From: Trichomonas vaginalis G3
Lineage: Eukaryota; Parabasalia; Trichomonadida; Trichomonadidae
DNA length: 64,000 bases
Assembly (NCBI RefSeq): GCF_026262505.1
Contig: NC_067204.1
Coordinates: forward strand, 8,589,797 to 8,653,796
Direction of reading: 5' to 3'
The notes beneath the pieces were generated by a model. That model did no database searches. It had not been told where the DNA came from and saw only the letters and a program-made list of their open reading frames with translations. The translations under genes were made by a program, and so were the position numbers. Shown here in pieces: positions 1 through 64,000 of this stretch (within the stretch, counting starts at the first letter, position 1; each line of letters opens with the position of its first letter).

Positions 1-463
1 GGCTCAACCTCAAAACAAAGCATTTTATGAGCTTACTAAGGGCGTTATGAATGAATTCAAAAGGTATTTACATACATGCTGACCTCGTTCATTTTGTTGC
101 TGAATGGTGCTCTGTAAAGTATGCATTTTATGTCAAAGATATTATGGACTCCATAGAAAGAAAGTTCATGAGAAGTTAGATGAAGAAGAACCTCGAAGAT
201 ACAGTGGAGAATGCTAAACCTTTGTTCGAAGAAGAAGTTGGAAAAATGTGTGAAAAACAATTAGAACATGAACGTGAGAGATATATTATGGTTATAGAGA
301 TTCTCCATACGAACTAGACCAATGGGAACAAGAAGATTTAAAGAGAGAATTTAGAGAATATGAACTCGCTAAGATAGCATTTGAAGCTGCAGAAAAGAAG
401 TTAAAAGTTTGGGGTCGTTTTGTAAAAAATATTGTGAGTAAAATGACCATTTATTTTTATTGA
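1..463 (+). pseudogene. KilA-N domain protein, broken, 5' part outside window
   Basis: A short stretch reading GIYIHADLVHFVAEWCSVKY (about 63-122) matches the conserved core of the KilA-N domain, a DNA-binding module of large DNA viruses and phages that is widespread in trichomonad Mavericks. The upstream part reads in another frame (a frameshift near 60). A TAG lies at 177-179, and a second frameshift near 290 is needed to reach a charged, probably coiled-coil C-terminus ending at TGA 461-463. The protein would have been a DNA-binding factor of the element. Family recognition is good for the core motif; the specific role is unknown. Confidence 0.6.
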
Positions 464-492
464 ATTCACCAAAAAATATAATTTAGGTGAAG

Positions 493-550
493 AGGTGAGA
501 TCTCACCTGTTTCACCCTCGCCGCTTAGCGGCTCAGACCCTTTGCGGTCT
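493..550. repeat. Three consecutive short hairpins
   Basis: A perfect 16-bp palindrome AGGTGAGATCTCACCT (493-508) is followed by GCCGC-TTA-GCGGC (520-532) and AGACC...GGTCT (535-550). They sit 30-90 bp after the KilA-N stop and before the next gene. The first palindrome recurs at three other places in the element. A terminator or processing signal is plausible but unproven. Confidence 0.6.
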
Positions 551-626
551 CGTGAATTTTCATGAATTTCCCGAAATAAAAAATAAAGTTTAGTATTTTT
601 TTATTTTTTTATTTTGTATAAAAGAT

Positions 627-1389
627 ATGATTTCAACAATCGGCAACAACAATTCAAGCCGCGAACGGCGGGACTCTGTCCACAACAACAGCACCAAACT
701 CGTTAGTCATGAATCCTACGTCAATGTTAGTAGAGATGAAAAACTTCATTCCTTCTTCATATACTTTTGAAACAAGAATCCAGAAGATAAAGCAAGAATT
801 TAAACAAGTAATTAGACTGTAGTGCGAAGAGGAAGAAAATGAAGAATATCTTTATGAAATGCAGGACATTAATGACACATTTACCCAAATATTGCCTGAA
901 AACCAACAACAAAAACTCACTATTCCTGAATTCGACGAAATTGAAGTGAAACCAACTGAATCAGTAGAAATAAAGAAGTTCATACGTAAAGTAAATTATG
1001 AATTCCTTGGTCTTTAGCAACCATAAAGTTATGGACAAAGATGGCGACATGGTATATAAGAATGTTTCTGACATATATAAATCTGAAGAATTTAAGACTT
1101 ACGATAACTTTGTTTCATTAGTTGCAAAATGTGTTGGGAAATAAGAGATAAAGATAGAAGAGGCAAAGTATGGAACGAACAAATAAGACCCGCTATGTTT
1201 GAGATGAAAGAAAACCATTGACGCCTTAGTTGTTTAGCTGGTTTTATTTCAATGTATAACGCAAAAATGAACCCGCAATGTTCAAAATGTAAGGCAGCAA
1301 TTAGGAAATATAACTACTCAGTCAAAGAGATAGAAAGAATGAGAAACGACTATGCAGACTTAAAGAAAGAAGCAAGAAAAGCCCAGTAG
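627..1389 (+). pseudogene. Unknown Maverick gene, decayed
   Basis: An ATG at 627 follows a T-rich leader. Coding-like sequence then runs through several frames: an N- and T-rich start, a segment ending in TAG near 822, an acidic segment ending in TAG near 1017, a segment ending in TAA near 1143, and a segment with a CxxC (CSKC) followed by a Lys/Glu-rich, probably coiled-coil stretch ending near 1389. At least two frameshifts and three stops are needed to connect them. I do not recognise the family. It could be one gene or two adjacent ones. Confidence 0.4.
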
Positions 1390-1606
1390 AAGATAAAATG
1401 ACATGTTAGAATTTCTGAACAAAAACTATCCAACAGCAGAAGATTTCCTTCTATCTGACGTCAAAGAAGAAGTATAAAGAACCTTCGGTATTGTTAAAAA
1501 CTTTTGACATACTGACAGAAGAAATAGAAGCTACGAAATTGTTTAGGATTTCAAATATACATCGTACAATTCATGTAAACGCTTGTGAAAAACTGGGGTG
1601 AAAAAA

Positions 1607-1625
1607 GAGGTGAGATTCTCACCTC
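1607..1625. repeat. Palindrome between Maverick genes
   Basis: GAGGTGAGA-T-TCTCACCTC, perfect 9-bp arms around one base. It is preceded by GGGGTGAAAAAA and followed by TTCACCT, the same context as the copies at 493-508, 2178-2189 and 9028-9041. It lies in the gap between two genes. Confidence 0.65.
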
Positions 1626-1652
1626 TTCACCTAAAATTTTTGCTTTAATTAA

Positions 1653-1829
1653 ATGCTTTCCGGAAACGTCGATGAAAATCATATGGACAAATTATATGAA
1701 AAAATTAATAATGATTACCCCTTCATTAACCAGGGAAATGACGAATTCTATAGTCGTAAATTCGATGAAATACAGTATATGTGGTTCGACAGATTCGACA
1801 ATGAACGAAAGGAAAAGAGAAGAACATAA
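1653..1829 (+). CDS. Small acidic Maverick protein, 58 aa, unknown
   Basis: An intact ATG-TAA frame of 58 codons starts 27 bp after the palindrome. The product is rich in Asp, Glu, Asn and aromatic residues and ends in a basic tail (ERKEKRRT). Composition resembles the other element genes, whereas overlapping longer frames here do not look protein-like. It may be the 5' remnant of a longer gene, since coding-like fragments in other frames continue to about 2085. No family is recognised. Confidence 0.35.
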   Translation: MLSGNVDENHMDKLYEKINNDYPFINQGNDEFYSRKFDEIQYMWFDRFDNERKEKRRT

Positions 1830-2177
1830 CAATTTACTTACTAAAAGAATCCTAAAATCTAAAAATAGGTGAAGCTTCAACATTTAACACAGTACATAAC
1901 TTTTACACCGCTGTATTATATTTTCAATAATTATTTAACGATGAAAGAGAAAAAAAATATGTTTAACGGAAGAAATGAATATGATTTATATCCTTTGTGC
2001 TGTTCGGGATGTGACATGAAACTAAAGAAAATTATCTTATTACAGATGACACGGTTGAAGATGAAGTCAATGAGTTTTAAATCGTGATTTAAAGAAATTG
2101 ATAAAGTTATGACCGAATGTTATAAAAAGTTCAAGTGGAAAAAATGGGGTGAAAAAAAACTGGGGTGAAAAAAACAG

Positions 2178-2189
2178 GTGAGATCTCAC
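2178..2189. repeat. Palindrome between Maverick genes
   Basis: GTGAGATCTCAC, a perfect 12-bp palindrome inside the recurring GGGGTGAAAAAA ... CTTCACCT context. It separates plus-strand remnants from the minus-strand gene remnant to its right. Confidence 0.6.
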
Positions 2190-2246
2190 TCTTCACCTAA
2201 ATTATATTTTTGTCAAAGCTTCCACGAGAGAAAAGATTCTCATTCG

Positions 2247-2933
2247 CTAAGGATTCCAAAAATGAAAAATCATTGATTTCGGCTGAGAAAAAACAGCAAA
2301 ACCCTTCTTCCACGGAACAAAGAAATAAAGAAGAAATAAGAAAAATAAAGTAAATTTTTTATTTATTCCCGTGGAAGATAGAGCACTTTTATGACACTTT
2401 TTATTCACGACAAACAAAGACAAACAAAGAAAATAAGAAAATACGGCGCTGTCGCGGTTCGAACCACAGACTCTGACCCTCCATAACACCACCTTAGACC
2501 ACTGTGCTACGTAGCCTGTCGACATAAGATTTATAAATTGCATATTTGACGTAAAATTTATTTCCATCTGCTTCCCACCGCATAAGATATTCATACGTGT
2601 TTGTAAGACATTCATTAAAATCTTTTCTATTGCATCTAATCTTGCGTTATTTTTTTCAATACTTGTCTGTATTCTTCATCATCTCCAGCAGTGTTTGGGT
2701 CTTCACGTTTAAAATATTCATTGTTAACCAATTTTTTATCTACAAATTTTATTAGTGTTTGATTCACTTCGTATGATAACGGTCATATTCTTTCAATACG
2801 TAAGTGAAGACAAAATGCGTCGTACCTTCAATCTTAAAGCTTAAAGAACTTTCAACACAGTTTTGAGGGTCTGTCAGTGGCGTCAATGAGATGTATTCGA
2901 AGTCAGTCAATAATCTTTTTTAAAGTCATTCAT
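2247..2933 (-). pseudogene. Unknown Maverick gene on minus strand, frameshifted
   Basis: Reading from an ATG at 2933, coding-like sequence continues through at least three frame changes (near 2912, 2775 and 2650) and into a frame open to 2247. The middle part is acidic (EDPNTAGDDEEYRQ) and is followed by a heptad-like segment (RLDAIEKILMNVLQ). The C-terminal part overlaps a tRNA-like promoter pattern, so it may not be original coding sequence. Its 5' end faces the polymerase gene, giving a divergent pair. Family not recognised. Confidence 0.35.
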
Positions 2934-3069
2934 ACAGGATAAAATTAATGTTGTGAAGAAATAGTGTTTATCTCAAGAAAAAATAACGCTAATTTTATTT
3001 TTATTTATTTTTTTTATTGTATGTAAAGACAGTAATACAACATCAGAGAACACAACAACAGTATAGTCC
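2934..3069. promoter_or_regulatory. Divergent intergenic region with AACG/T-rich motif
   Basis: The 136-bp gap between the minus-strand remnant and the polymerase start contains AACGCTAATTTTATTTTTATTTA (AACG at about 2987, T-rich core 2994-3003). The same AACG plus TTATTTTTA arrangement precedes other genes of this element, so it is a candidate element promoter. The function is inferred from recurrence only. Confidence 0.35.
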
Positions 3070-4921
3070 ATGAACATAAATGAAGAATACGAGTACATAA
3101 GTTTAACAAACAATCCGTACTCATTCGTTCGGTCAAAGACGATATGTACAAATGCAAAGTATTTTGACCAGCTGTTTTGCTCCAGACACTAACTCACCTA
3201 CAGACTGGTCAAAAACCAAAGCACACAAGAACTAAGTGAAGCACAGCGAGAACGACTTTTTCTGAAAACCAGTAAGAAACAAGCGAGACCGACTTTCCTT
3301 CGGGGTCGACTAAAACTCATGAAACAGTGAAATTTCTTAGACGGACTTTTTATCGGCATCTTCTCTCCACTTCGACTTAGAAAATATAGCACGTTTACTG
3401 CAAACAAGATGTAAGAATTTTAAGAGAAGTTTTTGTTAAAGTTCCGCAATGACTTATTGAAAGAGTTTGATTTAAACGTTTATGACTACGTTAGTATTTG
3501 TTCTATTGCTAACAAATTGTTTGAGAACAGAGTATACTTCCCGAATGGAAATCTTTATGACCTCTCCAAATAACCAAGAGAATTTATTTCGAGATGCATT
3601 CAAGGTGGAAGATGTATGTTTGTCAGATAACATGAAACAAAAGAGAAAAAAAACTCATTGCTGACTTCGACACTGTTTCATTATATCCTCAGCGTTATAG
3701 CAAGATTGTTATACTTTAGAAGGAATTCCAAAAGTATGAAGGGTGAGATGCTAAGCACAGAGTATCTCATGAGACATTTATTCGATGATGCACAAAAGGA
3801 ACCCATTGGTGAAAAGTTATGTCTGGCTTCTTTGTTCTCATTAAGATAACAGAGATTGGTATACCAGACACTTTCATTTAATAGTTTGCGACCCTGAACT
3901 AAATCCAGAACTTAACGTTCCAAGAAGTTCAAACACTTGCTGTCTCATGTATGTTGACCATATTAACATTACAAGACCTCATAAAATATCAATGTGTCAA
4001 ATGTGAAGTGTTGCAAGGATACTATTACGATGGAAACAGAGATATGAGAATAAGAGATGAAGTAAAGAAGTTGTTTGAGTTAAGGTTAAAGTATAAGAAA
4101 GAAGGAAACCCCTTACAAGAAATTATAAAACTCATTCTGAACAGCATTTATGGCAAAACTATTCTATCTCCTATTGAGTCAAAAAATAACCATAGTAAAT
4201 GACAAAGATGCTATAAGATATGCTATAAGAAATTACAACCATATAGTGAAGTCGAAGGTTTGGATGGTTCAGATAAAACTATTTTCAAGCTAACGAAAAG
4301 CATTTGCAGACACTTTAACTTCTGTCCACTTGGTGTTAATATTCTGTCTATGTCAAAACGTATTATGAATGAAGTATTCTGTACTGCAGAGGACATGGGA
4401 CTTCAAATCTTTACAGGATACCGACAGTATGCACTTATATAATGAAGACATCCCAAAGCTTGCAGCAGAGTTTAAGAAGAGATATGGTCGCGAACTTATA
4501 GGAAAGAACCTTGGTCAATTTCATAGCGACTTTGCAGAAATAACACCTGGAAAACAAAGTTTAGCTTATAAAAGTATTTTCTGTGGAAAGAAGACCTACA
4601 TAGACTTACTCACGAATGATTTAAATGAAGTTGCTTCACTGCAGAATGAAAGGCGTGAAGCAAGATGTTATTGCTTTAACCGCTAATGAAATGTTTCCTG
4701 AAGCTATACAATGCTATTACAATGAAGATAAGAACATTCACATACCTGTTGGAACATATGACAAAGACTCTGAGTTCAGTTTAATGAAACTTTACAAAGC
4801 ACTTTATGATGGTCAAGAGATTGCATTCGACTTATGTAAGTCATGTCAACCTTGCTTTGCTGAAAAGTTCAACTTTTCAATAACGACTAAAACAAGCTTT
4901 ATTCGTAAGTTGAAGTTCTGA
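3070..4921 (+). pseudogene. Protein-primed family B DNA polymerase, decayed
   Basis: Family B polymerase motifs appear in order across shifting frames: an Exo III-like YCKQDV near 3400, motif A ADFDTVSLYP near 3665-3690, motif B LNSIYGKT near 4135-4160, motif C DTDS near 4418-4430, and a C-terminal KKTYID near 4590. Order and spacing fit the protein-primed polymerases of Mavericks, which replicate the element's DNA. The gene has many frameshifts and stops, and the exonuclease region (3190-3390) is badly damaged or partly deleted, so no enzyme can be made. The ATG at 3070 is the best start candidate. The family call is strong. Confidence 0.8.
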
Positions 4922-5108
4922 GGTCATTTATTTTTGTCAGCAATGAGGTCATGAATGAGGTCATGAATGAGGTCATGAATGAGGTCATTCGTGATAAAAA
5001 TAAAGCTAGCGTAGATTTTACAATACTGCGATGGTAGAGTTTAAGAGTTGTGTTTCAATGTAGAGACAGTCCTTATGGTCTGGAGGCAAGAACACTGGGC
5101 AGTTATGG
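4922..5108. other. Spacer between convergent Maverick genes
   Basis: The spacer begins with the T-rich motif at 4927-4935 and the 12-bp tandem repeats described separately. The rest shows no coding potential. Confidence 0.5.
4945..4988. repeat. 12-bp tandem repeat, about 3.7 copies
   Basis: GAGGTCATGAAT is repeated at 4945, 4957 and 4969, with a final partial copy at 4981. A further GAGGTCAT overlaps the polymerase stop at 4920-4927, so the array may have grown from the 3' end of that gene. Confidence 0.9.
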
Positions 5109-5880
5109 TCATGAGTGGAGAACATGTCTATCCAAAAACTCACGATTGAAGCCAGTTAATTTATAGTATTTAGGGTTAGGAAGTGGTGAAGTTCTTGTAT
5201 GACCAATGAACTCATTTTCAACTCCTTTACTTAAGTTTGAATATAATATAGCTTGCTTTCTATCCCAAATGCCAGGTGTTACAATCTTTGAAAATTCATT
5301 TTTCCTCGGAAGCATTGCATCATAATTGAAAACATTCTTAAAATCATCACTTGGTTCGGAGATTTGAAACCTTATACGTAATGGATTTTTTTTCTCTTTA
5401 GCGACTTCATTGAATGGTGAGAATACAATGAATTGACAGTCATGAGTTCCATCTTCATTTTCATTAAATTCATAATGAAAGTCTATAAGTTGTGGCTGAC
5501 TACCTTCTTCTTTCAGTTGTGCAAGAAACTCACGTAAAGGCTGTAAAGTTTGTACTTCAATGTTGAACTTTTTCTCGAACATCTCATTAAATGAAATCAT
5601 ACATTGCAACAATGTTGTATCGTCTTTAAAGTATTTGTATATGTGAATGTTTTGGGCGCTTAAAGACTGTTCGTCATTTTCTATCTCGACTTGAAGTATA
5701 AAGTCAACCTTTCTGAAAGCACGTGTTATATACATAGATGTTATGCCAATGTACTTCTCTTCATTTATGTTCACAATCCAGTCTGTTGGAAACTTAAACG
5801 TTACTCTGTTCCCTTTATTTTGACGTCAGGGTTTTCACTACTGAACGCAACAGATAAAGGTATTGTCTATACATTTAGTT
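5109..5880 (-). pseudogene. Unknown Maverick protein, near-intact C-terminal 221 codons
   Basis: A minus-strand frame open from 5774 to 5109 encodes 221 residues. Coding-like sequence continues upstream in the same frame to about 5812 (reading TFKFPTDWIVNINEEKYIGI) and then in another frame toward 5880, so the true N-terminus is lost to a frameshift near 5815. The protein is soluble-looking, of mixed alpha/beta character, with no transmembrane segment. It lies between the polymerase and the capsid-like gene, a position where other Polintons carry virion or packaging genes. That role is inference; I do not recognise the family. Confidence 0.45.
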
Positions 5881-5896
5881 CGGTAAAATAAACCAT

Positions 5897-6165
5897 TTAC
5901 TCTTTCTTTGCTTCAGCTTCTTTAGCTTTTGCTTCAGCTTCTTCTCTAGCTTTCTTTGCCAGCAAACGTGGTTCTTTTGTCTTCCAGCAGCTAATGCAGC
6001 AAGTTGTTTTCACTAAGTTTTCTCTTTGGTCTCTCTGGCTTTTGTTCTTGTTTTTGTTCTTCAGTTCGGATAAAATTTGCTCACGAATTTCTTTCTTCAA
6101 TGCTTCAACATCTATGACCCCTTGGTCTTGTCCGTAGGGCTTGTCTGAGTCATTTGACTGCAGAT
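5897..6165 (-). pseudogene. Small Lys/Glu/Ala-rich coiled-coil Maverick protein
   Basis: The minus-strand frame ends in an Ala/Lys/Glu repeat (REEAEAKAKEAEAKKE) with very high helix and coiled-coil propensity. Coding-like sequence extends upstream of the first ATG (6100) to about 6165 without an ATG, so the 5' end is missing or the start is damaged. It follows the 5109-5880 gene in the same orientation across a 16-bp gap. No family recognised; a small structural or DNA-binding role is possible. Confidence 0.35.
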
Positions 6166-6198
6166 AAAAAACTAAATTAAAACTTTAACCGATGTAAA

Positions 6199-6617
6199 AT
6201 GAGCTTGTCAAAATCAGAACGAGAGTCTATTATATTAAATGACGCCAGAGGAATACAACATCCTTTCTATTATGTAAGTCAGAGTAAAGATGGTAAAATA
6301 TATGTAAGAAAAAGAAAGGTTCCATTAGCGAATGCAGAGAGCGACAACATTAAGGTGCATGGCAAGGGCGAAGCCCACGAAGCCCATATATAAAACCTTC
6401 TGTTCAAACTGAAAAGTCAATAGAACAAGAAGAAAGAAGCCAGATGTTCTTTCAATAACGAACCAAGAGCTTATGCAAAGTTCGTGAATTTCATTGAAAA
6501 GCAAACGAGTCAAAGAACCCTGACCCGCCAGTGAAAGAAGTTGAGACAAAAGAGAATGTACAGTTCATTGAAAATGTCAAGAAACAACTTCCACCACGAA
6601 TGCCAAGAGAAGAGTGA
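6199..6617 (+). pseudogene. Small basic Maverick protein with FYxxxxxKDGxxxxRKxKxPL motif
   Basis: An ATG in the context GTAAAATG starts a frame of 64 codons ending near 6393. A shift near 6390 continues coding-like sequence to a TGA at 6617, with another stop near 6446. The N-terminal part contains FYYVSQSKDGKIYVRKRKVP, which resembles a segment of the gene at 8752-8987, so the two look paralogous. It directly precedes the capsid-like gene. Function unknown. Confidence 0.45.
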
Positions 6618-6658
6618 GAATAATGAAGTAAATAGATATTTTTATCTGAAGTAAATAC

Positions 6659-8231
6659 ATGCAGAACGAACAGCTAAACGAATTTACTCCAGCAGAGCAT
6701 ATTCATCAGATTCGCTCATATTTCGATATCATAGACAATGCAGTTCAAATTGGTGACACTAATAGAAAATATTCTGACGCAAAGATTCCATCACAACCTG
6801 GAACTGCTAAAGATAACACATGGTAACATTCAATCTCTCACTCCTGGTGAAAATATGTTGGACCTTTACAATACATTCATTACGTATAAAATGGAAGGTC
6901 AATTTATTGTAGATAAAGAAATTGATTCAGGTTCCAATAAAACAAAACCCACCAGGATTTTGGATTGGTTTCGATGACGCTTTCTATGCAGTTGCTGGAT
7001 ATCAAATCCTTGCAAATGGTCGTATCGTATATTCTCAAGACAACGCAAGAGAAGAAGCATATATAACTTCAAACTCACAAACTACCGAACAAATAAAGAA
7101 AGTAGATGTTTTCTCAAAGACTCGACATGAAGATGTATGGAGTCATTCGGGAACATGCAGAACAGGACAAATTGTTAGTGGTCCAATTACAGCAGGAAAA
7201 TCATTTGATTTTAAGCTTCGTTTAAGAATTCCTGTTAGAAGATTCCTTCCATTAGAAGCTATTCGATTTATTCCAGCTTTTGCAGGAAACATTCAGCTTA
7301 AAGTAAAGTTCAGTAGCGACGCCTTACAATGCACATCTATATCTGTAAATGATATCATTGTTTCAATCCAACTCTTAAAGTTGCATTTGCTTCAGATTCA
7401 AATCCACCGACAAATAAATTTGTTCCATGGAATGAACCATTCACTATGATAACGAAGGCAGTAGAAGCTAGTGGAACAGTTACTATTACAACTGTAAACC
7501 AGCAACTATTTCGAACAAAGATGGATTTTAATGAATGTTTCATTCATCCAAAGTCATTCTCTTTAGACCCTAACATTTATACAGAACTTGTAGAACATTA
7601 TACAAACGAGGCTTTATGTTTTCCTGTTAAAGTTATGGATTGGATTCTCTATGGACGGTTCATTCTCAAAAAATACAGATAGTTCAAGTGCAACATTTAC
7701 AGCAGCTTATACGCCTATTAATGTTAAAGTATTTGGGCACTATTTAGAAAGAAAGACAACTATTATGTTAATTTTGAGAACCCTAAGTTTAAATATCTTC
7801 AGCTTTCCATGGGAGCTTATGGAAATATGCCTGCAGAACCTGAAAAATCATATGGACCTGTATTTTATGAAATGGTTGCGAACGCTTGCAAAACAAAACA
7901 TGATATGATAGGATTTAATGAAGATGTTATGAGGTCATTGGTGGATGATGGTAGTGTGGAACATAAATGGGATAGCTATGACAACACACATTTCTTATGT
8001 GGTTTTCCAACAGAAGTGGACTTTTGCTTCCAACAAGGTCAAACATCTACTGCTCCAATAACATACAAATTGTCTGTTAAAGGACCTATTGAACTAGCAA
8101 CTGAAAACGTACCAAAGCCACTTATTGGATTTATGAGGGATTGTTGCTTTGCCATTCAGGTGCGTGCTAATGGAATCCCAATAATAAGATTAGATGACTA
8201 TAACTTAGCCACGGACGACAGTGAGGAATAA
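6659..8231 (+). pseudogene. Capsid-like protein of the Maverick, frameshifted
   Basis: From the ATG at 6659 a coding sequence equivalent to about 520 residues runs to TAA 8231, broken by about five frameshifts (near 6825, 6940, 7370, 7650 and 7795). The longest clean blocks are 6922-7370 and 7809-8231. The length, the beta-rich composition and the place among small virion-type genes match the major capsid (double jelly-roll) gene of Polintons. I recognise it as the trichomonad Maverick capsid-type protein by overall character rather than by a diagnostic motif. With this many breaks it cannot make a full product. Confidence 0.6.
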
Positions 8232-8261
8232 AGGATGAACGTTTATTTTTAAAGCTTATAA

Positions 8262-8702
8262 ATGAGTTCTTCATCAAGCTCTCGTGAACCTTCACCATCT
8301 ATGAAACAAACTTTACCAAACGATTATGGAGCACCTATTGAATATTTTTACGAGCTGCACAATGGCAAAGAGCAGTCTCACAAGGTTAGGTGTTCCACCA
8401 GCTCCTGTCAAAAATAGCATTTGGTCAAGTCCTTATATAAAATATGGTCTCCCACTAGGTTTGCTAGCTACAGCAGGAGCAGTTATTGATGTTGAAAAGA
8501 AATAAAGCAAATGTTGTAAATAATACTGAAGTAGCTGAAGTTAAACAAACTCCGACACCATCACAAAACAACACCTTCAATGACTCCTGAACCTATGAAA
8601 GTACAAACTCCTGTTCAAAAGTCAACTCCTAAACCGACTCCAACATTTAAACCAGAACCTACTCCTCAAATAAATCGTAAAACTCCTGCGTTTCCTTACT
8701 GA
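8262..8702 (+). pseudogene. Small membrane protein with Pro/Thr-rich tail, frameshifted
   Basis: The gene starts 30 bp after the capsid stop, just downstream of GAACGTTTATTTTTA. It begins with a Ser-rich N-terminus (MSSSSSSREPSPSM). After a shift near 8370 it gives a hydrophobic segment (YIKYGLPLGLLATAGAVIDV), followed in further frames by a Pro/Thr/Lys-rich tail ending at TGA 8702. At least two or three frameshifts are present. The architecture suggests a small membrane-associated or virion-internal protein; no family is recognised. Confidence 0.4.
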
Positions 8703-8751
8703 AAAAATAACGTTATTTTTATTTAATATTAAAATTTTATTTTTGATTGAA

Positions 8752-8987
8752 ATGACGACTAAAGTCACTGAAGCAATGAAACAAAAGTTTTTGGTAGAAT
8801 ACATTAAATCAGGAGCGTTCCAGAAGGTTTTTACGTTCATACTATGAAGGATGGTAGAGTTCAGTTTAGAAAGATAAAGCAACCATTAGATAGAGAAGGT
8901 ATATTAAGGAAGATTAAACTTCATGAGGACAACATTGCTGAACTTAAGAAGAAGTTAGAAGAGTTGGAGAAAGGAAGAGAGTTATAA
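8752..8987 (+). pseudogene. Small basic coiled-coil Maverick protein, one frameshift
   Basis: The ATG at 8752 follows a T-rich leader (8713-8748). One frameshift near 8818 separates the N-terminal 23 codons from the rest, which ends at TAA 8987. The total would be about 78 residues. The middle has GFYVHTMKDGRVQFRKIKQP, similar to the segment in the gene at 6199, and the C-terminus is a probable coiled coil (AELKKKLEELEKGREL). Function unknown. Confidence 0.45.
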
Positions 8988-9027
8988 AGCAATGAATTCA
9001 TGAGGGTGAAAAAACAGTGAAAAAAGA

Positions 9028-9041
9028 GGTGACATCTCACC
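9028..9041. repeat. Imperfect palindrome between Maverick genes
   Basis: GGTGACATCTCACC, a one-base variant of the GGTGAGATCTCACC palindrome found at three other gaps. It is again preceded by GGTGAAAAAAC and followed by CTTCACCT. Confidence 0.55.
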
Positions 9042-9145
9042 ACTTCACCTAAATTTAATGGATGTTTTCATAACGTGTGAGGGTGGTGATATCATTAATT
9101 TTTAAGTTTATTTTATATTTTACTGAAATTTTTATTTGATGTTAA

Positions 9146-9472
9146 ATGACGAAAACTATTGAGATAACAAACTACAACGGTCATGAGTTCAAGAATTTGT
9201 TCTTCGTTCCTCGTGAAAATACATTCTATCAGATACGAGGGAGAAAGGGTAAAGTTAGTTTGAGCGTTTATGAAGGAATGAAGAATGGAAAGTTTATACA
9301 AGCATACGATACAAACGGTAAACGTGTTTCATTAGCTTTGTCAAAACTTACTAACATTTATTTTGACAGTGACTTTGACTCTGACGATTGGAGCGACAGC
9401 AGCGATACTGAAGAATATGAACTATTGTGTGAAGCACAGCAATGGGAAGAGTTGCAATACTTTTGTAAGTGA
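9146..9472 (+). CDS. Intact 108-aa Maverick protein with acidic Ser/Asp tail
   Basis: This is the only clearly intact gene of the element. The ATG follows ATTTTTATTTGATGTTAA. The first 75 residues look like a small beta-rich domain with FYQIRGRKGKVSLSVYEG and NGKFIQAYDTNGKRVSLAL. The tail (residues 77-95) is strongly acidic (DSDFDSDDWSDSSDTEEYE) and is followed by a short amphipathic end. The stop TGA is followed within 4 bp by AACGTTTATTTTTA. The acidic tail could mimic nucleic acid or bind a basic partner; that is speculation. No family recognised. Confidence 0.55.
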   Translation: MTKTIEITNYNGHEFKNLFFVPRENTFYQIRGRKGKVSLSVYEGMKNGKFIQAYDTNGKRVSLALSKLTNIYFDSDFDSDDWSDSSDTEEYELLCEAQQWEELQYFCK

Positions 9473-10233
9473 GAACGTTTATTTTTACAGTAGTAAGGTG
9501 AAGTGGTTGGCGGCTTTATAAATATTTAAGGTTAAGTTGGTGTTGTCGTTTGTGTTGTAAAATTTACGTTAACGGTTTTGTAAAGTGTCAAATTCACAAG
9601 TATTGCGTACGGAGGAACGCAGTGCCTCAGTACACGAGATATGTATACTAACTAAAGAGACTATTGATGACTTACTTTCCATCTATGGTGCACAACAGCA
9701 GGGAGGGGATTGGTGGGTTTGGGGAAATTCGCTGAGGCACTAGTGTCCGGATTGTTCGTCAAATAGGTTTCCTTTCCTATAAAGAAATGACACTTTTTTG
9801 GCGGCTTATTGACTCAGAAAAATTTGAGAGTTAACGAATAATTTTGGCGCCAAAAATAATTTCTCTTAATTTATTAAATTTAATATACGCACATCCATAA
9901 GTTATGCTATTTTTTCTATTTATTTTGTTCTAAAATTCTAAATATTTTTTTTCATAACATAAAATATGATGTCTAGTCTCATTTACATAACAACATGCCT
10001 TAGAATAGGTTTTTTATTCTTTTTGGCACTTTAAATTAAGAATAAAAAGATAATTTAAATTGAATATTTGCGATTATTCTCACTAATGCTGCTTCCTCTT
10101 TTATTAGGTAGACAACAAAAAGTTAGCCTTGGACTCCCATATCAGATTTTTGATTGGTTGCGTATATAATGAGCTGGGATTGATAGACGAAAACCCAGTG
10201 AGAAAATTTTTGACGCCCAAAGGCGTCAAAAAT
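9473..10233. other. Non-coding region right of the Maverick
   Basis: No gene is seen. It holds the AACGTTTATTTTTA motif just after the last element gene, two copies of TTGGCGGCTT (about 9513 and 9797), a 10-bp inverted repeat pair (9621/9732), and a perfect palindrome TTTTGGCGCCAAAA (9842-9855). The Maverick terminus should lie here but cannot be fixed without the left end. Confidence 0.5.
9621..9741. repeat. 121-bp interval bounded by 10-bp inverted repeats
   Basis: AGTGCCTCAG (9621-9630) and CTGAGGCACT (9732-9741) are perfect inverted repeats. The interval is more GC-rich than its flanks. No clear target-site duplication is visible, so it may be a small inverted-repeat element or simply a hairpin. 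Confidence 0.35.
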
Positions 10234-10234
10234 T
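10205..10234. repeat. 13-bp hairpin at repeat boundary
   Basis: AATTTTTGACGCC / GGCGTCAAAAATT with a 4-base loop (CAAA). It ends exactly where the 350-bp dispersed repeat begins, so it probably marks a junction. Confidence 0.75.
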
Positions 10235-10583
10235 AGGCGTAAAGCAAAATTTGATATTTCATATGGTTTTATGATAGATAAGCATTATATTCACACTCAT
10301 TATATTCGTAAATTTTGAGGTTTATCCTTCGCTTTTAAGATCATTGAATTTGATTTTTATATAAAATAGTTATATATTAGAAAATAATATGAGTTTATGT
10401 GATATTATTTTTCAGAAGATTTTGTGTTCTTCTTCAAAATTTTATTTTTTTATTAAAAAGAATCTTTACAAAATATACATTTACTTTAATTAATATTTAA
10501 AAACGTGCTCTATCAAAAGTTCCAAAAATTCAATATTTTAGCTTTTCTGAGGTGTCACTTTTGATGAATTTCTGTTTACAACA
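10234..10583. repeat. 350-bp dispersed repeat, copy 1
   Basis: Base for base this copy matches 52425-52774 with about two substitutions (for example at the ATATTC[A/C]CACTC site). It carries an Inr (TCACTTTT) and an ATG near its right end and stops abruptly at TTTACAACA, after which the two loci are unrelated. Copy 2 has an extra inverted left arm that copy 1 lacks. Confidence 0.9.
10555..10566 (+). promoter_or_regulatory. Inr TCACTTTT plus ATG inside the dispersed repeat
   Basis: TCA at 10555-10557 and ATG at 10564 have the spacing of a trichomonad core promoter. The ATG opens only a 10-codon frame, offset from the ankyrin frame that follows. Confidence 0.6.
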
Positions 10584-10687
10584 GCGAGTTTATTGAAACA
10601 CTCGAAAAACTATTTCATGCTAAATCGACTGAATCAATCGAAGATCTTTTAAACTCAATAACAACAAATTTAAATTCGAAATACAAA

Positions 10688-12004
10688 ATGCATACATTTG
10701 ATCTTATTGCTTGCATTCTCCAAGCAATGAAATTTAATTATCGTGCTACAGAACTATACTCAAAATTACTCAATCAAATCTTTTCTTCGCATTCTATTAC
10801 AAAACTTAGGTATGATTGTCTTAACACTTTCTATAATAGTAAGATAATCGAATTTGAGAAGAATTCTAACAAAGTTTATCAAATTGTATTTCATTCAGAA
10901 TTCTTTCCAAAAGAGAATGAACTTGAATACATAATTATGTATGATCAAATTGATAAATTCAGAGATTATATTTCCCAGAAGTCAATTGATAAAATAAAAA
11001 TCGACATCCATAATTTATGGGAACTTTCTCCAATTGAAGCAGCAGCTTATTTTGGATCTGTTAATATCTTCACTTTCCTTCTTTCCTTAGGAAACAAAAT
11101 CACTAAGAGATGCTCGGATTTCTCCTTTATAGGAAATAATACTGATATCATCAATGAATGTCTTAAGACTTCGCAATTTGACATTGATAGTTTCTTCTTC
11201 ATTGTTTCATCGCATAACAATAAATTCCTTGATTACATGTTCCAACGATATATTACTAAATTTGAACCATCTGAAGGAATAATTCATGCTATAATCGAAT
11301 CACAAAACATAAAAGCAATGCTTGTGATGTTTGATAAAGATAAGAATTCAATTGTTCCTTGGTGTGCAGCATTTCCACAATCTTTAGATATTATTAAAAA
11401 CGAAGGTATCGATTTCTCTAAAACAGGACGTGATAAAAGGAATCTTCTTCATTTTGCAGCTTATTATAACAATTTCGACATCTGCAAATTTTTGGTAGAA
11501 TCATCTAAAGTTACTAAAATAAGAATCACAACAAAGAGTAAAGTCGGATTAGCTCCTCTTCATTATGCAGCTAAAAACAAGTCTGATAGTAGAGATATAA
11601 TAGATCTTCTAATTACACATCGTGAAAAAGTGGATACAGTTGATAAATGTGGTAGAACTGCCCTTCACTTGGCTGCACTAAATAATATGACCGAAATTAT
11701 AGAAACTCTTATCAAACTTGGAGCAAATGTTAACTCACCAGATCAGCAAGGTGAAACCCCACTTCATTATGCTGCCTTCAAAAATAATCTTGATTCAATC
11801 AAAGTTCTTATATCGCATGGTGCTCAGGTTAATGCCAGAGATAGATGTGGACTTAATACTTATAATATTGCAAATTCATTTATGGAAAAAGAGGCTGCGG
11901 CTCTTCTAGTTGAATGTGGAGCAGATACAAATTATGCTCATGAAGTTTCTTGGGCAACTTCTACGGTAGATGAAGATGGAAATGAAGTCTTTATGATATA
12001 TTAA
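10688..12004 (+). CDS. DUF3447-type ankyrin repeat protein, probably 5'-truncated
   Basis: The 438-residue product has an N-terminal helical region of the DUF3447 type (through about residue 215, including the ELSPIEAAAYFGSVNIFTFL and SFIGNNTDIINECLK segments) and then about five ankyrin repeats (RNLLHFAAYY, LAPLHYAAKN, GRTALHLAAL, GETPLHYAAF, GLNTYNIANS). Ankyrin repeats mediate protein binding; the partners are unknown. The frame is open upstream of the first ATG to 10568 and reads coding-like sequence there (EFIETLEKLFHAKSTESIED), so the original start has been lost where the 350-bp repeat joins. Translation may begin at 10688, or the gene may be a fragment. Confidence 0.75.
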   Translation: MHTFDLIACILQAMKFNYRATELYSKLLNQIFSSHSITKLRYDCLNTFYNSKIIEFEKNSNKVYQIVFHSEFFPKENELEYIIMYDQIDKFRDYISQKSIDKIKIDIHNLWELSPIEAAAYFGSVNIFTFLLSLGNKITKRCSDFSFIGNNTDIINECLKTSQFDIDSFFFIVSSHNNKFLDYMFQRYITKFEPSEGIIHAIIESQNIKAMLVMFDKDKNSIVPWCAAFPQSLDIIKNEGIDFSKTGRDKRNLLHFAAYYNNFDICKFLVESSKVTKIRITTKSKVGLAPLHYAAKNKSDSRDIIDLLITHREKVDTVDKCGRTALHLAALNNMTEIIETLIKLGANVNSPDQQGETPLHYAAFKNNLDSIKVLISHGAQVNARDRCGLNTYNIANSFMEKEAAALLVECGADTNYAHEVSWATSTVDEDGNEVFMIY

Positions 12005-12109
12005 TAAAAACCTATCCTCTAATATAATAAAATTAATTTATTATAAGACACAGAATACATTATTTAGCTTCGATATGAGTGTCTATCAGTCTTCAAGTTA
12101 TTTCCATGT

Positions 12110-12866
12110 AAAGATTTGTTCCATATTAAGTTCTGTCAAAATGTAAGCTATTCAATTCTATCGTCGGGGAAAGTATCACAAATCTATCAATTTTTTTGTA
12201 AAAGTATACAAAAACATATGGTGTTCAATTAGTTTATAATAATATAAATATTAAGATTATCCAAAATAAGAAAAACTAGGTTTTGAGAACACTTTTGAGA
12301 TGATAATCAAAATATTTTGATTGAAAAATAATATATTATTTATCAGATATAGAATGGATTTTTTCAAATTTAAAAATTCTGAAAAATAAACAGTTTTGTA
12401 AAGTAAAAAAAATGAACGAAAACTCGAGATCTCGTATTCCAAATGAATGGGTAAGATATATGTATGAAAAACTTGAAAGTGGTGAGTAAGGATGTCAATT
12501 TGGAAGAAAAGTGAGAAAATTTTGATTGTGAACTCATCTCTAATATTTTGGCTCCTTAATATATTTGAATCATGATCTTTGAGAAGAGTTCTCAAAAGTA
12601 TTCACAAAAGCTATTTTTCCTTGAAATTTAAAAATCCTGTTTATCATATATTACCGAATTCAATTCCCTACATATTTCAAAATATTCTATGAACATTTCA
12701 ATTTTTGAAAAAAACATATTTTTTCCAAATATATTTATTATCATATTTCTAATAATATTTCCTAAAGCGTCACTTTTTACTTCCTCGACGATTATTTCCC
12801 TCTCAAAAAATTCAATAGCTTACATTTTGACAGAACTTAATATGAAACAGATTAAACTCTAAAGAA
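12110..12866. repeat. Approx. 750-bp element with 31-bp perfect inverted arms
   Basis: CATATTAAGTTCTGTCAAAA... at 12122-12152 is the exact reverse complement of 12814-12844 over 31 bp. Weaker similarity extends inward, with ATCGTCGGGGAAAGTAT (12159-12175) facing a related sequence near 12775-12795. No transposase is encoded, so it looks like a non-autonomous inverted-repeat element. A target-site duplication is not evident. Confidence 0.65.
12268..12622. repeat. Nested 355-bp inverted repeat
   Basis: Left arm AAGAAAAACTAGGTTTTG... (12268-12300) and right arm (12590-12622, reverse complement) agree at 28 of 33 positions. A relative of the left arm occurs at about 52249-52277, close to the large palindrome there, so this end sequence belongs to a dispersed family. 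Confidence 0.55.
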
Positions 12867-13194
12867 TTGCAGGAATGCCTACTTTGCATTTGGTAAAACT
12901 TTCAAAATAAAACATAGATAACTTGGACAATAAATATTTGGTGGAACAAGTTTTAACAACAACAACAACAGAGAATATGATAACACTTTTTTGTGTTTCA
13001 AATAATTATCTCAATAACTTTTAAGTGCAGATAATAATATGATTAAAAATTATAATAGTTGCAAATAATGAATCATGATTATCAAACATAAGAGATTATG
13101 ATAAAAAAAATAATAATTCAATATTCAAAGAGGAATTTAAATGTTATAAAATCAAAGCAAGAATAAATTTGAATGAAATTGGGATGTTTTACAA

Positions 13195-13854
13195 TCAAGA
13201 CTCAACATTAAATATAATAATAAAAAGAAATTTAAAAATTGAAGGTCGATAAGCGTAAGCAATATTCGAGCATTTTGTGTCAATAAAAGGATAGAAATCA
13301 AGCCATGAAATATATAATCCGTGAAATTCTTCCCCTTCCGCAAAATCTATCGATCGAAGACGAAAAAATTGGAAGTATCTTGGTTTGTCAAATCTATATT
13401 CTGTAGTTTGGATAGTATCTGATATTCTTGTTGAATTATATTCTTGAAATAATGTTAAATAATTTGATCCATCTTCAGAAAAATCTAAGGAATATGATGG
13501 CCTATGTTCAGTCCATCTATATGTTAATGGTAGGTCAGCATTTGTTCCTCGCATAATCATTCCTTGTATTAAGTACGGCTTCTTGAAATCAATTTGTAGA
13601 TAATCCCCTGGATTTGTATATAATGACCAAGAATTCGAATCATTTCGATTGCAGACATATTGATAATTTTCATTTGTGTGATCAAATTGATATTGTTTTT
13701 GAGAAATTGAAATTGCATCTTTTGCAAGTCTTGGGCCATAGATTTTTAGGAGTTGTTTGCAAATTGCAAACTCTCGATAGTCTCTTATGAAATTATATTG
13801 AACAATGTTTCTTTGAATTATGTCAAAAAAAATTGAATTCTGTGGAACCCTCTT
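13195..13854 (-). pseudogene. F5/8 type C (discoidin-like) protein, 5'-truncated
   Basis: The minus strand is open from 13854 down to 13195 (about 220 codons) but has no ATG before residue 99 of that frame. The sequence carries discoidin-like features: NSWSLYTNPGDYLQIDFKKP, then a segment with YSLDFSEDGSNY, then FQFFRLRS near the end. Trichomonads have a family of F5/8 type C domain proteins, often behind a BTB-like N-terminus, and the upstream part (QLLKIYGPRLAKDAI) looks like a remnant of such a region. The 5' part runs into the DLDH gene on the other strand, so the gene was cut by a rearrangement. It is probably not functional. Confidence 0.55.
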
Positions 13855-15245
13855 TTACTCAAAATCCTGACCTTTTGATCATTGGAGGAGGTCCAGGTGG
13901 ATATGCGACAGCTATTCGTGGTGCTAAGCTTGGATTAAAGACAGTTTGTGTTGAAAAAGAAAAGTTAATGGGAGGAACTTGCCTGCGAGAGGGTTGTATT
14001 CCATCCAAATTCTTCTTAAATATGTCTCATAAAGTTTATGAAGCTAATCATGAATTTGAGAACTTCGGAATCAAAGTTCCTGGAGATGTTACAGTTGATA
14101 TGGCTCTTGCGCAGCAGAAAAAGAATGATATCCTTGAGGAATTATCATCTGGTATCGAAGATCTTATTGAGCGTGCTGGTGGTGATCTTGTCCATGGTAC
14201 AGCAATAATTAATTCAAAGAATGATATATCTGTTACACTAGAAGATGGCAAAACCATTACCTACAATCCAAAGAATCTTCTTATAGCTACAGGAACTGAT
14301 AAATGGTTCCCTAAAACATTCCCAGTAGATGAAGAAATAATTGCGACGTCACAAGGAGTCCTAAATTGGAAAGAGATACCAAAAACGCTTACAGTTGTAG
14401 GTGGCGGTATTATTGGTCTCGAGCTTGGCAGTATTTTCCATTCATTAGGATCTAAAGTTACAATTGTGGACATGGCGCCCACAATTGGTGGCCCTTCTGT
14501 AGATCCATCGATTGGTCGCTTCATGCAGGATATTCTTGAGAAACGTGGAATGGAGTTTGTCCTTGGAAAAGGTGTTGATTCATGCACAAAAACAGAAAAT
14601 GGCGTCGAAGTTGTTATCGGAGACCAGAAATTACAATCAGAACGTGCTTTGATAGCTATTGGTCGCCGGTTACATCTCGATGGTTTCGGACTAGAAAAAT
14701 TAAATCTCAAACGTCTCAAAAATGGACTTATAGAAGTCAACGACAGATTTGAAACCTCAGAAAAGAACGTTTACGCTATCGGAGACATCGTTCCAGGCCC
14801 GCAACTCGCTCAGAAAGCCGAAGAAGAAGGAATTGCATGCGTAGAAATGCTTGCTGGACTAGAATCTTCATACAATCCAAACGTAATTCCTTCCGTTATA
14901 TACACTAATCCCGAAATTGCCACGGTTGGCCTCACCGAGAACAATGCGGCCAAACAAGCTCTCAAAATTAAAGTGGGGATGTTCCCCTATTCTGCAAATT
15001 CAAGGGCTAGAATCATTTGTGATCCAACAGGGTTCGTAAAGTTTGTTTGTGGAGAGGATGGAACTGTTCTTGGAATGCAGATTGTTGGTCCTAACGCTGG
15101 AGAAGCGATAATGGAAGGAGCAATTGCAATTAGAAACAAATTGAAGATTGATGCAATTGCTGAGACATGCCATCCTCATCCTACACTATCTGAAGCTGTT
15201 TTGGAAGCTGCCAAAACTATTATTTCTAAGACAATTCATATTTAA
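13833..15245 (+). CDS. Dihydrolipoamide dehydrogenase; start codon uncertain
   Basis: The product is a flavin disulfide reductase of about 470 residues that reoxidises dihydrolipoyl groups with NAD+. In trichomonads this is the hydrogenosomal L-protein, acting with glycine-cleavage H protein. Visible: the FAD-binding IIGGGPGGYATAIRGA, the redox disulfide CLREGC in GGTCLREGCIPSK, the NAD-binding VVGGGIIGLELGS, YAIGDIVPG, and the C-terminal catalytic HPHPTLSEA. The frame has no ATG before residue 46, and position 13833 is TTG. An ATG at 13820 would be in frame if the run of eight A at 13825-13832 were one base shorter. Either a real frameshift, a sequencing error or a non-AUG start is possible. 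The 5' leader overlaps the truncated F5/8 gene. Confidence 0.85.
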   Translation: MNSVEPSFTQNPDLLIIGGGPGGYATAIRGAKLGLKTVCVEKEKLMGGTCLREGCIPSKFFLNMSHKVYEANHEFENFGIKVPGDVTVDMALAQQKKNDILEELSSGIEDLIERAGGDLVHGTAIINSKNDISVTLEDGKTITYNPKNLLIATGTDKWFPKTFPVDEEIIATSQGVLNWKEIPKTLTVVGGGIIGLELGSIFHSLGSKVTIVDMAPTIGGPSVDPSIGRFMQDILEKRGMEFVLGKGVDSCTKTENGVEVVIGDQKLQSERALIAIGRRLHLDGFGLEKLNLKRLKNGLIEVNDRFETSEKNVYAIGDIVPGPQLAQKAEEEGIACVEMLAGLESSYNPNVIPSVIYTNPEIATVGLTENNAAKQALKIKVGMFPYSANSRARIICDPTGFVKFVCGEDGTVLGMQIVGPNAGEAIMEGAIAIRNKLKIDAIAETCHPHPTLSEAVLEAAKTIISKTIHI

Positions 15246-16017
15246 TTTCTTGAATTTAAAATATTTGTATGTTTATGCGTGATATTGAATCCAAATATAT
15301 TTTCCATGTTGAGATATTAATGTTCATCTATACAAGTTAATATTTCTGAGTTAATAAAATTGAAAATTTTAATTCAGATAATCGTATTTTCGGATTACTT
15401 CAAATCTATTCTTAAGTCTTGAATTTTTAAGTTATTTAACAAAATCATCTGACGATATAGGGAAAAAAATGAAAAATTTACAAACGAAATCGATGTTTAT
15501 CTGCATAGTTCAAGGGATTACGATATCGTATAACAACAGAATCTATAAAAAGTGCCTATGTTCGGATTTTCGGAATTTGTTGCTAATTTTATGAAGTTGG
15601 AGAAATTTTGTCGTAAAAAAATATTCCCACAAAAATAGATTTTTTGAATGTTTTGCAAATTTAATATCACTGCGATGCAAATATTTAAGATGGCGATTTA
15701 ACTTTTCAAAAAATTTTGGCCAAATTTTGAAATTTCAATGATAAAGGCGGCCGTTGAGGATTGTACTAAGCTCAGCATTGGATACCGGCCTTTTTATAGC
15801 TAAGTGGTCGATGATGGTATTGAAAGTTTTGTTCATTTCTCCAAAGATGAAAGAAAAAAAAAGACAGTCAATTTAATAATTTTTTAATATTCGTACTGAG
15901 TAAATTATAGTACAACCAAAAATAGTAAATTATATTTGTTTGATAGATAAAATATCTGGACGATGCAAACCGATAGTGCGGTTTTTGTATGCCCCCCATT
16001 TTGCAAAAAGATATCTG
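15246..16017. other. Intergenic region with one GC-rich hairpin
   Basis: No gene is seen. At 15749-15790, GGCCG-TTGAG pairs with CTCAG and CGGCC and is followed by TTTTT (15791-15795), the shape of a Pol III-type terminator or small RNA end. AAATTTTGG-like Sm-site strings lie 30-40 bp upstream. I could not match it to U1, U2, U4, U5 or U6 signatures. Confidence 0.4.
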
Positions 16018-16734
16018 ATGTCTGAGCAACCTTCATTCCCATGGGCTTCACAGATGATTGAAATCAAGGCAAGAAATGGACAATGGTCTGTCCATGTTTA
16101 CGAGCCTTTAATCAAGCACCGTTGGCAATTCTATGCCCGCGAAAAAGCACAGGCTCTTCAGAAGCTTCAGATGCTTCCACATAACACAATTCAAGCAATT
16201 CTTGAGCACCTTTACGCAAATACCCCAGTCGCCAGAACAAATCTTCCAGCTTTCAAGACATGCAAAGTTGTTGACTCAATTCCTTTCGAATCAACATATC
16301 ATCGCGATATGATGCAACTCCTCGATGATGAATCATCATGGGACTTTGCTTTAATTCCACGTGATTCCGAAGATCGCGTCAACGTTCATCGTTTCATGCT
16401 CTATGCTCGTTCCGGCTTCTTCCGCTCACAGTTTGAAACTAACTCAACAATGCTTCAGTTCCGTGATCCAAATATGTGCAAGGCAGCTCTTGAAATGTTC
16501 GCTGGCTATATCTATACTGGCAGACTCGACCCAACAGATGCTGTTGCTCTTGTCGATCTCTTCGGAGCTGGCAAGAACTATCAGCTTCGCGATCCTCTCG
16601 AAATTGATTTCCTTGCTATGAACAACCTTCAGAAGCTCTTAACACCACAAAATGCCGCTGAAGTTAAGGCTCGCGCTGAAGAAAGAAAGCTCCAGGAAGT
16701 TATCAATCTTGTCCAGGACTACTATCCTTGCTAA
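16018..16734 (+). CDS. BTB/POZ domain protein, 238 aa
   Basis: The ATG at 16018 (MSEQPSFPWASQ) is preferred over the upstream TTG frame. The first 100 residues are a helical N-terminal region with no clear family. Residues about 110-200 form a BTB/POZ fold: SSWDFALIPRDSEDRVNVHRFMLYARSGFFRSQF, then the AALEMFAGYIYTGRLDPTDAVALVDLFGAGKNYQL segment. BTB domains dimerise and recruit Cullin-3 or other partners. No BACK or Kelch domain follows. A weak Inr-like CCATTTTG lies 28 bp upstream. Codon use (GCT, CTC, CGC) is richer in GC than that of the ankyrin genes, consistent with good expression. Confidence 0.8.
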   Translation: MSEQPSFPWASQMIEIKARNGQWSVHVYEPLIKHRWQFYAREKAQALQKLQMLPHNTIQAILEHLYANTPVARTNLPAFKTCKVVDSIPFESTYHRDMMQLLDDESSWDFALIPRDSEDRVNVHRFMLYARSGFFRSQFETNSTMLQFRDPNMCKAALEMFAGYIYTGRLDPTDAVALVDLFGAGKNYQLRDPLEIDFLAMNNLQKLLTPQNAAEVKARAEERKLQEVINLVQDYYPC

Positions 16735-17063
16735 AAATCCGAAATATTTTTTTACAAAATACCCCCGTACATTTCTTATAATTATTTTAAAATATTTTCA
16801 TATTACCTTCTACTTTTTCGATTAAAAGGTCGCCTTGGCCAATATGAAACGTTATATTTTTTTCAAAATTTTTTCCATCGAAAGCAAGTTTTACTAATAT
16901 AGATGAATTTTGTTTGTATACATTTCAAAAATTTATTCTATTCTTTGCTAAAAATGTAAAAAAAAGACAGAATCTATCAAAATCTAAAAAATGTCTAAGT
17001 TTATATGTCTAATATAGATTTTTATAAGTAACAAAATAGATACAGAATGGTAAATCATCATTC
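16735..17063. other. Intergenic spacer between convergent genes
   Basis: AT-rich; I see no gene, repeat or structured element. Confidence 0.6.
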
Positions 17064-18350
17064 TCAATTAGATAAAACCTGGAGTATTAAATCTTGGTAT
17101 TCAGAGTCTTCCTCTTCTTCATTAATCTCTTCATCTGCAATATCTTCGGCTATATTCTCAAGTTTATTTCGAAAATCTTGGTTAATTTCAGTCACAATTC
17201 GTAAATAAACTTTGTAAAGTTGATTTTGGTATTTTGTGACTTCATGCATTTCAATTAGGATTTCTTGGAACTCTTCTGTCATGAATGAGCCAAAATCTGA
17301 TTTTGGTAAGTTGAGAAGACAAATTATGATAAAAAACTTACATACATCCTTAGAATCGAACTCCAAGCTCGAATAATATTGTGGAATTTCTACTAATATT
17401 GGGATTAAATCATGAACAAAATTTTTTGTTTCAAAATTAATCATTAGTTCAATAAAGAACTGTAGTATATATTGTGGTTGTATTTTTTCATTCCATAGGA
17501 TCATCAGATTTGCAATAAATGGATCATAATCAATATTTATTTTTCCCGGCAAATTTGTAATAAATGGAATGCAAACATCAGAATACTCTTGCTGCATCAT
17601 TGTTTTTAATATGAAATCGATGATTATTTGATTGTTTTCAAGTTGGGATTTGACATAATCTGAAAAATCTACTGAAAACAATGTACTTAATGAATAAATA
17701 TAATTTTCTGGGTTTTGTACATGATCGAACTGAATTGTCATGGTTATTATCTGAAGAAATTGCAAAATATAGTTATCTGTGCTATTTTCAGAGATATTAG
17801 AAGAAAAAAATCTGAGATAATGTTCTTCAGTTCCTTGTTGAGTGATCCAGTACTTTAAAGATGAAAAATAGTCGATTTTTTCAAAATATTCGATAGCATC
17901 TGGATAATTTTCTGATATTTCTGTAATTAGGTCAAATATTTCAATAAATGTAAGTACATTCTCTCCATTTTCAAATGCTGAACTTATCTCATCGAAGATT
18001 CCGATTACAACAAGAAAATTAAAGCTTTCTGCATTTGAAATTAATATTTTTAGTGTAGCAAAGAACTCTTTCATCGGTTCAGAATCATTAAAAAAGTTTT
18101 CGTGCATAAATTTAGTGAATTCTTGTACAAATATTTCTGGTAAAAAAGATATGTTTGGAAATGAGTCAATATCACTTTGAATCTTGCTATTAAACAGTTT
18201 TATTGCATTGGTTAGCATTTCTCTTGAAACAGTTAAAAATTTTAATTGAGTTGCAAAACTTTCAAATAGATAATAGTCTTTTTGGGCATCTAGTTGTGTG
18301 TTTTCTATATCTCTTTGTGTATTAGTATCGATATTTTCTTTATATTCCAT
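17064..18350 (-). CDS. Helical ARM/HEAT-like protein, 428 aa
   Basis: An intact ATG frame encodes an almost wholly helical protein with repeated amphipathic pairs of about 40 residues, acidic overall, ending in a Glu-rich tail (ADEEINEEEEDSEYQ). The pattern suggests an armadillo or HEAT alpha-solenoid. The gene at 48487-50037 has the same general build, and both may belong to the large family of divergent ARM-type proteins in trichomonads. There is no signal peptide or transmembrane segment. Specific function unknown; the fold assignment is inference from helix periodicity. Confidence 0.6.
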   Translation of the reverse strand: MEYKENIDTNTQRDIENTQLDAQKDYYLFESFATQLKFLTVSREMLTNAIKLFNSKIQSDIDSFPNISFLPEIFVQEFTKFMHENFFNDSEPMKEFFATLKILISNAESFNFLVVIGIFDEISSAFENGENVLTFIEIFDLITEISENYPDAIEYFEKIDYFSSLKYWITQQGTEEHYLRFFSSNISENSTDNYILQFLQIITMTIQFDHVQNPENYIYSLSTLFSVDFSDYVKSQLENNQIIIDFILKTMMQQEYSDVCIPFITNLPGKINIDYDPFIANLMILWNEKIQPQYILQFFIELMINFETKNFVHDLIPILVEIPQYYSSLEFDSKDVCKFFIIICLLNLPKSDFGSFMTEEFQEILIEMHEVTKYQNQLYKVYLRIVTEINQDFRNKLENIAEDIADEEINEEEEDSEYQDLILQVLSN

Positions 18351-18833
18351 TAGAAGAAGCCCAAAAACATTTTAGTACTTACATTGTAAAGTATTCAATA
18401 AAAATCTTCAGGAAACATCATAGAAAGAAGACTCTACATTCCTTTCCCAAAAGAAAAAAAGCAGATCTCCTTACAAAATGCTATGTGACACAATGCGGGC
18501 ATTGATTAAAATAAGTTATTTATAAATTGATATTGAAATCAGTTATTTAGATATTATTGTCAATAAAAACCAATAAAAATGATAATTATTTCATCATGAA
18601 ATTTCATTGTATAATGATTAGCTATATCGAAATGAATTTTTAGAAAAAAAATTGTTTTCATTTCATAAATTTCAAAAGATTGGAATTTTCAAATAGAAAT
18701 CTTCAAAAAACCATTGATCAATTGATTCCAATCAAGCAGTTATACGACATAATATTCGATCGAATTATATATGAAAAATTTCTTTTTCTAATTATTATAT
18801 TCTGACGTATACAGTAAGTTTTAAAAATCATAT
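18351..18833. other. Intergenic spacer, nothing recognised
   Basis: AT-rich region between two minus-strand genes. No open frame or inverted repeat of note. Confidence 0.6.
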
Positions 18834-19259
18834 CTAGTTCATTGTAGTAGTAACTTCCATATTTCTAAGACGCTCTTCGATTAATTGAACAAGAAGAGGT
18901 GTTCTATCGTAGTTTTTAAGATTATAATTGCGAGCGAGTTTCTTGCGATCGCATTGAACTTCTGGATGCTGTGATTCATATCTAAGAACTGTTGGTGTAA
19001 TTTTCAATCCGAGAGATTCGAGGTATTCGAGAACAAAAAGATATTCATCTTTCTCGTCACTATCTGCTAAAATGCCTGGGATCTCTGGAGGAGGAGCTAC
19101 TTCATCATCTAGGAAATGTTTTGCTTGAATTTCTGCAGTTTGCTTTGCCTCTTCAAGAACTTTGTTCTGAACACTCCTTTCATCTATAATCTTTGATATT
19201 TCTTTGCGGAGTTCCCTTTCGGACTCAGCGATGATGCTCTTCGCTTTCTCAAAAGACAT
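18834..19259 (-). CDS. Small coiled-coil / LisH-like protein, 141 aa
   Basis: The ATG at 19259 starts a charged helical N-terminus (residues 1-50, probable coiled coil), a Pro-rich linker (APPPEIPGI) and a segment DEYLFVLEYLESLGLKITPTVLRYESQHPE at about 72-101. That segment resembles a LisH motif as found in FOP, FOR20 and OFD1-type centrosomal proteins. The family similarity suggests a dimerising protein of the basal body or centrosome, which fits a flagellate. The motif is short, so the call is tentative. A Lys/Arg-rich tail follows. Confidence 0.55.
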   Translation of the reverse strand: MSFEKAKSIIAESERELRKEISKIIDERSVQNKVLEEAKQTAEIQAKHFLDDEVAPPPEIPGILADSDEKDEYLFVLEYLESLGLKITPTVLRYESQHPEVQCDRKKLARNYNLKNYDRTPLLVQLIEERLRNMEVTTTMN

Positions 19260-19690
19260 TTGGGGAGTCTAACGTTTGACAAGCGTTACAAAAAAAAATT
19301 CTATATCTTTACATTGTATACCTTTTTATTGGTTGTTTTTATATAATTATTCTTACACTTGTTGTTTTTGAAATTAACTTCGGATTTTGAAAATCATAGC
19401 TTTTCCGATTTTACTTTTTATCGGCGTGAAGTGCAATCAGAATTTGCCAGATTCTCACAAAAGAAAATAAAGAATTAATCCTAGATAAATAAAGAATTAA
19501 CTCGTTTTATGGATGCTAGTATCAATGTTTTCATTCTTTATTTTTCCGATTAAAACATATTTGGAATTGCAATTTAATATAATCATCTAGGTTCATGTAA
19601 GGTGGCCGATTCTGGTGGGAAAGTGCTGGGAAACGTTCCCCGAGGTGATAAATTCTGGTTTTTATGGAGGGAAACAGCAAACCCGAATTT

Positions 19691-19887
19691 CTGACCTCAA
19701 CATGTGTCAGAGCCTCCAATACTAATCCTCAGGGCCGAGTTTGACGGAGATCGCCCACATCATTGACGATATCCTCTTATCTCGGCCCTGAAAGACATAC
19801 AGATACAGGCTCTGACCCTTGTTGAGGTCAGGGCATCTCTATAAAGGGTAGTTTTTCTATGATCTTTCATTTTCTGAAAGATCATAG
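19691..19887. repeat. Cluster of nested inverted repeats
   Basis: Outer arms: 19691-19715 and 19807-19831 match at 23 of 25 positions (CTGACCTCAAC-n4-GTCAGAGCCT). Inside them, CAGGGCCGAG (19730-19739) pairs with CTCGGCCCTG (19781-19790). Just outside is a perfect hairpin CTATGATCTTTCA / TGAAAGATCATAG (19857-19887). The block is clearly more GC-rich than its surroundings. Confidence 0.8.
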
Positions 19888-20650
19888 TGAAAAGGCTCTC
19901 TGATGCTTTATTGTTTCAAAATAGTACATGCTTGAGATTATAATTTTGCAGCAAATTTATTGATTGCATGCAAATATTTGATCTCAATATTTCAAACATG
20001 CTAATTTAGGGCTTACCTGTTACAAATAAAATATTTGCTTAACGGAACTCTATTTATAATGAATAAACACTCTTTTTTATATAATAAAATATTTATTTCA
20101 TCATCAATGATAATTGAGTAAATTTATAACAATAAATGTATTTACAATAACAAGTACATATCATTCTCATATATGCTTATCTTCAAAACTCTATTTTAAA
20201 AAAAATGCCTAATTGCATATGCAATAAAATTCAAGTTTTATAGATTAACACATTGAAATTGTACTTTGCACAAAACATTATGCTTGTGCTAGTAAAATCT
20301 TTTAAACAATTGTAAATAATCAAATATGATATTTGATGTGATATATGTCTAGACTAGCGATTGAAATATGAACAGGAGAAAGACAAGTTCTGATCAAAGG
20401 CAAACATTGGATATCAAATACTATGCTTTGTAAAAAAGTACGAAAACTGAAAAAAAAAATTGAGAGGGGGTACGAAAAAAAAGTCTGCTGTTCGTATCGA
20501 CTCTCGGCTTTTTCTAGTGATTGAATAAAAAGTGACAGAAAAATTTTAATAATATAATAGGCAAGCTTTAATTTAGGGTTAATCTTTAATAATATACCTG
20601 ATTCATTTAAGTCTCTAGCTCCACATTTGAATTCCATTATTCTTCCTCGC

Positions 20651-20778
20651 TTAAGGCTGCACTTACGCCCATCTGACTTTAATTCAAATTTTTGACAATC
20701 GGCGTGAAGCGTCATTGAAAATTAACCTTAAACACCTGAATTGAAAGCCATGTCATAGGGGCGTAAGTGCACCCTTAA
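20651..20778. repeat. 128-bp TTAA-flanked inverted-repeat element (MITE-like)
   Basis: TTAA at 20651-20654 and 20775-20778 flank 16-bp inverted repeats: GGCTGCACTTACGCCC (20655-20670) and the complement of GGGTGCACTTACGCCC (20774-20759), with one mismatch. TTAA duplication is typical of piggyBac-type insertion, but TTAA is also common in this AT-rich DNA. The 120-bp core encodes nothing. Confidence 0.7.
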
Positions 20779-21194
20779 ATATTGGCTTTTTCCTCAAATT
20801 TTCAAATCAAATTCAATTTCTCAAAATGACGTAGAAATTATCCTTCCTGCGTTCGCCAAACGCATTCTTACATCCAGTGCTCTCTTTGTACCCTCAGAGA
20901 ACTGAAAATTGCTCATGGTCATACGAAATTTCTATTCAAAATTATTCTCATATCAAAACATCCTGTTGTTATTTTATTTTGTATTGTCTATGAATAAACA
21001 TATCTTTTATTATATTTTTAAAAAACTTCTTTGCAACTCACTGAAAAATATATAGTTTTGTTAAAATCAAATTTTGAATTGATGGGAATTAAAATTTATT
21101 TTCATTTCATTAATATTGTTTTTTATTTATTTCTAATGAAATCCATATTTGAAAATATCAGAAAAAGAAAAAAAGAGTATCTTAGATAAGAATA

Positions 21195-23594
21195 TTATAT
21201 TTTTGCACCATGTGAAATAAGAAGTTCGGCTGTTTCTTTATCTATATAACGTGCTGTTTTATGAAGAGCGGTTTGTCCAAAATTATCTTTTTCATTGATA
21301 TTTGCACCACGTGAAATAAGAAGTTCGGCTGTTCCTTTACTATTATTTTCTGCTGCAATATGAAGAGCGGTTTGTCCATCATTATCTTTTTCATTGATAT
21401 TTGCACCACGTGAAATAAGAAGTTCGGCTGTTTCTTTATCTATATAACGTGCTGTTTTATGAAGAGCGGTTTGTCCAAAATTATCTTTTTCATTGATATT
21501 TATACCTTGTGAAATATGAAGTTCGACTGTTTCTTTATTATTATGAATTACTGCTTTATGAAGAGCGGTTTGTCCAAAATTATCTTTTTCATTGATATTT
21601 GCACCACGTGAAATAAGAAGTTCGGCTGTTTCTTTACTATTATTTTCTGCTGCAATATGAAGAGCGGTTTGTCCATCATTATCTTTTTCATTGATATTTA
21701 TACCTTGTGAAATATGAAGTTCGACTGTTTCTTTATTATTATGAATTACTGCTTTATGAAGAGCGGTTTGTCCAAAATTATCTTTTTCATTGATATTTGC
21801 ACCACGTGAAATAAGAAGTTCGGCTGTTCCTTTACTATTATTTTCTGCTGCAATATGAAGAGCGGTTTGTCCATCATTACCTTTTTTATTGATATTTATA
21901 CCTTGAGAAATAAGAAGTTCAGCTATTTCTTTACTATCTTTTTGTGCAGCATAATGAAGAGCTGTTTGTCCAAAATTATCTTTTTCATTGATATTTATAC
22001 CTTGTGAAATATGAAGTTCGGCTGTTCCTTTACTATTATTTTCTGCTACATAATGAAGAGCGGTTGTTCCATGTTTATCTTTTTTATTGATATTTATACC
22101 TTGAGAAATAAGAAGTTCGGCTGTTCCTTTACTATTATTTTCTGCTGCAATATGAAGAGCGGTTTGTCCATCATTACCTTTTTTATTGATATTTATACCT
22201 TGAGAAATAAGAAGTTCAGCTATTTCTTTACTATCTTTTTGTGCAGCATAATGAAGAGCTGTTTGTCCAAAATTATCTTTTTCATTGATATTTATACCTT
22301 GTGAAATATGAAGTTCGGCTGTTCCTTTACTATTATTTTCTGCTACATAATGAAGAGCGGTTGTTCCATGTTTATCTTTTTTATTGATATTTATACCTTG
22401 AGAAATAAGAAGTTCGGCTGTTCCTTTACTATTATTTTCTGCTGCAATATGAAGAGCGGTTTGTCCATCATTACCTTTTTTATTGATATTTATACCTTGA
22501 GAAATAAGAAGTTCAGCTATTTCTTTACTATCTTTTTGTGCAGCATAATGAAGAGCTGTTTGTCCAAAATTATCTTTTTCATTGATATTTATACCTTGTG
22601 AAATAAGAAGTTCGGCTATTTCTTTACTATTATTGTAGGTTGAATTATGAAGAGATGTTCGTCCATATTTATCTTTTTCATTGATATTTGCACCGTTTGA
22701 TAGGAAATATTCACAAAGAGATGGAATATTAAACATTCCAGAATTAATATAGAATTTGTTAATATCATTAGTTTGATCGAAATAAACTAAAAATGATTCA
22801 AGATTATTATGCTTTGCGCAATAAAATAAATCGATCTTTATATTGTATTCATTCATCAAGAATGTAAAAAAATCAATGTTGTGTGAAATAATTGCATATT
22901 CCATACATTCTACATCTGGTGTTTGATATTTCAAACATTCACTCAAGATCTCTATGTTTCTGCCTAAAAATGAAAATTGAAGACATTTTTGAGTTATTTC
23001 TGAGCTAAATTTCGTTCTTAACAACTTAAAACAATCAACTGCTCCATGGTAACAACATAATTCAAGTAATGAATATCCTTGATAATAAACTGGATATAAA
23101 CTATTCTCAAGTGTTTGATCTTTATCAAATCCATCTATTTCAGTGAATGTAATGAATCTTTCTAAGTCATTATACATAATTGCTATGTAAATTGTATCTT
23201 CTGTATGAATTTCAAGATTTTCTGAATTCATGTTTTCAAAATCGGCAGATTTGTCTATTTCAAAATATTCTTTGTAAAACAGGAATTTTGAAATAGTTTC
23301 AACGCAGTTGACCTCTGTGACATGGTAATCATCAGATAAGAGTTTGGCAAGGTATAAATATGACTTTGTATAGCGATTATTATACGGAATTATATTTAAA
23401 ATGTCTCGAATAATTATTTGGGGAGGGTGTTTATGTGAATCAATCAATTCTGTTTTGATCAGTTTGTAAATTGAGTTTAAATCTTCTTCCTTTTCAGTTT
23501 TCAGCTGATACAACGCATTATATGAATCAATGTAGTATTTACCGATACTTCGCAGTTCGCTAAATTTATTTGGATGAATGTCTTTGTCGGACAT
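21195..23594 (-). CDS. DUF3447-type ankyrin protein with about 15 near-identical repeats
   Basis: The start is the ATG at 23594 (MSDKDIHPNKFSEL); the frame upstream begins with TTG only. Residues 1-320 are the helical DUF3447-type region shared with the genes at 28350 and 40697 (LLELCCYHGAVDCFKLLRTKF, CLQFSFLGRN.EILSECLKY, YAIISHNIDF). About fifteen 33-residue ankyrin repeats follow with a GQTALHxAA core. Repeats are almost identical, and three consecutive ones recur as a 297-bp block, so the array grew by recent tandem duplication. Some repeats carry LHISQG instead of LLISQG. The partner bound is unknown. It ends shortly after the last repeat with no C-terminal domain. Confidence 0.9.
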   Translation of the reverse strand: MSDKDIHPNKFSELRSIGKYYIDSYNALYQLKTEKEEDLNSIYKLIKTELIDSHKHPPQIIIRDILNIIPYNNRYTKSYLYLAKLLSDDYHVTEVNCVETISKFLFYKEYFEIDKSADFENMNSENLEIHTEDTIYIAIMYNDLERFITFTEIDGFDKDQTLENSLYPVYYQGYSLLELCCYHGAVDCFKLLRTKFSSEITQKCLQFSFLGRNIEILSECLKYQTPDVECMEYAIISHNIDFFTFLMNEYNIKIDLFYCAKHNNLESFLVYFDQTNDINKFYINSGMFNIPSLCEYFLSNGANINEKDKYGRTSLHNSTYNNSKEIAELLISQGININEKDNFGQTALHYAAQKDSKEIAELLISQGININKKGNDGQTALHIAAENNSKGTAELLISQGININKKDKHGTTALHYVAENNSKGTAELHISQGININEKDNFGQTALHYAAQKDSKEIAELLISQGININKKGNDGQTALHIAAENNSKGTAELLISQGININKKDKHGTTALHYVAENNSKGTAELHISQGININEKDNFGQTALHYAAQKDSKEIAELLISQGININKKGNDGQTALHIAAENNSKGTAELLISRGANINEKDNFGQTALHKAVIHNNKETVELHISQGININEKDNDGQTALHIAAENNSKETAELLISRGANINEKDNFGQTALHKAVIHNNKETVELHISQGININEKDNFGQTALHKTARYIDKETAELLISRGANINEKDNDGQTALHIAAENNSKGTAELLISRGANINEKDNFGQTALHKTARYIDKETAELLISHGAKI
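21815..22640. repeat. 297-bp higher-order tandem repeat inside ankyrin gene
   Basis: Sequence from 22011 to 22304 is repeated at 22308 to 22601 without visible change, and a third copy containing two of the three modules lies to the left. Each unit is three ankyrin repeats (3 x 99 bp). Confidence 0.9.
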
Positions 23595-24870
23595 TAAAAA
23601 ATCGTAAAAGGCCACGAAACGTCTCAATTTTTAACGTGCATTTTTTCGAAAATTTTCACTTGTATCGTATTAATTTTTACTGGAATCGTATTTAAATTTT
23701 AACGGTATCATATATAAAATGAGTGCGGGACAAATTTGCTAAGTGTCACTTTTTCAATAACCTTAAATTACGCTTTTCTAATTTTTTAAAAAAATAACCT
23801 TAAATTATATTTGAAGAAATTCTGTCTATGATATATGTTTTATGCTAGAATCTTGGAGTTTTCATGCACTACACAAGAGCTCCAAGGTTCCAAGAGTGAA
23901 TGCTCAATAGCAATTATAGAGATGTACCTTTTCAAAATGACTTTTACTGATTAAATTTAATCAATAGAAGACATTTTGAAAAGGTACCTCTACAATTAGA
24001 TATACAAGAGATTCAAAGCTTCATTTCAGATAGATTTGAAACTTTGAAACTCTTGGTAGATTTTGAGTGAATGCTGACAATCATCTTTGAGAAGGTTTTC
24101 TCTAAGAAAACCTTCTCAAAGAGGTTTCTCAGGAGCCCTGAGGCTCCCTTTCGTAATGATTGGGAGCCTTGGGGCTCCTGAGACGAAGAATGGCTTCGCC
24201 GAATCTTTGATCAGCAGAGGCCAAATGAAAAGGCCTCTGCTGATGGATTCTCAGGAGCCCTGAGGCTCCCTTTCGTAATGATTGGGAGCCTTGGGGCTCC
24301 TGCAGCAGAGTATCGCTCCGCTCCATTAATTTTCTTTTAAAAAAAGTGCCGTGTGGCAAATTTGTCCTGTTCCCTATATAAAATTTAACGGTAAGTATTT
24401 TTTTAAAAGGACATATTTGTATTTTAATATATGAACATCTTTTAAGCTCATTATAAGAAATAAATAATATGTTAGACGTGCGGAAATCTATGATCACAAA
24501 GATTTCGGAAATAATTTATCAACTTTAATTAAGTTCATAGGTATTAAATGATACAACAACAATAGAAAAGTCGAAGCAATAAGATTTTCATCCGGATGAT
24601 TATATTCAAACATGCTTGTAATGATTAAGTTGAAAATTGTTATTATATTAAAGGGTTTAAATCTATGAAACCATGGATTACAAATCAGATGTATAGTTCA
24701 AAAAAAAAAAAAAATCAATAAATATCAGAACCAACCCTTAAAAACAAATTTAGATAATTCATAAATCATTAGAAAAGGGTAAATAAATAGTTTATTGAAA
24801 GGGGAAAAAAAATTAAAATTTTTAAAACAAATTACATTTAAAATACTATATATAATATATTGATAATAAA
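23595..24870. other. 1.3-kb non-coding region with stem-loop array
   Basis: No gene is supported; the minus-strand frame at 24129-24497 lies mostly in hairpins. An orphan Inr-like TCACTTTTTCAATAACC occurs at about 23745 on the plus strand. The stem-loop array is at 23852-24302. The remainder (24310-24870) is plain AT-rich sequence. Confidence 0.6.
23852..24302. repeat. Seven consecutive stem-loops, including a duplicated 54-bp unit
   Basis: In order: CTTGGAG/CTCCAAG (23852/23880); TAGAG..TACCTTTTCAAAATG arms (23917-23939/23972-23992); CAAGAGATTCAAAG arms (24005/24042, 13 of 14); CTTTGAGAAGGTTTT arms (24085/24107); a 54-bp imperfect palindrome (24127-24180); ATCAGCAGAGGCC arms (24210/24232); and an exact second copy of the 54-bp unit (24249-24302). 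Confidence 0.85.
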
Positions 24871-26631
24871 TCAGTCCTTCGAAGCCTTTGAAAAAACCTT
24901 GTTGGAAGCCGTGATGATGCAATTCGACAAAATTCTTGCCATTGTCTTGTCATGTTTACTCCATTGTTCAGGGAATATCTCATTTGAGACCGGACTTGCA
25001 TTAAATACAATTATTGTCCCATGCTTTTCTGTTCTGTTCTGAATAACAACAAAAGGAACTCCATCATCCCAACTTGAGATAACGCTGGCTCCTTCTTTAA
25101 CGGAGAAGAGCATTCTCATGTTCTTGCAGCCAGTAAAGATCTGTTCTTTCTCTTCACTTGCAATATCTACTCCATCGTTGAAATTCGAGTCCGTTGGAGC
25201 GCGAACGTAGCAAACCTCTGCGATTTCTTGTCTAAATGCCTCAATTGGGAGCATTGAGAGTATTGGTTCGCCAATTCCGAAATCATCATTTCTATGAGCT
25301 CCGAAAGCGACGACAAGGCCACCACCGTCGGAAACGTATGTAGCTATCTTACTAGAAAGGCTCGGTGGGAATTTATAGAAGCCAAATACAAGGATTGCGT
25401 GGAATTTGTAAAAATCTGCATCCATATCTGGAGCTGCGCGCATTGCAGTGATGTTTTTGGGGTTGAAACCTGCGAATCCCATAAATTCCTTGAGATCTTC
25501 AAGCGCCCAGTTGTCAGCAGCTCCGATAATCAAACAATGTGTCCTTGCTCTTGGCAAACGACGGAAATCAATGTAACGACCTGCACTGTTAATTGCGTCG
25601 ATGACGAATTGAGGTGCAATTCCGCATTCTTTTAATTTTTCTTTGCATTCTTCGGTTAATGCTGGAACACGAAGGCATTTCCATATTGGAGTAAGGTCAG
25701 CAGTGGGTTGTACCTCATGTACTAATAGAATAAACTTGAAAAGTTCATCTTCGCTACCGCAATTAAGATAATTCTCGTTCAAAATCACGGCTAAGCGATC
25801 TACAGGAATTGTAGCAAGTTTGTTCTGATCTAAGTGAAGCCACGAGTGGAGAATCTTAGCTTCGCAATGAGCAATTGACCAATTAAGGCGAATAGCATGT
25901 TTATACAATGTAATTACGCCATTATGATAAGTTTTCATCATAAATCTTTGTACTAAAACGCGAAATTCATCTTTGCCGAGCTTGTCAACGTTGGCAATGA
26001 AGTAGTGTTCGATGCAATTACATAAAGCTTCTGCAGCAATATCTTCTGGTCTTTTGGAGTAAACGGTATTAATTATTGACTCGAAGAGATCGAACTGAAG
26101 CTCGTTGAAATCATCTGGATTAAAAATTGCGATGTTATTAACGACCATATTCAAAAGTTTTTGAATAGCAGGTGCATCATGCTTAATGATATTACAAAGT
26201 TTGTTGAGAGTATCAAGAGAGTATTTTGGATCTATTTTATGAATGATAAAATCAGTTGCTAATTTAATTAATTCACTGCAATCCCAAATTAATGAAATAA
26301 ACGCGATAGCAGCGATGTTTTCGTTCGTAATATTGATTGGCTCTGATGTATATATGTATTCAATGACTGTAAAAACGTCTGGTGCTGCCCATTGTGGAAA
26401 ACAAAGAGTTAAGGTCTTTTCATTCGGCATTCTCTCGAAAAATACATGGAAAAACGAGCAGCGAACGTCGAAGATAAAGCGATGAACAGGAATATATTGC
26501 TTTTTTCCTGGAGGTGCGTTTGGTAAAAACAGAGTGAAATCACTAAATAATGGATTGTATAAGAGGGACTTAAAAATGCATGGTAAAGGTTTGAATGGAT
26601 TTCGATCTGTTGATAACACTTCTTGATTCAT
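24871..26631 (-). CDS. BTB-BACK protein with C-terminal amidotransferase-like fold
   Basis: An N-terminal BTB/POZ domain covers about residues 20-120 (FSDFTLFLPN, PVHRFIFDVRCSFFHVFFE, FTVIEYIYTSEP), followed by a BACK-like helical region to about 330. The C-terminal 240 residues look like a Rossmann or glutamine-amidotransferase-like domain (LIIGAADNWALEDLKEFMGFAG ... ILVFGFYKF ... YVSDGGGLVVAFGAHRND), seen in some trichomonad BTB proteins. No catalytic triad is evident. The start is taken as the second ATG (26631) because the Inr TCACTTTT overlaps the first one (26655). It may act as a substrate adaptor of Cullin-3 ligases, which is inference. Length is 586 residues. Confidence 0.8.
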   Translation of the reverse strand: MNQEVLSTDRNPFKPLPCIFKSLLYNPLFSDFTLFLPNAPPGKKQYIPVHRFIFDVRCSFFHVFFERMPNEKTLTLCFPQWAAPDVFTVIEYIYTSEPINITNENIAAIAFISLIWDCSELIKLATDFIIHKIDPKYSLDTLNKLCNIIKHDAPAIQKLLNMVVNNIAIFNPDDFNELQFDLFESIINTVYSKRPEDIAAEALCNCIEHYFIANVDKLGKDEFRVLVQRFMMKTYHNGVITLYKHAIRLNWSIAHCEAKILHSWLHLDQNKLATIPVDRLAVILNENYLNCGSEDELFKFILLVHEVQPTADLTPIWKCLRVPALTEECKEKLKECGIAPQFVIDAINSAGRYIDFRRLPRARTHCLIIGAADNWALEDLKEFMGFAGFNPKNITAMRAAPDMDADFYKFHAILVFGFYKFPPSLSSKIATYVSDGGGLVVAFGAHRNDDFGIGEPILSMLPIEAFRQEIAEVCYVRAPTDSNFNDGVDIASEEKEQIFTGCKNMRMLFSVKEGASVISSWDDGVPFVVIQNRTEKHGTIIVFNASPVSNEIFPEQWSKHDKTMARILSNCIITASNKVFSKASKD

Positions 26632-26642
26632 CGTATTTTTAT

Positions 26643-26652
26643 CAAAAAGTGA
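26643..26652 (-). promoter_or_regulatory. Inr TCACTTTTTG of the BTB-BACK gene
   Basis: Minus-strand TCA+1 with A at 26650, 19 nt before the ATG at 26631. Because transcription would start here, the upstream ATG at 26655 cannot be the start codon. Confidence 0.75.
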
Positions 26653-26655
26653 CAT

Positions 26656-27757
26656 ATTGGATTTTTAAATCAGAATTTGGAATATCGTTTTGAAGTCAGC
26701 ATATGATGAGTAATAATTTTTGTTACACCAATAACAAAATTGAATTTATCTTTATCTCCTCGAAGAGATGGCAAATATACGCATGAATAACAGTCTTTAA
26801 ATTAACTTTCTGTAGTGGCGATATTGAACCTGAGTCCTTCTTAAGTTCAACCAAAGGAATAAAAGAATTTCAATCGTCTTTCATCAATCTAACATATTTG
26901 ATGCAATAAATATGATAACTGGTTATATTATATGGTGTGTTTGCCAGAATAACTCTAAAATACTTATTTCAACAAAAATTTTTTATCGAATTAAATAACC
27001 TGACACATGATTTAAATAGAGAATATGTAAAATATTATAAATAAAAGGTTTTGTCAATGAGAAAATTTCCAAAAATATTTTAAATTCTCAGTTTTGATGA
27101 TATTTTTAACAAATTTTCAAATTATTTTTTCAAATTCAATTTTTTTGGATTTTGAGAAACCATCAGAATGATTTTTCTAGGACCTACATCAAGTTGCCAT
27201 GTCTATTCATTTACAAAACTTAAAAAACATCAACGATGCTAAAAATATCGAATATCCTTTTGAATACTAACTTTTTGTGAACCATACAATCATTCAACAA
27301 CCATTGTATTTATGAATTATATCCAAAAATCATCAATATTGGAAAAAAATATGAATGAAATAGGAAATAAAGAAAACATTTTTTATTAAGACTCGAGAAA
27401 AGTCATGTAGTATTGGAATTAGGAGCATGCTGCATATTCGAAAGTTTATTAAGTGAAAAGATGTTCCAAAAAAAAAAATATCTAGAATCGAAAGTTGTAC
27501 CGATGCAACTGAGTTGCTGCATTTGTGGTAAAATTACGAATGAATTGGATAGTTTTAGGTGCGCAAAGAATGAATACGAAATAATTTCTGCTAGGAAACA
27601 AAGAATGCTGATAATGTAGTCGATGCGTTAGAAACTAGTATTCTTGAATTGCTCTTTGCTTTTAAATCTTGAATTCGGAATAATTCAAGAAAATAAAAAA
27701 AATGAGAAAAGATGAAATAAGACAGTGCGTACTTCAACATACAATACAAACAAGTTT
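26656..27757. other. 1.1-kb AT-rich intergenic region
   Basis: I see no gene or repeat. The frame at 27413-27619 (plus) has no Inr and a composition unlike the real genes. Confidence 0.55.
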
Positions 27758-28267
27758 TCAGTTCACGATATCAAAATGATAATTACTTAAAGATAAAGAA
27801 TCCATATTTAGATTATCATGGCCAATGGAATTTACTCCTCTACCTATAAGCATTGGTGGTTCCCTATTGTTTTCTCTATACTTCTGTAAACGTTTCGGAT
27901 TGAGAATTCTTTGTGCCCCATTTGACCTTGCAGGAACAGCATCATGATAGACTGTTGTAGGAATCTTAGAGTTTTGTATTTGTCCGAATATTGGATTTGG
28001 GTGTAAATTAGCTGTTTGAGTTGCCGCCCTTTTTTCTGGTTTCTTTTTTAGAACCGATGGGATTTCCGCTGTTCTGATTCCTCTAACAGGTGGTTTAATA
28101 GTATTCATGGCTGCGTTTATTTTATTTCTGCTTTGCTTAAATTCTTCCTTCGATTTTTGGGCAAGAGTCTGAAATTTATGGTGGAGTTGCCGATACTCCT
28201 CACCTTCATCCTCTAAATCTCGTATAAATTTAAAATATTCAGGCTTAGCAGTAAAATAAACACTCAT
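27758..28267 (-). CDS. Small basic protein, 169 aa, unknown
   Basis: An intact ATG frame. Residues 1-55 are charged and helical (possible coiled coil: EGEEYRQLHHKFQTLAQKSKEEFKQ). Residues 60-135 are basic and Pro/Asn-rich, probably disordered (PPVRGIRTAEIPSVLKKKPEKR, RILNPKRLQKYRENN). The overall charge is strongly positive. An Inr-like TCACGTTTTTT lies about 35 nt upstream. It could be a cytoskeleton-associated or nucleic-acid-binding protein; no family is recognised. It lies 82 bp from the 3' end-side ankyrin gene in the same direction. Confidence 0.6.
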   Translation of the reverse strand: MSVYFTAKPEYFKFIRDLEDEGEEYRQLHHKFQTLAQKSKEEFKQSRNKINAAMNTIKPPVRGIRTAEIPSVLKKKPEKRAATQTANLHPNPIFGQIQNSKIPTTVYHDAVPARSNGAQRILNPKRLQKYRENNREPPMLIGRGVNSIGHDNLNMDSLSLSNYHFDIVN

Positions 28268-28349
28268 ATTAAAAAAATTTTCAATTAACGTAGAAAAAAC
28301 GTGACATATTTTGTAAAATTTGAATTTTATAACAAAAGCTAATCTTGAA

Positions 28350-29987
28350 TTATCTTGGGTTATGGTCCTTTTCGTTTAGAGCTTTTATTGTGTTTCTATT
28401 TTTCCGCGATGCTGCATAATTTAATGCTGTTTTCCCTTTGTTATCTTTTGCTTTAACGTCCGCACCATGGGCAATCAGAAAATCAATTGTTTCTATTCTA
28501 TCCCATTCTGCTGCAGCCATAAGGGGAGTCTTCCCATTATTATCCTTCGAATTGATATCGGCACCAAGAGTGATAAGAAGCTCCATTGTTTCTTTTCTAT
28601 TCCATTCTGCTGCAGAAATAAGTGCAGTTTTCCCATTATCATCTTTAGCATTTAATTCTGCACCATGAGATGCCAATAGGTTTACAAGTTCTTGATAATT
28701 ATTCATCGCAGCATAATGGAGAGCTGTTAATCCCATGCTTTCTTTGGCATCAACATTAGCTCCATTAGAAAGGAGAAGTTCTGCTATTTCTTTGTTGTTA
28801 TTCCATACTGCATTATGAAGACATGTTAATCCGAAGTTATCACCAATATTTACATCTGCACCATGCGATAAAAGAAATTCCATAATACTTTTATTTTGCA
28901 ATTTCATTGAAAGATGGAGAGCTGTTAATCCACCATTATCTTTTGCATTAATTGAAATACCACGTGATAAAAGAAACTCTGCTAATATGTTCAGTTTTCT
29001 TTGCAATACAAAATAAAGAACAGTACCACCAGATTTAGTTTTTGCATTAATATCTGCGCCAAGAAAAAGTATTTTTTCAATTATTCCTATATGATTGAAA
29101 TTTATTGATTGAATGTAGCAATCGTTGATGTCATTCATATTAATGCAATCATAATAAACCAAAAATGCTTGAATGTTATGATATCTTTGACATTCCTCAA
29201 TATTAATTGCTAATTCGTATTCATTCATCAAAAAAGTTACAAAATCAATGTTGTGGGAAATGATAGCATTGGTCATACACTTTTCATTTGGATAACATGT
29301 TTTCAAACATTCGTGCATTATCTCTGGATTGCCACCTAAAAATGATAATTCAAGACATTTCGTTGTAATTATTGAATCGAACTTTGTCCTAATAAATTTA
29401 AAACAATCAACTGCTCCATAATAACAACATAATTCAAGCAATGTATAGCGGTTGTTATTTTCCGGATAGAATTCGCTTGATAGTAATTGTTTTTCATCAA
29501 AATCATTATTTTCTGCGATCGAAATAAATTGCTCTTTATTGTCATGCATAATGGCTTCATATATTGTGTATTTTTGATGAATATCTAATGAAAAATCTTT
29601 CCAAGAATATCTTTTGAAATTTTTTTCTAAGTTATTTTTATCAAGTGATTTTCCATATTCTTTATAAACAAAGTAATCGAAAAGAGGATTTATGTTCAAT
29701 ACTTGATTCGGATGAAATTCTTCATAGCTCAATTTGAAAATTGTGAAGTATGATCTTAAATAACAATTATTATATAAAAAAATCTCAGACATAGTTCTAA
29801 TAATCTCTTCAGCTGAAGATATTTTAGAATCTATCAAATTAATTTTGATCTTTTGGTAAATTTTGTTCAACTCCGCGTTGTCATAAGTTTTCAAAGCATA
29901 TAATGATGCAAATGCATCATTGTATGCTTCACAATGAGGAAATAATTCATCAAATAGGCCAGAAGTATCACTTATGAACCTATTCAT
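28350..29987 (-). CDS. DUF3447-type ankyrin repeat protein, 545 aa
   Basis: Residues 1-300 are the DUF3447-type helical region, close to that of the genes at 21195 and 40697 (LLELCCYYGAVDCFKFIRTKF, CLELSFLGGNPEIMHECLK, AIISHNIDFVTFLMNEYE). About seven ankyrin repeats follow (GGTVLYFVL, GLTALHLSM, GLTCLHNAV, GLTALHYAA, GKTALISAA, GKTPLMAAA, GKTALNYAA). Repeats here are diverged, in contrast to the homogenised array at 21195. A possible Inr TCACGACTTTT lies about 25 nt upstream. It is probably a cytosolic protein-binding scaffold; the partner is unknown. Confidence 0.9.
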   Translation of the reverse strand: MNRFISDTSGLFDELFPHCEAYNDAFASLYALKTYDNAELNKIYQKIKINLIDSKISSAEEIIRTMSEIFLYNNCYLRSYFTIFKLSYEEFHPNQVLNINPLFDYFVYKEYGKSLDKNNLEKNFKRYSWKDFSLDIHQKYTIYEAIMHDNKEQFISIAENNDFDEKQLLSSEFYPENNNRYTLLELCCYYGAVDCFKFIRTKFDSIITTKCLELSFLGGNPEIMHECLKTCYPNEKCMTNAIISHNIDFVTFLMNEYELAINIEECQRYHNIQAFLVYYDCINMNDINDCYIQSINFNHIGIIEKILFLGADINAKTKSGGTVLYFVLQRKLNILAEFLLSRGISINAKDNGGLTALHLSMKLQNKSIMEFLLSHGADVNIGDNFGLTCLHNAVWNNNKEIAELLLSNGANVDAKESMGLTALHYAAMNNYQELVNLLASHGAELNAKDDNGKTALISAAEWNRKETMELLITLGADINSKDNNGKTPLMAAAEWDRIETIDFLIAHGADVKAKDNKGKTALNYAASRKNRNTIKALNEKDHNPR

Positions 29988-30452
29988 TTTTTTTATGCGA
30001 TTTCTGGGAAAAGTCGTGAGAAAATCTAAATCATTTTTCTTTTTTTTCCCTCCACATAATTGCAGTTTTTAATTTCCTCAATTTTTTTGCCGACAAATAA
30101 AAATCACTTTTCATAGATGGCCCTTTCATATACACGTTAATTAATAAGTTCGATAAACATAAAAATTTAAATCAACTTCCTTTATCATCCTTGCAATCTT
30201 TTAATTTCGAAATGATAAAGATATCACTTCTGATTAAAGGATAGAAAATATATAAAGAACAAAAGGATTAAAAGAAAACAATGAGAATTAAACTTATCTT
30301 TTGAATTTTATTGAATTTATATCTATATCGCATATTCGAATGCTCTAATACATTTTAAACTAACACACATGTTCTCAAATTTTTATTTCTCTATTCATGG
30401 TGCTAGTAATTCTATTCGTTGATGAATGGTGAAGAGTTTGCCAATAAAATCG
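29988..30452. other. Intergenic region with an orphan Inr and ATG
   Basis: TCACTTTTCATAGATGG at about 30104-30120 has full promoter spacing (Inr, then ATG 11 nt later) but the ATG opens only seven codons. ACTAACACACATG at 30359-30371 is one base away from the trichomonad intron 3' motif ACTAACACACAG, but no matching 5' site was found. Confidence 0.5.
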
Positions 30453-30462
30453 TCACTTTTTA
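30453..30462 (+). promoter_or_regulatory. Inr TCACTTTTTA of the thioredoxin-fold gene
   Basis: TCA at 30453-30455 places the start of transcription 15 nt before the ATG at 30470. This excludes the in-frame ATG at 30422 and exposes a signal peptide at the N-terminus. Confidence 0.8.
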
Positions 30463-30469
30463 TTATTTA

Positions 30470-31066
30470 ATGCTTTCATTCTTTGTTTTTCAAGCATTAT
30501 CATGTCCAATTCCTAGCCGTCCTCCGGGCATTGTTTATAACCCAGACGCTAAGGATATCATTGTTGAGATGTATGCTGATCCATTATGCTCAGATTGTTT
30601 AGATTCGTGGTCTGCAGTGTCAGCAGCAATAACAAAATACAAAGATAACGCTAGATTCATTATCCACTTATTACCATTACCATATCACACATGGACTTTC
30701 ATGGTTTCTAAAGTTATTATGGCTGCAAAATCCATCAACACATCCTACGCACCAATTCTCTTAAATTGCCTATATGCAGATGGCAATCAGAGCATGTTTT
30801 TGGGCTCAGAAGTTAAATCCGTGACAGCTGGTGATATGCAAAAGAAAGCTCTTAAATGGGCAGCAGAAAAATTAGGAATTACAGTAAACGATCTTACAAA
30901 GGCATTTGGAACACAGGAAATGAACACAAGAATCGAATTCAAATATTCTGCCGTTCATAACATCGACGGAACACCAACATTCTACATTAATGGTGTAGCA
31001 TCCGATCTCTCTTCCGATTCTACAATTGATGACTGGAGCAATGTTATTGATCCTCTCTTGAATTAA
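30470..31066 (+). CDS. Secreted DsbA-like thioredoxin-fold protein, 198 aa
   Basis: The start chosen from the Inr gives MLSFFVFQALSCPIP, a short signal peptide, so the protein enters the secretory pathway. The mature part has a thioredoxin-type active site CSDC (in MYADPLCSDCLDSW, about residues 38-51) and the cis-proline loop GTPTFYINGV near residue 170, with a helical insertion between them. This is the DsbA/Thioredoxin_4 architecture. It probably oxidises or isomerises disulfides in the ER or outside the cell. Both active-site cysteines are present, so it should be redox-active. There is no KDEL tail (it ends IDPLLN), so it may be secreted. Confidence 0.8.
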   Translation: MLSFFVFQALSCPIPSRPPGIVYNPDAKDIIVEMYADPLCSDCLDSWSAVSAAITKYKDNARFIIHLLPLPYHTWTFMVSKVIMAAKSINTSYAPILLNCLYADGNQSMFLGSEVKSVTAGDMQKKALKWAAEKLGITVNDLTKAFGTQEMNTRIEFKYSAVHNIDGTPTFYINGVASDLSSDSTIDDWSNVIDPLLN

Positions 31067-31499
31067 TTTATTATTATTTTATTTTTATGATTGAGTATTA
31101 AATTTCGTTTTCTATTTAATAAATTTTGCGTCATTATCTTTTTTCATAAGAAAATTATAATATATCTCAATTTTATATTTAATATCCCTTGAAATTGTTG
31201 TATATTCAAGGATGTCTGATAAGCTTAAAATTTTTGCTATTTTGCATAAGGATTTCAACAAAAAATTAATTATGAAAAAATTTCCTAATATTTTATTGCA
31301 CAATCATCATTAAAGGAGTTACAAATTTAATCAATTATGGAGATTTTTAAATTTTCTACGAGTTTTTGTACGGCTTTAGGATAATATTGAAATTTTGTTT
31401 TTATTCTTATAAAAAAAGATCAATCTTATAAAAATTTGTTAATAAAAATAATCAAACATATTTATTAATATATTACAATTATACATTGATAATACAAAA
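31067..31499. other. Intergenic spacer between convergent genes
   Basis: Very AT-rich; no gene or repeat seen. Confidence 0.6.
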
Positions 31500-34400
31500 T
31501 TAAATAATCTTATGTTTTCCTTGGTTTGGAGAAATAATTCTTGGCTTTGTTGAGTTCCTTAACATTGAAGATTCTTGTCTCTTTGTCGAATTCTTCGAAG
31601 GAACAGATTGCCTTGTTGTTTGCAACTGCATTAATCTGCTTCCTGCAGTTACAGTTGGAGGAACATATTCAGGAGTTTTTCCGACAACATCAAACAAGAA
31701 CTGTGCATCCAAAGTGTCGATAACGAGCATTCCTCGAAGCACTTTTCCGTACATTTTCGGAGCGAAAATTATTTTAATTGATGTCTCAGTGTTTGGACCA
31801 GGTTGAGGTTCGATGAAACCATGTTCCGGAGTTGCCGTGAACTCAGAAGCACTTCCTGAAATCATGTACGCGTGGAAAGGTGTCTGGCTTCTGAATACAG
31901 TTGGCAAAGTTATTGAAACTTCACCTGTTTTGTTCAGAAGTGACTCGATTTGCAATGTATCAATTGGTTTTCCTCTTTCTGCAGTACATGTTAAATCGAA
32001 TTGCCATTCTTGTCCAAGAGGATTCTTCACTCTTAACTGTGCTGTTCCATTGCAAGGTCTCATTGGCGAGAAATTGCAGTTCACAATCAAATCAGGCGAA
32101 TCTCCATCTTTGAGAATTTCTATTGGTTTAATATCCAAAATTTGTCTGAGAAATTCATTTGTCTGATTCAAATTGACTTGAACTGAATATTCACTTGCTT
32201 GGAACTCTTCAGTTTCTCCAACTAAAGGCAATGTAATGTTATTAGAAACAAACTCATTGGCTCTTGCTTTGATTACTTTGGCTTCAGCTGCTGCTGTCAA
32301 AGTGTTTCCAATAACTGGGAAAATCCATCTGACAGAACTCAACAATGATGAATTATCTGGTAAATCACCACGTGCTGGTCCTGCAAATGTTACAATGATG
32401 TGGGCAGTGAATTGTCCTTTAGTTACAGGTGTGAAAGTGAATGGAACTTGGTATTCCTCGCCAAACCACTCCAAAGTGAAGAGTTTCTTTCTGACCAAGA
32501 ATTGGAAAACTCCTTCTTCGCACTCGCTGTCGATGGAAATGTTGAATCTGCATGGATAAGGGAATGAATTGTTGAACAAAACTAAGGCAGACATAGGAAC
32601 ACCAATCTGCGAAGAAACAATTGTTGGAGAGAATGGCTGAGGAGGTTTACCATTACCACTTAAAGAATATGTCCAATCACCAACATCTTGTGACAAAAAT
32701 GAAATTTCGGCGGTTTCTTTTTGTCCAACACTTGTCGGGATGTATCTGATCTCTATTCTTCTCTTTTCCAATGGCAATAGCTGCAATGAACGCTTGGCCA
32801 TAACCTGGAATGCTGTAGGATTAGTGTTCTCTATTCTAACATTCGCTTGCTTCGATAATGGGTTCTCTAAAGTGACAGTTGTCGTTGCGAATTTTCCAAG
32901 AGGAGAAGACATCGGAGCCAAAATTTGTCCTGGAGCTTCAGTAGCGTTAATCTTCAAAGCATACCAGAACTCGCTGTCATCATCTGAGTAGAAGTAGACA
33001 GAGGAAGTCCTGTTCATTGCTTTGAGAGGAGAAACAACCAATTCGTAAGTCATATTTCCGTGTGGAGGAACGATGAATTCCTTCAAACCAAACAAATCTT
33101 CGTCGGAAAGAGAAACTGTGAATGTTGTTGTTCTGTCTTTAGGATTCTGGATCTTTATAGATACAGTTGCACTCTTTCTTGCCGATGTGTTAACAGTAAT
33201 TGTTTGTTCAGGAGCTGGTGAATCAACATGGATCTCTACAACATACCAAATATAACTTCCTGTTGCGATATCCGTGAATGTCAATGTTCCTGCGGAAACT
33301 CCACTTCTTTGTGCAATGACATTGAACTTAAATGGCTCAGTTATTGATCCATTCTCGAAAACAATATTTGGCTTGAAAGAAATGATTGGAACAGTCGTGG
33401 TGACTTTAACTGTTGCGTTTTTGACGAATGCTTTAACAGGCAATTCGTATTCGAAAGGAACTCTTGCTTTGCAGTTAACATTGATCTTCTTTTCTGCAGG
33501 AGGTTCATCAGCAACACCTGTTAATTTGTAGATAACTGTTGCTTCTGATGACGCGTTTGTGAGCATCAATTCGCCCTTGAATTGGCCAACTCTTAATGGA
33601 ACAAAGTTAACTGTTAATTGGCCAGTTGTTCCAGGCTTTACAGATACTCTTTGCGGGGCATTGAAACAAGAATCTCCTGTTGTTTGGACTTTGAAGTTCC
33701 AAACTTCTTCTGAAGGGTTTGTCAAAGGAATATCTTGATGTACTTGTCTTCCAGACACAGTATTGAACTCGATCGACATTTCTTTGACAGCAGGAATAGC
33801 TGTTGCTGATGCTTTAAAGAGTCTGACATCATAATTACTCGTCAAAACAATTTTAACAGGGTATTCACCAGCTTTTGTCGGTTTGAAAGTGATAGGAAGT
33901 GCATTTGGTTTCGTCTTCGGATCAGCGTTTTTAGAAAGAACTAATTCGCTTGGAATATCGAAATAAGTCGAAGCAGAATTAGAGACATTGAACTTTATCT
34001 GGTTGAATGATGACTTAAAGATCGCTTCCATCTCTCTGCATCTTGAAGTTATCATGTCTTGAAGTTTCCTGTCGCTTGCAAATTTTCCGGAATTGTTGAC
34101 TCTTTCGTAACTGTAAGCCAACTGTTTAATCAAGGCTTGGTTGATTGGATCAACATTCACAGAGTACGATGTCTTCTTTCCTGCTTCACATTTCATCTTA
34201 TTTGCGGCAACTTCAACGGCATTTGGTAAAATTGACTTCGCTTCGACTTGGATTACGAATTCTCCTGCATTTGTGTCTTCGAAAAGAAGTAACAATCTGT
34301 AAGTGCACAAATCAATTGGTAAGAACTCAATGGCAACTGTCTGTGTGGAATTCTCGTCAATGAAGTCAACATGTGTCTGATCAATCACGAAATTCTGATG

Positions 34401-37400
34401 TGCTTTGAGAAGTGAAGTGAAATTGGAAGTTTTTGATTGGCTTGTAACTATTTCTTCTTTTGATGATTCATATGGATTTGCTATGAACTCTTGGATCTGT
34501 GTAGCAATAGATTTGTTTGAGCCAACTTGTTTGCCGTTCTCGTCTTGTATCTTCGAGATCTTGTAAAAGAGTTTTGCCTCACTTTTGACACCAATGAAAT
34601 TTTTGACATTTAAGTTAATTTTCGTTGGTTGATAAATGATTCCTTCATAAGCGGAAATCATATCAGGCTGAACGATTGACACATCGGAGTAAATGTCAAT
34701 TACAATTGGCGCCGAGAATATAGGGACATGGGACTCTCTTCTTGTCGTTGTCGGCATTGTTTCTCCATCTTCTGTGTTCGAAGTTATGTATCTTGGTCTC
34801 AAAGGTGTCAAAATCAATCTGGCTGTTTGTTTCTTAATTGTTCTGGCAGTGAAAATGACATTCAAGTCTGCGGAAGAGTTAGGAGGAATGACGAGACAGT
34901 CATTAGGAAGTGAATAGGCAGCAGATCCTTCTAAAACCGCTTTGTAAGTTATTTCTGCTTTCGAAGGATTTTGAATTTGAACAGCTTTTGAAATTGTTTT
35001 GTGCAAAGTTGTTGTGAAGTCAACTTGAGAGATAGGAATGAATCTTGGCAATGTCTCAAACAGATAAGCTGAAACAATGGCCAACACACAATCACTCTTT
35101 GAAGAAATCTCATCGGCTGTTGGACTGAAAGCCAATTTCAAAGATTTCAATGAAGAAGTGAATAAAATCGCGTTGTCTTCAGGTGTTGAATGATCAACTA
35201 AAGGGTTAGGAAGAGGTACCTTTAAAGCAGTTGTATGTGCTTTAAGAAGGGCTGCAAAACATGTTGCATCTGATAAAGCATCAAAACAATTTACAGATTT
35301 CTGCCAATCTTGGTATTGAACACAAGAATGAACTGAAATCCATTTTAACAATGTGCATTCAGCGGTTGAATAAATGTTGGACAAAGGAACATTCTTGTTC
35401 GGTCTGCATATCTCATTCAAAGTGTCATCCATGTTGGCGAATCTCGATGTAGATTGTGTCAATGATTTTACTGCATCAGAAAATCCAGGTTGTTGATTCA
35501 ATCTTTCTTGATCGATTCTTCCAACAATGAAAACTTTGAACAGCTGCATGATGATGAACATCCAACACTCATTGCTTAGCTCTGAATAGAAATTCTCAGC
35601 AATCTTTAATCTCTGCATTAAAGCGTTGGAGAATGACTTCGAATTTGTGAATTCACTTAATTTTGTTTGGTCAAAAGAAGACAAACTTGGAGCGTTGAAA
35701 TAGTCAATTCCAAGGAGCTGTTTAGTTATTCTGTATCTCATGACGTTGACGAATTCTTGTCTATCTAATAGATACTCTGGTTTAATATGGCTAACTAAAC
35801 ATCCCATTGATTGCAAAAATCTGACAATTTTCTTCATTGCGTCGAGTTGTCGTGAATTTATGTCATCTTTCACTTTCTCGCTGTTATCCACATTAGGACG
35901 TCTTCCTCCTGATATGTTCTCAACCAGTTCTAATAGTGTGGACCCGTTGTTTCTTATGAAATCGCCAGGGAAGTCAGAAATTTGAGTATTTACCGATAAA
36001 GCATTCAAATATCTCAAAATAAATTTGACAGTTTTTGGATTATAAGTTGATTTCCATTCTTGACCTTTAAGTTCAATTATATCTGCAGCGTTGAGGAATC
36101 TACAAGGAAGGAAAGAAGATGTTTCAATTGTTTTCGCATCAATAGTTATTGGAGATCCTTTAGAAGACTTAATTTCTGGTTTGTTTGAGTAAAAGAACGG
36201 ATACAAAGTGAAAACAGAATTATCTGTTGCGCAAGTAACAGTGAATGAACAACCATTTCCACTGTCGTCAATTATACCTATCATTGTACTGAACGCCATT
36301 GGTTTGTTCGACTGGAAACTGACGACAACAGGTAGTTTAACAGTTGTATGCAACAACTGATTGCCATCAGGGAAACTGACTTTTACTGGGAAGCTTGTTT
36401 CGCTCGCTGATGTTTGTACTCTCAAATTTGAACCGATAAAACCGTCATTATTTACATAAACTGTCATTTGAGATTTGACGCCTAAAGGAACAATCGGGAG
36501 AACAACATTTGGCTGGGATATTGAGAAGAGCTTTGATGTTCCAACACCTGCTAATTGGATTTCACTGACCATTGATTCTTCTTTTTCTTTTGCCATTTTA
36601 ACTAAAAGTGGCAAATGAACGTTATAAGGAACAGCTTCTCTTGCTGTGAATAACACGTGAACAACAGTTGTTGCTCCAGGAGCTATTGTATCATTGAATG
36701 GCTCGAAAGAGAAAGCAGCTGGATTGCCAAGTGCTGAGTTATCAATTCTCCAAGGAATTGGATTTTTGCTCTCATTTACTAAACTGATAACACGAGAAAT
36801 TGATCTTGCATGTGGATTTTGTGGATTATAAATAGGCATGATTCCGAAATCCAATGCAGTACTTGATATAGTTATTGGCGCTTTGATGGCTTCAGCACTT
36901 ACAATTGGTTGTAAATGGAAAGATGATGCTGAAATAACATTCATCATCGTGAAAGGAAGTTCAAATGAATGTTCGGCAGCTGTTGAAGGTTGGAAAACAA
37001 GATTGAACTTTATTGATGTTCCTTCTAATAAATAGAACTTGTAAACCAACCCGTTATTGTCATCATCACTTGTTTCAGAGATTGCTGCTTGTGATTCATT
37101 GATTTGACTCTCAATGGCTGTTGAAGTAGATTCAGTTGTTGGCAAATACTCATTTTTAGTAACGAAAATCGGATTCGAAACTAAAGAAATTGAGTTTGTC
37201 GTTTCATTATTTGCTCCATCAGCGAGTTCTGTTGAATATTCAATTCTAAAATCAGGATGTGCACTTAAATCCAAGAATAAGATCGCAGGAATTTGTCCGG
37301 TATTTTGTATTGTTGCTTCAATAGAAGAACTCGAACCAACAAACAATCTTCCGAACTCGAAAGCATTGACAGATAATTGTACATGTGGTAATTCACTTTG

Positions 37401-40175
37401 TCCTGTAACATTAAATGTCAATGGATTGGAACCAGCGATTTGAATATTAACAGGAAAATCAAATGCAGCAGCATGTACTGACTTGAAATTCAATTGTAAT
37501 GTCTGTGAATCATGTGCAGGAATACGACCATTCATTGGAATAATCTGTAATTCAGCAGTGTTATCATAAGAAATGCTGAATATTGCATCGTCATCACCAG
37601 AATTTTTGATTCTTAGTGCTTGAGATTTTAATATTCCGATAGGTATCAATCCCAAATTGACGAATTTCTTGTTCAATGAACATTTAGGAGCTCCAATATC
37701 ACCAACACATTTAAGAGATCTCGTTTGACCTCCTGAAACGTTCAACAACAAAGTTGCTTCATCATGGGAATGAGTTTGTGGGAAATAAGTAACTTCGATG
37801 TTTTGTGTTGAATCAGGATCGATTTTACCACTTGTTTGTGATAAACTGAAAACCGGAGTTAACCCTGTCCACGAATATTCAGCAATAGAATTCGATTTGT
37901 TTATAATTGTCACGAATTCCTTGATGTAAGGTGAAACAGAGTCAGGCGAAAATCTGAATTCAATCATCTGTCTTGATAATTGTAATTCTATTGGAACAAC
38001 TTGCGCAGAGACATTAAATGTGTAATTATGATGTCCGTTGATTGTATATTGTATTGTTCTCATGAAATTCTGTTGTTTTGTACTGAAGAATCTGATATCG
38101 AAACCAGCAGTTTGTTTTGGCAAAATTACTTGTGATGATGGTGATGATTTCGATAATTCTTCGTACTCGTATTTCATGGAAACAACAATATGCTGCTGCA
38201 AGTTATTAGTTATTGTAAATGATTTAGCTGATGTTGAATAAACAGAAACATGGCCAAAATTAACAGTTTGATGACTTGCAGAAACCAATAATTGTTGTGC
38301 TGGTGTTAATGGTTTAGAACATTCATTAATTTCTGCAGGTGTTGTTGGCTTCGGTTTGAATTTCTTCTTGATAAGAACATTCTCATCATTATGCGATCGT
38401 TTTGTATTCAAAACTTGATCGGGATCATCTCCATTTTGAGAGGAATAACCGTTTTTTGAAGTATTTGAGAAATACAAAGGATTTGAAGGGTCCAAAATCT
38501 TTGGTTCGGGTGGTTGCAAACCGTTATACAAATCATCATTTTTCTCTTCTTCTTCGGCTTGTTTTGACTTAAGAGTTTTCATTTGTGTTGACACGTATTC
38601 TTTCAAATCTTCTTTAGTGAATTGTCCTTGTGTTGTTTTGAGGTATTCTTCGCCTTCGCTCTTTAGTTTCGATCTCAACTGTTGGAGACGAGTTACTGAC
38701 TCTCTTTTGGCTGCATACTCAGTAATGTATCCATCAAATCTTTCTCTCATTTGACTGGAATGTCTGATTCCTTCCAAACCATCAGTAAACCTTCTGTCTG
38801 GATGTTCTGCGGAATATTTCGCGTTCTCATTGGTTTCGTAAACAGGAACACGTCTAAATGGTTTGTCTGATAATTGCCCACAAACTCCAATTAAATTGAT
38901 TTCTTTGACAACTAAACCATCGTTAAAAGTGACATTTGTATTGAAATTGAATTCACCGTAATTTTTAGGGAAGAAAATCACTTTTACGACTGATGATGAT
39001 TCCTTTGGTATTGTACCTTTGGAAGGCTCGAATCTGAAGTGAGCAATTGGCTCAATTTTGTATTCAATCGGAAGGAATTTTGATGTATTGAAGATTGTAA
39101 GTTCTTTGACTGTTTTTGCTTCGATTTCGCACTTGTCAAAGACAAAATCATACGAAGATAGCTTCAAATAACTTTGAACTCCCTTACCGGACATTGAAAA
39201 TTCCAAATGTTGTCCGGTTTCCACGACTTCTATTGTATTTACTTGGTTGAATTGTAAATCTATATCTTCTAGTATCGGTTTGGATGGAATCGGAGGAATA
39301 AATTGGAAATCTATATCCATTTTTCCATTTGGCTCAAGAGTTCCTTCAGATGGGTAAGCTTTGAATACAATCTCTTCTTCTGCAGGTCGTTTAGGTTTGG
39401 CTTTTCCCTTGTTGGTGTCTTCTGAACCTAAAATCACAAATGATCTTTTTGAAGCTCCATTGTTTATGAGCTGTGCTGTAATAATACGTTTCTGTCCAAA
39501 GAAGACTGTATCAAAATCGAAACTTTTAATGGATTTTCCTTGATATGAGAGAGATAAAGTATGAGCGACTGCTTCTGCTGTAATAACGATTGGTTTTACT
39601 TGCTCTGATGATCCTTTGACATTAACATTGAGATTTATAGTAACAGGACCTGGCTGAGGTATCTTAATTGTTGCAGAAATTTCGACAGATTTACTTGGTG
39701 CAATATTTCCACTTGAAGGGCTGAGAGAAAGTATATCATTTTCCCATTTTAATTCGAATGAGCCTTCTCTTACACCAATGTTTGTCATTGAAAATGCGAA
39801 CTTGTAGGCGAAATCTGTAGGAATAGATCCTAGTCTGATATTTTGTGTATCAGGAACAATTCTAGGACTTGGAGGTGTAGCTGTGACTGGAATTGAAATC
39901 TTTTGCTTTGGGCATTCAACAAAAAGTTCAGCAGATTTTGGCTGATCATCTTTTGGCGAATATTTAATTGTAGCATTCACTTCGAGTCCGGGTGGGACAA
40001 TAATTGTTGGCTGTGTGAAAAGTAAGAATGGTGAATTTGGTGAAAGTTTGAATCTAATTGGCATCGGAGACTTTCCACAATTAGTGGCCCAAACTTGAAT
40101 CGAGTCGGACTCACCTGCTTTTAAGTCTCTAAAGTGGACGGAGTCCGGAACTACTTGAATTAGCCCCTTCTCCAT
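31500..40175 (-). CDS. CFAP47-like axonemal protein with ASH/MSP repeats and CH domain
   Basis: A single frame of 2,891 residues from the ATG at 40175 (MEKGLIQVVPDSVHFRDLKAG; the upstream frame starts with TTG). It is built from many ASH/MSP-type immunoglobulin-like repeats, marked by recurring patterns such as VSVKPGTTGQLTVNFVP and FEPSKGTIPKESSSVVKVIF. A helical calponin-homology-like region sits near the middle (about residues 1375-1600, KTVKFILRYLNALS ... FLQSMGCLVSH). A charged coiled stretch lies near 480-570. ASH repeats plus a central CH domain are the layout of CFAP47, a central-apparatus protein of motile flagella (3,187 residues in human). HYDIN and CFAP65 are alternatives, but CFAP47 fits the CH domain best. 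Trichomonads are multiflagellate, so the role fits. Confidence 0.75.
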   Translation of the reverse strand: MEKGLIQVVPDSVHFRDLKAGESDSIQVWATNCGKSPMPIRFKLSPNSPFLLFTQPTIIVPPGLEVNATIKYSPKDDQPKSAELFVECPKQKISIPVTATPPSPRIVPDTQNIRLGSIPTDFAYKFAFSMTNIGVREGSFELKWENDILSLSPSSGNIAPSKSVEISATIKIPQPGPVTINLNVNVKGSSEQVKPIVITAEAVAHTLSLSYQGKSIKSFDFDTVFFGQKRIITAQLINNGASKRSFVILGSEDTNKGKAKPKRPAEEEIVFKAYPSEGTLEPNGKMDIDFQFIPPIPSKPILEDIDLQFNQVNTIEVVETGQHLEFSMSGKGVQSYLKLSSYDFVFDKCEIEAKTVKELTIFNTSKFLPIEYKIEPIAHFRFEPSKGTIPKESSSVVKVIFFPKNYGEFNFNTNVTFNDGLVVKEINLIGVCGQLSDKPFRRVPVYETNENAKYSAEHPDRRFTDGLEGIRHSSQMRERFDGYITEYAAKRESVTRLQQLRSKLKSEGEEYLKTTQGQFTKEDLKEYVSTQMKTLKSKQAEEEEKNDDLYNGLQPPEPKILDPSNPLYFSNTSKNGYSSQNGDDPDQVLNTKRSHNDENVLIKKKFKPKPTTPAEINECSKPLTPAQQLLVSASHQTVNFGHVSVYSTSAKSFTITNNLQQHIVVSMKYEYEELSKSSPSSQVILPKQTAGFDIRFFSTKQQNFMRTIQYTINGHHNYTFNVSAQVVPIELQLSRQMIEFRFSPDSVSPYIKEFVTIINKSNSIAEYSWTGLTPVFSLSQTSGKIDPDSTQNIEVTYFPQTHSHDEATLLLNVSGGQTRSLKCVGDIGAPKCSLNKKFVNLGLIPIGILKSQALRIKNSGDDDAIFSISYDNTAELQIIPMNGRIPAHDSQTLQLNFKSVHAAAFDFPVNIQIAGSNPLTFNVTGQSELPHVQLSVNAFEFGRLFVGSSSSIEATIQNTGQIPAILFLDLSAHPDFRIEYSTELADGANNETTNSISLVSNPIFVTKNEYLPTTESTSTAIESQINESQAAISETSDDDNNGLVYKFYLLEGTSIKFNLVFQPSTAAEHSFELPFTMMNVISASSFHLQPIVSAEAIKAPITISSTALDFGIMPIYNPQNPHARSISRVISLVNESKNPIPWRIDNSALGNPAAFSFEPFNDTIAPGATTVVHVLFTAREAVPYNVHLPLLVKMAKEKEESMVSEIQLAGVGTSKLFSISQPNVVLPIVPLGVKSQMTVYVNNDGFIGSNLRVQTSASETSFPVKVSFPDGNQLLHTTVKLPVVVSFQSNKPMAFSTMIGIIDDSGNGCSFTVTCATDNSVFTLYPFFYSNKPEIKSSKGSPITIDAKTIETSSFLPCRFLNAADIIELKGQEWKSTYNPKTVKFILRYLNALSVNTQISDFPGDFIRNNGSTLLELVENISGGRRPNVDNSEKVKDDINSRQLDAMKKIVRFLQSMGCLVSHIKPEYLLDRQEFVNVMRYRITKQLLGIDYFNAPSLSSFDQTKLSEFTNSKSFSNALMQRLKIAENFYSELSNECWMFIIMQLFKVFIVGRIDQERLNQQPGFSDAVKSLTQSTSRFANMDDTLNEICRPNKNVPLSNIYSTAECTLLKWISVHSCVQYQDWQKSVNCFDALSDATCFAALLKAHTTALKVPLPNPLVDHSTPEDNAILFTSSLKSLKLAFSPTADEISSKSDCVLAIVSAYLFETLPRFIPISQVDFTTTLHKTISKAVQIQNPSKAEITYKAVLEGSAAYSLPNDCLVIPPNSSADLNVIFTARTIKKQTARLILTPLRPRYITSNTEDGETMPTTTRRESHVPIFSAPIVIDIYSDVSIVQPDMISAYEGIIYQPTKINLNVKNFIGVKSEAKLFYKISKIQDENGKQVGSNKSIATQIQEFIANPYESSKEEIVTSQSKTSNFTSLLKAHQNFVIDQTHVDFIDENSTQTVAIEFLPIDLCTYRLLLLFEDTNAGEFVIQVEAKSILPNAVEVAANKMKCEAGKKTSYSVNVDPINQALIKQLAYSYERVNNSGKFASDRKLQDMITSRCREMEAIFKSSFNQIKFNVSNSASTYFDIPSELVLSKNADPKTKPNALPITFKPTKAGEYPVKIVLTSNYDVRLFKASATAIPAVKEMSIEFNTVSGRQVHQDIPLTNPSEEVWNFKVQTTGDSCFNAPQRVSVKPGTTGQLTVNFVPLRVGQFKGELMLTNASSEATVIYKLTGVADEPPAEKKINVNCKARVPFEYELPVKAFVKNATVKVTTTVPIISFKPNIVFENGSITEPFKFNVIAQRSGVSAGTLTFTDIATGSYIWYVVEIHVDSPAPEQTITVNTSARKSATVSIKIQNPKDRTTTFTVSLSDEDLFGLKEFIVPPHGNMTYELVVSPLKAMNRTSSVYFYSDDDSEFWYALKINATEAPGQILAPMSSPLGKFATTTVTLENPLSKQANVRIENTNPTAFQVMAKRSLQLLPLEKRRIEIRYIPTSVGQKETAEISFLSQDVGDWTYSLSGNGKPPQPFSPTIVSSQIGVPMSALVLFNNSFPYPCRFNISIDSECEEGVFQFLVRKKLFTLEWFGEEYQVPFTFTPVTKGQFTAHIIVTFAGPARGDLPDNSSLLSSVRWIFPVIGNTLTAAAEAKVIKARANEFVSNNITLPLVGETEEFQASEYSVQVNLNQTNEFLRQILDIKPIEILKDGDSPDLIVNCNFSPMRPCNGTAQLRVKNPLGQEWQFDLTCTAERGKPIDTLQIESLLNKTGEVSITLPTVFRSQTPFHAYMISGSASEFTATPEHGFIEPQPGPNTETSIKIIFAPKMYGKVLRGMLVIDTLDAQFLFDVVGKTPEYVPPTVTAGSRLMQLQTTRQSVPSKNSTKRQESSMLRNSTKPRIISPNQGKHKII

Positions 40176-40696
40176 GAATGTTCGTTTTTTCGGCCTATTC
40201 AATTTTTTTCAGTATTGTATTTTTCAGTGAGCATATGTAAAATTTATACTAATGGCCAAAAGAACCATGAATATTTATAGAACCGAACAACATTATTAAT
40301 CCACACCTCATCGAGGCTGAAATTAAACATATTTCCACACCAATTAATAAATCATTCAAAAACTATACATGATACAAGTATAAATAATACTAACTTCAAG
40401 ATTCTAAGTGATATTTAAACGCTTGATGCATATTCTTACGTAAAAAATAATTCTAACATATAATCTTCATTATATATCATCCATGAATGTATACTTAATT
40501 TTATGACTTAAGTGAATAAATTTTGCACATTATTTGAAAATAATAATAGTTTATGGATGAAATTACAATATCTTAATGCGTTCGACTTTAGTTCTGTGAT
40601 GTATTCATTACATATCTACTAGCTTAGTTGTGTTTAATAAAACATATCTGCAGTCAATGCTTTTCACATGCAAAACTAAGACTTTTATATTTTTTG
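40176..40696. other. Divergent intergenic region
   Basis: Promoter region between the CFAP47-like gene and an ankyrin gene. On the minus strand TCACTGAAAAATAC lies about 50 nt before the CFAP47-like ATG; on the plus strand TTTTCACATGC lies about 30 nt before the ankyrin ATG. Neither is a clean Inr. No other structure is seen. Confidence 0.5.
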
Positions 40697-42151
40697 ATGC
40701 CATATCCAAAGATTCCTCCAATAAAATACAGTAAATTGAGAAGTATCTATAAATACTATATCGATTCATATATTGCATTATATCAGTTAAAAACGGAAAA
40801 TGAGGAAGAATTAAGGAAAATTTACAAAATGATCAAAATGGAATTGATTGATTCCAAGAAATGCCATCCCAAAAATGTTATTAAAAATATTTTAAATATC
40901 ATTCTGTATAATAATCGCTATGCAAAGTCATATTTGGAACTTGCAAAATTAATATTTGATGAATATCATGTCAACGAGGTCAGTGATATCATAAATATTT
41001 CAAACTTCCTGTTCTATAAAGAGTATGGAATTAAATTAAACAACTCTCAAGGTTTCGGCGAAATTAAATTAACAAATCTCGATGTTCATTCAGAAGATAC
41101 AATTTACAGAGCAATTATGTATAATGACCTAGATATATTCATCTCATTCACGGAGAGAGAAGGGTTTAATAAAAATAAAAAACTCAAGAGCAGTTTATAT
41201 CCAGAATCTAAAGCAAGATATTCATTACTTGAATTATGTTGTTATCACGGAGCAATTGATTGTTTCAAGTTTTTAAGAGTGAAATTTAACTCAAAAATAA
41301 CTCAAACATGCCTTCAATTTTCATTTTTAGGCAGAAACAAAGAGATCTTGAGTGAATGTTTGAAATATCAAAAACCAGATGAAGAATGTATGGAATATGC
41401 AATTATTTCACACAACATTGATTTTGTTACATTTTTGATGAAGGAACACAATATAGGGATCGATTTATTTTATTGTGCACAGTATAATAATCTTGAATCA
41501 ATGTTAGTCTATTCTGATCACAATTACAAAGACTATTTTAATTTTAACAAATGTTTACTCTATTCAGGAATGTTTGAAATTGCATCTCTATGCGAATATT
41601 TCATTTCACATGGTGCATTTATCAATGTGAGTAATTCTCACAGACAAACAACTCTTCATTTTGCAACAATTAATGATTGTAAAGAAATTGTGGAACTTCT
41701 TCTTCTACATGATGCAAATATCAATAAAAAAGATATTTACGGAAAAACTGCGCTTCATTGGGCAGCATATTATAATAGTAAGGAAACGGTCGAACTTCTT
41801 ATTTCATATGGTGTAAATATCAATGAGAAAGATGACTCTGGATATACTGCTCTCGATTTTGCGGCTTGTTTTAATCATTACGAAATTGCCCAACTTCTTA
41901 TTTCAAATGGCGCGAATATTAGTGAAAAAGTTAAAAATGAACTAACTGCCCTACATTTTGCAGGATTACATAATAGTAAAGAAACAGTTGGACTCCTCAT
42001 TTCTTATGGTGTAAATATCAATCAGAAAGATAAAACTGGATACAACGCTTTTAATTTTGCAACACATAGAAATAGTCAAGAAACAGCGGAACTTCTAATT
42101 TCATATGGTGCTACTATCAATGCAATGATTGCTAGAATGAAAATTAAATAA
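40697..42151 (+). CDS. DUF3447-type ankyrin repeat protein, 484 aa
   Basis: The ATG at 40697 (MPYPKIPPIKYSKLRSIYKYYIDSY) gives an N-terminus aligned with that of the gene at 21195 (FSELRSIGKYYIDSYNALYQLKTE), which supports the start. The helical DUF3447-type region (to about 305) is very similar to its paralogue. About five diverged ankyrin repeats follow (RQTTLHFATI, GKTALHWAAY, GYTALDFAAC, ELTALHFAGL, GYNAFNFATH). Together with 10688, 21195 and 28350 this is the fourth family member in the window. Function beyond protein binding is unknown. Confidence 0.9.
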   Translation: MPYPKIPPIKYSKLRSIYKYYIDSYIALYQLKTENEEELRKIYKMIKMELIDSKKCHPKNVIKNILNIILYNNRYAKSYLELAKLIFDEYHVNEVSDIINISNFLFYKEYGIKLNNSQGFGEIKLTNLDVHSEDTIYRAIMYNDLDIFISFTEREGFNKNKKLKSSLYPESKARYSLLELCCYHGAIDCFKFLRVKFNSKITQTCLQFSFLGRNKEILSECLKYQKPDEECMEYAIISHNIDFVTFLMKEHNIGIDLFYCAQYNNLESMLVYSDHNYKDYFNFNKCLLYSGMFEIASLCEYFISHGAFINVSNSHRQTTLHFATINDCKEIVELLLLHDANINKKDIYGKTALHWAAYYNSKETVELLISYGVNINEKDDSGYTALDFAACFNHYEIAQLLISNGANISEKVKNELTALHFAGLHNSKETVGLLISYGVNINQKDKTGYNAFNFATHRNSQETAELLISYGATINAMIARMKIK

Positions 42152-42725
42152 AGAATATCTTTTTGTGAAATAATAAATAGTGATATTTGTTAAGGATACA
42201 CTTTTTCTCCGTCTGACAATATTTTCAATTCTTGCGTTTAAGGTTAATTTTCAATGAATCCTTACATCTTATGTAAGGATTTTTTTTACCCAAGATACAG
42301 TATAGAAATTAGGCTCACCTTCATTATCAATATCGAAATTGCTTTTGTCAGAGTTAGGAACCATTCTCATTCCGAAATCTCAGGCAATCAAAACAAATGT
42401 AGAGATTTCATTAGTTTCTTTGTTTTGATTTATTTTTAAGTTTATAATTGAAATAATCTTGAAATCAATTGATTTTTGAAAATGATTAATCATAAGTGGT
42501 GATCTATTCAAGATTCTCTTCTTTAACGTATCCATCTCATCTAATATTTAAGTCAATTTATGCAATTCTTCACCCCATTTCAGATTGAATTTGTAGCCGT
42601 TCTAGAAATTTTCTCAAAAAGACATTAATAGCAACCACACATTTGAATTATCACATCATTTTTCCCGTTGGAAATTTTCTTGGGAAAAAAAAATCTAAAC
42701 TTTTTCTGTTATTTGTTGCAGAATA
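42152..42725. other. Intergenic region
   Basis: Contains GTTTAAGGTTAATTTTCAATGA (42236-42257), also found inverted inside the inverted-repeat element at 20.7 kb. It also has a short hairpin CCTTACAT/ATGTAAGG (about 42260-42278). TCATTTTTCCC at about 42656 is an Inr-like string but is 70 nt from the kinase ATG. Confidence 0.5.
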
Positions 42726-44504
42726 ATGGATAATATTGTGGACAATAAATATATCCTGCAACAAAAAATAGGTCAAGGTAGCTTCGGACAGATATATATT
42801 GCAATTGATAAAGATACTGGAGAGAGATATGCAGTCAAAGTCGAAGATAATAACGTTTCAGTTCCTCAACTATTATTTGAGGCGAGAATATATCAAATTA
42901 TGGCTGGTTCGACAAATATACCACGATTATTTTATCAAGCAGAAGATTTCGATCGAAATGTAATCGTAATCGAATTATTAGGCAACTCTTTAGAAGGCCT
43001 TCTTACAAAATGCAATCGTCACATGTCGGTCAAGACTGTTTGCATGCTTGCAGAACAAATGATTACTTCTGTTCAGTTTTTTCATTCAAAAAATTACATT
43101 CATCGTGACTTAAAACCAGACAACTTTGTGATGGGCAAAGGTAACTGCGCAAATAAACTGTATATTATCGATTATGGCCTCGCCAAACGTTACAGAGACC
43201 AAAATACGCATCAACATATAAAATTTTCATCAGGAAAATCACTTACAGGAACCGCAAGATATGCTTCTATTAATGCTCTTGCTGGTTACGAGCAGTCTCG
43301 TCGTGATGATATTGAAGGACTTGCGTATGTACTAATTTACCTATGTAAAGGATCACTTCCATGGATGGGAATTGATGCCAAAGATAGGAAAGAGAAATAC
43401 GCCAAGATTTGTGAGTCAAAACGTAAAACAAGTCCAGAAGTATTATGCCAAGGCCTTCCTTCTGTATTTGCACAGTTTCTGGTTATGGCTCGTGGCTTAT
43501 CTTTCGAACAAGAACCAGATTACGTCACTTATCGTTCACTTTTCAGAAATTATTTCATAAGCCAAAATTGGGTTTACGATTATCAATACGACTGGTCAGA
43601 AGTACCATATTCCACAATGGATGGTGCTGTTCCACGTCGTACTGTCCACAAGAGACGTCAAAATTACGCTGTTAACGCCACTTTTTCTTCTGATCAAAAA
43701 TACTTCTCAGTTGATGCCGTAAAAAGTGGCGAATTCGCAACAGTTGGCTCCCAAGAAAAGATGATCAAGCCACAAGTAACATTGCCTGACGTAGGAGCCC
43801 CAATAAACACGATTGACATGGTTGTTGCCGACGACAAAAAAGTCACAATTCAAGATAACGAACCGAAGAAAGCATCGCGATCAAAGAAACGCGTTGTTAA
43901 GAAAGGAACGAAGAAAGTTGTTAAAAAGAAGATGAAGAAGAGCCAAGCATCTCGTAAGCCTCTTCCTCATCAACCAACAGCTGGAATCATCCAAATAGAT
44001 CTCAACAAATCAAAAGAAGAAAGAAAACCATCAGTTGATGTAAAACAACAACAACAAAAAGTTGAAGAAGAACAAAGAAGAAAAGCGATGGAAGAAGAGA
44101 TGAAGAGAAGAGCAGCAGAAGAAGAACAAAGGAAGCGTAGATTGGAAGAAGAACAAAGAAAGAAACAACAACAAATGATAAATCAAAGTGAAGAAAGAAA
44201 GAAATCAAATGCTGCTGCTGTAAGAAGATCTTCAAGTGTTGAAAGGAAACATCACCACCATCATCACCATAGGCATCAGGAAAGAAACAAATCTGTTGAA
44301 CAACAACCGCAACAGATTGAAAAACAAAAAGAAATGAGTACTGATCGTTATAAATCTTCACAACCGTCGCCAAGAATAAAAAAGAGAAAAGTGGCTCTAC
44401 CGGAAGATATGACGAGTTTGAACACCGTTGACCAGTTTTTAATTAGAAGAGGTGCCATGACGCCTCAAAACCTTTCGCCTGCTAAAGTAAGCAAGAGGAA
44501 GTAA
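42726..44504 (+). CDS. Casein kinase 1 family protein kinase with long basic tail
   Basis: Residues 8-290 form a CK1-family kinase domain: Gly loop IGQGSFGQIY, VAIK-type AVKVE, catalytic HRDLKPDNF, a Mg-binding DYGLAK (CK1 members use DFG or DYG), the CK1 signature GTARYASINA, and the helix DDIEGLAYVLIY. All key catalytic residues are present, so it should be an active Ser/Thr kinase. Residues 375-592 are a low-complexity tail: Lys-rich blocks (KKRVVKKGTKKVVKKKMKK), a Glu/Arg/Gln coiled coil (EEQRKRRLEEEQRKK) and a His run (about 500-507). The tail probably directs localisation or substrate choice. Total 592 residues, longer than typical CK1. Confidence 0.92.
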   Translation: MDNIVDNKYILQQKIGQGSFGQIYIAIDKDTGERYAVKVEDNNVSVPQLLFEARIYQIMAGSTNIPRLFYQAEDFDRNVIVIELLGNSLEGLLTKCNRHMSVKTVCMLAEQMITSVQFFHSKNYIHRDLKPDNFVMGKGNCANKLYIIDYGLAKRYRDQNTHQHIKFSSGKSLTGTARYASINALAGYEQSRRDDIEGLAYVLIYLCKGSLPWMGIDAKDRKEKYAKICESKRKTSPEVLCQGLPSVFAQFLVMARGLSFEQEPDYVTYRSLFRNYFISQNWVYDYQYDWSEVPYSTMDGAVPRRTVHKRRQNYAVNATFSSDQKYFSVDAVKSGEFATVGSQEKMIKPQVTLPDVGAPINTIDMVVADDKKVTIQDNEPKKASRSKKRVVKKGTKKVVKKKMKKSQASRKPLPHQPTAGIIQIDLNKSKEERKPSVDVKQQQQKVEEEQRRKAMEEEMKRRAAEEEQRKRRLEEEQRKKQQQMINQSEERKKSNAAAVRRSSSVERKHHHHHHHRHQERNKSVEQQPQQIEKQKEMSTDRYKSSQPSPRIKKRKVALPEDMTSLNTVDQFLIRRGAMTPQNLSPAKVSKRK

Positions 44505-45226
44505 TAGAGAAATTTTTAATAAGTCCTCATCAAAAAAATTAATTTATATTGAGGATGCAAAATTTTGCGATATATTTGTTAAAATATTATAGTTTTTGTG
44601 TGAGTAAATATGATTGTAATATTATTTTTTGTTTTTTAATCGGTTTCCATATTTCCGAAACAATATCAAGAACGAATTTATTTTCTTTTTGCATTAATTT
44701 AACAAAAATCAAACGAACAAATATATTTCAACCTCAGCAATGAAACCTATTCGGAAGGGATAATCGTATTGTCCAAGACTTGATCTAAGACAAGTTATCA
44801 TCATAATTATTCAATACTTATATAGATTAATTCAATTGTTATCAGTAGATTACCAGATTTAGGACTGTGATAATGAAATCTTCGATGCATAATGACTATA
44901 ACCATAAATTCTATTTCACTCTTCAGTAATTAAGATACAACTATCTTAAGCGTTTATAATATTCAGCTCAAACAGGTTATATTCATATATTTGTATTGAG
45001 AAAATTTCTCCATTTTTTAGAATCGTAAAAAATCGATATGAACTTCTAATAGTTCTTTAAATTCAATACGCAAACATCGTCATAAATTTCGTGTTTATGG
45101 GTTTTTGAAAAATTTGTAAAGGAAAAATTTTAAAGATAGAAGCTTAAAATGGTTATTTTTATATATGGAATATAATAAACAATGAAGTAATAAAAACAAA
45201 AGTATAAAATAAAAAATGAATTGAAA
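44505..45226. other. Intergenic region between convergent genes
   Basis: AT-rich. No gene or clear repeat; several short ATTATCATNAT strings only. Confidence 0.55.
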
Positions 45227-45826
45227 TTAACACGGAGGAACATAAATATGCTGATAGATATCCACTGGCATGCCATTTGTACCCAAAGCTATTTGAATAA
45301 GGTTTGAAATTGGAGGATACCTAAAGGTTTGAGGCTGATTGATAATTTCTGGCTCGGGAGTTGATGATTGAATATAGGAATTGTCAGAGGAGGGCTCGCT
45401 ATGCATTTTGGAATTACGTCCTCTGTGTATTATATGTACGTTGTATCTATTCTTTAACGAATTTGCTGATCGTCCATTAAAGAATTGAGCGATAATTGAC
45501 CACTTAGAACCTAACTCAGTAACTTTTTTAAGCAGAAGGTCATCTTCTTCCCTGGTCCATGGAGCAATATTAATTCCGGGTGCAAGGTAGGTCTGGTATC
45601 TTTCGCGGCACTGACGAGTGGATTTTCCGGGGATTTGTTGAGCAACTTCCTTCCAATTTATATCTCCATTATAATGTTTTGCGAGAAATTTGATCATGGC
45701 GTCTTCGCAGACAGTAAATGCACGTTTCTTCTGTAACCTGTTAGTATCTTGAATCCTGTTCTTTTCAAGAGTAGCACGAAGGTTTAAATATTCATTGTAG
45801 TCAGCTTGGTTCTGGAGGGCTATCAT
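45227..45826 (-). CDS. R2R3-type Myb DNA-binding protein, 199 aa
   Basis: Two Myb repeats are visible. The first (about residues 35-82, KKRAFTVCEDAMIKFLAKHY ... WKEVAQQIPGKSTRQCRERYQTYL) and second (about 86-135, APWTREEDDLLLKKVTELGSKWSIIAQFFNGRSANSLKNRYNVHI) end in the expected recognition helices. The first conserved Trp of repeat 1 is replaced by Phe in RAFTVCED, as is common in protist Mybs. Trichomonas has a large Myb family, including the regulators of the iron-responsive ap65-1 gene; this protein is of the same small two-repeat type. A short Ser/Pro-rich C-terminus follows. The target genes are unknown. Confidence 0.9.
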   Translation of the reverse strand: MIALQNQADYNEYLNLRATLEKNRIQDTNRLQKKRAFTVCEDAMIKFLAKHYNGDINWKEVAQQIPGKSTRQCRERYQTYLAPGINIAPWTREEDDLLLKKVTELGSKWSIIAQFFNGRSANSLKNRYNVHIIHRGRNSKMHSEPSSDNSYIQSSTPEPEIINQPQTFRYPPISNLIQIALGTNGMPVDIYQHIYVPPC

Positions 45827-47714
45827 AAAACAAATAACTCCGTTGGAATTTGTGAACGATAAAGAATTTTTTGAGAACTATAAAAATTGACGTTGGCCAA
45901 CAATAACGTGCCATTAAAAATTTTATTAGAGTATGCTGATGTATTGATGTCTGATAAAATTGTTCGGATAAATTATTTGAGAGACACCGATGATTAAAAT
46001 TTGAATTGCGATAATTGATGGGAATGAAATTTAAAATAATATCATAAATCAATAATTGAATCAAATATGATATCAAATTTATGAAAAAGCTGAGATGTAT
46101 AGTATTTGACATTTCTTCTCAAAATTAAGACAATTCAAATTAAAAATCCTGTTTATATTTTACAAGATACAATTATAATAAGCAATGATCGAACATGCAT
46201 TGAATTTTAAATTGAAAGAATGATTTGAATTACTTGGTCAATTATGTAATGCACATATATATCATATAATCAGTATTTTTTAAACAAATAATTTTAAAAT
46301 AAAGTTATTCAACCTCAACGAAACGAATTAAGGATTTGAATATCATGATGGCTAATAAAAAGGAAAATCAAATGGAGATTCGCATTTAACTTGAAATTTT
46401 TTACTCTTCAAATTTATAATCAAATTGAAATATTTATATTTTAATAAAATAATTTTATTATAAGATATTATTGCTTCCGAATATATTAAATAGCTAATCT
46501 TATTTTTTAAGAGTTTTTTATATGATATTTGTAAATTTATTTGATAATAATTTTATATCATATCAGGCCATATGAATCATTTTCAAACGATTTCCTGTAA
46601 ATTCAAACAAATTTTTAAATCACTTTTGAATCTAGATTTCCTCAAAAATAAATAAACTATACATATAAGGTATTTGTAATTAAATAGTCTAAATTTGAAA
46701 ATATATTTTATAGAGAGGATTAGGTTTTTAAATCTTTTATTCATACTATATCAGTATACCATCATGAATATGAAATTGATCATTAAATCGAAAATTTCGA
46801 TGGAAATTATCAATCGCATCATTCGATACCATTCGTACAGTATATTTCTTCGTGATTGCTATATTTTGCATAAGAATCAATCAATAAAGTCATTATGATT
46901 AACGGCGAAGCGAAATTCTTATTTCGATCCAATTTCAAATTTTAATTTTACTACATATTCTTCTAATCTCATTGATAAATCAATATATTCCCATTTTACA
47001 ATTATATTTTATCATTTTTCATATATTTTCGAACCTCTTATCATGAACAGCATTTATTCGATCACTTTTGAATAACAACGTTTATTTCTGAACTAACGCC
47101 AATTTTTTGAAAAGTGTAAAGTTTTTAATCTACGACAAGGACTAACTCTTATTAATAATCTGATAGGCTAAGTAATTGTATATGATTTCGTGGTCATCTA
47201 AGCATTTAAATAATTTTTGAGTTAATTGCCAATGTAATGGAGCCAAATTCTTAATTATTTCAAAATCTAGGCATGCTAGTAATCTGAATTATTGATGAAA
47301 TGGCCGATTCAATGGTTGTTTTTAGGTTATTTCCTCTTTGAGATTCAAATTTCTTTTAATATTAGGCTTTATCTAAATTTAAGATTAGAATTTAATATAA
47401 AAACACATATCAATGTCATTCATTTTTAAATTGGAGAAAAATAGTGTTTTTTTAGATTGATAAAATTATCATCCTCTGTCTATTCATTAATATAATCATG
47501 TTTGCAATTTAAATTACCATATTATGAGTAAAATTTCAATGGTTCATAGTAGTATCCAGTTTTTTATTTTTCATATTTGAATATCAGGAATTTTTGGGAC
47601 TATGTAACTAGAATCTTCTTACACTCTAAACCACATTAAAAGAAAGATATACCGAGAGAATATAAAAACGTTTTACAATTACTAATAAAAAATAAATTAC
47701 AAAGGGAAGAAAAT
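45827..47714. other. 1.9-kb gene-free AT-rich region
   Basis: The longest gap in the window. Only short, low-complexity open frames are present (for example 46695-46898). I see no inverted repeat, RNA gene or relic gene. Confidence 0.5.
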
Positions 47715-48386
47715 TCAAACAATTTCGAAATGCTTTGCTGGTGTAATATTCCAGGACTTCTTATTTATTGGTGTAGTTCCAGATGGTTCGTAATGAAGAA
47801 TTAATTCATTTTCTGTTACTCGTTCATACTGAATTGAAACTAATGGGAAATGCGGTTCTATCAGCACATCTTCAGGTGGCATACCTGGACCAATGAATGG
47901 GAATTTTGGATGAGTATCAAGGCCAAAGCAAGCTTCTGAAGCAATTAAATTAGGATTTGACTCTATAAAATGGACTAGCGGACAATTATCTGGTAATTCA
48001 AAAGCGGTCCAATTTTTTAATTCATTTTGTCCAATTAATGAAGCAATTTTTTGATCGTATGACGTACCGGCAAGTTTCCAATTCTCTGCTTTGAGTTTCT
48101 GTATCATAATAGTTTTTGGAACAATAATATTTGCGGTAAATACGGAAAATTGAAATGCAATTGCTTTATTAAAAATCAGGATACCGAGTGACTTTAATAT
48201 TTGTACAGGTTGTCCGACGTTGATAAAGACTTGATTAATAATAAATTGAATTTGTTCGGATAATGGTTTTTCTTTCGCGCGATTTTGTCTTACTTCGCCC
48301 TGTATTTTAAGGAAATTGCCACGGATAAGTTTGCATATTTGGTCTTCGTTCTGAATAATTTGTTCCAGTTTCGATGCTCCCTGCAT
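47715..48386 (-). CDS. Hypothetical protein, 223 aa
   Basis: An intact ATG frame with protein-like composition. The N-terminal 50 residues are helical and charged, the middle (about 65-110) is hydrophobic but not a clear membrane segment, and the C-terminal half is Pro-rich and beta-like (HPKFPFIGPGMPPEDVLIEPHFPLVSIQYERV). I do not recognise the family. It lies 100 bp downstream of the ARM-like gene on the same strand, each presumably with its own promoter (TCATGTAAACT lies about 35 nt before this ATG). Confidence 0.55.
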   Translation of the reverse strand: MQGASKLEQIIQNEDQICKLIRGNFLKIQGEVRQNRAKEKPLSEQIQFIINQVFINVGQPVQILKSLGILIFNKAIAFQFSVFTANIIVPKTIMIQKLKAENWKLAGTSYDQKIASLIGQNELKNWTAFELPDNCPLVHFIESNPNLIASEACFGLDTHPKFPFIGPGMPPEDVLIEPHFPLVSIQYERVTENELILHYEPSGTTPINKKSWNITPAKHFEIV

Positions 48387-48486
48387 TTCTAATGTTTACA
48401 AAATTTCTTAGTTTACATGACAAAAAAATCAAAACAAAGTCAAAATTAAAAAATATAACAGTTTATAGGTTTATATGAATAAAGAA

Positions 48487-50037
48487 TTAGTCAGTAACTC
48501 CTATTTCTTCAAATAAGTTTATCAAATTTTCTGCATGCCATTGAATTTCAGGATCTTCATTTTCTAATTGTTCCTGAACAAGAGGATAAATGAATTCTCT
48601 CTCTTTTATCATTTCTATCCAATCATCTTTATTATTTCTCAAAGAATAGTTCAAAACGTTCTCAATTGCTTCTTGGAAATATATTATAGAGCTTTTATCA
48701 TCAACAGATTCCATAATTTCGAAGCAATCCAAAATATTTGTATGAAGAATCGTATTTAAGATGTCAAAGTCTTGTGATTTCTTCAGGATGGCTGTTAGTA
48801 CCATTAGTGAATCGATACGAACAACAAAAGCTTCGGATTGGAACAAATTGCAAACTGACTCAAAAAGTTGCGAAAAAACGAAATTTGAAATAACAGAATC
48901 GTTTTCGATGACCAACATTGAAAGATTAAATAGGAACGGATCTAAATCTCTTGGATTGTTATTGGTTAATCTAACAAGACTTGTAAAGAAGTCAACTGTG
49001 AGGTATCTTTCACATGCAGCATCGTCATTCTGGCATAAGAAGCAAAGAGCCATGAAAGCTTCGATGTCAACATCGAAATTTGAAAAATCTTTTGGATTTT
49101 TGATAAAATCGATGATATCTCGATCATAATTATAAGTATAAAAATGATCACGTTGCGCCGGTGATATTTTGATGCTATATCTTATTGCTCTGAAGATATT
49201 ACAAATAATTATCGGATTTGGAATGGTCAAGAAGTCTCTAAGCTTCGGAATCAAGTCTGATGCATAACTTATTGCTTCTGTAATCCTAAATAATGCTGAA
49301 ATAATGTTTGTAAATGAAATATTGAACCAAATTATATCATTTTCATCAATAAGTGGCTGAGCACGCGTCTCGTATGCATTTTGATTTTCTTCAGGCTCAT
49401 GAGGTTCTTCAGTTTGATTTTTCAAAGCATTTTCAAGAATTCCTTTCCATTCAAAAATTTTTGATACCAGGTCATTGTCAACAATGTATTTGTACATGTC
49501 ATAGTTGTTTGCTGCTAATCGATCAATTGAAGAAACAATGTACCTATATGTAGAATAATTTGCTGTATTATTGAAAATTGACTGAAACACATACTCGGAA
49601 TAGTTTGTAGACATAATAATTCTTATTAAATGTTCGTTCCTGAAATAATACTGCGAAAATATGAATAAAATTTGATTAATAATTGAAATTGGAAGGTTAT
49701 AATGAAGCAAATTTAAAAATTTGTCATGAATATTCGAGTTTCTGAATGTTGTAGCTGGAATGTATTGATATTTGGAGATAAAAATTTCGATATATCCAAT
49801 GAAACCTGTAAGTTCAACATAAAAGATGACAAAATTTTCAAATAATGCATTTTCGTCTTCAGGATTTTCTTCAAAGATTGATAATATTTGGTCAATCGAA
49901 TTATTTAAAGAATAAATCCCGAAATCAAGCTGTCTTTCGTCGCTATTTCTACATTCAAGGTCTTTCTGGAGTCCCTTTCCGATAACTGAATCCTCTCTTA
50001 GCTTTTTAAGCCTTTGTTCTTCAAGAAAAACATCCAT
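48487..50037 (-). CDS. Helical ARM/HEAT-like protein, 516 aa
   Basis: A nearly all-helical acidic protein with repeated amphipathic helix pairs, including a segment after residue 330 that resembles the start of ARM repeats (IEAFMALCFLCQNDDAACERYLTVDFFTSLVRLTNN). The N-terminus (EQRLKKLREDSVIGKG) is basic, in the position where importin-alpha proteins carry an autoinhibitory segment, but no IBB domain is clear. It resembles the gene at 17064-18350 in build. A divergent importin-type or scaffold role is possible; unproven. Confidence 0.6.
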   Translation of the reverse strand: MDVFLEEQRLKKLREDSVIGKGLQKDLECRNSDERQLDFGIYSLNNSIDQILSIFEENPEDENALFENFVIFYVELTGFIGYIEIFISKYQYIPATTFRNSNIHDKFLNLLHYNLPISIINQILFIFSQYYFRNEHLIRIIMSTNYSEYVFQSIFNNTANYSTYRYIVSSIDRLAANNYDMYKYIVDNDLVSKIFEWKGILENALKNQTEEPHEPEENQNAYETRAQPLIDENDIIWFNISFTNIISALFRITEAISYASDLIPKLRDFLTIPNPIIICNIFRAIRYSIKISPAQRDHFYTYNYDRDIIDFIKNPKDFSNFDVDIEAFMALCFLCQNDDAACERYLTVDFFTSLVRLTNNNPRDLDPFLFNLSMLVIENDSVISNFVFSQLFESVCNLFQSEAFVVRIDSLMVLTAILKKSQDFDILNTILHTNILDCFEIMESVDDKSSIIYFQEAIENVLNYSLRNNKDDWIEMIKEREFIYPLVQEQLENEDPEIQWHAENLINLFEEIGVTD

Positions 50038-50609
50038 TTTATAAAAAAATTCACTTTTTATTTTTATTTCGCTTCGAAAAATATACTTTTTGATTTCAGA
50101 TTTTTAAAATTGTGATTTTTTTGGAGGATTTTACAAAATTTTAACAGGATAGATCATTCTTATTTTATATACGCTACTCAATAATTAGTTTATTTTTGAA
50201 TCATAAACGAATTTGAAAAATTTGATTCTCTATATCTCTTTATGTACATTACTTTTCTATACACCAAGACTACAAAACATATGTGTAGTTTGTGCAGACT
50301 ATGCATCATGTGACTAACTGCTGACAAATTACATTTCACACATTCGTTTGAATTTCATACTGTTCTCTGATGCTTTGTCTCATTTTTAAGACTTCTTTGA
50401 TACAAAAAAGGTTTCATGCATTCCAGATCGATAGAAAATTGACACGTAAATTTGTCAAAAATATCTAGCTAATTAAAAATAAAATCTGATCGTGCAGGGA
50501 TATCATTAATCATAGCTATGTGGTGCTAAATTCAAATTATTGGTATAGTTTTGTATCAATTTCTCAACTCTCTTTTCATTGTAAAAATTGAATACGTTAC
50601 AGAATTAAA
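50038..50609. other. Divergent intergenic region
   Basis: Between the ARM-like gene and rubrerythrin. No gene seen; no repeats noted. Confidence 0.5.
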
Positions 50610-50619
50610 TCACATTTTT
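50610..50619 (+). promoter_or_regulatory. Inr TCACATTTTT of the rubrerythrin gene
   Basis: A+1 at 50612, 11 nt before the ATG at 50623. It rules out an upstream start. Confidence 0.8.
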
Positions 50620-50622
50620 TCG

Positions 50623-51207
50623 ATGTCAATACCAATTAAGGGCAGCCGTACTGAGAAGAACCTTGCTATTGCTTTTGCTGGTGAGAGCATGGCTAGAACT
50701 CGCTATACATTCTTCGCTAGCAAGGCAAAGAAGCAAGGATTCGAGCAAATCTCTGCTATCTTCCTTGAAACAGCTGAAAATGAGAGAGAACACGGTAAGA
50801 TTTTCCTTAAATTCCTCAAGGAAGCTAATCCAGAAGTCCATGTTCAAATGACAATTCCTTCTTATACAATCGGAACAACTCTCGAGAATCTTAAATATGC
50901 TGCACATGGTGAAAATGAAGAATGGACAAAAACATACCCACATATGGCCGATATTGCCGAAGAAGAAGGCTTTACAGAGATTGCTAACAAATTCCGCTTG
51001 ATTGCTCAAGTTGAGAAGGAGCATGAAGCTCGTTTCGCTCTTCTTGCTCAGCAGGTTGAAACAGGAACTGTTTGGAAGAAGACTCGTGTTGTTCAATGGA
51101 AGTGCCGTAACTGCGGCTATACAACAGAGGCAATAGAAGCTCCAAAGGAATGTCCTGTTTGCGGACATACACAAAGTTTCATGGAAATCAAAGAAGTTCT
51201 TGAGTAA
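50623..51207 (+). CDS. Rubrerythrin
   Basis: A 194-residue non-haem diiron peroxidase that reduces hydrogen peroxide to water, part of oxygen defence in anaerobic protists. The N-terminal four-helix bundle has the diiron ligands in EsmARTRY (FAGESMARTRYTFF), ETAENEREHGK and the later QVEKEHEARF. The C-terminal rubredoxin-type domain has the two metal-binding pairs CRNC and CPVC in WKCRNCGYTTEAIEAPKECPVCGH. All expected ligands are present, so it should be active. It starts MSIPIKGSRTEKNL with no cleavable hydrogenosomal presequence visible. Codon use is biased, suggesting high expression. The gene is typical of bacterial-origin enzymes in trichomonads. Confidence 0.95.
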   Translation: MSIPIKGSRTEKNLAIAFAGESMARTRYTFFASKAKKQGFEQISAIFLETAENEREHGKIFLKFLKEANPEVHVQMTIPSYTIGTTLENLKYAAHGENEEWTKTYPHMADIAEEEGFTEIANKFRLIAQVEKEHEARFALLAQQVETGTVWKKTRVVQWKCRNCGYTTEAIEAPKECPVCGHTQSFMEIKEVLE

Positions 51208-51541
51208 AAAGTTTTATAATTTAAATATACAAGAATTTAATACATTTATACAACCAATACAAATTTGGTCAAATGCGTTTAATTAAGATAACAATGTTTC
51301 GATAATCTTATTGCAATATCAAAATTTTTATTATCGTTATCTTGAATTTAGAATCAAAAACAGGTGGAATTATTCCTTTCATAAAGTGGCTAAGTATCTG
51401 TAAGATGGAAGCTCCTATCTAAATAAATTCGAATAAAAAAATTAAAAATTAAGAGGTTGTACTAGAGAAATTCGTGGTAAAAAATGTCTGGGGTAAATAT
51501 TTCAATAATATTAGTATTAATAAAGCATATTTAAAATAAAT
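51208..51541. other. Intergenic spacer between convergent genes
   Basis: AT-rich; no element recognised. Confidence 0.6.
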
Positions 51542-51802
51542 TTAAGCATTAACTCTTGGGCGGATTTCGACCTGATCAGCAAGAAGGATGCGGCCGCCTG
51601 TTGGTGTAGCAAGTGGTGTCTGGCAGTTCTTGCAGAAAACTGGAACGTTAGAGTGTGAGAATGCTGTTGTAAGTCCTGTGCAGGATGGGCAGCGAAGGGA
51701 GAGGAACTCGGAACGTGGATTTGGAACGAGTGTCATCTTCTTGTTTGTGTGAGCTTCTTGCTCAACAGTTGGGTGGAGAATATCAACATCAAGAGTTGTC
51801 AT
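51542..51802 (-). CDS. 40S ribosomal protein eS27
   Basis: An 86-residue protein with the eS27 layout: a short N-terminus (MTTLDVDILHPTVEQEAHTN), the zinc-ribbon CPSC and CKNC at about residues 38-41 and 58-61, and the conserved TGLTTAFSHSNVPVFCKNC and TPTGGRILL. It is a structural part of the small ribosomal subunit. Length matches the family (82-86). The promoter lacks a clear TCA Inr, which occurs in a minority of trichomonad genes. Confidence 0.95.
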   Translation of the reverse strand: MTTLDVDILHPTVEQEAHTNKKMTLVPNPRSEFLSLRCPSCTGLTTAFSHSNVPVFCKNCQTPLATPTGGRILLADQVEIRPRVNA

Positions 51803-52291
51803 TTCAAAGGCGGGACCAAGACTTTACATATCGTCTTGTGAAATTTTCCCCAATAAAAACATGTTTCTTTTATGAATATCAAGACTAAAATCATCAAGAA
51901 GCCTGAATTTGGAATTAAAAGTTCATTTCGACTTGGAATGAAATCCAACAAATTTCAATTCTTCAAATTATTTACTCAAACTATTGAAATCATGCCACGC
52001 AGTTCATGTAATAACTTAAAATAATGTGATAATGCTATTTCTTCATAAGATTATTTGGCGATATTCCAGAAAAACACCAATAAAGAAAAATCAATACCCT
52101 GTCATTACACAGCCTAAGTGTGTAATAAACAGAAATTCATCAAAAGTGACAGCTCTCAATTTTTTGACATTTGTAAATTCTAAATTGAATGAGAAAAATG
52201 AAATAATACTAAGCATAATACAATATTCTAGATTTAATTATAATTAAGAAAAAGTTAGTTTTGAGAGTACTTTTCATAGGCATATAGAATG

Positions 52292-52613
52292 AAATCTTCT
52301 GAAAAATAATATCACATAAACTCATATTATTTTCTAATATATAACTATTTTATATAAAAATCAAATTCAATGATCTTAAAAGCGAAGGATAAACCTCAAA
52401 ATTTACGAATATAATGAGTGGGAATAGGCGTAAAGCAAAAATTGATATTTCATATGGTTTTATGATAGATAAGCATTATATTCCCACTCATTATATTCGT
52501 AAATTTTGAGGTTTATCCTTCGCTTTTAAGATCATTGAATTTGATTTTTATATAAAATAGTTATATATTAGAAAATAATATGAGTTTATGTGATATTATT
52601 TTTCAGAAGATTT
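52292..52613. repeat. Perfect 135-bp inverted repeat around a 52-bp spacer
   Basis: I compared 52292-52426 with the reverse complement of 52479-52613 base by base and found no mismatch. The spacer is 52427-52478. Mismatch begins abruptly at both ends. No protein is encoded. Confidence 0.95.
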
Positions 52614-52774
52614 TGTGTTCTTCTTCAAAATTTTATTTTTTTATTAAAAAGAATCTTTACAAAATATACATTTACTTTAATTAATATTTAAAAACGTGCT
52701 CTATCAAAAGTTCCAAAAATTCAATATTTTAGCTTTTCTGAGGTGTCACTTTTGATGAATTTCTGTTTACAACA
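52425..52774. repeat. 350-bp dispersed repeat, copy 2
   Basis: Matches 10234-10583. It comprises the palindrome's spacer and right arm plus 161 bp more, including an Inr TCACTTTT at 52746-52753 and ATG at 52755. The ATG opens 10 codons here and leads to no gene. Confidence 0.9.
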
Positions 52775-53056
52775 AGTGTGCAATTAATATTTATCATTTT
52801 ATTTTCTTAATTTTTTTTTGTTGGATCCGCTTCAATTCCGACTCTATTTTTTTCTCCATTCATATAAATTGTTTGTGCATATGTTATACACCCGACTTCT
52901 CTTGTCACGCTCTCAAAAACCCGAATGCCTCTCAAAAATTTGACATAATTATTTTATTTCTAATTTTTTATAGTATCAATAACGCAGTATTCAAGATTTT
53001 GGCAAAGATAATTTTTTTTCATTGAAAAATTTAATATATTGAATTCAGAAAATTAT

Positions 53057-54478
53057 ATGAGTGATAAATCCTCATCATCAGGCAGCTATTACTCATCAGA
53101 TTCACCAGATAGTTCTCGACACGAGTCAAAGAGATCAAAGGCTAAATCTCGTTTTAAATCTAATTGGAGAAGTTCTGATTCAGATCAATCATCAACATAT
53201 TTATCAGATATTTCATCAGATTCAAAGCAACAAACGAAAACAACCAAAATAAAACATAGTGATCAAGAAGAATCATCAAAATCTTCTAAAAAAGGAGGAT
53301 ATTTCGAGGATAATGATGATATGCTTGACAGCGTTCAAGATGGTGCAAATTGGTGGCAAGCACAGAATTCACTCATGACAAAGATTAATCAGCCATTAAA
53401 TAACAAGCCAAGAGTTCATAATCCAGATAAAGATACAGAATTAATGACAGGAATGTATGAACCAATGGAAATAAGGCCGAAAAACAGTGAATCAGGCAAT
53501 GATTTTGCAAATAATGATGCAGTTGTAGATTTTGACCCAACTTCTTTGAAACATGTTAAAAATTACAATGAAAGTGCGCAAGATTACCTCCTAATTGATC
53601 TCAAGAGTCCACTGATATGGACAATTGGCTTTATGGTACTTGCTGCCATTCATTTAGGATTTGCTTTTTATTTTTGGTACAAAGAAGGCGACAAAGGTTT
53701 CGCAAACTTCAAATCATACAACATTCAAGAGAATTTATACTACGGACCTTCAGCAAAGCTTCTCATGAGAGTTGGAGCTTTGTATCCACCATGGATTTAT
53801 GATGGAGAGTGGTGGAGACTTCTCGTTGCTATTTCTCTTCAACCAGGAGTTGCAATTTTGGCTATTGACATTGTTTACATGGGACTTCTCTACGAGATTG
53901 AAAGATACAATGGTTTCTGGTCAGCTTTGCTAATATTCTTGTTATGCGGACTCTATGGAAACGTTTTATCTTCATACATCATCTCTGAGTCAGTTATTTG
54001 CGGTGCAACAGGAGCTATATGCGGCTGGCTAGGATTTTCTCTCACAAGACTCATTGCAAGTTTCCATATTAAAAAGCGAGTTTGCTATTTGATCACAGAG
54101 ATATTCATGATAATTTTCATTGGTGCTGTTGGAATTCTTCCTTATGTAGACAACTTCCAACATGTTGGAGGATTTGTTTTAGGCGTTTTACTTTCTCTTG
54201 CACTTCTTCCGAACAACACAAAGACAAAATGCGCTGCAATTGCAAGAGGAATCACTGCATTTTTGGCATTCCCTATTATGATCATTGTGTTCTCTGTTGT
54301 TGTAACATTTGTCATCAAGAATAATTTACTTGATGGAAAGTGCAAATTCTGCCCTAAAATACAATGTCAAAATCTAATTAAAAACAAACCATGGTGCTTA
54401 ACAAATATACCTTCCCTGCAAGATGTTTATCCACCAAATATTAGTGATATCAATAAATCTGCAGTCCCAGAAGAATAA
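53057..54478 (+). CDS. Rhomboid-family membrane protein, catalytic Ser replaced (pseudoprotease)
   Basis: The ATG at 53057 (MSDKSSSSGSYYSS) gives a 473-residue protein. Residues 1-175 are Ser/Asp-rich and cytosolic. A rhomboid domain follows: a first membrane helix (IWTIGFMVLAAIHLGFAFYFW), a long loop with the rhomboid WR motif (DGEWWRLLVAI), and five or six more helices. The active-site motif GxSG reads GATG (Thr codon ACA at 54008-54010), so the catalytic Ser is missing. The partner His is kept in DNFQHVGGF. The C-terminal tail has clustered Cys (CKFCPKIQCQ). Without Ser it is probably an inactive rhomboid that binds or chaperones membrane proteins, as iRhoms do. That Thr gives weak activity cannot be excluded. 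Confidence 0.85.
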   Translation: MSDKSSSSGSYYSSDSPDSSRHESKRSKAKSRFKSNWRSSDSDQSSTYLSDISSDSKQQTKTTKIKHSDQEESSKSSKKGGYFEDNDDMLDSVQDGANWWQAQNSLMTKINQPLNNKPRVHNPDKDTELMTGMYEPMEIRPKNSESGNDFANNDAVVDFDPTSLKHVKNYNESAQDYLLIDLKSPLIWTIGFMVLAAIHLGFAFYFWYKEGDKGFANFKSYNIQENLYYGPSAKLLMRVGALYPPWIYDGEWWRLLVAISLQPGVAILAIDIVYMGLLYEIERYNGFWSALLIFLLCGLYGNVLSSYIISESVICGATGAICGWLGFSLTRLIASFHIKKRVCYLITEIFMIIFIGAVGILPYVDNFQHVGGFVLGVLLSLALLPNNTKTKCAAIARGITAFLAFPIMIIVFSVVVTFVIKNNLLDGKCKFCPKIQCQNLIKNKPWCLTNIPSLQDVYPPNISDINKSAVPEE

Positions 54479-55785
54479 TCTTTATTATCTATATGTTTTG
54501 AAATTAATTTTAAACTATTAATCTTTTATAATCATGATCATATATCCTTTCTCATTCTGATATTGCAAAATATGAGAATGTTGTGAAACTTCAATAACAT
54601 CCCATTATTAGATATTCAGAAATTTTGACCTTTTGCGTGATTTTCAAAATTTTGGTCTAAAACTCTGGCTAGAGACTATGCATAGCGTATATATGTAGAA
54701 AGCTGAGTTTGGAGTAAATCATATAATACAATTTAGATTTATATATTATCCCCACAAATTATCTAGAGAAATAATTTATAAATTGGCATGATGTGATCCA
54801 AAAAAGAAGTCGATCAGTTTTCTATCAAAAAATGCATCTTATATCAAAATTATGCAGTAGAATTGATACAAATTACCATGTTGATATAAAATTGAAGCTT
54901 GATATATCACGAACTTTACAGCAAACAGCTCAAGGATCTCACATGCTACAGGTACCTAAAAAATTCGTTAGTGGCCAGAATACTCGGTAGTAGAAAAAGT
55001 GACAGTCCCTCAATTTTTTCATACGTTAGCACCCAGACTTCATTAATTCTCAGTGAATTTTGGGTCCAAGGTGGAAAAACCTTCAAATAACAGATAAGGA
55101 AGGCTAAACAACTTATAAAATGCAAAAATACGATATTTTTATTCCAAATTAAACAATTGTTTATATTGCAAAACCAAAGAGTCATATTTTACGATTTGTA
55201 TGACATCCTCGGTATGTACTCTCTTTGTTTGTTTGCATTTGATTGCGATACTCTCGAGTTTCGCTCTTCGAGCACCGCATACCAAATTTGGCATACCCGC
55301 TGAAACACTCCGTCCCAACTTCAACAACATCGTTATTTGTACCTACTGACACAGTAAAATCCCGATGTTCTTGAAGTTGGAGTGAAGATTTCAAGCAGGT
55401 CGGAAATTTGAGCACTTCCAAAGCCCCTACTGCAGATAGACAATCATGGAAGATGATAGTTTCTATCTGTGTGGCGGAAGGCTGAGTTAAAGACACCTAC
55501 TACCACTGGAAAGCCTATCTCGACCCCATTTGGGATATGGCAACCGTGGTCAGCGATGAAATTTCATTCAATTTTTTTGACATCATTATAAGTTTTTTAG
55601 AATCTACATAGTTAGTAGGTTCTATTTTTACACTCAAATTAAACTAGATAGTGCGATCATGGATTTGAGGGGAAAATAATCGTACTATCAAGTTTTTTCC
55701 CGTACTATCGAGTTTTTTCGGTACCTGTAACTAGAATTGAATTGAAGGCCAAGTCAAAAAAAAACAGTGCCACTTTTTATACATC
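54479..55785. other. Intergenic region with a GC-richer gene relic
   Basis: 55182-55560 is clearly more GC-rich and reads as coding-like sequence on the minus strand (frame 55182-55496, with SVGTNNDVVEVGTECFSGY), but without an Inr-linked start or a recognised family. It looks like a decayed gene. An Inr-like TCACTTTTTCTACTAC on the minus strand at about 54993-55004 leads nowhere. CTCGAGTTTTTTCGG-like repeats of TACTATC lie near 55690-55720. Confidence 0.45.
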
Positions 55786-55801
55786 ACAAAATTTCGGATT
55801 A

Positions 55802-57187
55802 ATGTTTATATATTTGTGTTTTGTTGGATCTTTAAGGGATTCTGATCCCCTCATCACACAGGAGATGGTTGATGCAATTAACAACGATCCTAATGCACCA
55901 TTCAAAGCAAAACTTTATCCAAAGTTTGCAAAGATGACTGTCGGTGATGCAAAGCGTTTCTTGTCACCAGTTCGCCATCCACCACAAAATCAAGGTTCAG
56001 CTGTTCCAGTTGGTGCTAACGAAGAATTCTTCAACTGGGTTGATAATAATTACATTACAGGTCTCACAAATGTTGCTGCTTTTCCAAATGATCTTAACGC
56101 CTCTAATCAAAATTCAAAGGATTACTCAGGAACTCAACCAGGCAGATCTATTTATCCTTATGTCGAGAAAGTTAAATTTCCGGTTTTTGATGTTACAAAT
56201 TTGTGCAGCTCGTGGGCACCAGCAGTAACATCTGCAATGACAATCTCAGTTTCACGCTGGGCAGGTGAATTCGTTAACTTCTCTCTTCAGTACGTTCTTG
56301 ACTGTGACATGCTTGGAGATTCCTGCGTTGAACGTACTCCAGTTAATGCATACCAACTCTTTTGGACATATCATCCACCGGATTTCCATGGCTGGGATAA
56401 TCCAGGAGATTTATCATCAGAGAGATTTTCATATTTGCAAGCTCCACGTTCCGATTTCACGAGAGAAAATTGCGCTGACAACAGATGCTATCCAGGTTTG
56501 TCAAACTGCAAGCGTCACTGGGCACTTACCGGCAGTTGCAATTCAGGTGCTTCAAATACAGGTTGTCCAATCTACTTCCTTTACAACTGGAGATGGATCA
56601 AATCCCATCTTTGGGAAGTTGGTGCTGTTACTTCTTCAATAACTGTTTACCCATCTATCTTTATATACAATTCTGGTATTTACTCAGGTTACTTCAAAAA
56701 AGATTCAAACGAAGAAGTTGTTGGCAATAACACATTGTGGGGCACAATTCTTGGTATGCTTGATGTTACCATTGTTGGTTGGGGCCAGAAAAAGCTTAAT
56801 CTATCCACAGATAGTTCTTCACACACTAAGGGACTTCAACGCTGGTGGTGGGTCATCCCACACTTTGGAAGTAATTTCGGTATTCCATATGAAGCTTGCA
56901 ATTCTGGAATCAATTCAGAAAAATGCAAGACAAACAAAATTGAAGTTGTTCAAGCTAAGGATCAAATCAAGTTAGTCTCCAGTAACGGTAACGGTCGACT
57001 TTATATCACAAGCCGTTACGACGGTGAGCAGACTGGTATCCCAAACTTTAACGGTTTCATGAAGTTTAACCGTAGATTTGATGACTGCAATATTGAATCA
57101 CATGCAGTTGGTGCTGTTCCATACAACTTTGTTCCACTTCCACATAGAACACCGCATCCAACAGAAGTTGAATCATCAAGTAATTAA
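55802..57187 (+). CDS. Papain-family (C1) protein lacking the catalytic triad
   Basis: The ATG at 55802 gives MFIYLCFVGSLRDSD, a short signal peptide; an Inr-like TCACAAAATTT lies 18 nt upstream. Length is 461 residues. The cathepsin-B/X-like propeptide (MVDAINNDPNAPFKAKLYPKF) is followed by the C1 fold: VTNLCSSWAPA where papain has CGSCWAF, SLQYVLDCD, GAVTSSITVYPSIFIYNSGIYSG, and a late VTIVGWG. The catalytic Cys position is Ser137, the His position is Leu320 by ungapped alignment to the GWG motif, and the Asn position is Pro (WVIPHFGSNFG). The oxyanion Gln is also absent. It is therefore a secreted pseudoprotease, comparable in kind to TINAG-type proteins. A substrate-binding or decoy role is inference. 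Confidence 0.8.
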   Translation: MFIYLCFVGSLRDSDPLITQEMVDAINNDPNAPFKAKLYPKFAKMTVGDAKRFLSPVRHPPQNQGSAVPVGANEEFFNWVDNNYITGLTNVAAFPNDLNASNQNSKDYSGTQPGRSIYPYVEKVKFPVFDVTNLCSSWAPAVTSAMTISVSRWAGEFVNFSLQYVLDCDMLGDSCVERTPVNAYQLFWTYHPPDFHGWDNPGDLSSERFSYLQAPRSDFTRENCADNRCYPGLSNCKRHWALTGSCNSGASNTGCPIYFLYNWRWIKSHLWEVGAVTSSITVYPSIFIYNSGIYSGYFKKDSNEEVVGNNTLWGTILGMLDVTIVGWGQKKLNLSTDSSSHTKGLQRWWWVIPHFGSNFGIPYEACNSGINSEKCKTNKIEVVQAKDQIKLVSSNGNGRLYITSRYDGEQTGIPNFNGFMKFNRRFDDCNIESHAVGAVPYNFVPLPHRTPHPTEVESSSN

Positions 57188-57699
57188 AAATTTGTTTTGA
57201 TTTTTTAAAGTTCTTTTCCTGAGGTGGATAGTACCCAATTTTTTACAGTTTTGATGAGTAGAATAGAATCAAAGCACTTTTTGTAATCACAATTTACTTG
57301 CATATTACAAACATTACAAGTTAGTTGAAGTTCTTTTTCTACATCAAGAAAGGTCCTGCACACTGATACATTTAAACACTACTCTAGATTAAACAGCATA
57401 TAAATCTATTTCTAAGATAAAATATTTATTTTGGAGTGAATTTCATTTTATAGCATCATAATGCAATAAAATTGAATAATTTTGCATTGTCTATGGATCA
57501 TTTCAAATGATAAAGATTGAAAATTACCTTCTTTGATTTGACATTATTATAGGAATCAAAAACATTGAAAAATATTTACTTTTTGTCTAGAAAAAATAGT
57601 TTTCATAAGAAAATATATAGATTTTTTAAATAAATAAATTTGATAAAAATATTTTTTTTTGTGAAACAAAAGAAATAATCCATTTTAAGACATAAAAAT
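57188..57699. other. Intergenic spacer between convergent genes
   Basis: AT-rich, no gene or repeat recognised. Confidence 0.6.
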
Positions 57700-59430
57700 C
57701 TAGTTAAGCATTGGGCAGATCTGTTTGATCAAATCATTTCCGTTGATTTGGTCTGTTGCTCCAACGATGTATTCAACCTTTCCGTCTGATTGATCTCCTA
57801 AGTTTATGAGCATTCCTACCTCGCATGGAGACACACCGCCGATGAAAAATACCAAAACGCGTCTTTTTTCTCCTTCAACGCGTTGTGGCTTCGATCCAGT
57901 GACCGACATTGCCATTGGCGCTGAAGCAAGAGCGTTAATTGTAGGTATTGTAAGTTCGGCAGCTTTTTGAGCGAGTCTGATTGAAATTGGGACATATCCT
58001 TCGCAACTTTCAGCAACTTGTTCTTTGTATATTCTCCTATTGTCTTCCTTTCTCACCTCGTATTTACAGATAAGTCCTAATTGCTTTTTAAGATCCGACC
58101 AATCATAGAAATATTTTTGTGATGAAAGAAGACGAAGTTTTTGTAAGTTCATCATTGATTCCATGGCTGAAAGTCCGAATTCTGCAATCGCTTCGCGCTG
58201 TACGAGTTGTACAAACTTATCTGAATGAGTAATTCCAGCTGCTGACTCTATAGCTATTAATTTGAGCGAACTTGGCCAGTCATCGAACATAGATATCAAA
58301 TGCTCCTCGAGAAGTTGAAATGAGTCACCGTAGTCAAGAATATTTCCTTCAGCATTGTAAATTTTGCTAGCAGCAGGGCTTTTCTGTTGTATCATGTGAA
58401 GGGCTTCGTCGACCTTGTCCCTTAATTTGTTAAGATTCTCAGAAAAATGACCAAATTCCGTATATTGTATTGCTTTGTCTCTGATGTCGGTTGCGCCTCT
58501 TACATTCCTTGCTTCTGCTTGAAGCCTCATAGTATTACTTACAGCCTCGCCAATTTCGAATGAAAAGCCAGGAATTGATAAATGACGGGTTTTTCTGATA
58601 GCCGCGTTATTTGAGCTCATCATCATGATTGGATCAATGTTAACACGTCCGTAAGTAATTCCAAAGACGCTATCTAATAAGGTTTCAACAGTATTCTGAG
58701 ATAACAAAGGAGTTATCAAATCTACGGAACGATCGATAATAAGCAAGGTATCGATTTGAGGTATATTCGATGCTGAGATATTGCATTGGTTTTCAATGCC
58801 AAAAGTTAAGTCTCTGACCATTTCTGCTTTAGTTCCGACTGTAACTACTTGTGGGATCTTTCCAAAGATGGTTTGGATCTTGGCAAGAGCACGGGAAACA
58901 GAAAATATGTCAGAAGACTCGTTTTGGATGAAAGTATGTGCAAAACAATTTTTGATTGGAAGAAGGAAGTAAAAATTATCGACAGCCATGAAATCAGCAT
59001 GAAATTCGCGCAATAAAACATCAGTTTTGAGGTCTTTGGGAGGCTCATAAACTGGTGAAAAATTATTTTCACGGAGAGTTTGCTCAACGAAAGCATTTGA
59101 GCGAGGAATAATGAATACTGCCTTTAAGTAATTTGGTACGAGCTCATATTTTGGAATAATTTCTTTAATAAATTCGGCATTAGCTGGAGTTATATAAATA
59201 AGAGAGCGGTGTGCATCGGATTGCTTGATTGCGTTTAGGCTTGCAATTTTCACATCAGGATTTTTACTGAAATAAGCGCCAATGGTAGAAGTAATATAAT
59301 AATGCATATAATCTGGATAAACAACTGTTCTTGGCTGTGGAAGATCAGCAACGAGTTTTGTGAATTCTTCTACCATAGAAGTTTTAAAAGCATCAAGCTG
59401 AATACCCTCCTGTTTGTTAGTAGTTGTCAT
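57700..59430 (-). CDS. Sec1/Munc18 family protein, Vps33-like
   Basis: A 576-residue SM protein starting at the ATG 59430 (a GTG precedes it in frame). The SM family clamps SNARE bundles during membrane fusion; Vps33 is the SM subunit of HOPS and CORVET at endosomes and lysosomes. Visible family blocks: IDRSVDLITPLLSQNTVETLLDSVFGI near residues 228-255, DKFVQLVQREA, and the C-terminal VLVFFIGGVSPCEVGMLINLG. Length and these blocks fit Vps33 better than Sly1 or Vps45. An Inr TCAATTTTTT is 15 nt upstream. It is divergent to the Vps29 gene 413 bp away, so two endosomal genes are neighbours, probably by chance. Confidence 0.85.
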   Translation of the reverse strand: MTTTNKQEGIQLDAFKTSMVEEFTKLVADLPQPRTVVYPDYMHYYITSTIGAYFSKNPDVKIASLNAIKQSDAHRSLIYITPANAEFIKEIIPKYELVPNYLKAVFIIPRSNAFVEQTLRENNFSPVYEPPKDLKTDVLLREFHADFMAVDNFYFLLPIKNCFAHTFIQNESSDIFSVSRALAKIQTIFGKIPQVVTVGTKAEMVRDLTFGIENQCNISASNIPQIDTLLIIDRSVDLITPLLSQNTVETLLDSVFGITYGRVNIDPIMMMSSNNAAIRKTRHLSIPGFSFEIGEAVSNTMRLQAEARNVRGATDIRDKAIQYTEFGHFSENLNKLRDKVDEALHMIQQKSPAASKIYNAEGNILDYGDSFQLLEEHLISMFDDWPSSLKLIAIESAAGITHSDKFVQLVQREAIAEFGLSAMESMMNLQKLRLLSSQKYFYDWSDLKKQLGLICKYEVRKEDNRRIYKEQVAESCEGYVPISIRLAQKAAELTIPTINALASAPMAMSVTGSKPQRVEGEKRRVLVFFIGGVSPCEVGMLINLGDQSDGKVEYIVGATDQINGNDLIKQICPMLN

Positions 59431-59435
59431 CACTT

Positions 59436-59447
59436 AAAAAAAATTGA
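59436..59447 (-). promoter_or_regulatory. Inr TCAATTTTTTTT of the Vps33-like gene
   Basis: Minus-strand TCA with A+1 at 59445, 15 nt before the ATG at 59430. Confidence 0.7.
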
Positions 59448-59817
59448 CAATCATAGATGATATCATCATTATAAAATCTTTTTGTATATGAGAGAGTATC
59501 TATAAATAGAATAAATTAACTTCACTAATTGTTCAAGGATTGATAGATAAATATCCAGCATATATCTTCAATTCTTTCAATATACTAAACTAGCTTAAAG
59601 CACTTATACAATAGTATTAGTTTCTTCAAAGAAAAGTAAATATTTAATAGAAATAAACTAATTGTAAATTTTACTGAATAGATTTTATGAAACAGTAGGG
59701 AGTTCTAAATTTAAAATGGATCTGGAGGTAGAGAAAATGGAGAAAACGGAAACAAAATAGATATTAGAGGAGTGAATTGATTTAAACCATGTTTATTCGG
59801 AACCAAATGTGGGTTTC
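59448..59817. other. Divergent promoter region
   Basis: Between the Vps33-like and Vps29 genes. AT-rich, no further element recognised. Confidence 0.55.
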
Positions 59818-59827
59818 ACATTTTAGA
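59818..59827 (+). promoter_or_regulatory. Inr TCACATTTTA of the Vps29 gene
   Basis: A+1 at 59820, 24 nt before the ATG at 59844. The sequence between is almost pure A. Confidence 0.7.
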
Positions 59828-59843
59828 AAAAAAAAATTAAAAA

Positions 59844-60410
59844 ATGCTGATTTTAGTTATTGGCGATCTTCATATACCAAGCCGTAGTTACAGTATTCCA
59901 GCTGTATTCAAAGAATCTTTGTCAACAGGAAAAATTCATCAAATATTATGCACAGGAAACCTTTGTACGAGAAGTGAAATCGAAATGCTGAGAAAATTCT
60001 GCAGCGATGTTCAAATAGTACGTGGAGAATTTGATGAAGATGATGTTACAGAATGTGAGCAGCTCTCAGTTACAGTTGGAAGTTTCAAGATTGGTTTGGT
60101 TTCTTCCTATACACTTATTCCTTCAAATGATAAAGCACGTCTTGCTGCAAAGGCTCGTGAACTAGATGCTGACATTTTGGCTTTCGGAGGAGGCCATCAA
60201 GCTGGTATGTATCAAAAAGATGGCAAATTATACATAAATCCTGGATCAGCAACAGGAGCATTCTGTGCCGAAAACCCAGAACCTCGTCCATCATTTATCC
60301 TCATTAATATTCAAGGAAATTCAGCAATTACATACATTTATACTTTGGAGGCAGATGGAACGATGAAAGTCGATAAGGACGTTTTTCAGAAAGAAGGAGA
60401 AGACGAATAA
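59844..60410 (+). CDS. VPS29: Vps29, retromer subunit
   Basis: A 188-residue phosphoesterase-fold protein of the retromer, which recycles cargo from endosomes. Strong family matches: MLILVIGDLHIPSRSYSIP, GKIHQILCTGNLCTRSE, VRGEFDED, VTVGSFKIGLV, and KLYINPGSATGAF. Length fits the family (about 182-190). Residues that would bind metal in phosphoesterases are partly lost: the site of the usual GHTH reads GGGH (FGGGHQAGMY) and the loop before VIP/LIP reads SSYTLIP instead of HGHQVIP. A catalytic role is therefore unlikely, while scaffold function should be unaffected. Confidence 0.95.
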   Translation: MLILVIGDLHIPSRSYSIPAVFKESLSTGKIHQILCTGNLCTRSEIEMLRKFCSDVQIVRGEFDEDDVTECEQLSVTVGSFKIGLVSSYTLIPSNDKARLAAKARELDADILAFGGGHQAGMYQKDGKLYINPGSATGAFCAENPEPRPSFILINIQGNSAITYIYTLEADGTMKVDKDVFQKEGEDE

Positions 60411-60624
60411 TTATGAATGCTGTTTTAGATTTGCATTTTTGTTTATTTTATTTTTGCTTGAAACATAATAAAAGGTTTAATTTGATCTACATAAAGAGTT
60501 TTTAAATAATTTTTAAATACACAATATAGTCTAACTCATATCTTAACAATTACAATATTTATTTAGTAAATCAAATATTCAATATGTAAATATCGGCTCA
60601 AATACGATAATAAACAAATAACAT

Positions 60625-60906
60625 TTATTTCTTAGTGTTTTTCGGAGGAGATGAAGATGAAGTATCAATACTTGCAAGTGTTTGCGAAAGATTTTCCTGT
60701 CTTTGTTGTAATGCTGCTAAAATCTTTTCATTACTTTCTTTTAGCATTTCTTCAATCAATACCATCGGATCTATTTCAGGTTCTGTATTATCTGTACTTT
60801 CTTTGGGATCGTGTTTTCCTTTAATATTTCTAGAGCTTGTGAGCTTAGTGTTACTGTGCATATTTTCATCTCCTTTTGTAGTTTTAAGGAGCTTTCTTGG
60901 AGGCAT
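60625..60906 (-). CDS. Small Ser-rich protein with helical segment, 93 aa
   Basis: The start is fixed by the Inr TCACTTTTTG 12 nt upstream, giving MPPRKLLKTTKGDENMHSNTKL; the longer frame from 60948 would begin before the transcription start. The N-terminus is basic. Residues about 46-80 (EPEIDPMVLIEEMLKESNEKILAALQQRQENLSQ) form an amphipathic helix or coiled coil, and a Ser-rich, Pro- and Lys-containing end follows. No family recognised. A clean Inr at the right place argues that this is a real gene. Confidence 0.65.
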   Translation of the reverse strand: MPPRKLLKTTKGDENMHSNTKLTSSRNIKGKHDPKESTDNTEPEIDPMVLIEEMLKESNEKILAALQQRQENLSQTLASIDTSSSSPPKNTKK

Positions 60907-60908
60907 CG

Positions 60909-60920
60909 CACAAAAAGTGA
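60909..60920 (-). promoter_or_regulatory. Inr TCACTTTTTGTG of the 93-aa gene
   Basis: A+1 at 60918, 12 nt before the ATG at 60906. Confidence 0.8.
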
Positions 60921-61170
60921 CAAATTTAAAAATAACGTGCATTTTCAAATATTGAGCAAAAATCCAATCTTTGAATCATCATGCAGATGGATATTCTAAT
61001 CTTTAAAAATAAACAAAAATTCAGAAAAATTCAATCTGAATCTATGAAGAATAAAAAATTTGATGTGGAACACATATACTACTATCGAATGCGAATCTAT
61101 TCTAAATATTTAAATCGTAAAATATTGAGGTAGGTATTTGGTCAGAAAAAACTTGACACCAAAAAAAGTT

Positions 61171-63576
61171 ATGATATTTTTATTCTTTTCTATTCTAAGG
61201 GCAGCAGGCATCCCGAAGAATAAAAAGGTTGAATACATTGATATGGACCTTCGTGAGAAGCTCCATGTCAATTTTTCCGCTGCTGAAAAACAAAAAATTG
61301 AATCAACAACAGAATCTCACGAATATCAAGCCGAAACAACCAAAATCCTTGGTATTTTAATTGACAACCTCTATCACAATAAAGATATTTTCATGAGAGA
61401 ACTTATTTCAAATGCAAATGATGCACTTGATAAGATTCGCTTTGAAGCTCTTCGCGATCCAACAGTTCTTGACAAGGGTTCTAAGAATCTCGAAATTTTG
61501 ATCGATATCAACGAGGAAGAAAAAACTCTTTCAATTACAGATACAGGCATTGGTATGACAAAAGACGAACTTATTAATAACCTCGGTGGAATCGCTAAGT
61601 CAGGTACATATGAATTTCAAAAAATGCTTCAATCTGGAGATACAAATTTAATTGGCCAATTTGGTGTTGGTTTCTACTCTTCATTCCTTGTATCCGATAA
61701 AGTTGTTGTCATTTCCAAGTCAAACAACGATACAAAGCAATGGATTTGGGAATCTGATGCTTCATCTTCTTTCACCGTCACAGAAGACCCTCGTGGAAAC
61801 ACCCTTGGCCGCGGAACATCAATTATTCTTCATCTCAAAGACAATTGTTACAATTACGTTGACAGAGATCGTATTATGGCAATCGTTCGTCATTATTCCA
61901 TGTTTGTCGATTTCCCTGTTAAAATCTGGCACTTCAAAGAAGTTTACGTACAAGTTGATGAAGCTCTTGACCAAGATAAAGCTAATGATATCTTTAATGA
62001 CGATGATGTCGTTGTAGACGAAGAAAGTTCAGACGAAGAGGTCGCAGATAAACCAAAGAAGAGCAAACCAAAGGGAACCACACTCAAAACAGTATGGCAA
62101 TGGGTACAAGTTAACGATAGAAAACCAATTTGGCTCAGAAAACCGGAAGAAGTGGTCGAAAGTGATTACAATGAGTTCTTTACCATATTCTTCAAGGAGC
62201 CAAAGGGTCCAATGGTTCATTTACACAAGAATTTCGAAGGAAGAGTTCAATTTTCTTCACTTTTGTTCATTCCAAACGTTCCTCCACCAGCCGACCAATT
62301 ATTCTCACATTTCACACGCAATGTGAGGCTCTACGTCAAGAGAGTCCTTGTTTCTGACTCCTGGACCGATGAATTATTGCCAGATTATTTGCATTTCATC
62401 AAAGGTGTCATAGATTCAAACGACTTATCCCTCAATGTCGACAGAGACAGACTGATCAAAGAGAACACCCTCAAATTGATCAAAAACAAAGTAACATCCG
62501 CGATATTATCTCTTATCAAGAAAATGTTCATGGAAGACCCTCTACAATACGCTGAGTTCTATTCCAAGTACGGCGGCAACATCAAATACGGCGTTGTCGA
62601 TGACGAACAGAATAAGAGATTATTATCCCAACTTTTGATGTTCTATACCTCGTATTCTCCCAAGAAACTGACCACTTTGGACGACTACCTTGCTCGTATG
62701 AAGAAAGGCCAAGAGAAAATTTACTGGATTGGAGCCGCATCTCTTGAAGAAGCCAAGAACTCACCGTACACACAAGATCTCCTCTCTAAAGGATACGAGA
62801 TTCTATTCGCTCTGGAGCCAATCGATGTCTACTGCTTCGAGAGATTGGACGAATACAACGGAATTCCGTTAGATTCACCAGAAAAGTACCAAGGCGACAA
62901 GTTCAGTGAAGAAAAGATCCAAGACGTCTCTTCTTTCGAAGGAATAACGCAGCGCCAGTTCAACAGAATCGTTCCTTGGATAAGAAAAGCGGTTGGAGAC
63001 AGAATTGAGAACGTTATTTTGTCAAAACGTCTCAAGACTGTTCCAGCCATTTGCACAGCTTCAGGATACGGATATACAGCATCACACGAGAGATTGATGC
63101 GTGCACAAATGGTACAAGACTCCCAAATGGCTGATAATCTGTATATGAGCAAGAAGACATTGGAATTGAACTATAACCATCCAACTGTAAAGGATTTGTT
63201 CAATAGAATTATGACATATAGAAATCTAAAACCAGAACAAAAAGTGGCAACTTTGGAAGACGTTAGATTGATTTTTGACGCGGCACTTTTGGCAGGCGGT
63301 TATACATTGAATGATCCATTGAATTTCACCAAGAGAGTTTTCCACATGATAGGAAGATCTTATGAAATAGAACCTAAAGTTGCTGAGTTCGAGGATGAAA
63401 ACAAAATCTTTTATCCGAAAGTTGAAGATGAATTTGAATTCGCTCATAAAAATCAACCTTTCGTAAAATTGGGAAGAAATTACAAGGTTGGTGGTGACGC
63501 AAAGGGTGATGGTGATGAAGCACCAGCTGATTTACATCCTTCAACACCAGAAGAATGTTATGCAGGTATACTTTAG
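61171..63576 (+). CDS. GRP94-like (ER-type) HSP90 chaperone, no KDEL tail
   Basis: The ATG at 61171 gives MIFLFFSILRAAGIP, a signal peptide, so this 801-residue HSP90 enters the secretory pathway. The ATPase domain has RELISNANDALDKIR, GIGMTKDELINNLGGIAKSGT and GQFGVGFYSSFLVSDKV. An acidic linker (DDDVVVDEESSDEEVADKPKKSK, about 282-304) and the middle-domain WQWVQVNDRKPIWLR and YNEFF follow, then a C-terminal dimerisation region. The residues needed for ATP binding are present. It lacks the cytosolic MEEVD tail, as expected, but also any KDEL or HDEL signal: it ends ECYAGIL. Retention would need another signal, or the protein could be secreted. TCAGAAAAAA near 61142 is a weak Inr. Confidence 0.92.
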   Translation: MIFLFFSILRAAGIPKNKKVEYIDMDLREKLHVNFSAAEKQKIESTTESHEYQAETTKILGILIDNLYHNKDIFMRELISNANDALDKIRFEALRDPTVLDKGSKNLEILIDINEEEKTLSITDTGIGMTKDELINNLGGIAKSGTYEFQKMLQSGDTNLIGQFGVGFYSSFLVSDKVVVISKSNNDTKQWIWESDASSSFTVTEDPRGNTLGRGTSIILHLKDNCYNYVDRDRIMAIVRHYSMFVDFPVKIWHFKEVYVQVDEALDQDKANDIFNDDDVVVDEESSDEEVADKPKKSKPKGTTLKTVWQWVQVNDRKPIWLRKPEEVVESDYNEFFTIFFKEPKGPMVHLHKNFEGRVQFSSLLFIPNVPPPADQLFSHFTRNVRLYVKRVLVSDSWTDELLPDYLHFIKGVIDSNDLSLNVDRDRLIKENTLKLIKNKVTSAILSLIKKMFMEDPLQYAEFYSKYGGNIKYGVVDDEQNKRLLSQLLMFYTSYSPKKLTTLDDYLARMKKGQEKIYWIGAASLEEAKNSPYTQDLLSKGYEILFALEPIDVYCFERLDEYNGIPLDSPEKYQGDKFSEEKIQDVSSFEGITQRQFNRIVPWIRKAVGDRIENVILSKRLKTVPAICTASGYGYTASHERLMRAQMVQDSQMADNLYMSKKTLELNYNHPTVKDLFNRIMTYRNLKPEQKVATLEDVRLIFDAALLAGGYTLNDPLNFTKRVFHMIGRSYEIEPKVAEFEDENKIFYPKVEDEFEFAHKNQPFVKLGRNYKVGGDAKGDGDEAPADLHPSTPEECYAGIL

Positions 63577-64000
63577 TTCTATTAATGTTTTAATAATAAA
63601 AAAATTGAATTTATTTTTTTTATCAACACAATTTTTTAATCTTGTACCATAGATAAAGTGAATAGTATATGTATGGTTATTGAATGACTTATTTTTGGTT
63701 TCAAGATTATTTAAGTTAAGGATGTCGCTTGAGGAACAAAATTCCTCAAATCTTGAAACCAGTGTCCCCAAAGTGGAATACACATTATTCACCATGGGGG
63801 ACAAAACAATATCCATATTTAGATTTTGAGTCATGAAAACATTTATTTTTGAAATTCACAGGCGCTCCCTCCCGTAACGATACAAAATTGAGAGTGTTAC
63901 GAACGGTAGTTTTAGCAGCGATTATTTTAACATACCTTATTGTTTGATTTCGAAATTTAAATTTCAAAAATAAATGTTTTCATGCAACATAGATTCACAT
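63577..64000. other. 3' region with two inverted repeats
   Basis: No gene is supported. It contains GGTTTCAAGATT / AATCTTGAAACC (63697-63708/63749-63760) with an inner TTGAGG/CCTCAA hairpin, and the 25-bp terminal inverted repeats described separately. Confidence 0.55.
63832..63984. repeat. 153-bp element with perfect 25-bp terminal inverted repeats
   Basis: 63832-63856 (starting CATGAAAACATTTATTTTTG) is the exact reverse complement of 63960-63984. The core is GC-richer and non-coding. No target-site duplication is obvious. It looks like a small non-autonomous inverted-repeat element. Confidence 0.8.

Follow-up and report, generated by a model that had tools for sequence, protein, structure and literature searches.

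The perfect 135-bp inverted repeat described here lies in a stretch of 64,000 nt of the Trichomonas vaginalis G3 genome (C2:8589797-8653796, hereafter the window), and very probably belongs to a MITE-like element, non-autonomous and derived by deletion from a DNA transposon of the IS481EU type. This reading is built on the ends of the element, its 4-bp duplication, its copy number, the relation between forms of 2417, ~1253 and 654 bp, and a DD34E transposase gene located between the arms of the longest form, all established by sequence comparison within one assembly (180,853,573 bases in 86 contigs).

The inverted repeat and the element around it

The two arms are exact reverse complements (135 of 135 positions) set 52 bp apart, just as an earlier note on this DNA had reported, and a perfect match over 135 bp rules out chance (expectation ~5e-67, given the base composition of the window and arms at most 5 kb apart). 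The same note was right that no gene accounts for the repeat, as no open reading frame of at least 100 aa was found in the window that overlaps it. The arm ends, which it had described as abrupt, are so in the sense that the adjoining base pairs are mismatched on both the outer and the inner side; the boundaries themselves are nevertheless internal to a larger element (Table 1). Indeed, the inverted-repeat scan also returned an outer pair (52121-52155 and 52740-52774, 91%) that contains the terminal inverted repeats (TIRs) of this element.

The element is located between the divergent genes for ribosomal protein S27e and a rhomboid-domain protein, ~319 bp from the start of the former and about 282-283 bp from the first ATG of the latter. 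A second copy in the window, for which a left end was looked for and not found, is by its anatomy a truncated member of the same family. The earlier claim that only the right half of the repeat is shared with another locus holds inside the window (10234-10583 against 52425-52774) but fails genome-wide, where both arms recur together.

Table 1. Features of the window that bear on the inverted repeat (window coordinates).
Feature	Position	Strand	Remarks
Left target-site duplication, AGTG	52117..52120	.	4-bp offset from flank comparison of copies
Non-autonomous transposon copy, 654 bp, TGTAATAAACAG...CTGTTTACAACA	52121..52774	+	
Left terminal inverted repeat, 31 bp	52121..52151	+	2 mismatches against right TIR
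Left-end unique segment	52152..52291	+	
Palindrome left arm, 135 bp	52292..52426	+	about positions 171-305 of the 2417-bp element
'Spacer', 52 bp	52427..52478	+	inner part of right arm, left-arm partner deleted
Palindrome right arm, 135 bp	52479..52613	-	
Right-end unique segment	52614..52743	+	
Right terminal inverted repeat	52744..52774	-	
Right target-site duplication, AGTG	52775..52778	.	
Second family copy, right half only	10234..10583	+	99.4% over 350 bp; right TIR at 10553-10583
Ribosomal protein S27e gene, neighbour	51542..51802	-	
Rhomboid-domain protein gene, neighbour	53057..54478	+	first in-frame ATG 53057

Other repeats and gene remnants exist in the window. Short open reading frames at 3951-8840, to the left of the truncated family copy, look like remnants of a fragmented element, presumably of the Maverick type. 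Direct repeats of 99 bp form arrays at 21152-22837, 28409-28906 and 41643-42137 (the first two are related to each other) and are compatible with protein repeats of 33 residues, presumably ankyrin-like.

Copies in the genome and target-site duplications

A DNA search of the assembly with positions 52100-52800 yielded 1129 candidates, the best 40 of which were scored; all 40 are copies of ~655 bp with 98-100% identity and carry both arms together (39, and later 60, copies were aligned). Counting copies across the genome, as the earlier note had proposed, was the right test; the two arms co-occur at dozens of loci. When the flanks of 43 listed copies were compared, one being short-flanked, a single dominant offset gave a 4-bp duplication in 33 of the 42 with enough flank, and this offset sets the ends of the element at 52121 and 52774. 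A 25-mer from the TIR has 2176 exact matches in the genome (1093 + 1083), and its reversed control none.

Complete copies, defined by an exact TIR 25-mer at both ends and distinct flanks, number 84 among all loci retrieved. In the flank test for the class of 4-bp target-site duplications (TSDs), 68 of them have identical 4-bp flanks and 16 do not, and the duplicated sequences vary among copies. The spacing of TIRs reveals more than one length class: by hand count over the first 100 TIR places listed, 33 facing pairs lie within 3 kb of each other, 20 of them at 1226-1251 bp, four at ~642 bp and nine at other distances.

Longer forms and the origin of the palindrome

The commoner, ~1253-bp form (19 copies) has arms of ~450 bp, which start close to position 171 and nearly reach the centre, and is devoid of a transposase gene. 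Such a gene, encoding 346 aa, is held by a central insert of 1.1 kb at one locus (L071, C1:1023346-1025950), where the copy measures 2417 bp and its arms (171-621 and 1805-2257) are 98.9% identical. The window element corresponds to positions 1-305 plus 2070-2417 of this copy, at ~99% identity. With 135 bp retained from the left arm and ~189 bp from the right, what is left is a 135-bp palindrome and 52 bp of unpaired right arm; judged from this alignment, the window copy is an internal-deletion derivative, and its 'spacer' is right arm that has lost its partner. The deletion junction shows an overlap of 2 bp in the window copy; in the alignment, four other deletion copies (L073, L074, L075 and L078) overlap by 7 to 15 bp. 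The 654-bp form may have come from the ~1253-bp form or straight from the 2417-bp one.

The long arms are not a quirk of L071 and belong to the full element, as follows from two observations: the arm adjoining the 5′ side of the gene is retained in all of the best 40 of 1243 DNA candidates (a sample that favours intact arm/gene boundaries, as copies without the boundary would fall outside it), and a unit taken from an array (L108) contains the gene with both arms.

This array is one of two on C4 (8280067-8605099 and 20779753-21344028), which together hold 80 of the 117 scored transposase matches (32 + 48, hand count); 72 of these 80 have equal scores and many are spaced 8.8-9.15 kb apart. In L108, the one unit retrieved, a family element is present in full, with its two arms, so that a single insertion seems to have been amplified together with its host unit. 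An Rfam search of the array unit gave no match. A 122-bp sub-repeat of the unit (L108:7248-7668) is resembled, over ~70 bp by eye, by a palindromic GGAGCCCTGAGGCTCC-type repeat at 24123-24321 of the window.

The transposase

The 346-aa protein of L071 has the catalytic pattern D-55-D-34-E (DD34E). Among NCBIfam models IS481 ranks first (4.8e-24, best of six families) and IS3 next (7.1e-18), all below their curated cut-offs; in Pfam, rve_3 scores above its cut-off and rve below. Among proteins of solved structure, the best sequence matches are to cores of retroviral integrases (E about 2e-4), a search of 5.8 billion proteins returned two relatives at E <= 1e-5, and a protein search of the genome scored 117 places out of 1250 candidates. 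The open frame suggests that the 2417-bp copy would be autonomous.

Probable exchange between the arms

An exchange of sequence between the long inverted arms would also invert the core between them. Five of the 19 ~1253-bp copies have their core in the opposite orientation with respect to the left end, and one of the other 14 (L101) has two left ends. The spacer of the short form is inverted in one copy (L109) of the 29 in which both unique ends and the spacer were scored, among 40 further short-form loci; the first 40 loci, picked by similarity to the window orientation, are uninformative on inversion.

Shared variants provide a second comparison. When the arms of the full copy and 18 ~1253-bp copies are aligned (L101 was left out, and all the long copies lie within the first 8.9 Mb of C1), 23 sites have one or two minority letters. 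Sixteen of these are singletons, and at all seven sites with exactly two minority letters the pair falls in both arms of one copy (six copies in total), which is expected if arms exchange sequence and is unlike independent mutation; the count was made after inspection of the columns. At columns 108, 170 and 328 the minority letters exceed two in number; most of them agree between the arms of a copy, but in five cases the change is in a single arm. In turn, the inner-end columns 435, 445 and 448 track the orientation of the loop.

The short form behaves differently. Sixty short copies were aligned (39 from the first set of 40 loci and 21 from the second; the remaining loci were without an end by the match rule), and they contain 18 singletons, five two-hit sites shared by different copies and no same-copy two-hit site. 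The contrast between long and short copies, 7:16 against 0:18, has a Fisher P of 0.012, but five polymorphisms of higher frequency among the short copies detract from it: at three of them (52351, 52377 and 52387), the rarer letter is present in both arms of one copy in nine cases, and in one arm only in many. L109, outside the 60, has one matched change by eye. Random re-pairing of arms among the 19 long copies did not make the mean distance significantly worse (P 0.15). Conversion between the arms of one copy is therefore probable on the basis of the matched sites, and not of the re-pairing distance. The likeness of the arms would in part be due to the youth of the family and, in the long forms, to gene conversion within copies.

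Mirror-ended copies and possible inverted duplications

The 84 complete copies comprise 76 with one left and one right end, five with altered marker letters at one end and three with two like ends. All three like-ended copies (L101, L123 and L133) have mirrored host flanks. In L123 the mirror is 17 bp long, and L124, with the same near flanks, is likewise mirrored. In L133, for which 45 bp of host flank were compared on one side, it is at least 45 bp long with a one-base offset; a continuation 1.2-2.3 kb out, in repeated sequence, was not found among the matches listed (best 40 of 4839 candidates). In L101 the mirror takes up the entire 4.4 kb retrieved and extends by DNA search to C1:7567900-7575500, symmetrically about the element (L101, L149 and L151). 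The host DNA here forms a palindrome 7.6 kb or more in length, centred on a family element of ~1253 bp. Each half includes a 4-alpha-glucanotransferase gene, the two being tail to tail, and the frame of the left one is broken as assembled. A fold in the assembly could also produce a palindrome such as that at L101.

In another short-form copy (L115, C1:23696600-23697410) the unique sequence is of the right type at either side. A left-type tip is combined with a shortened TIR at one of its ends, and the mirrored stretch does not reach beyond the element.

Proposed mechanism and alternative explanations

The following sequence of events would account for these observations. In the full element ~453-bp arms flank the transposase gene, and the perfect inverted repeat is their remainder after an internal deletion that fused positions 305 and 2070. 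Transposase from full copies would recognise the 31-bp ends that the short copies have in common with them and mobilise these copies, inserting them with a 4-bp stagger like other integrase-type enzymes; the window copy is an insertion between the S27e and rhomboid genes. Occasionally, exchange between arms would copy one end together with its host flank across, giving an inverted duplication centred on the element.

It is improbable that another transposase moves the short elements and that their likeness to the IS481EU-type element is confined to the ends. Mobilisation by an IS481EU-type enzyme is deduced from sequence, and several other families of DNA transposons inhabit T. vaginalis (PMC7845603, consulted in part); however, besides the TIR, ~305 bp on the left and 348 bp on the right are common to short and full copies at ~99%, and the TSD length agrees with IS481EU.

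A hairpin RNA locus that feeds small-RNA silencing and is retained for that function is similarly hard to credit. A transcript across the repeat would indeed fold into a long hairpin, as the earlier note had anticipated (-204.6 kcal/mol, z -30.5 by computation), and the consulted part of PMC7845603 describes ~34-nt small RNAs matching repeats, as well as PIWI-like Argonautes, in T. vaginalis. Yet private changes in the arms of the 60 short copies are unmatched, as the absence of same-copy pairs beside 18 singletons indicates, and transposition already accounts for the anatomy. In the sequence and gene context of the window copy, nothing was found that points to a host role; silencing may possibly arise as a by-product of the hairpin RNA.

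A recent local inverted duplication of host sequence, which was the earlier interpretation, would explain why the arms are perfect at this locus, but can be practically discounted: arms, spacer and unique ends recur at 98-100% at the best 40 of 1129 candidates, in dispersed copies whose flanks differ and most of which have a 4-bp repeat of their own, so that the arms were inherited within a transposon family. Single-molecule reads are known to give perfect palindromes as an artefact, and an assembly error had been raised as a possibility; that of a folded read is negligible for the structure itself because the structure recurs at dozens of loci with differing flanks, the internal junction of the short form (25-mer) being found exactly 80 times (41 + 39; control 0) in both orientations on contigs C1-C6, with asymmetric unique ends and locus-specific TSDs.

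With the window copy read as a transposon derivative, the arm architecture appears to leave traces of inversion, probable conversion and inverted duplication. Rather more tentatively, and with somewhat less than even confidence, we propose that in this IS481-type eukaryotic transposon the long subterminal arms make the transposase cassette invertible, are homogenised within a copy and sometimes template inverted duplications of host DNA. If so, the family, with some two thousand ends in one genome, would continually supply T. vaginalis with palindromes and with inverted duplications of genes. A lone and puzzling hairpin thus becomes a genome-wide family whose highly similar members include full, shortened, flipped and mirror-ended forms, a natural record of how palindromic transposons lose genes, invert and possibly give rise to inverted duplications in a parasite whose genome is rich in repeats. 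A caution follows as well: a perfect hairpin upstream of a trichomonad gene can be the debris of a transposon and is not necessarily a regulatory RNA.

Comparison with known systems

The superfamily and the MITE nature of the element are already known in kind. IS481EU was described from T. vaginalis itself, with 10 autonomous and 7 non-autonomous families (Kojima & Bao 2023, PMC10045372), and is characterised there by a single IS481-like DDD/E transposase, TNT..AYA ends, TIRs mostly <50 bp and TSDs of ~4, 15 or 25 bp. The present family has one such protein (346 aa, IS481 ahead of IS3, both below cut-offs), TGT...ACA termini, a 31-bp TIR and a 4-bp TSD in 68 of 84 copies, and shares the host and the existence of non-autonomous derivatives. 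By these features it fits IS481EU, which according to PMC10045372 is not separated from IS3EU/GingerRoot in a tree; it may be one of the families named there. The short form, being non-coding and having a TIR, a TSD and ends common with a putatively autonomous element, has the properties of a MITE. What differs is the arms: long inverted arms around the transposase were not found described in the part of the text of PMC10045372 consulted, and no word beginning 'palindrom' occurs in its main text. The most abundant family there has 376 copies with both ends, as against 2176 exact TIR 25-mers here, in another assembly. Titles and abstract starts of the T. vaginalis MITE literature yielded nothing on this family.

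Bacterial IS481 elements provide the best curated match of the transposase and have TG..CA ends in common with the family, which differs in its sub-cut-off score, eukaryotic host and long internal arms. Ginger1 and Ginger2 likewise combine an integrase-type transposase with a 4-bp TSD, and Ginger1 begins with TGT; its TSDs are, however, specific for CCGG/CCGT according to the part of PMC2836005 consulted, whereas those found here are varied. Mutator, mariner and Maverick readings were rejected on the 4-bp TSD, the TGT..ACA ends and the IS481-like protein.

Foldback/Galileo elements of Drosophila, as far as the sources consulted go, are alike in their long inverted repeats, and Galileo is structurally variable and has been linked to inversions through ectopic recombination. 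Galileo nonetheless belongs to the P superfamily and has its long repeats at the very termini, whereas the elements described here begin with a 31-bp TIR, followed by ~140 bp of unique DNA and only then by the arms.
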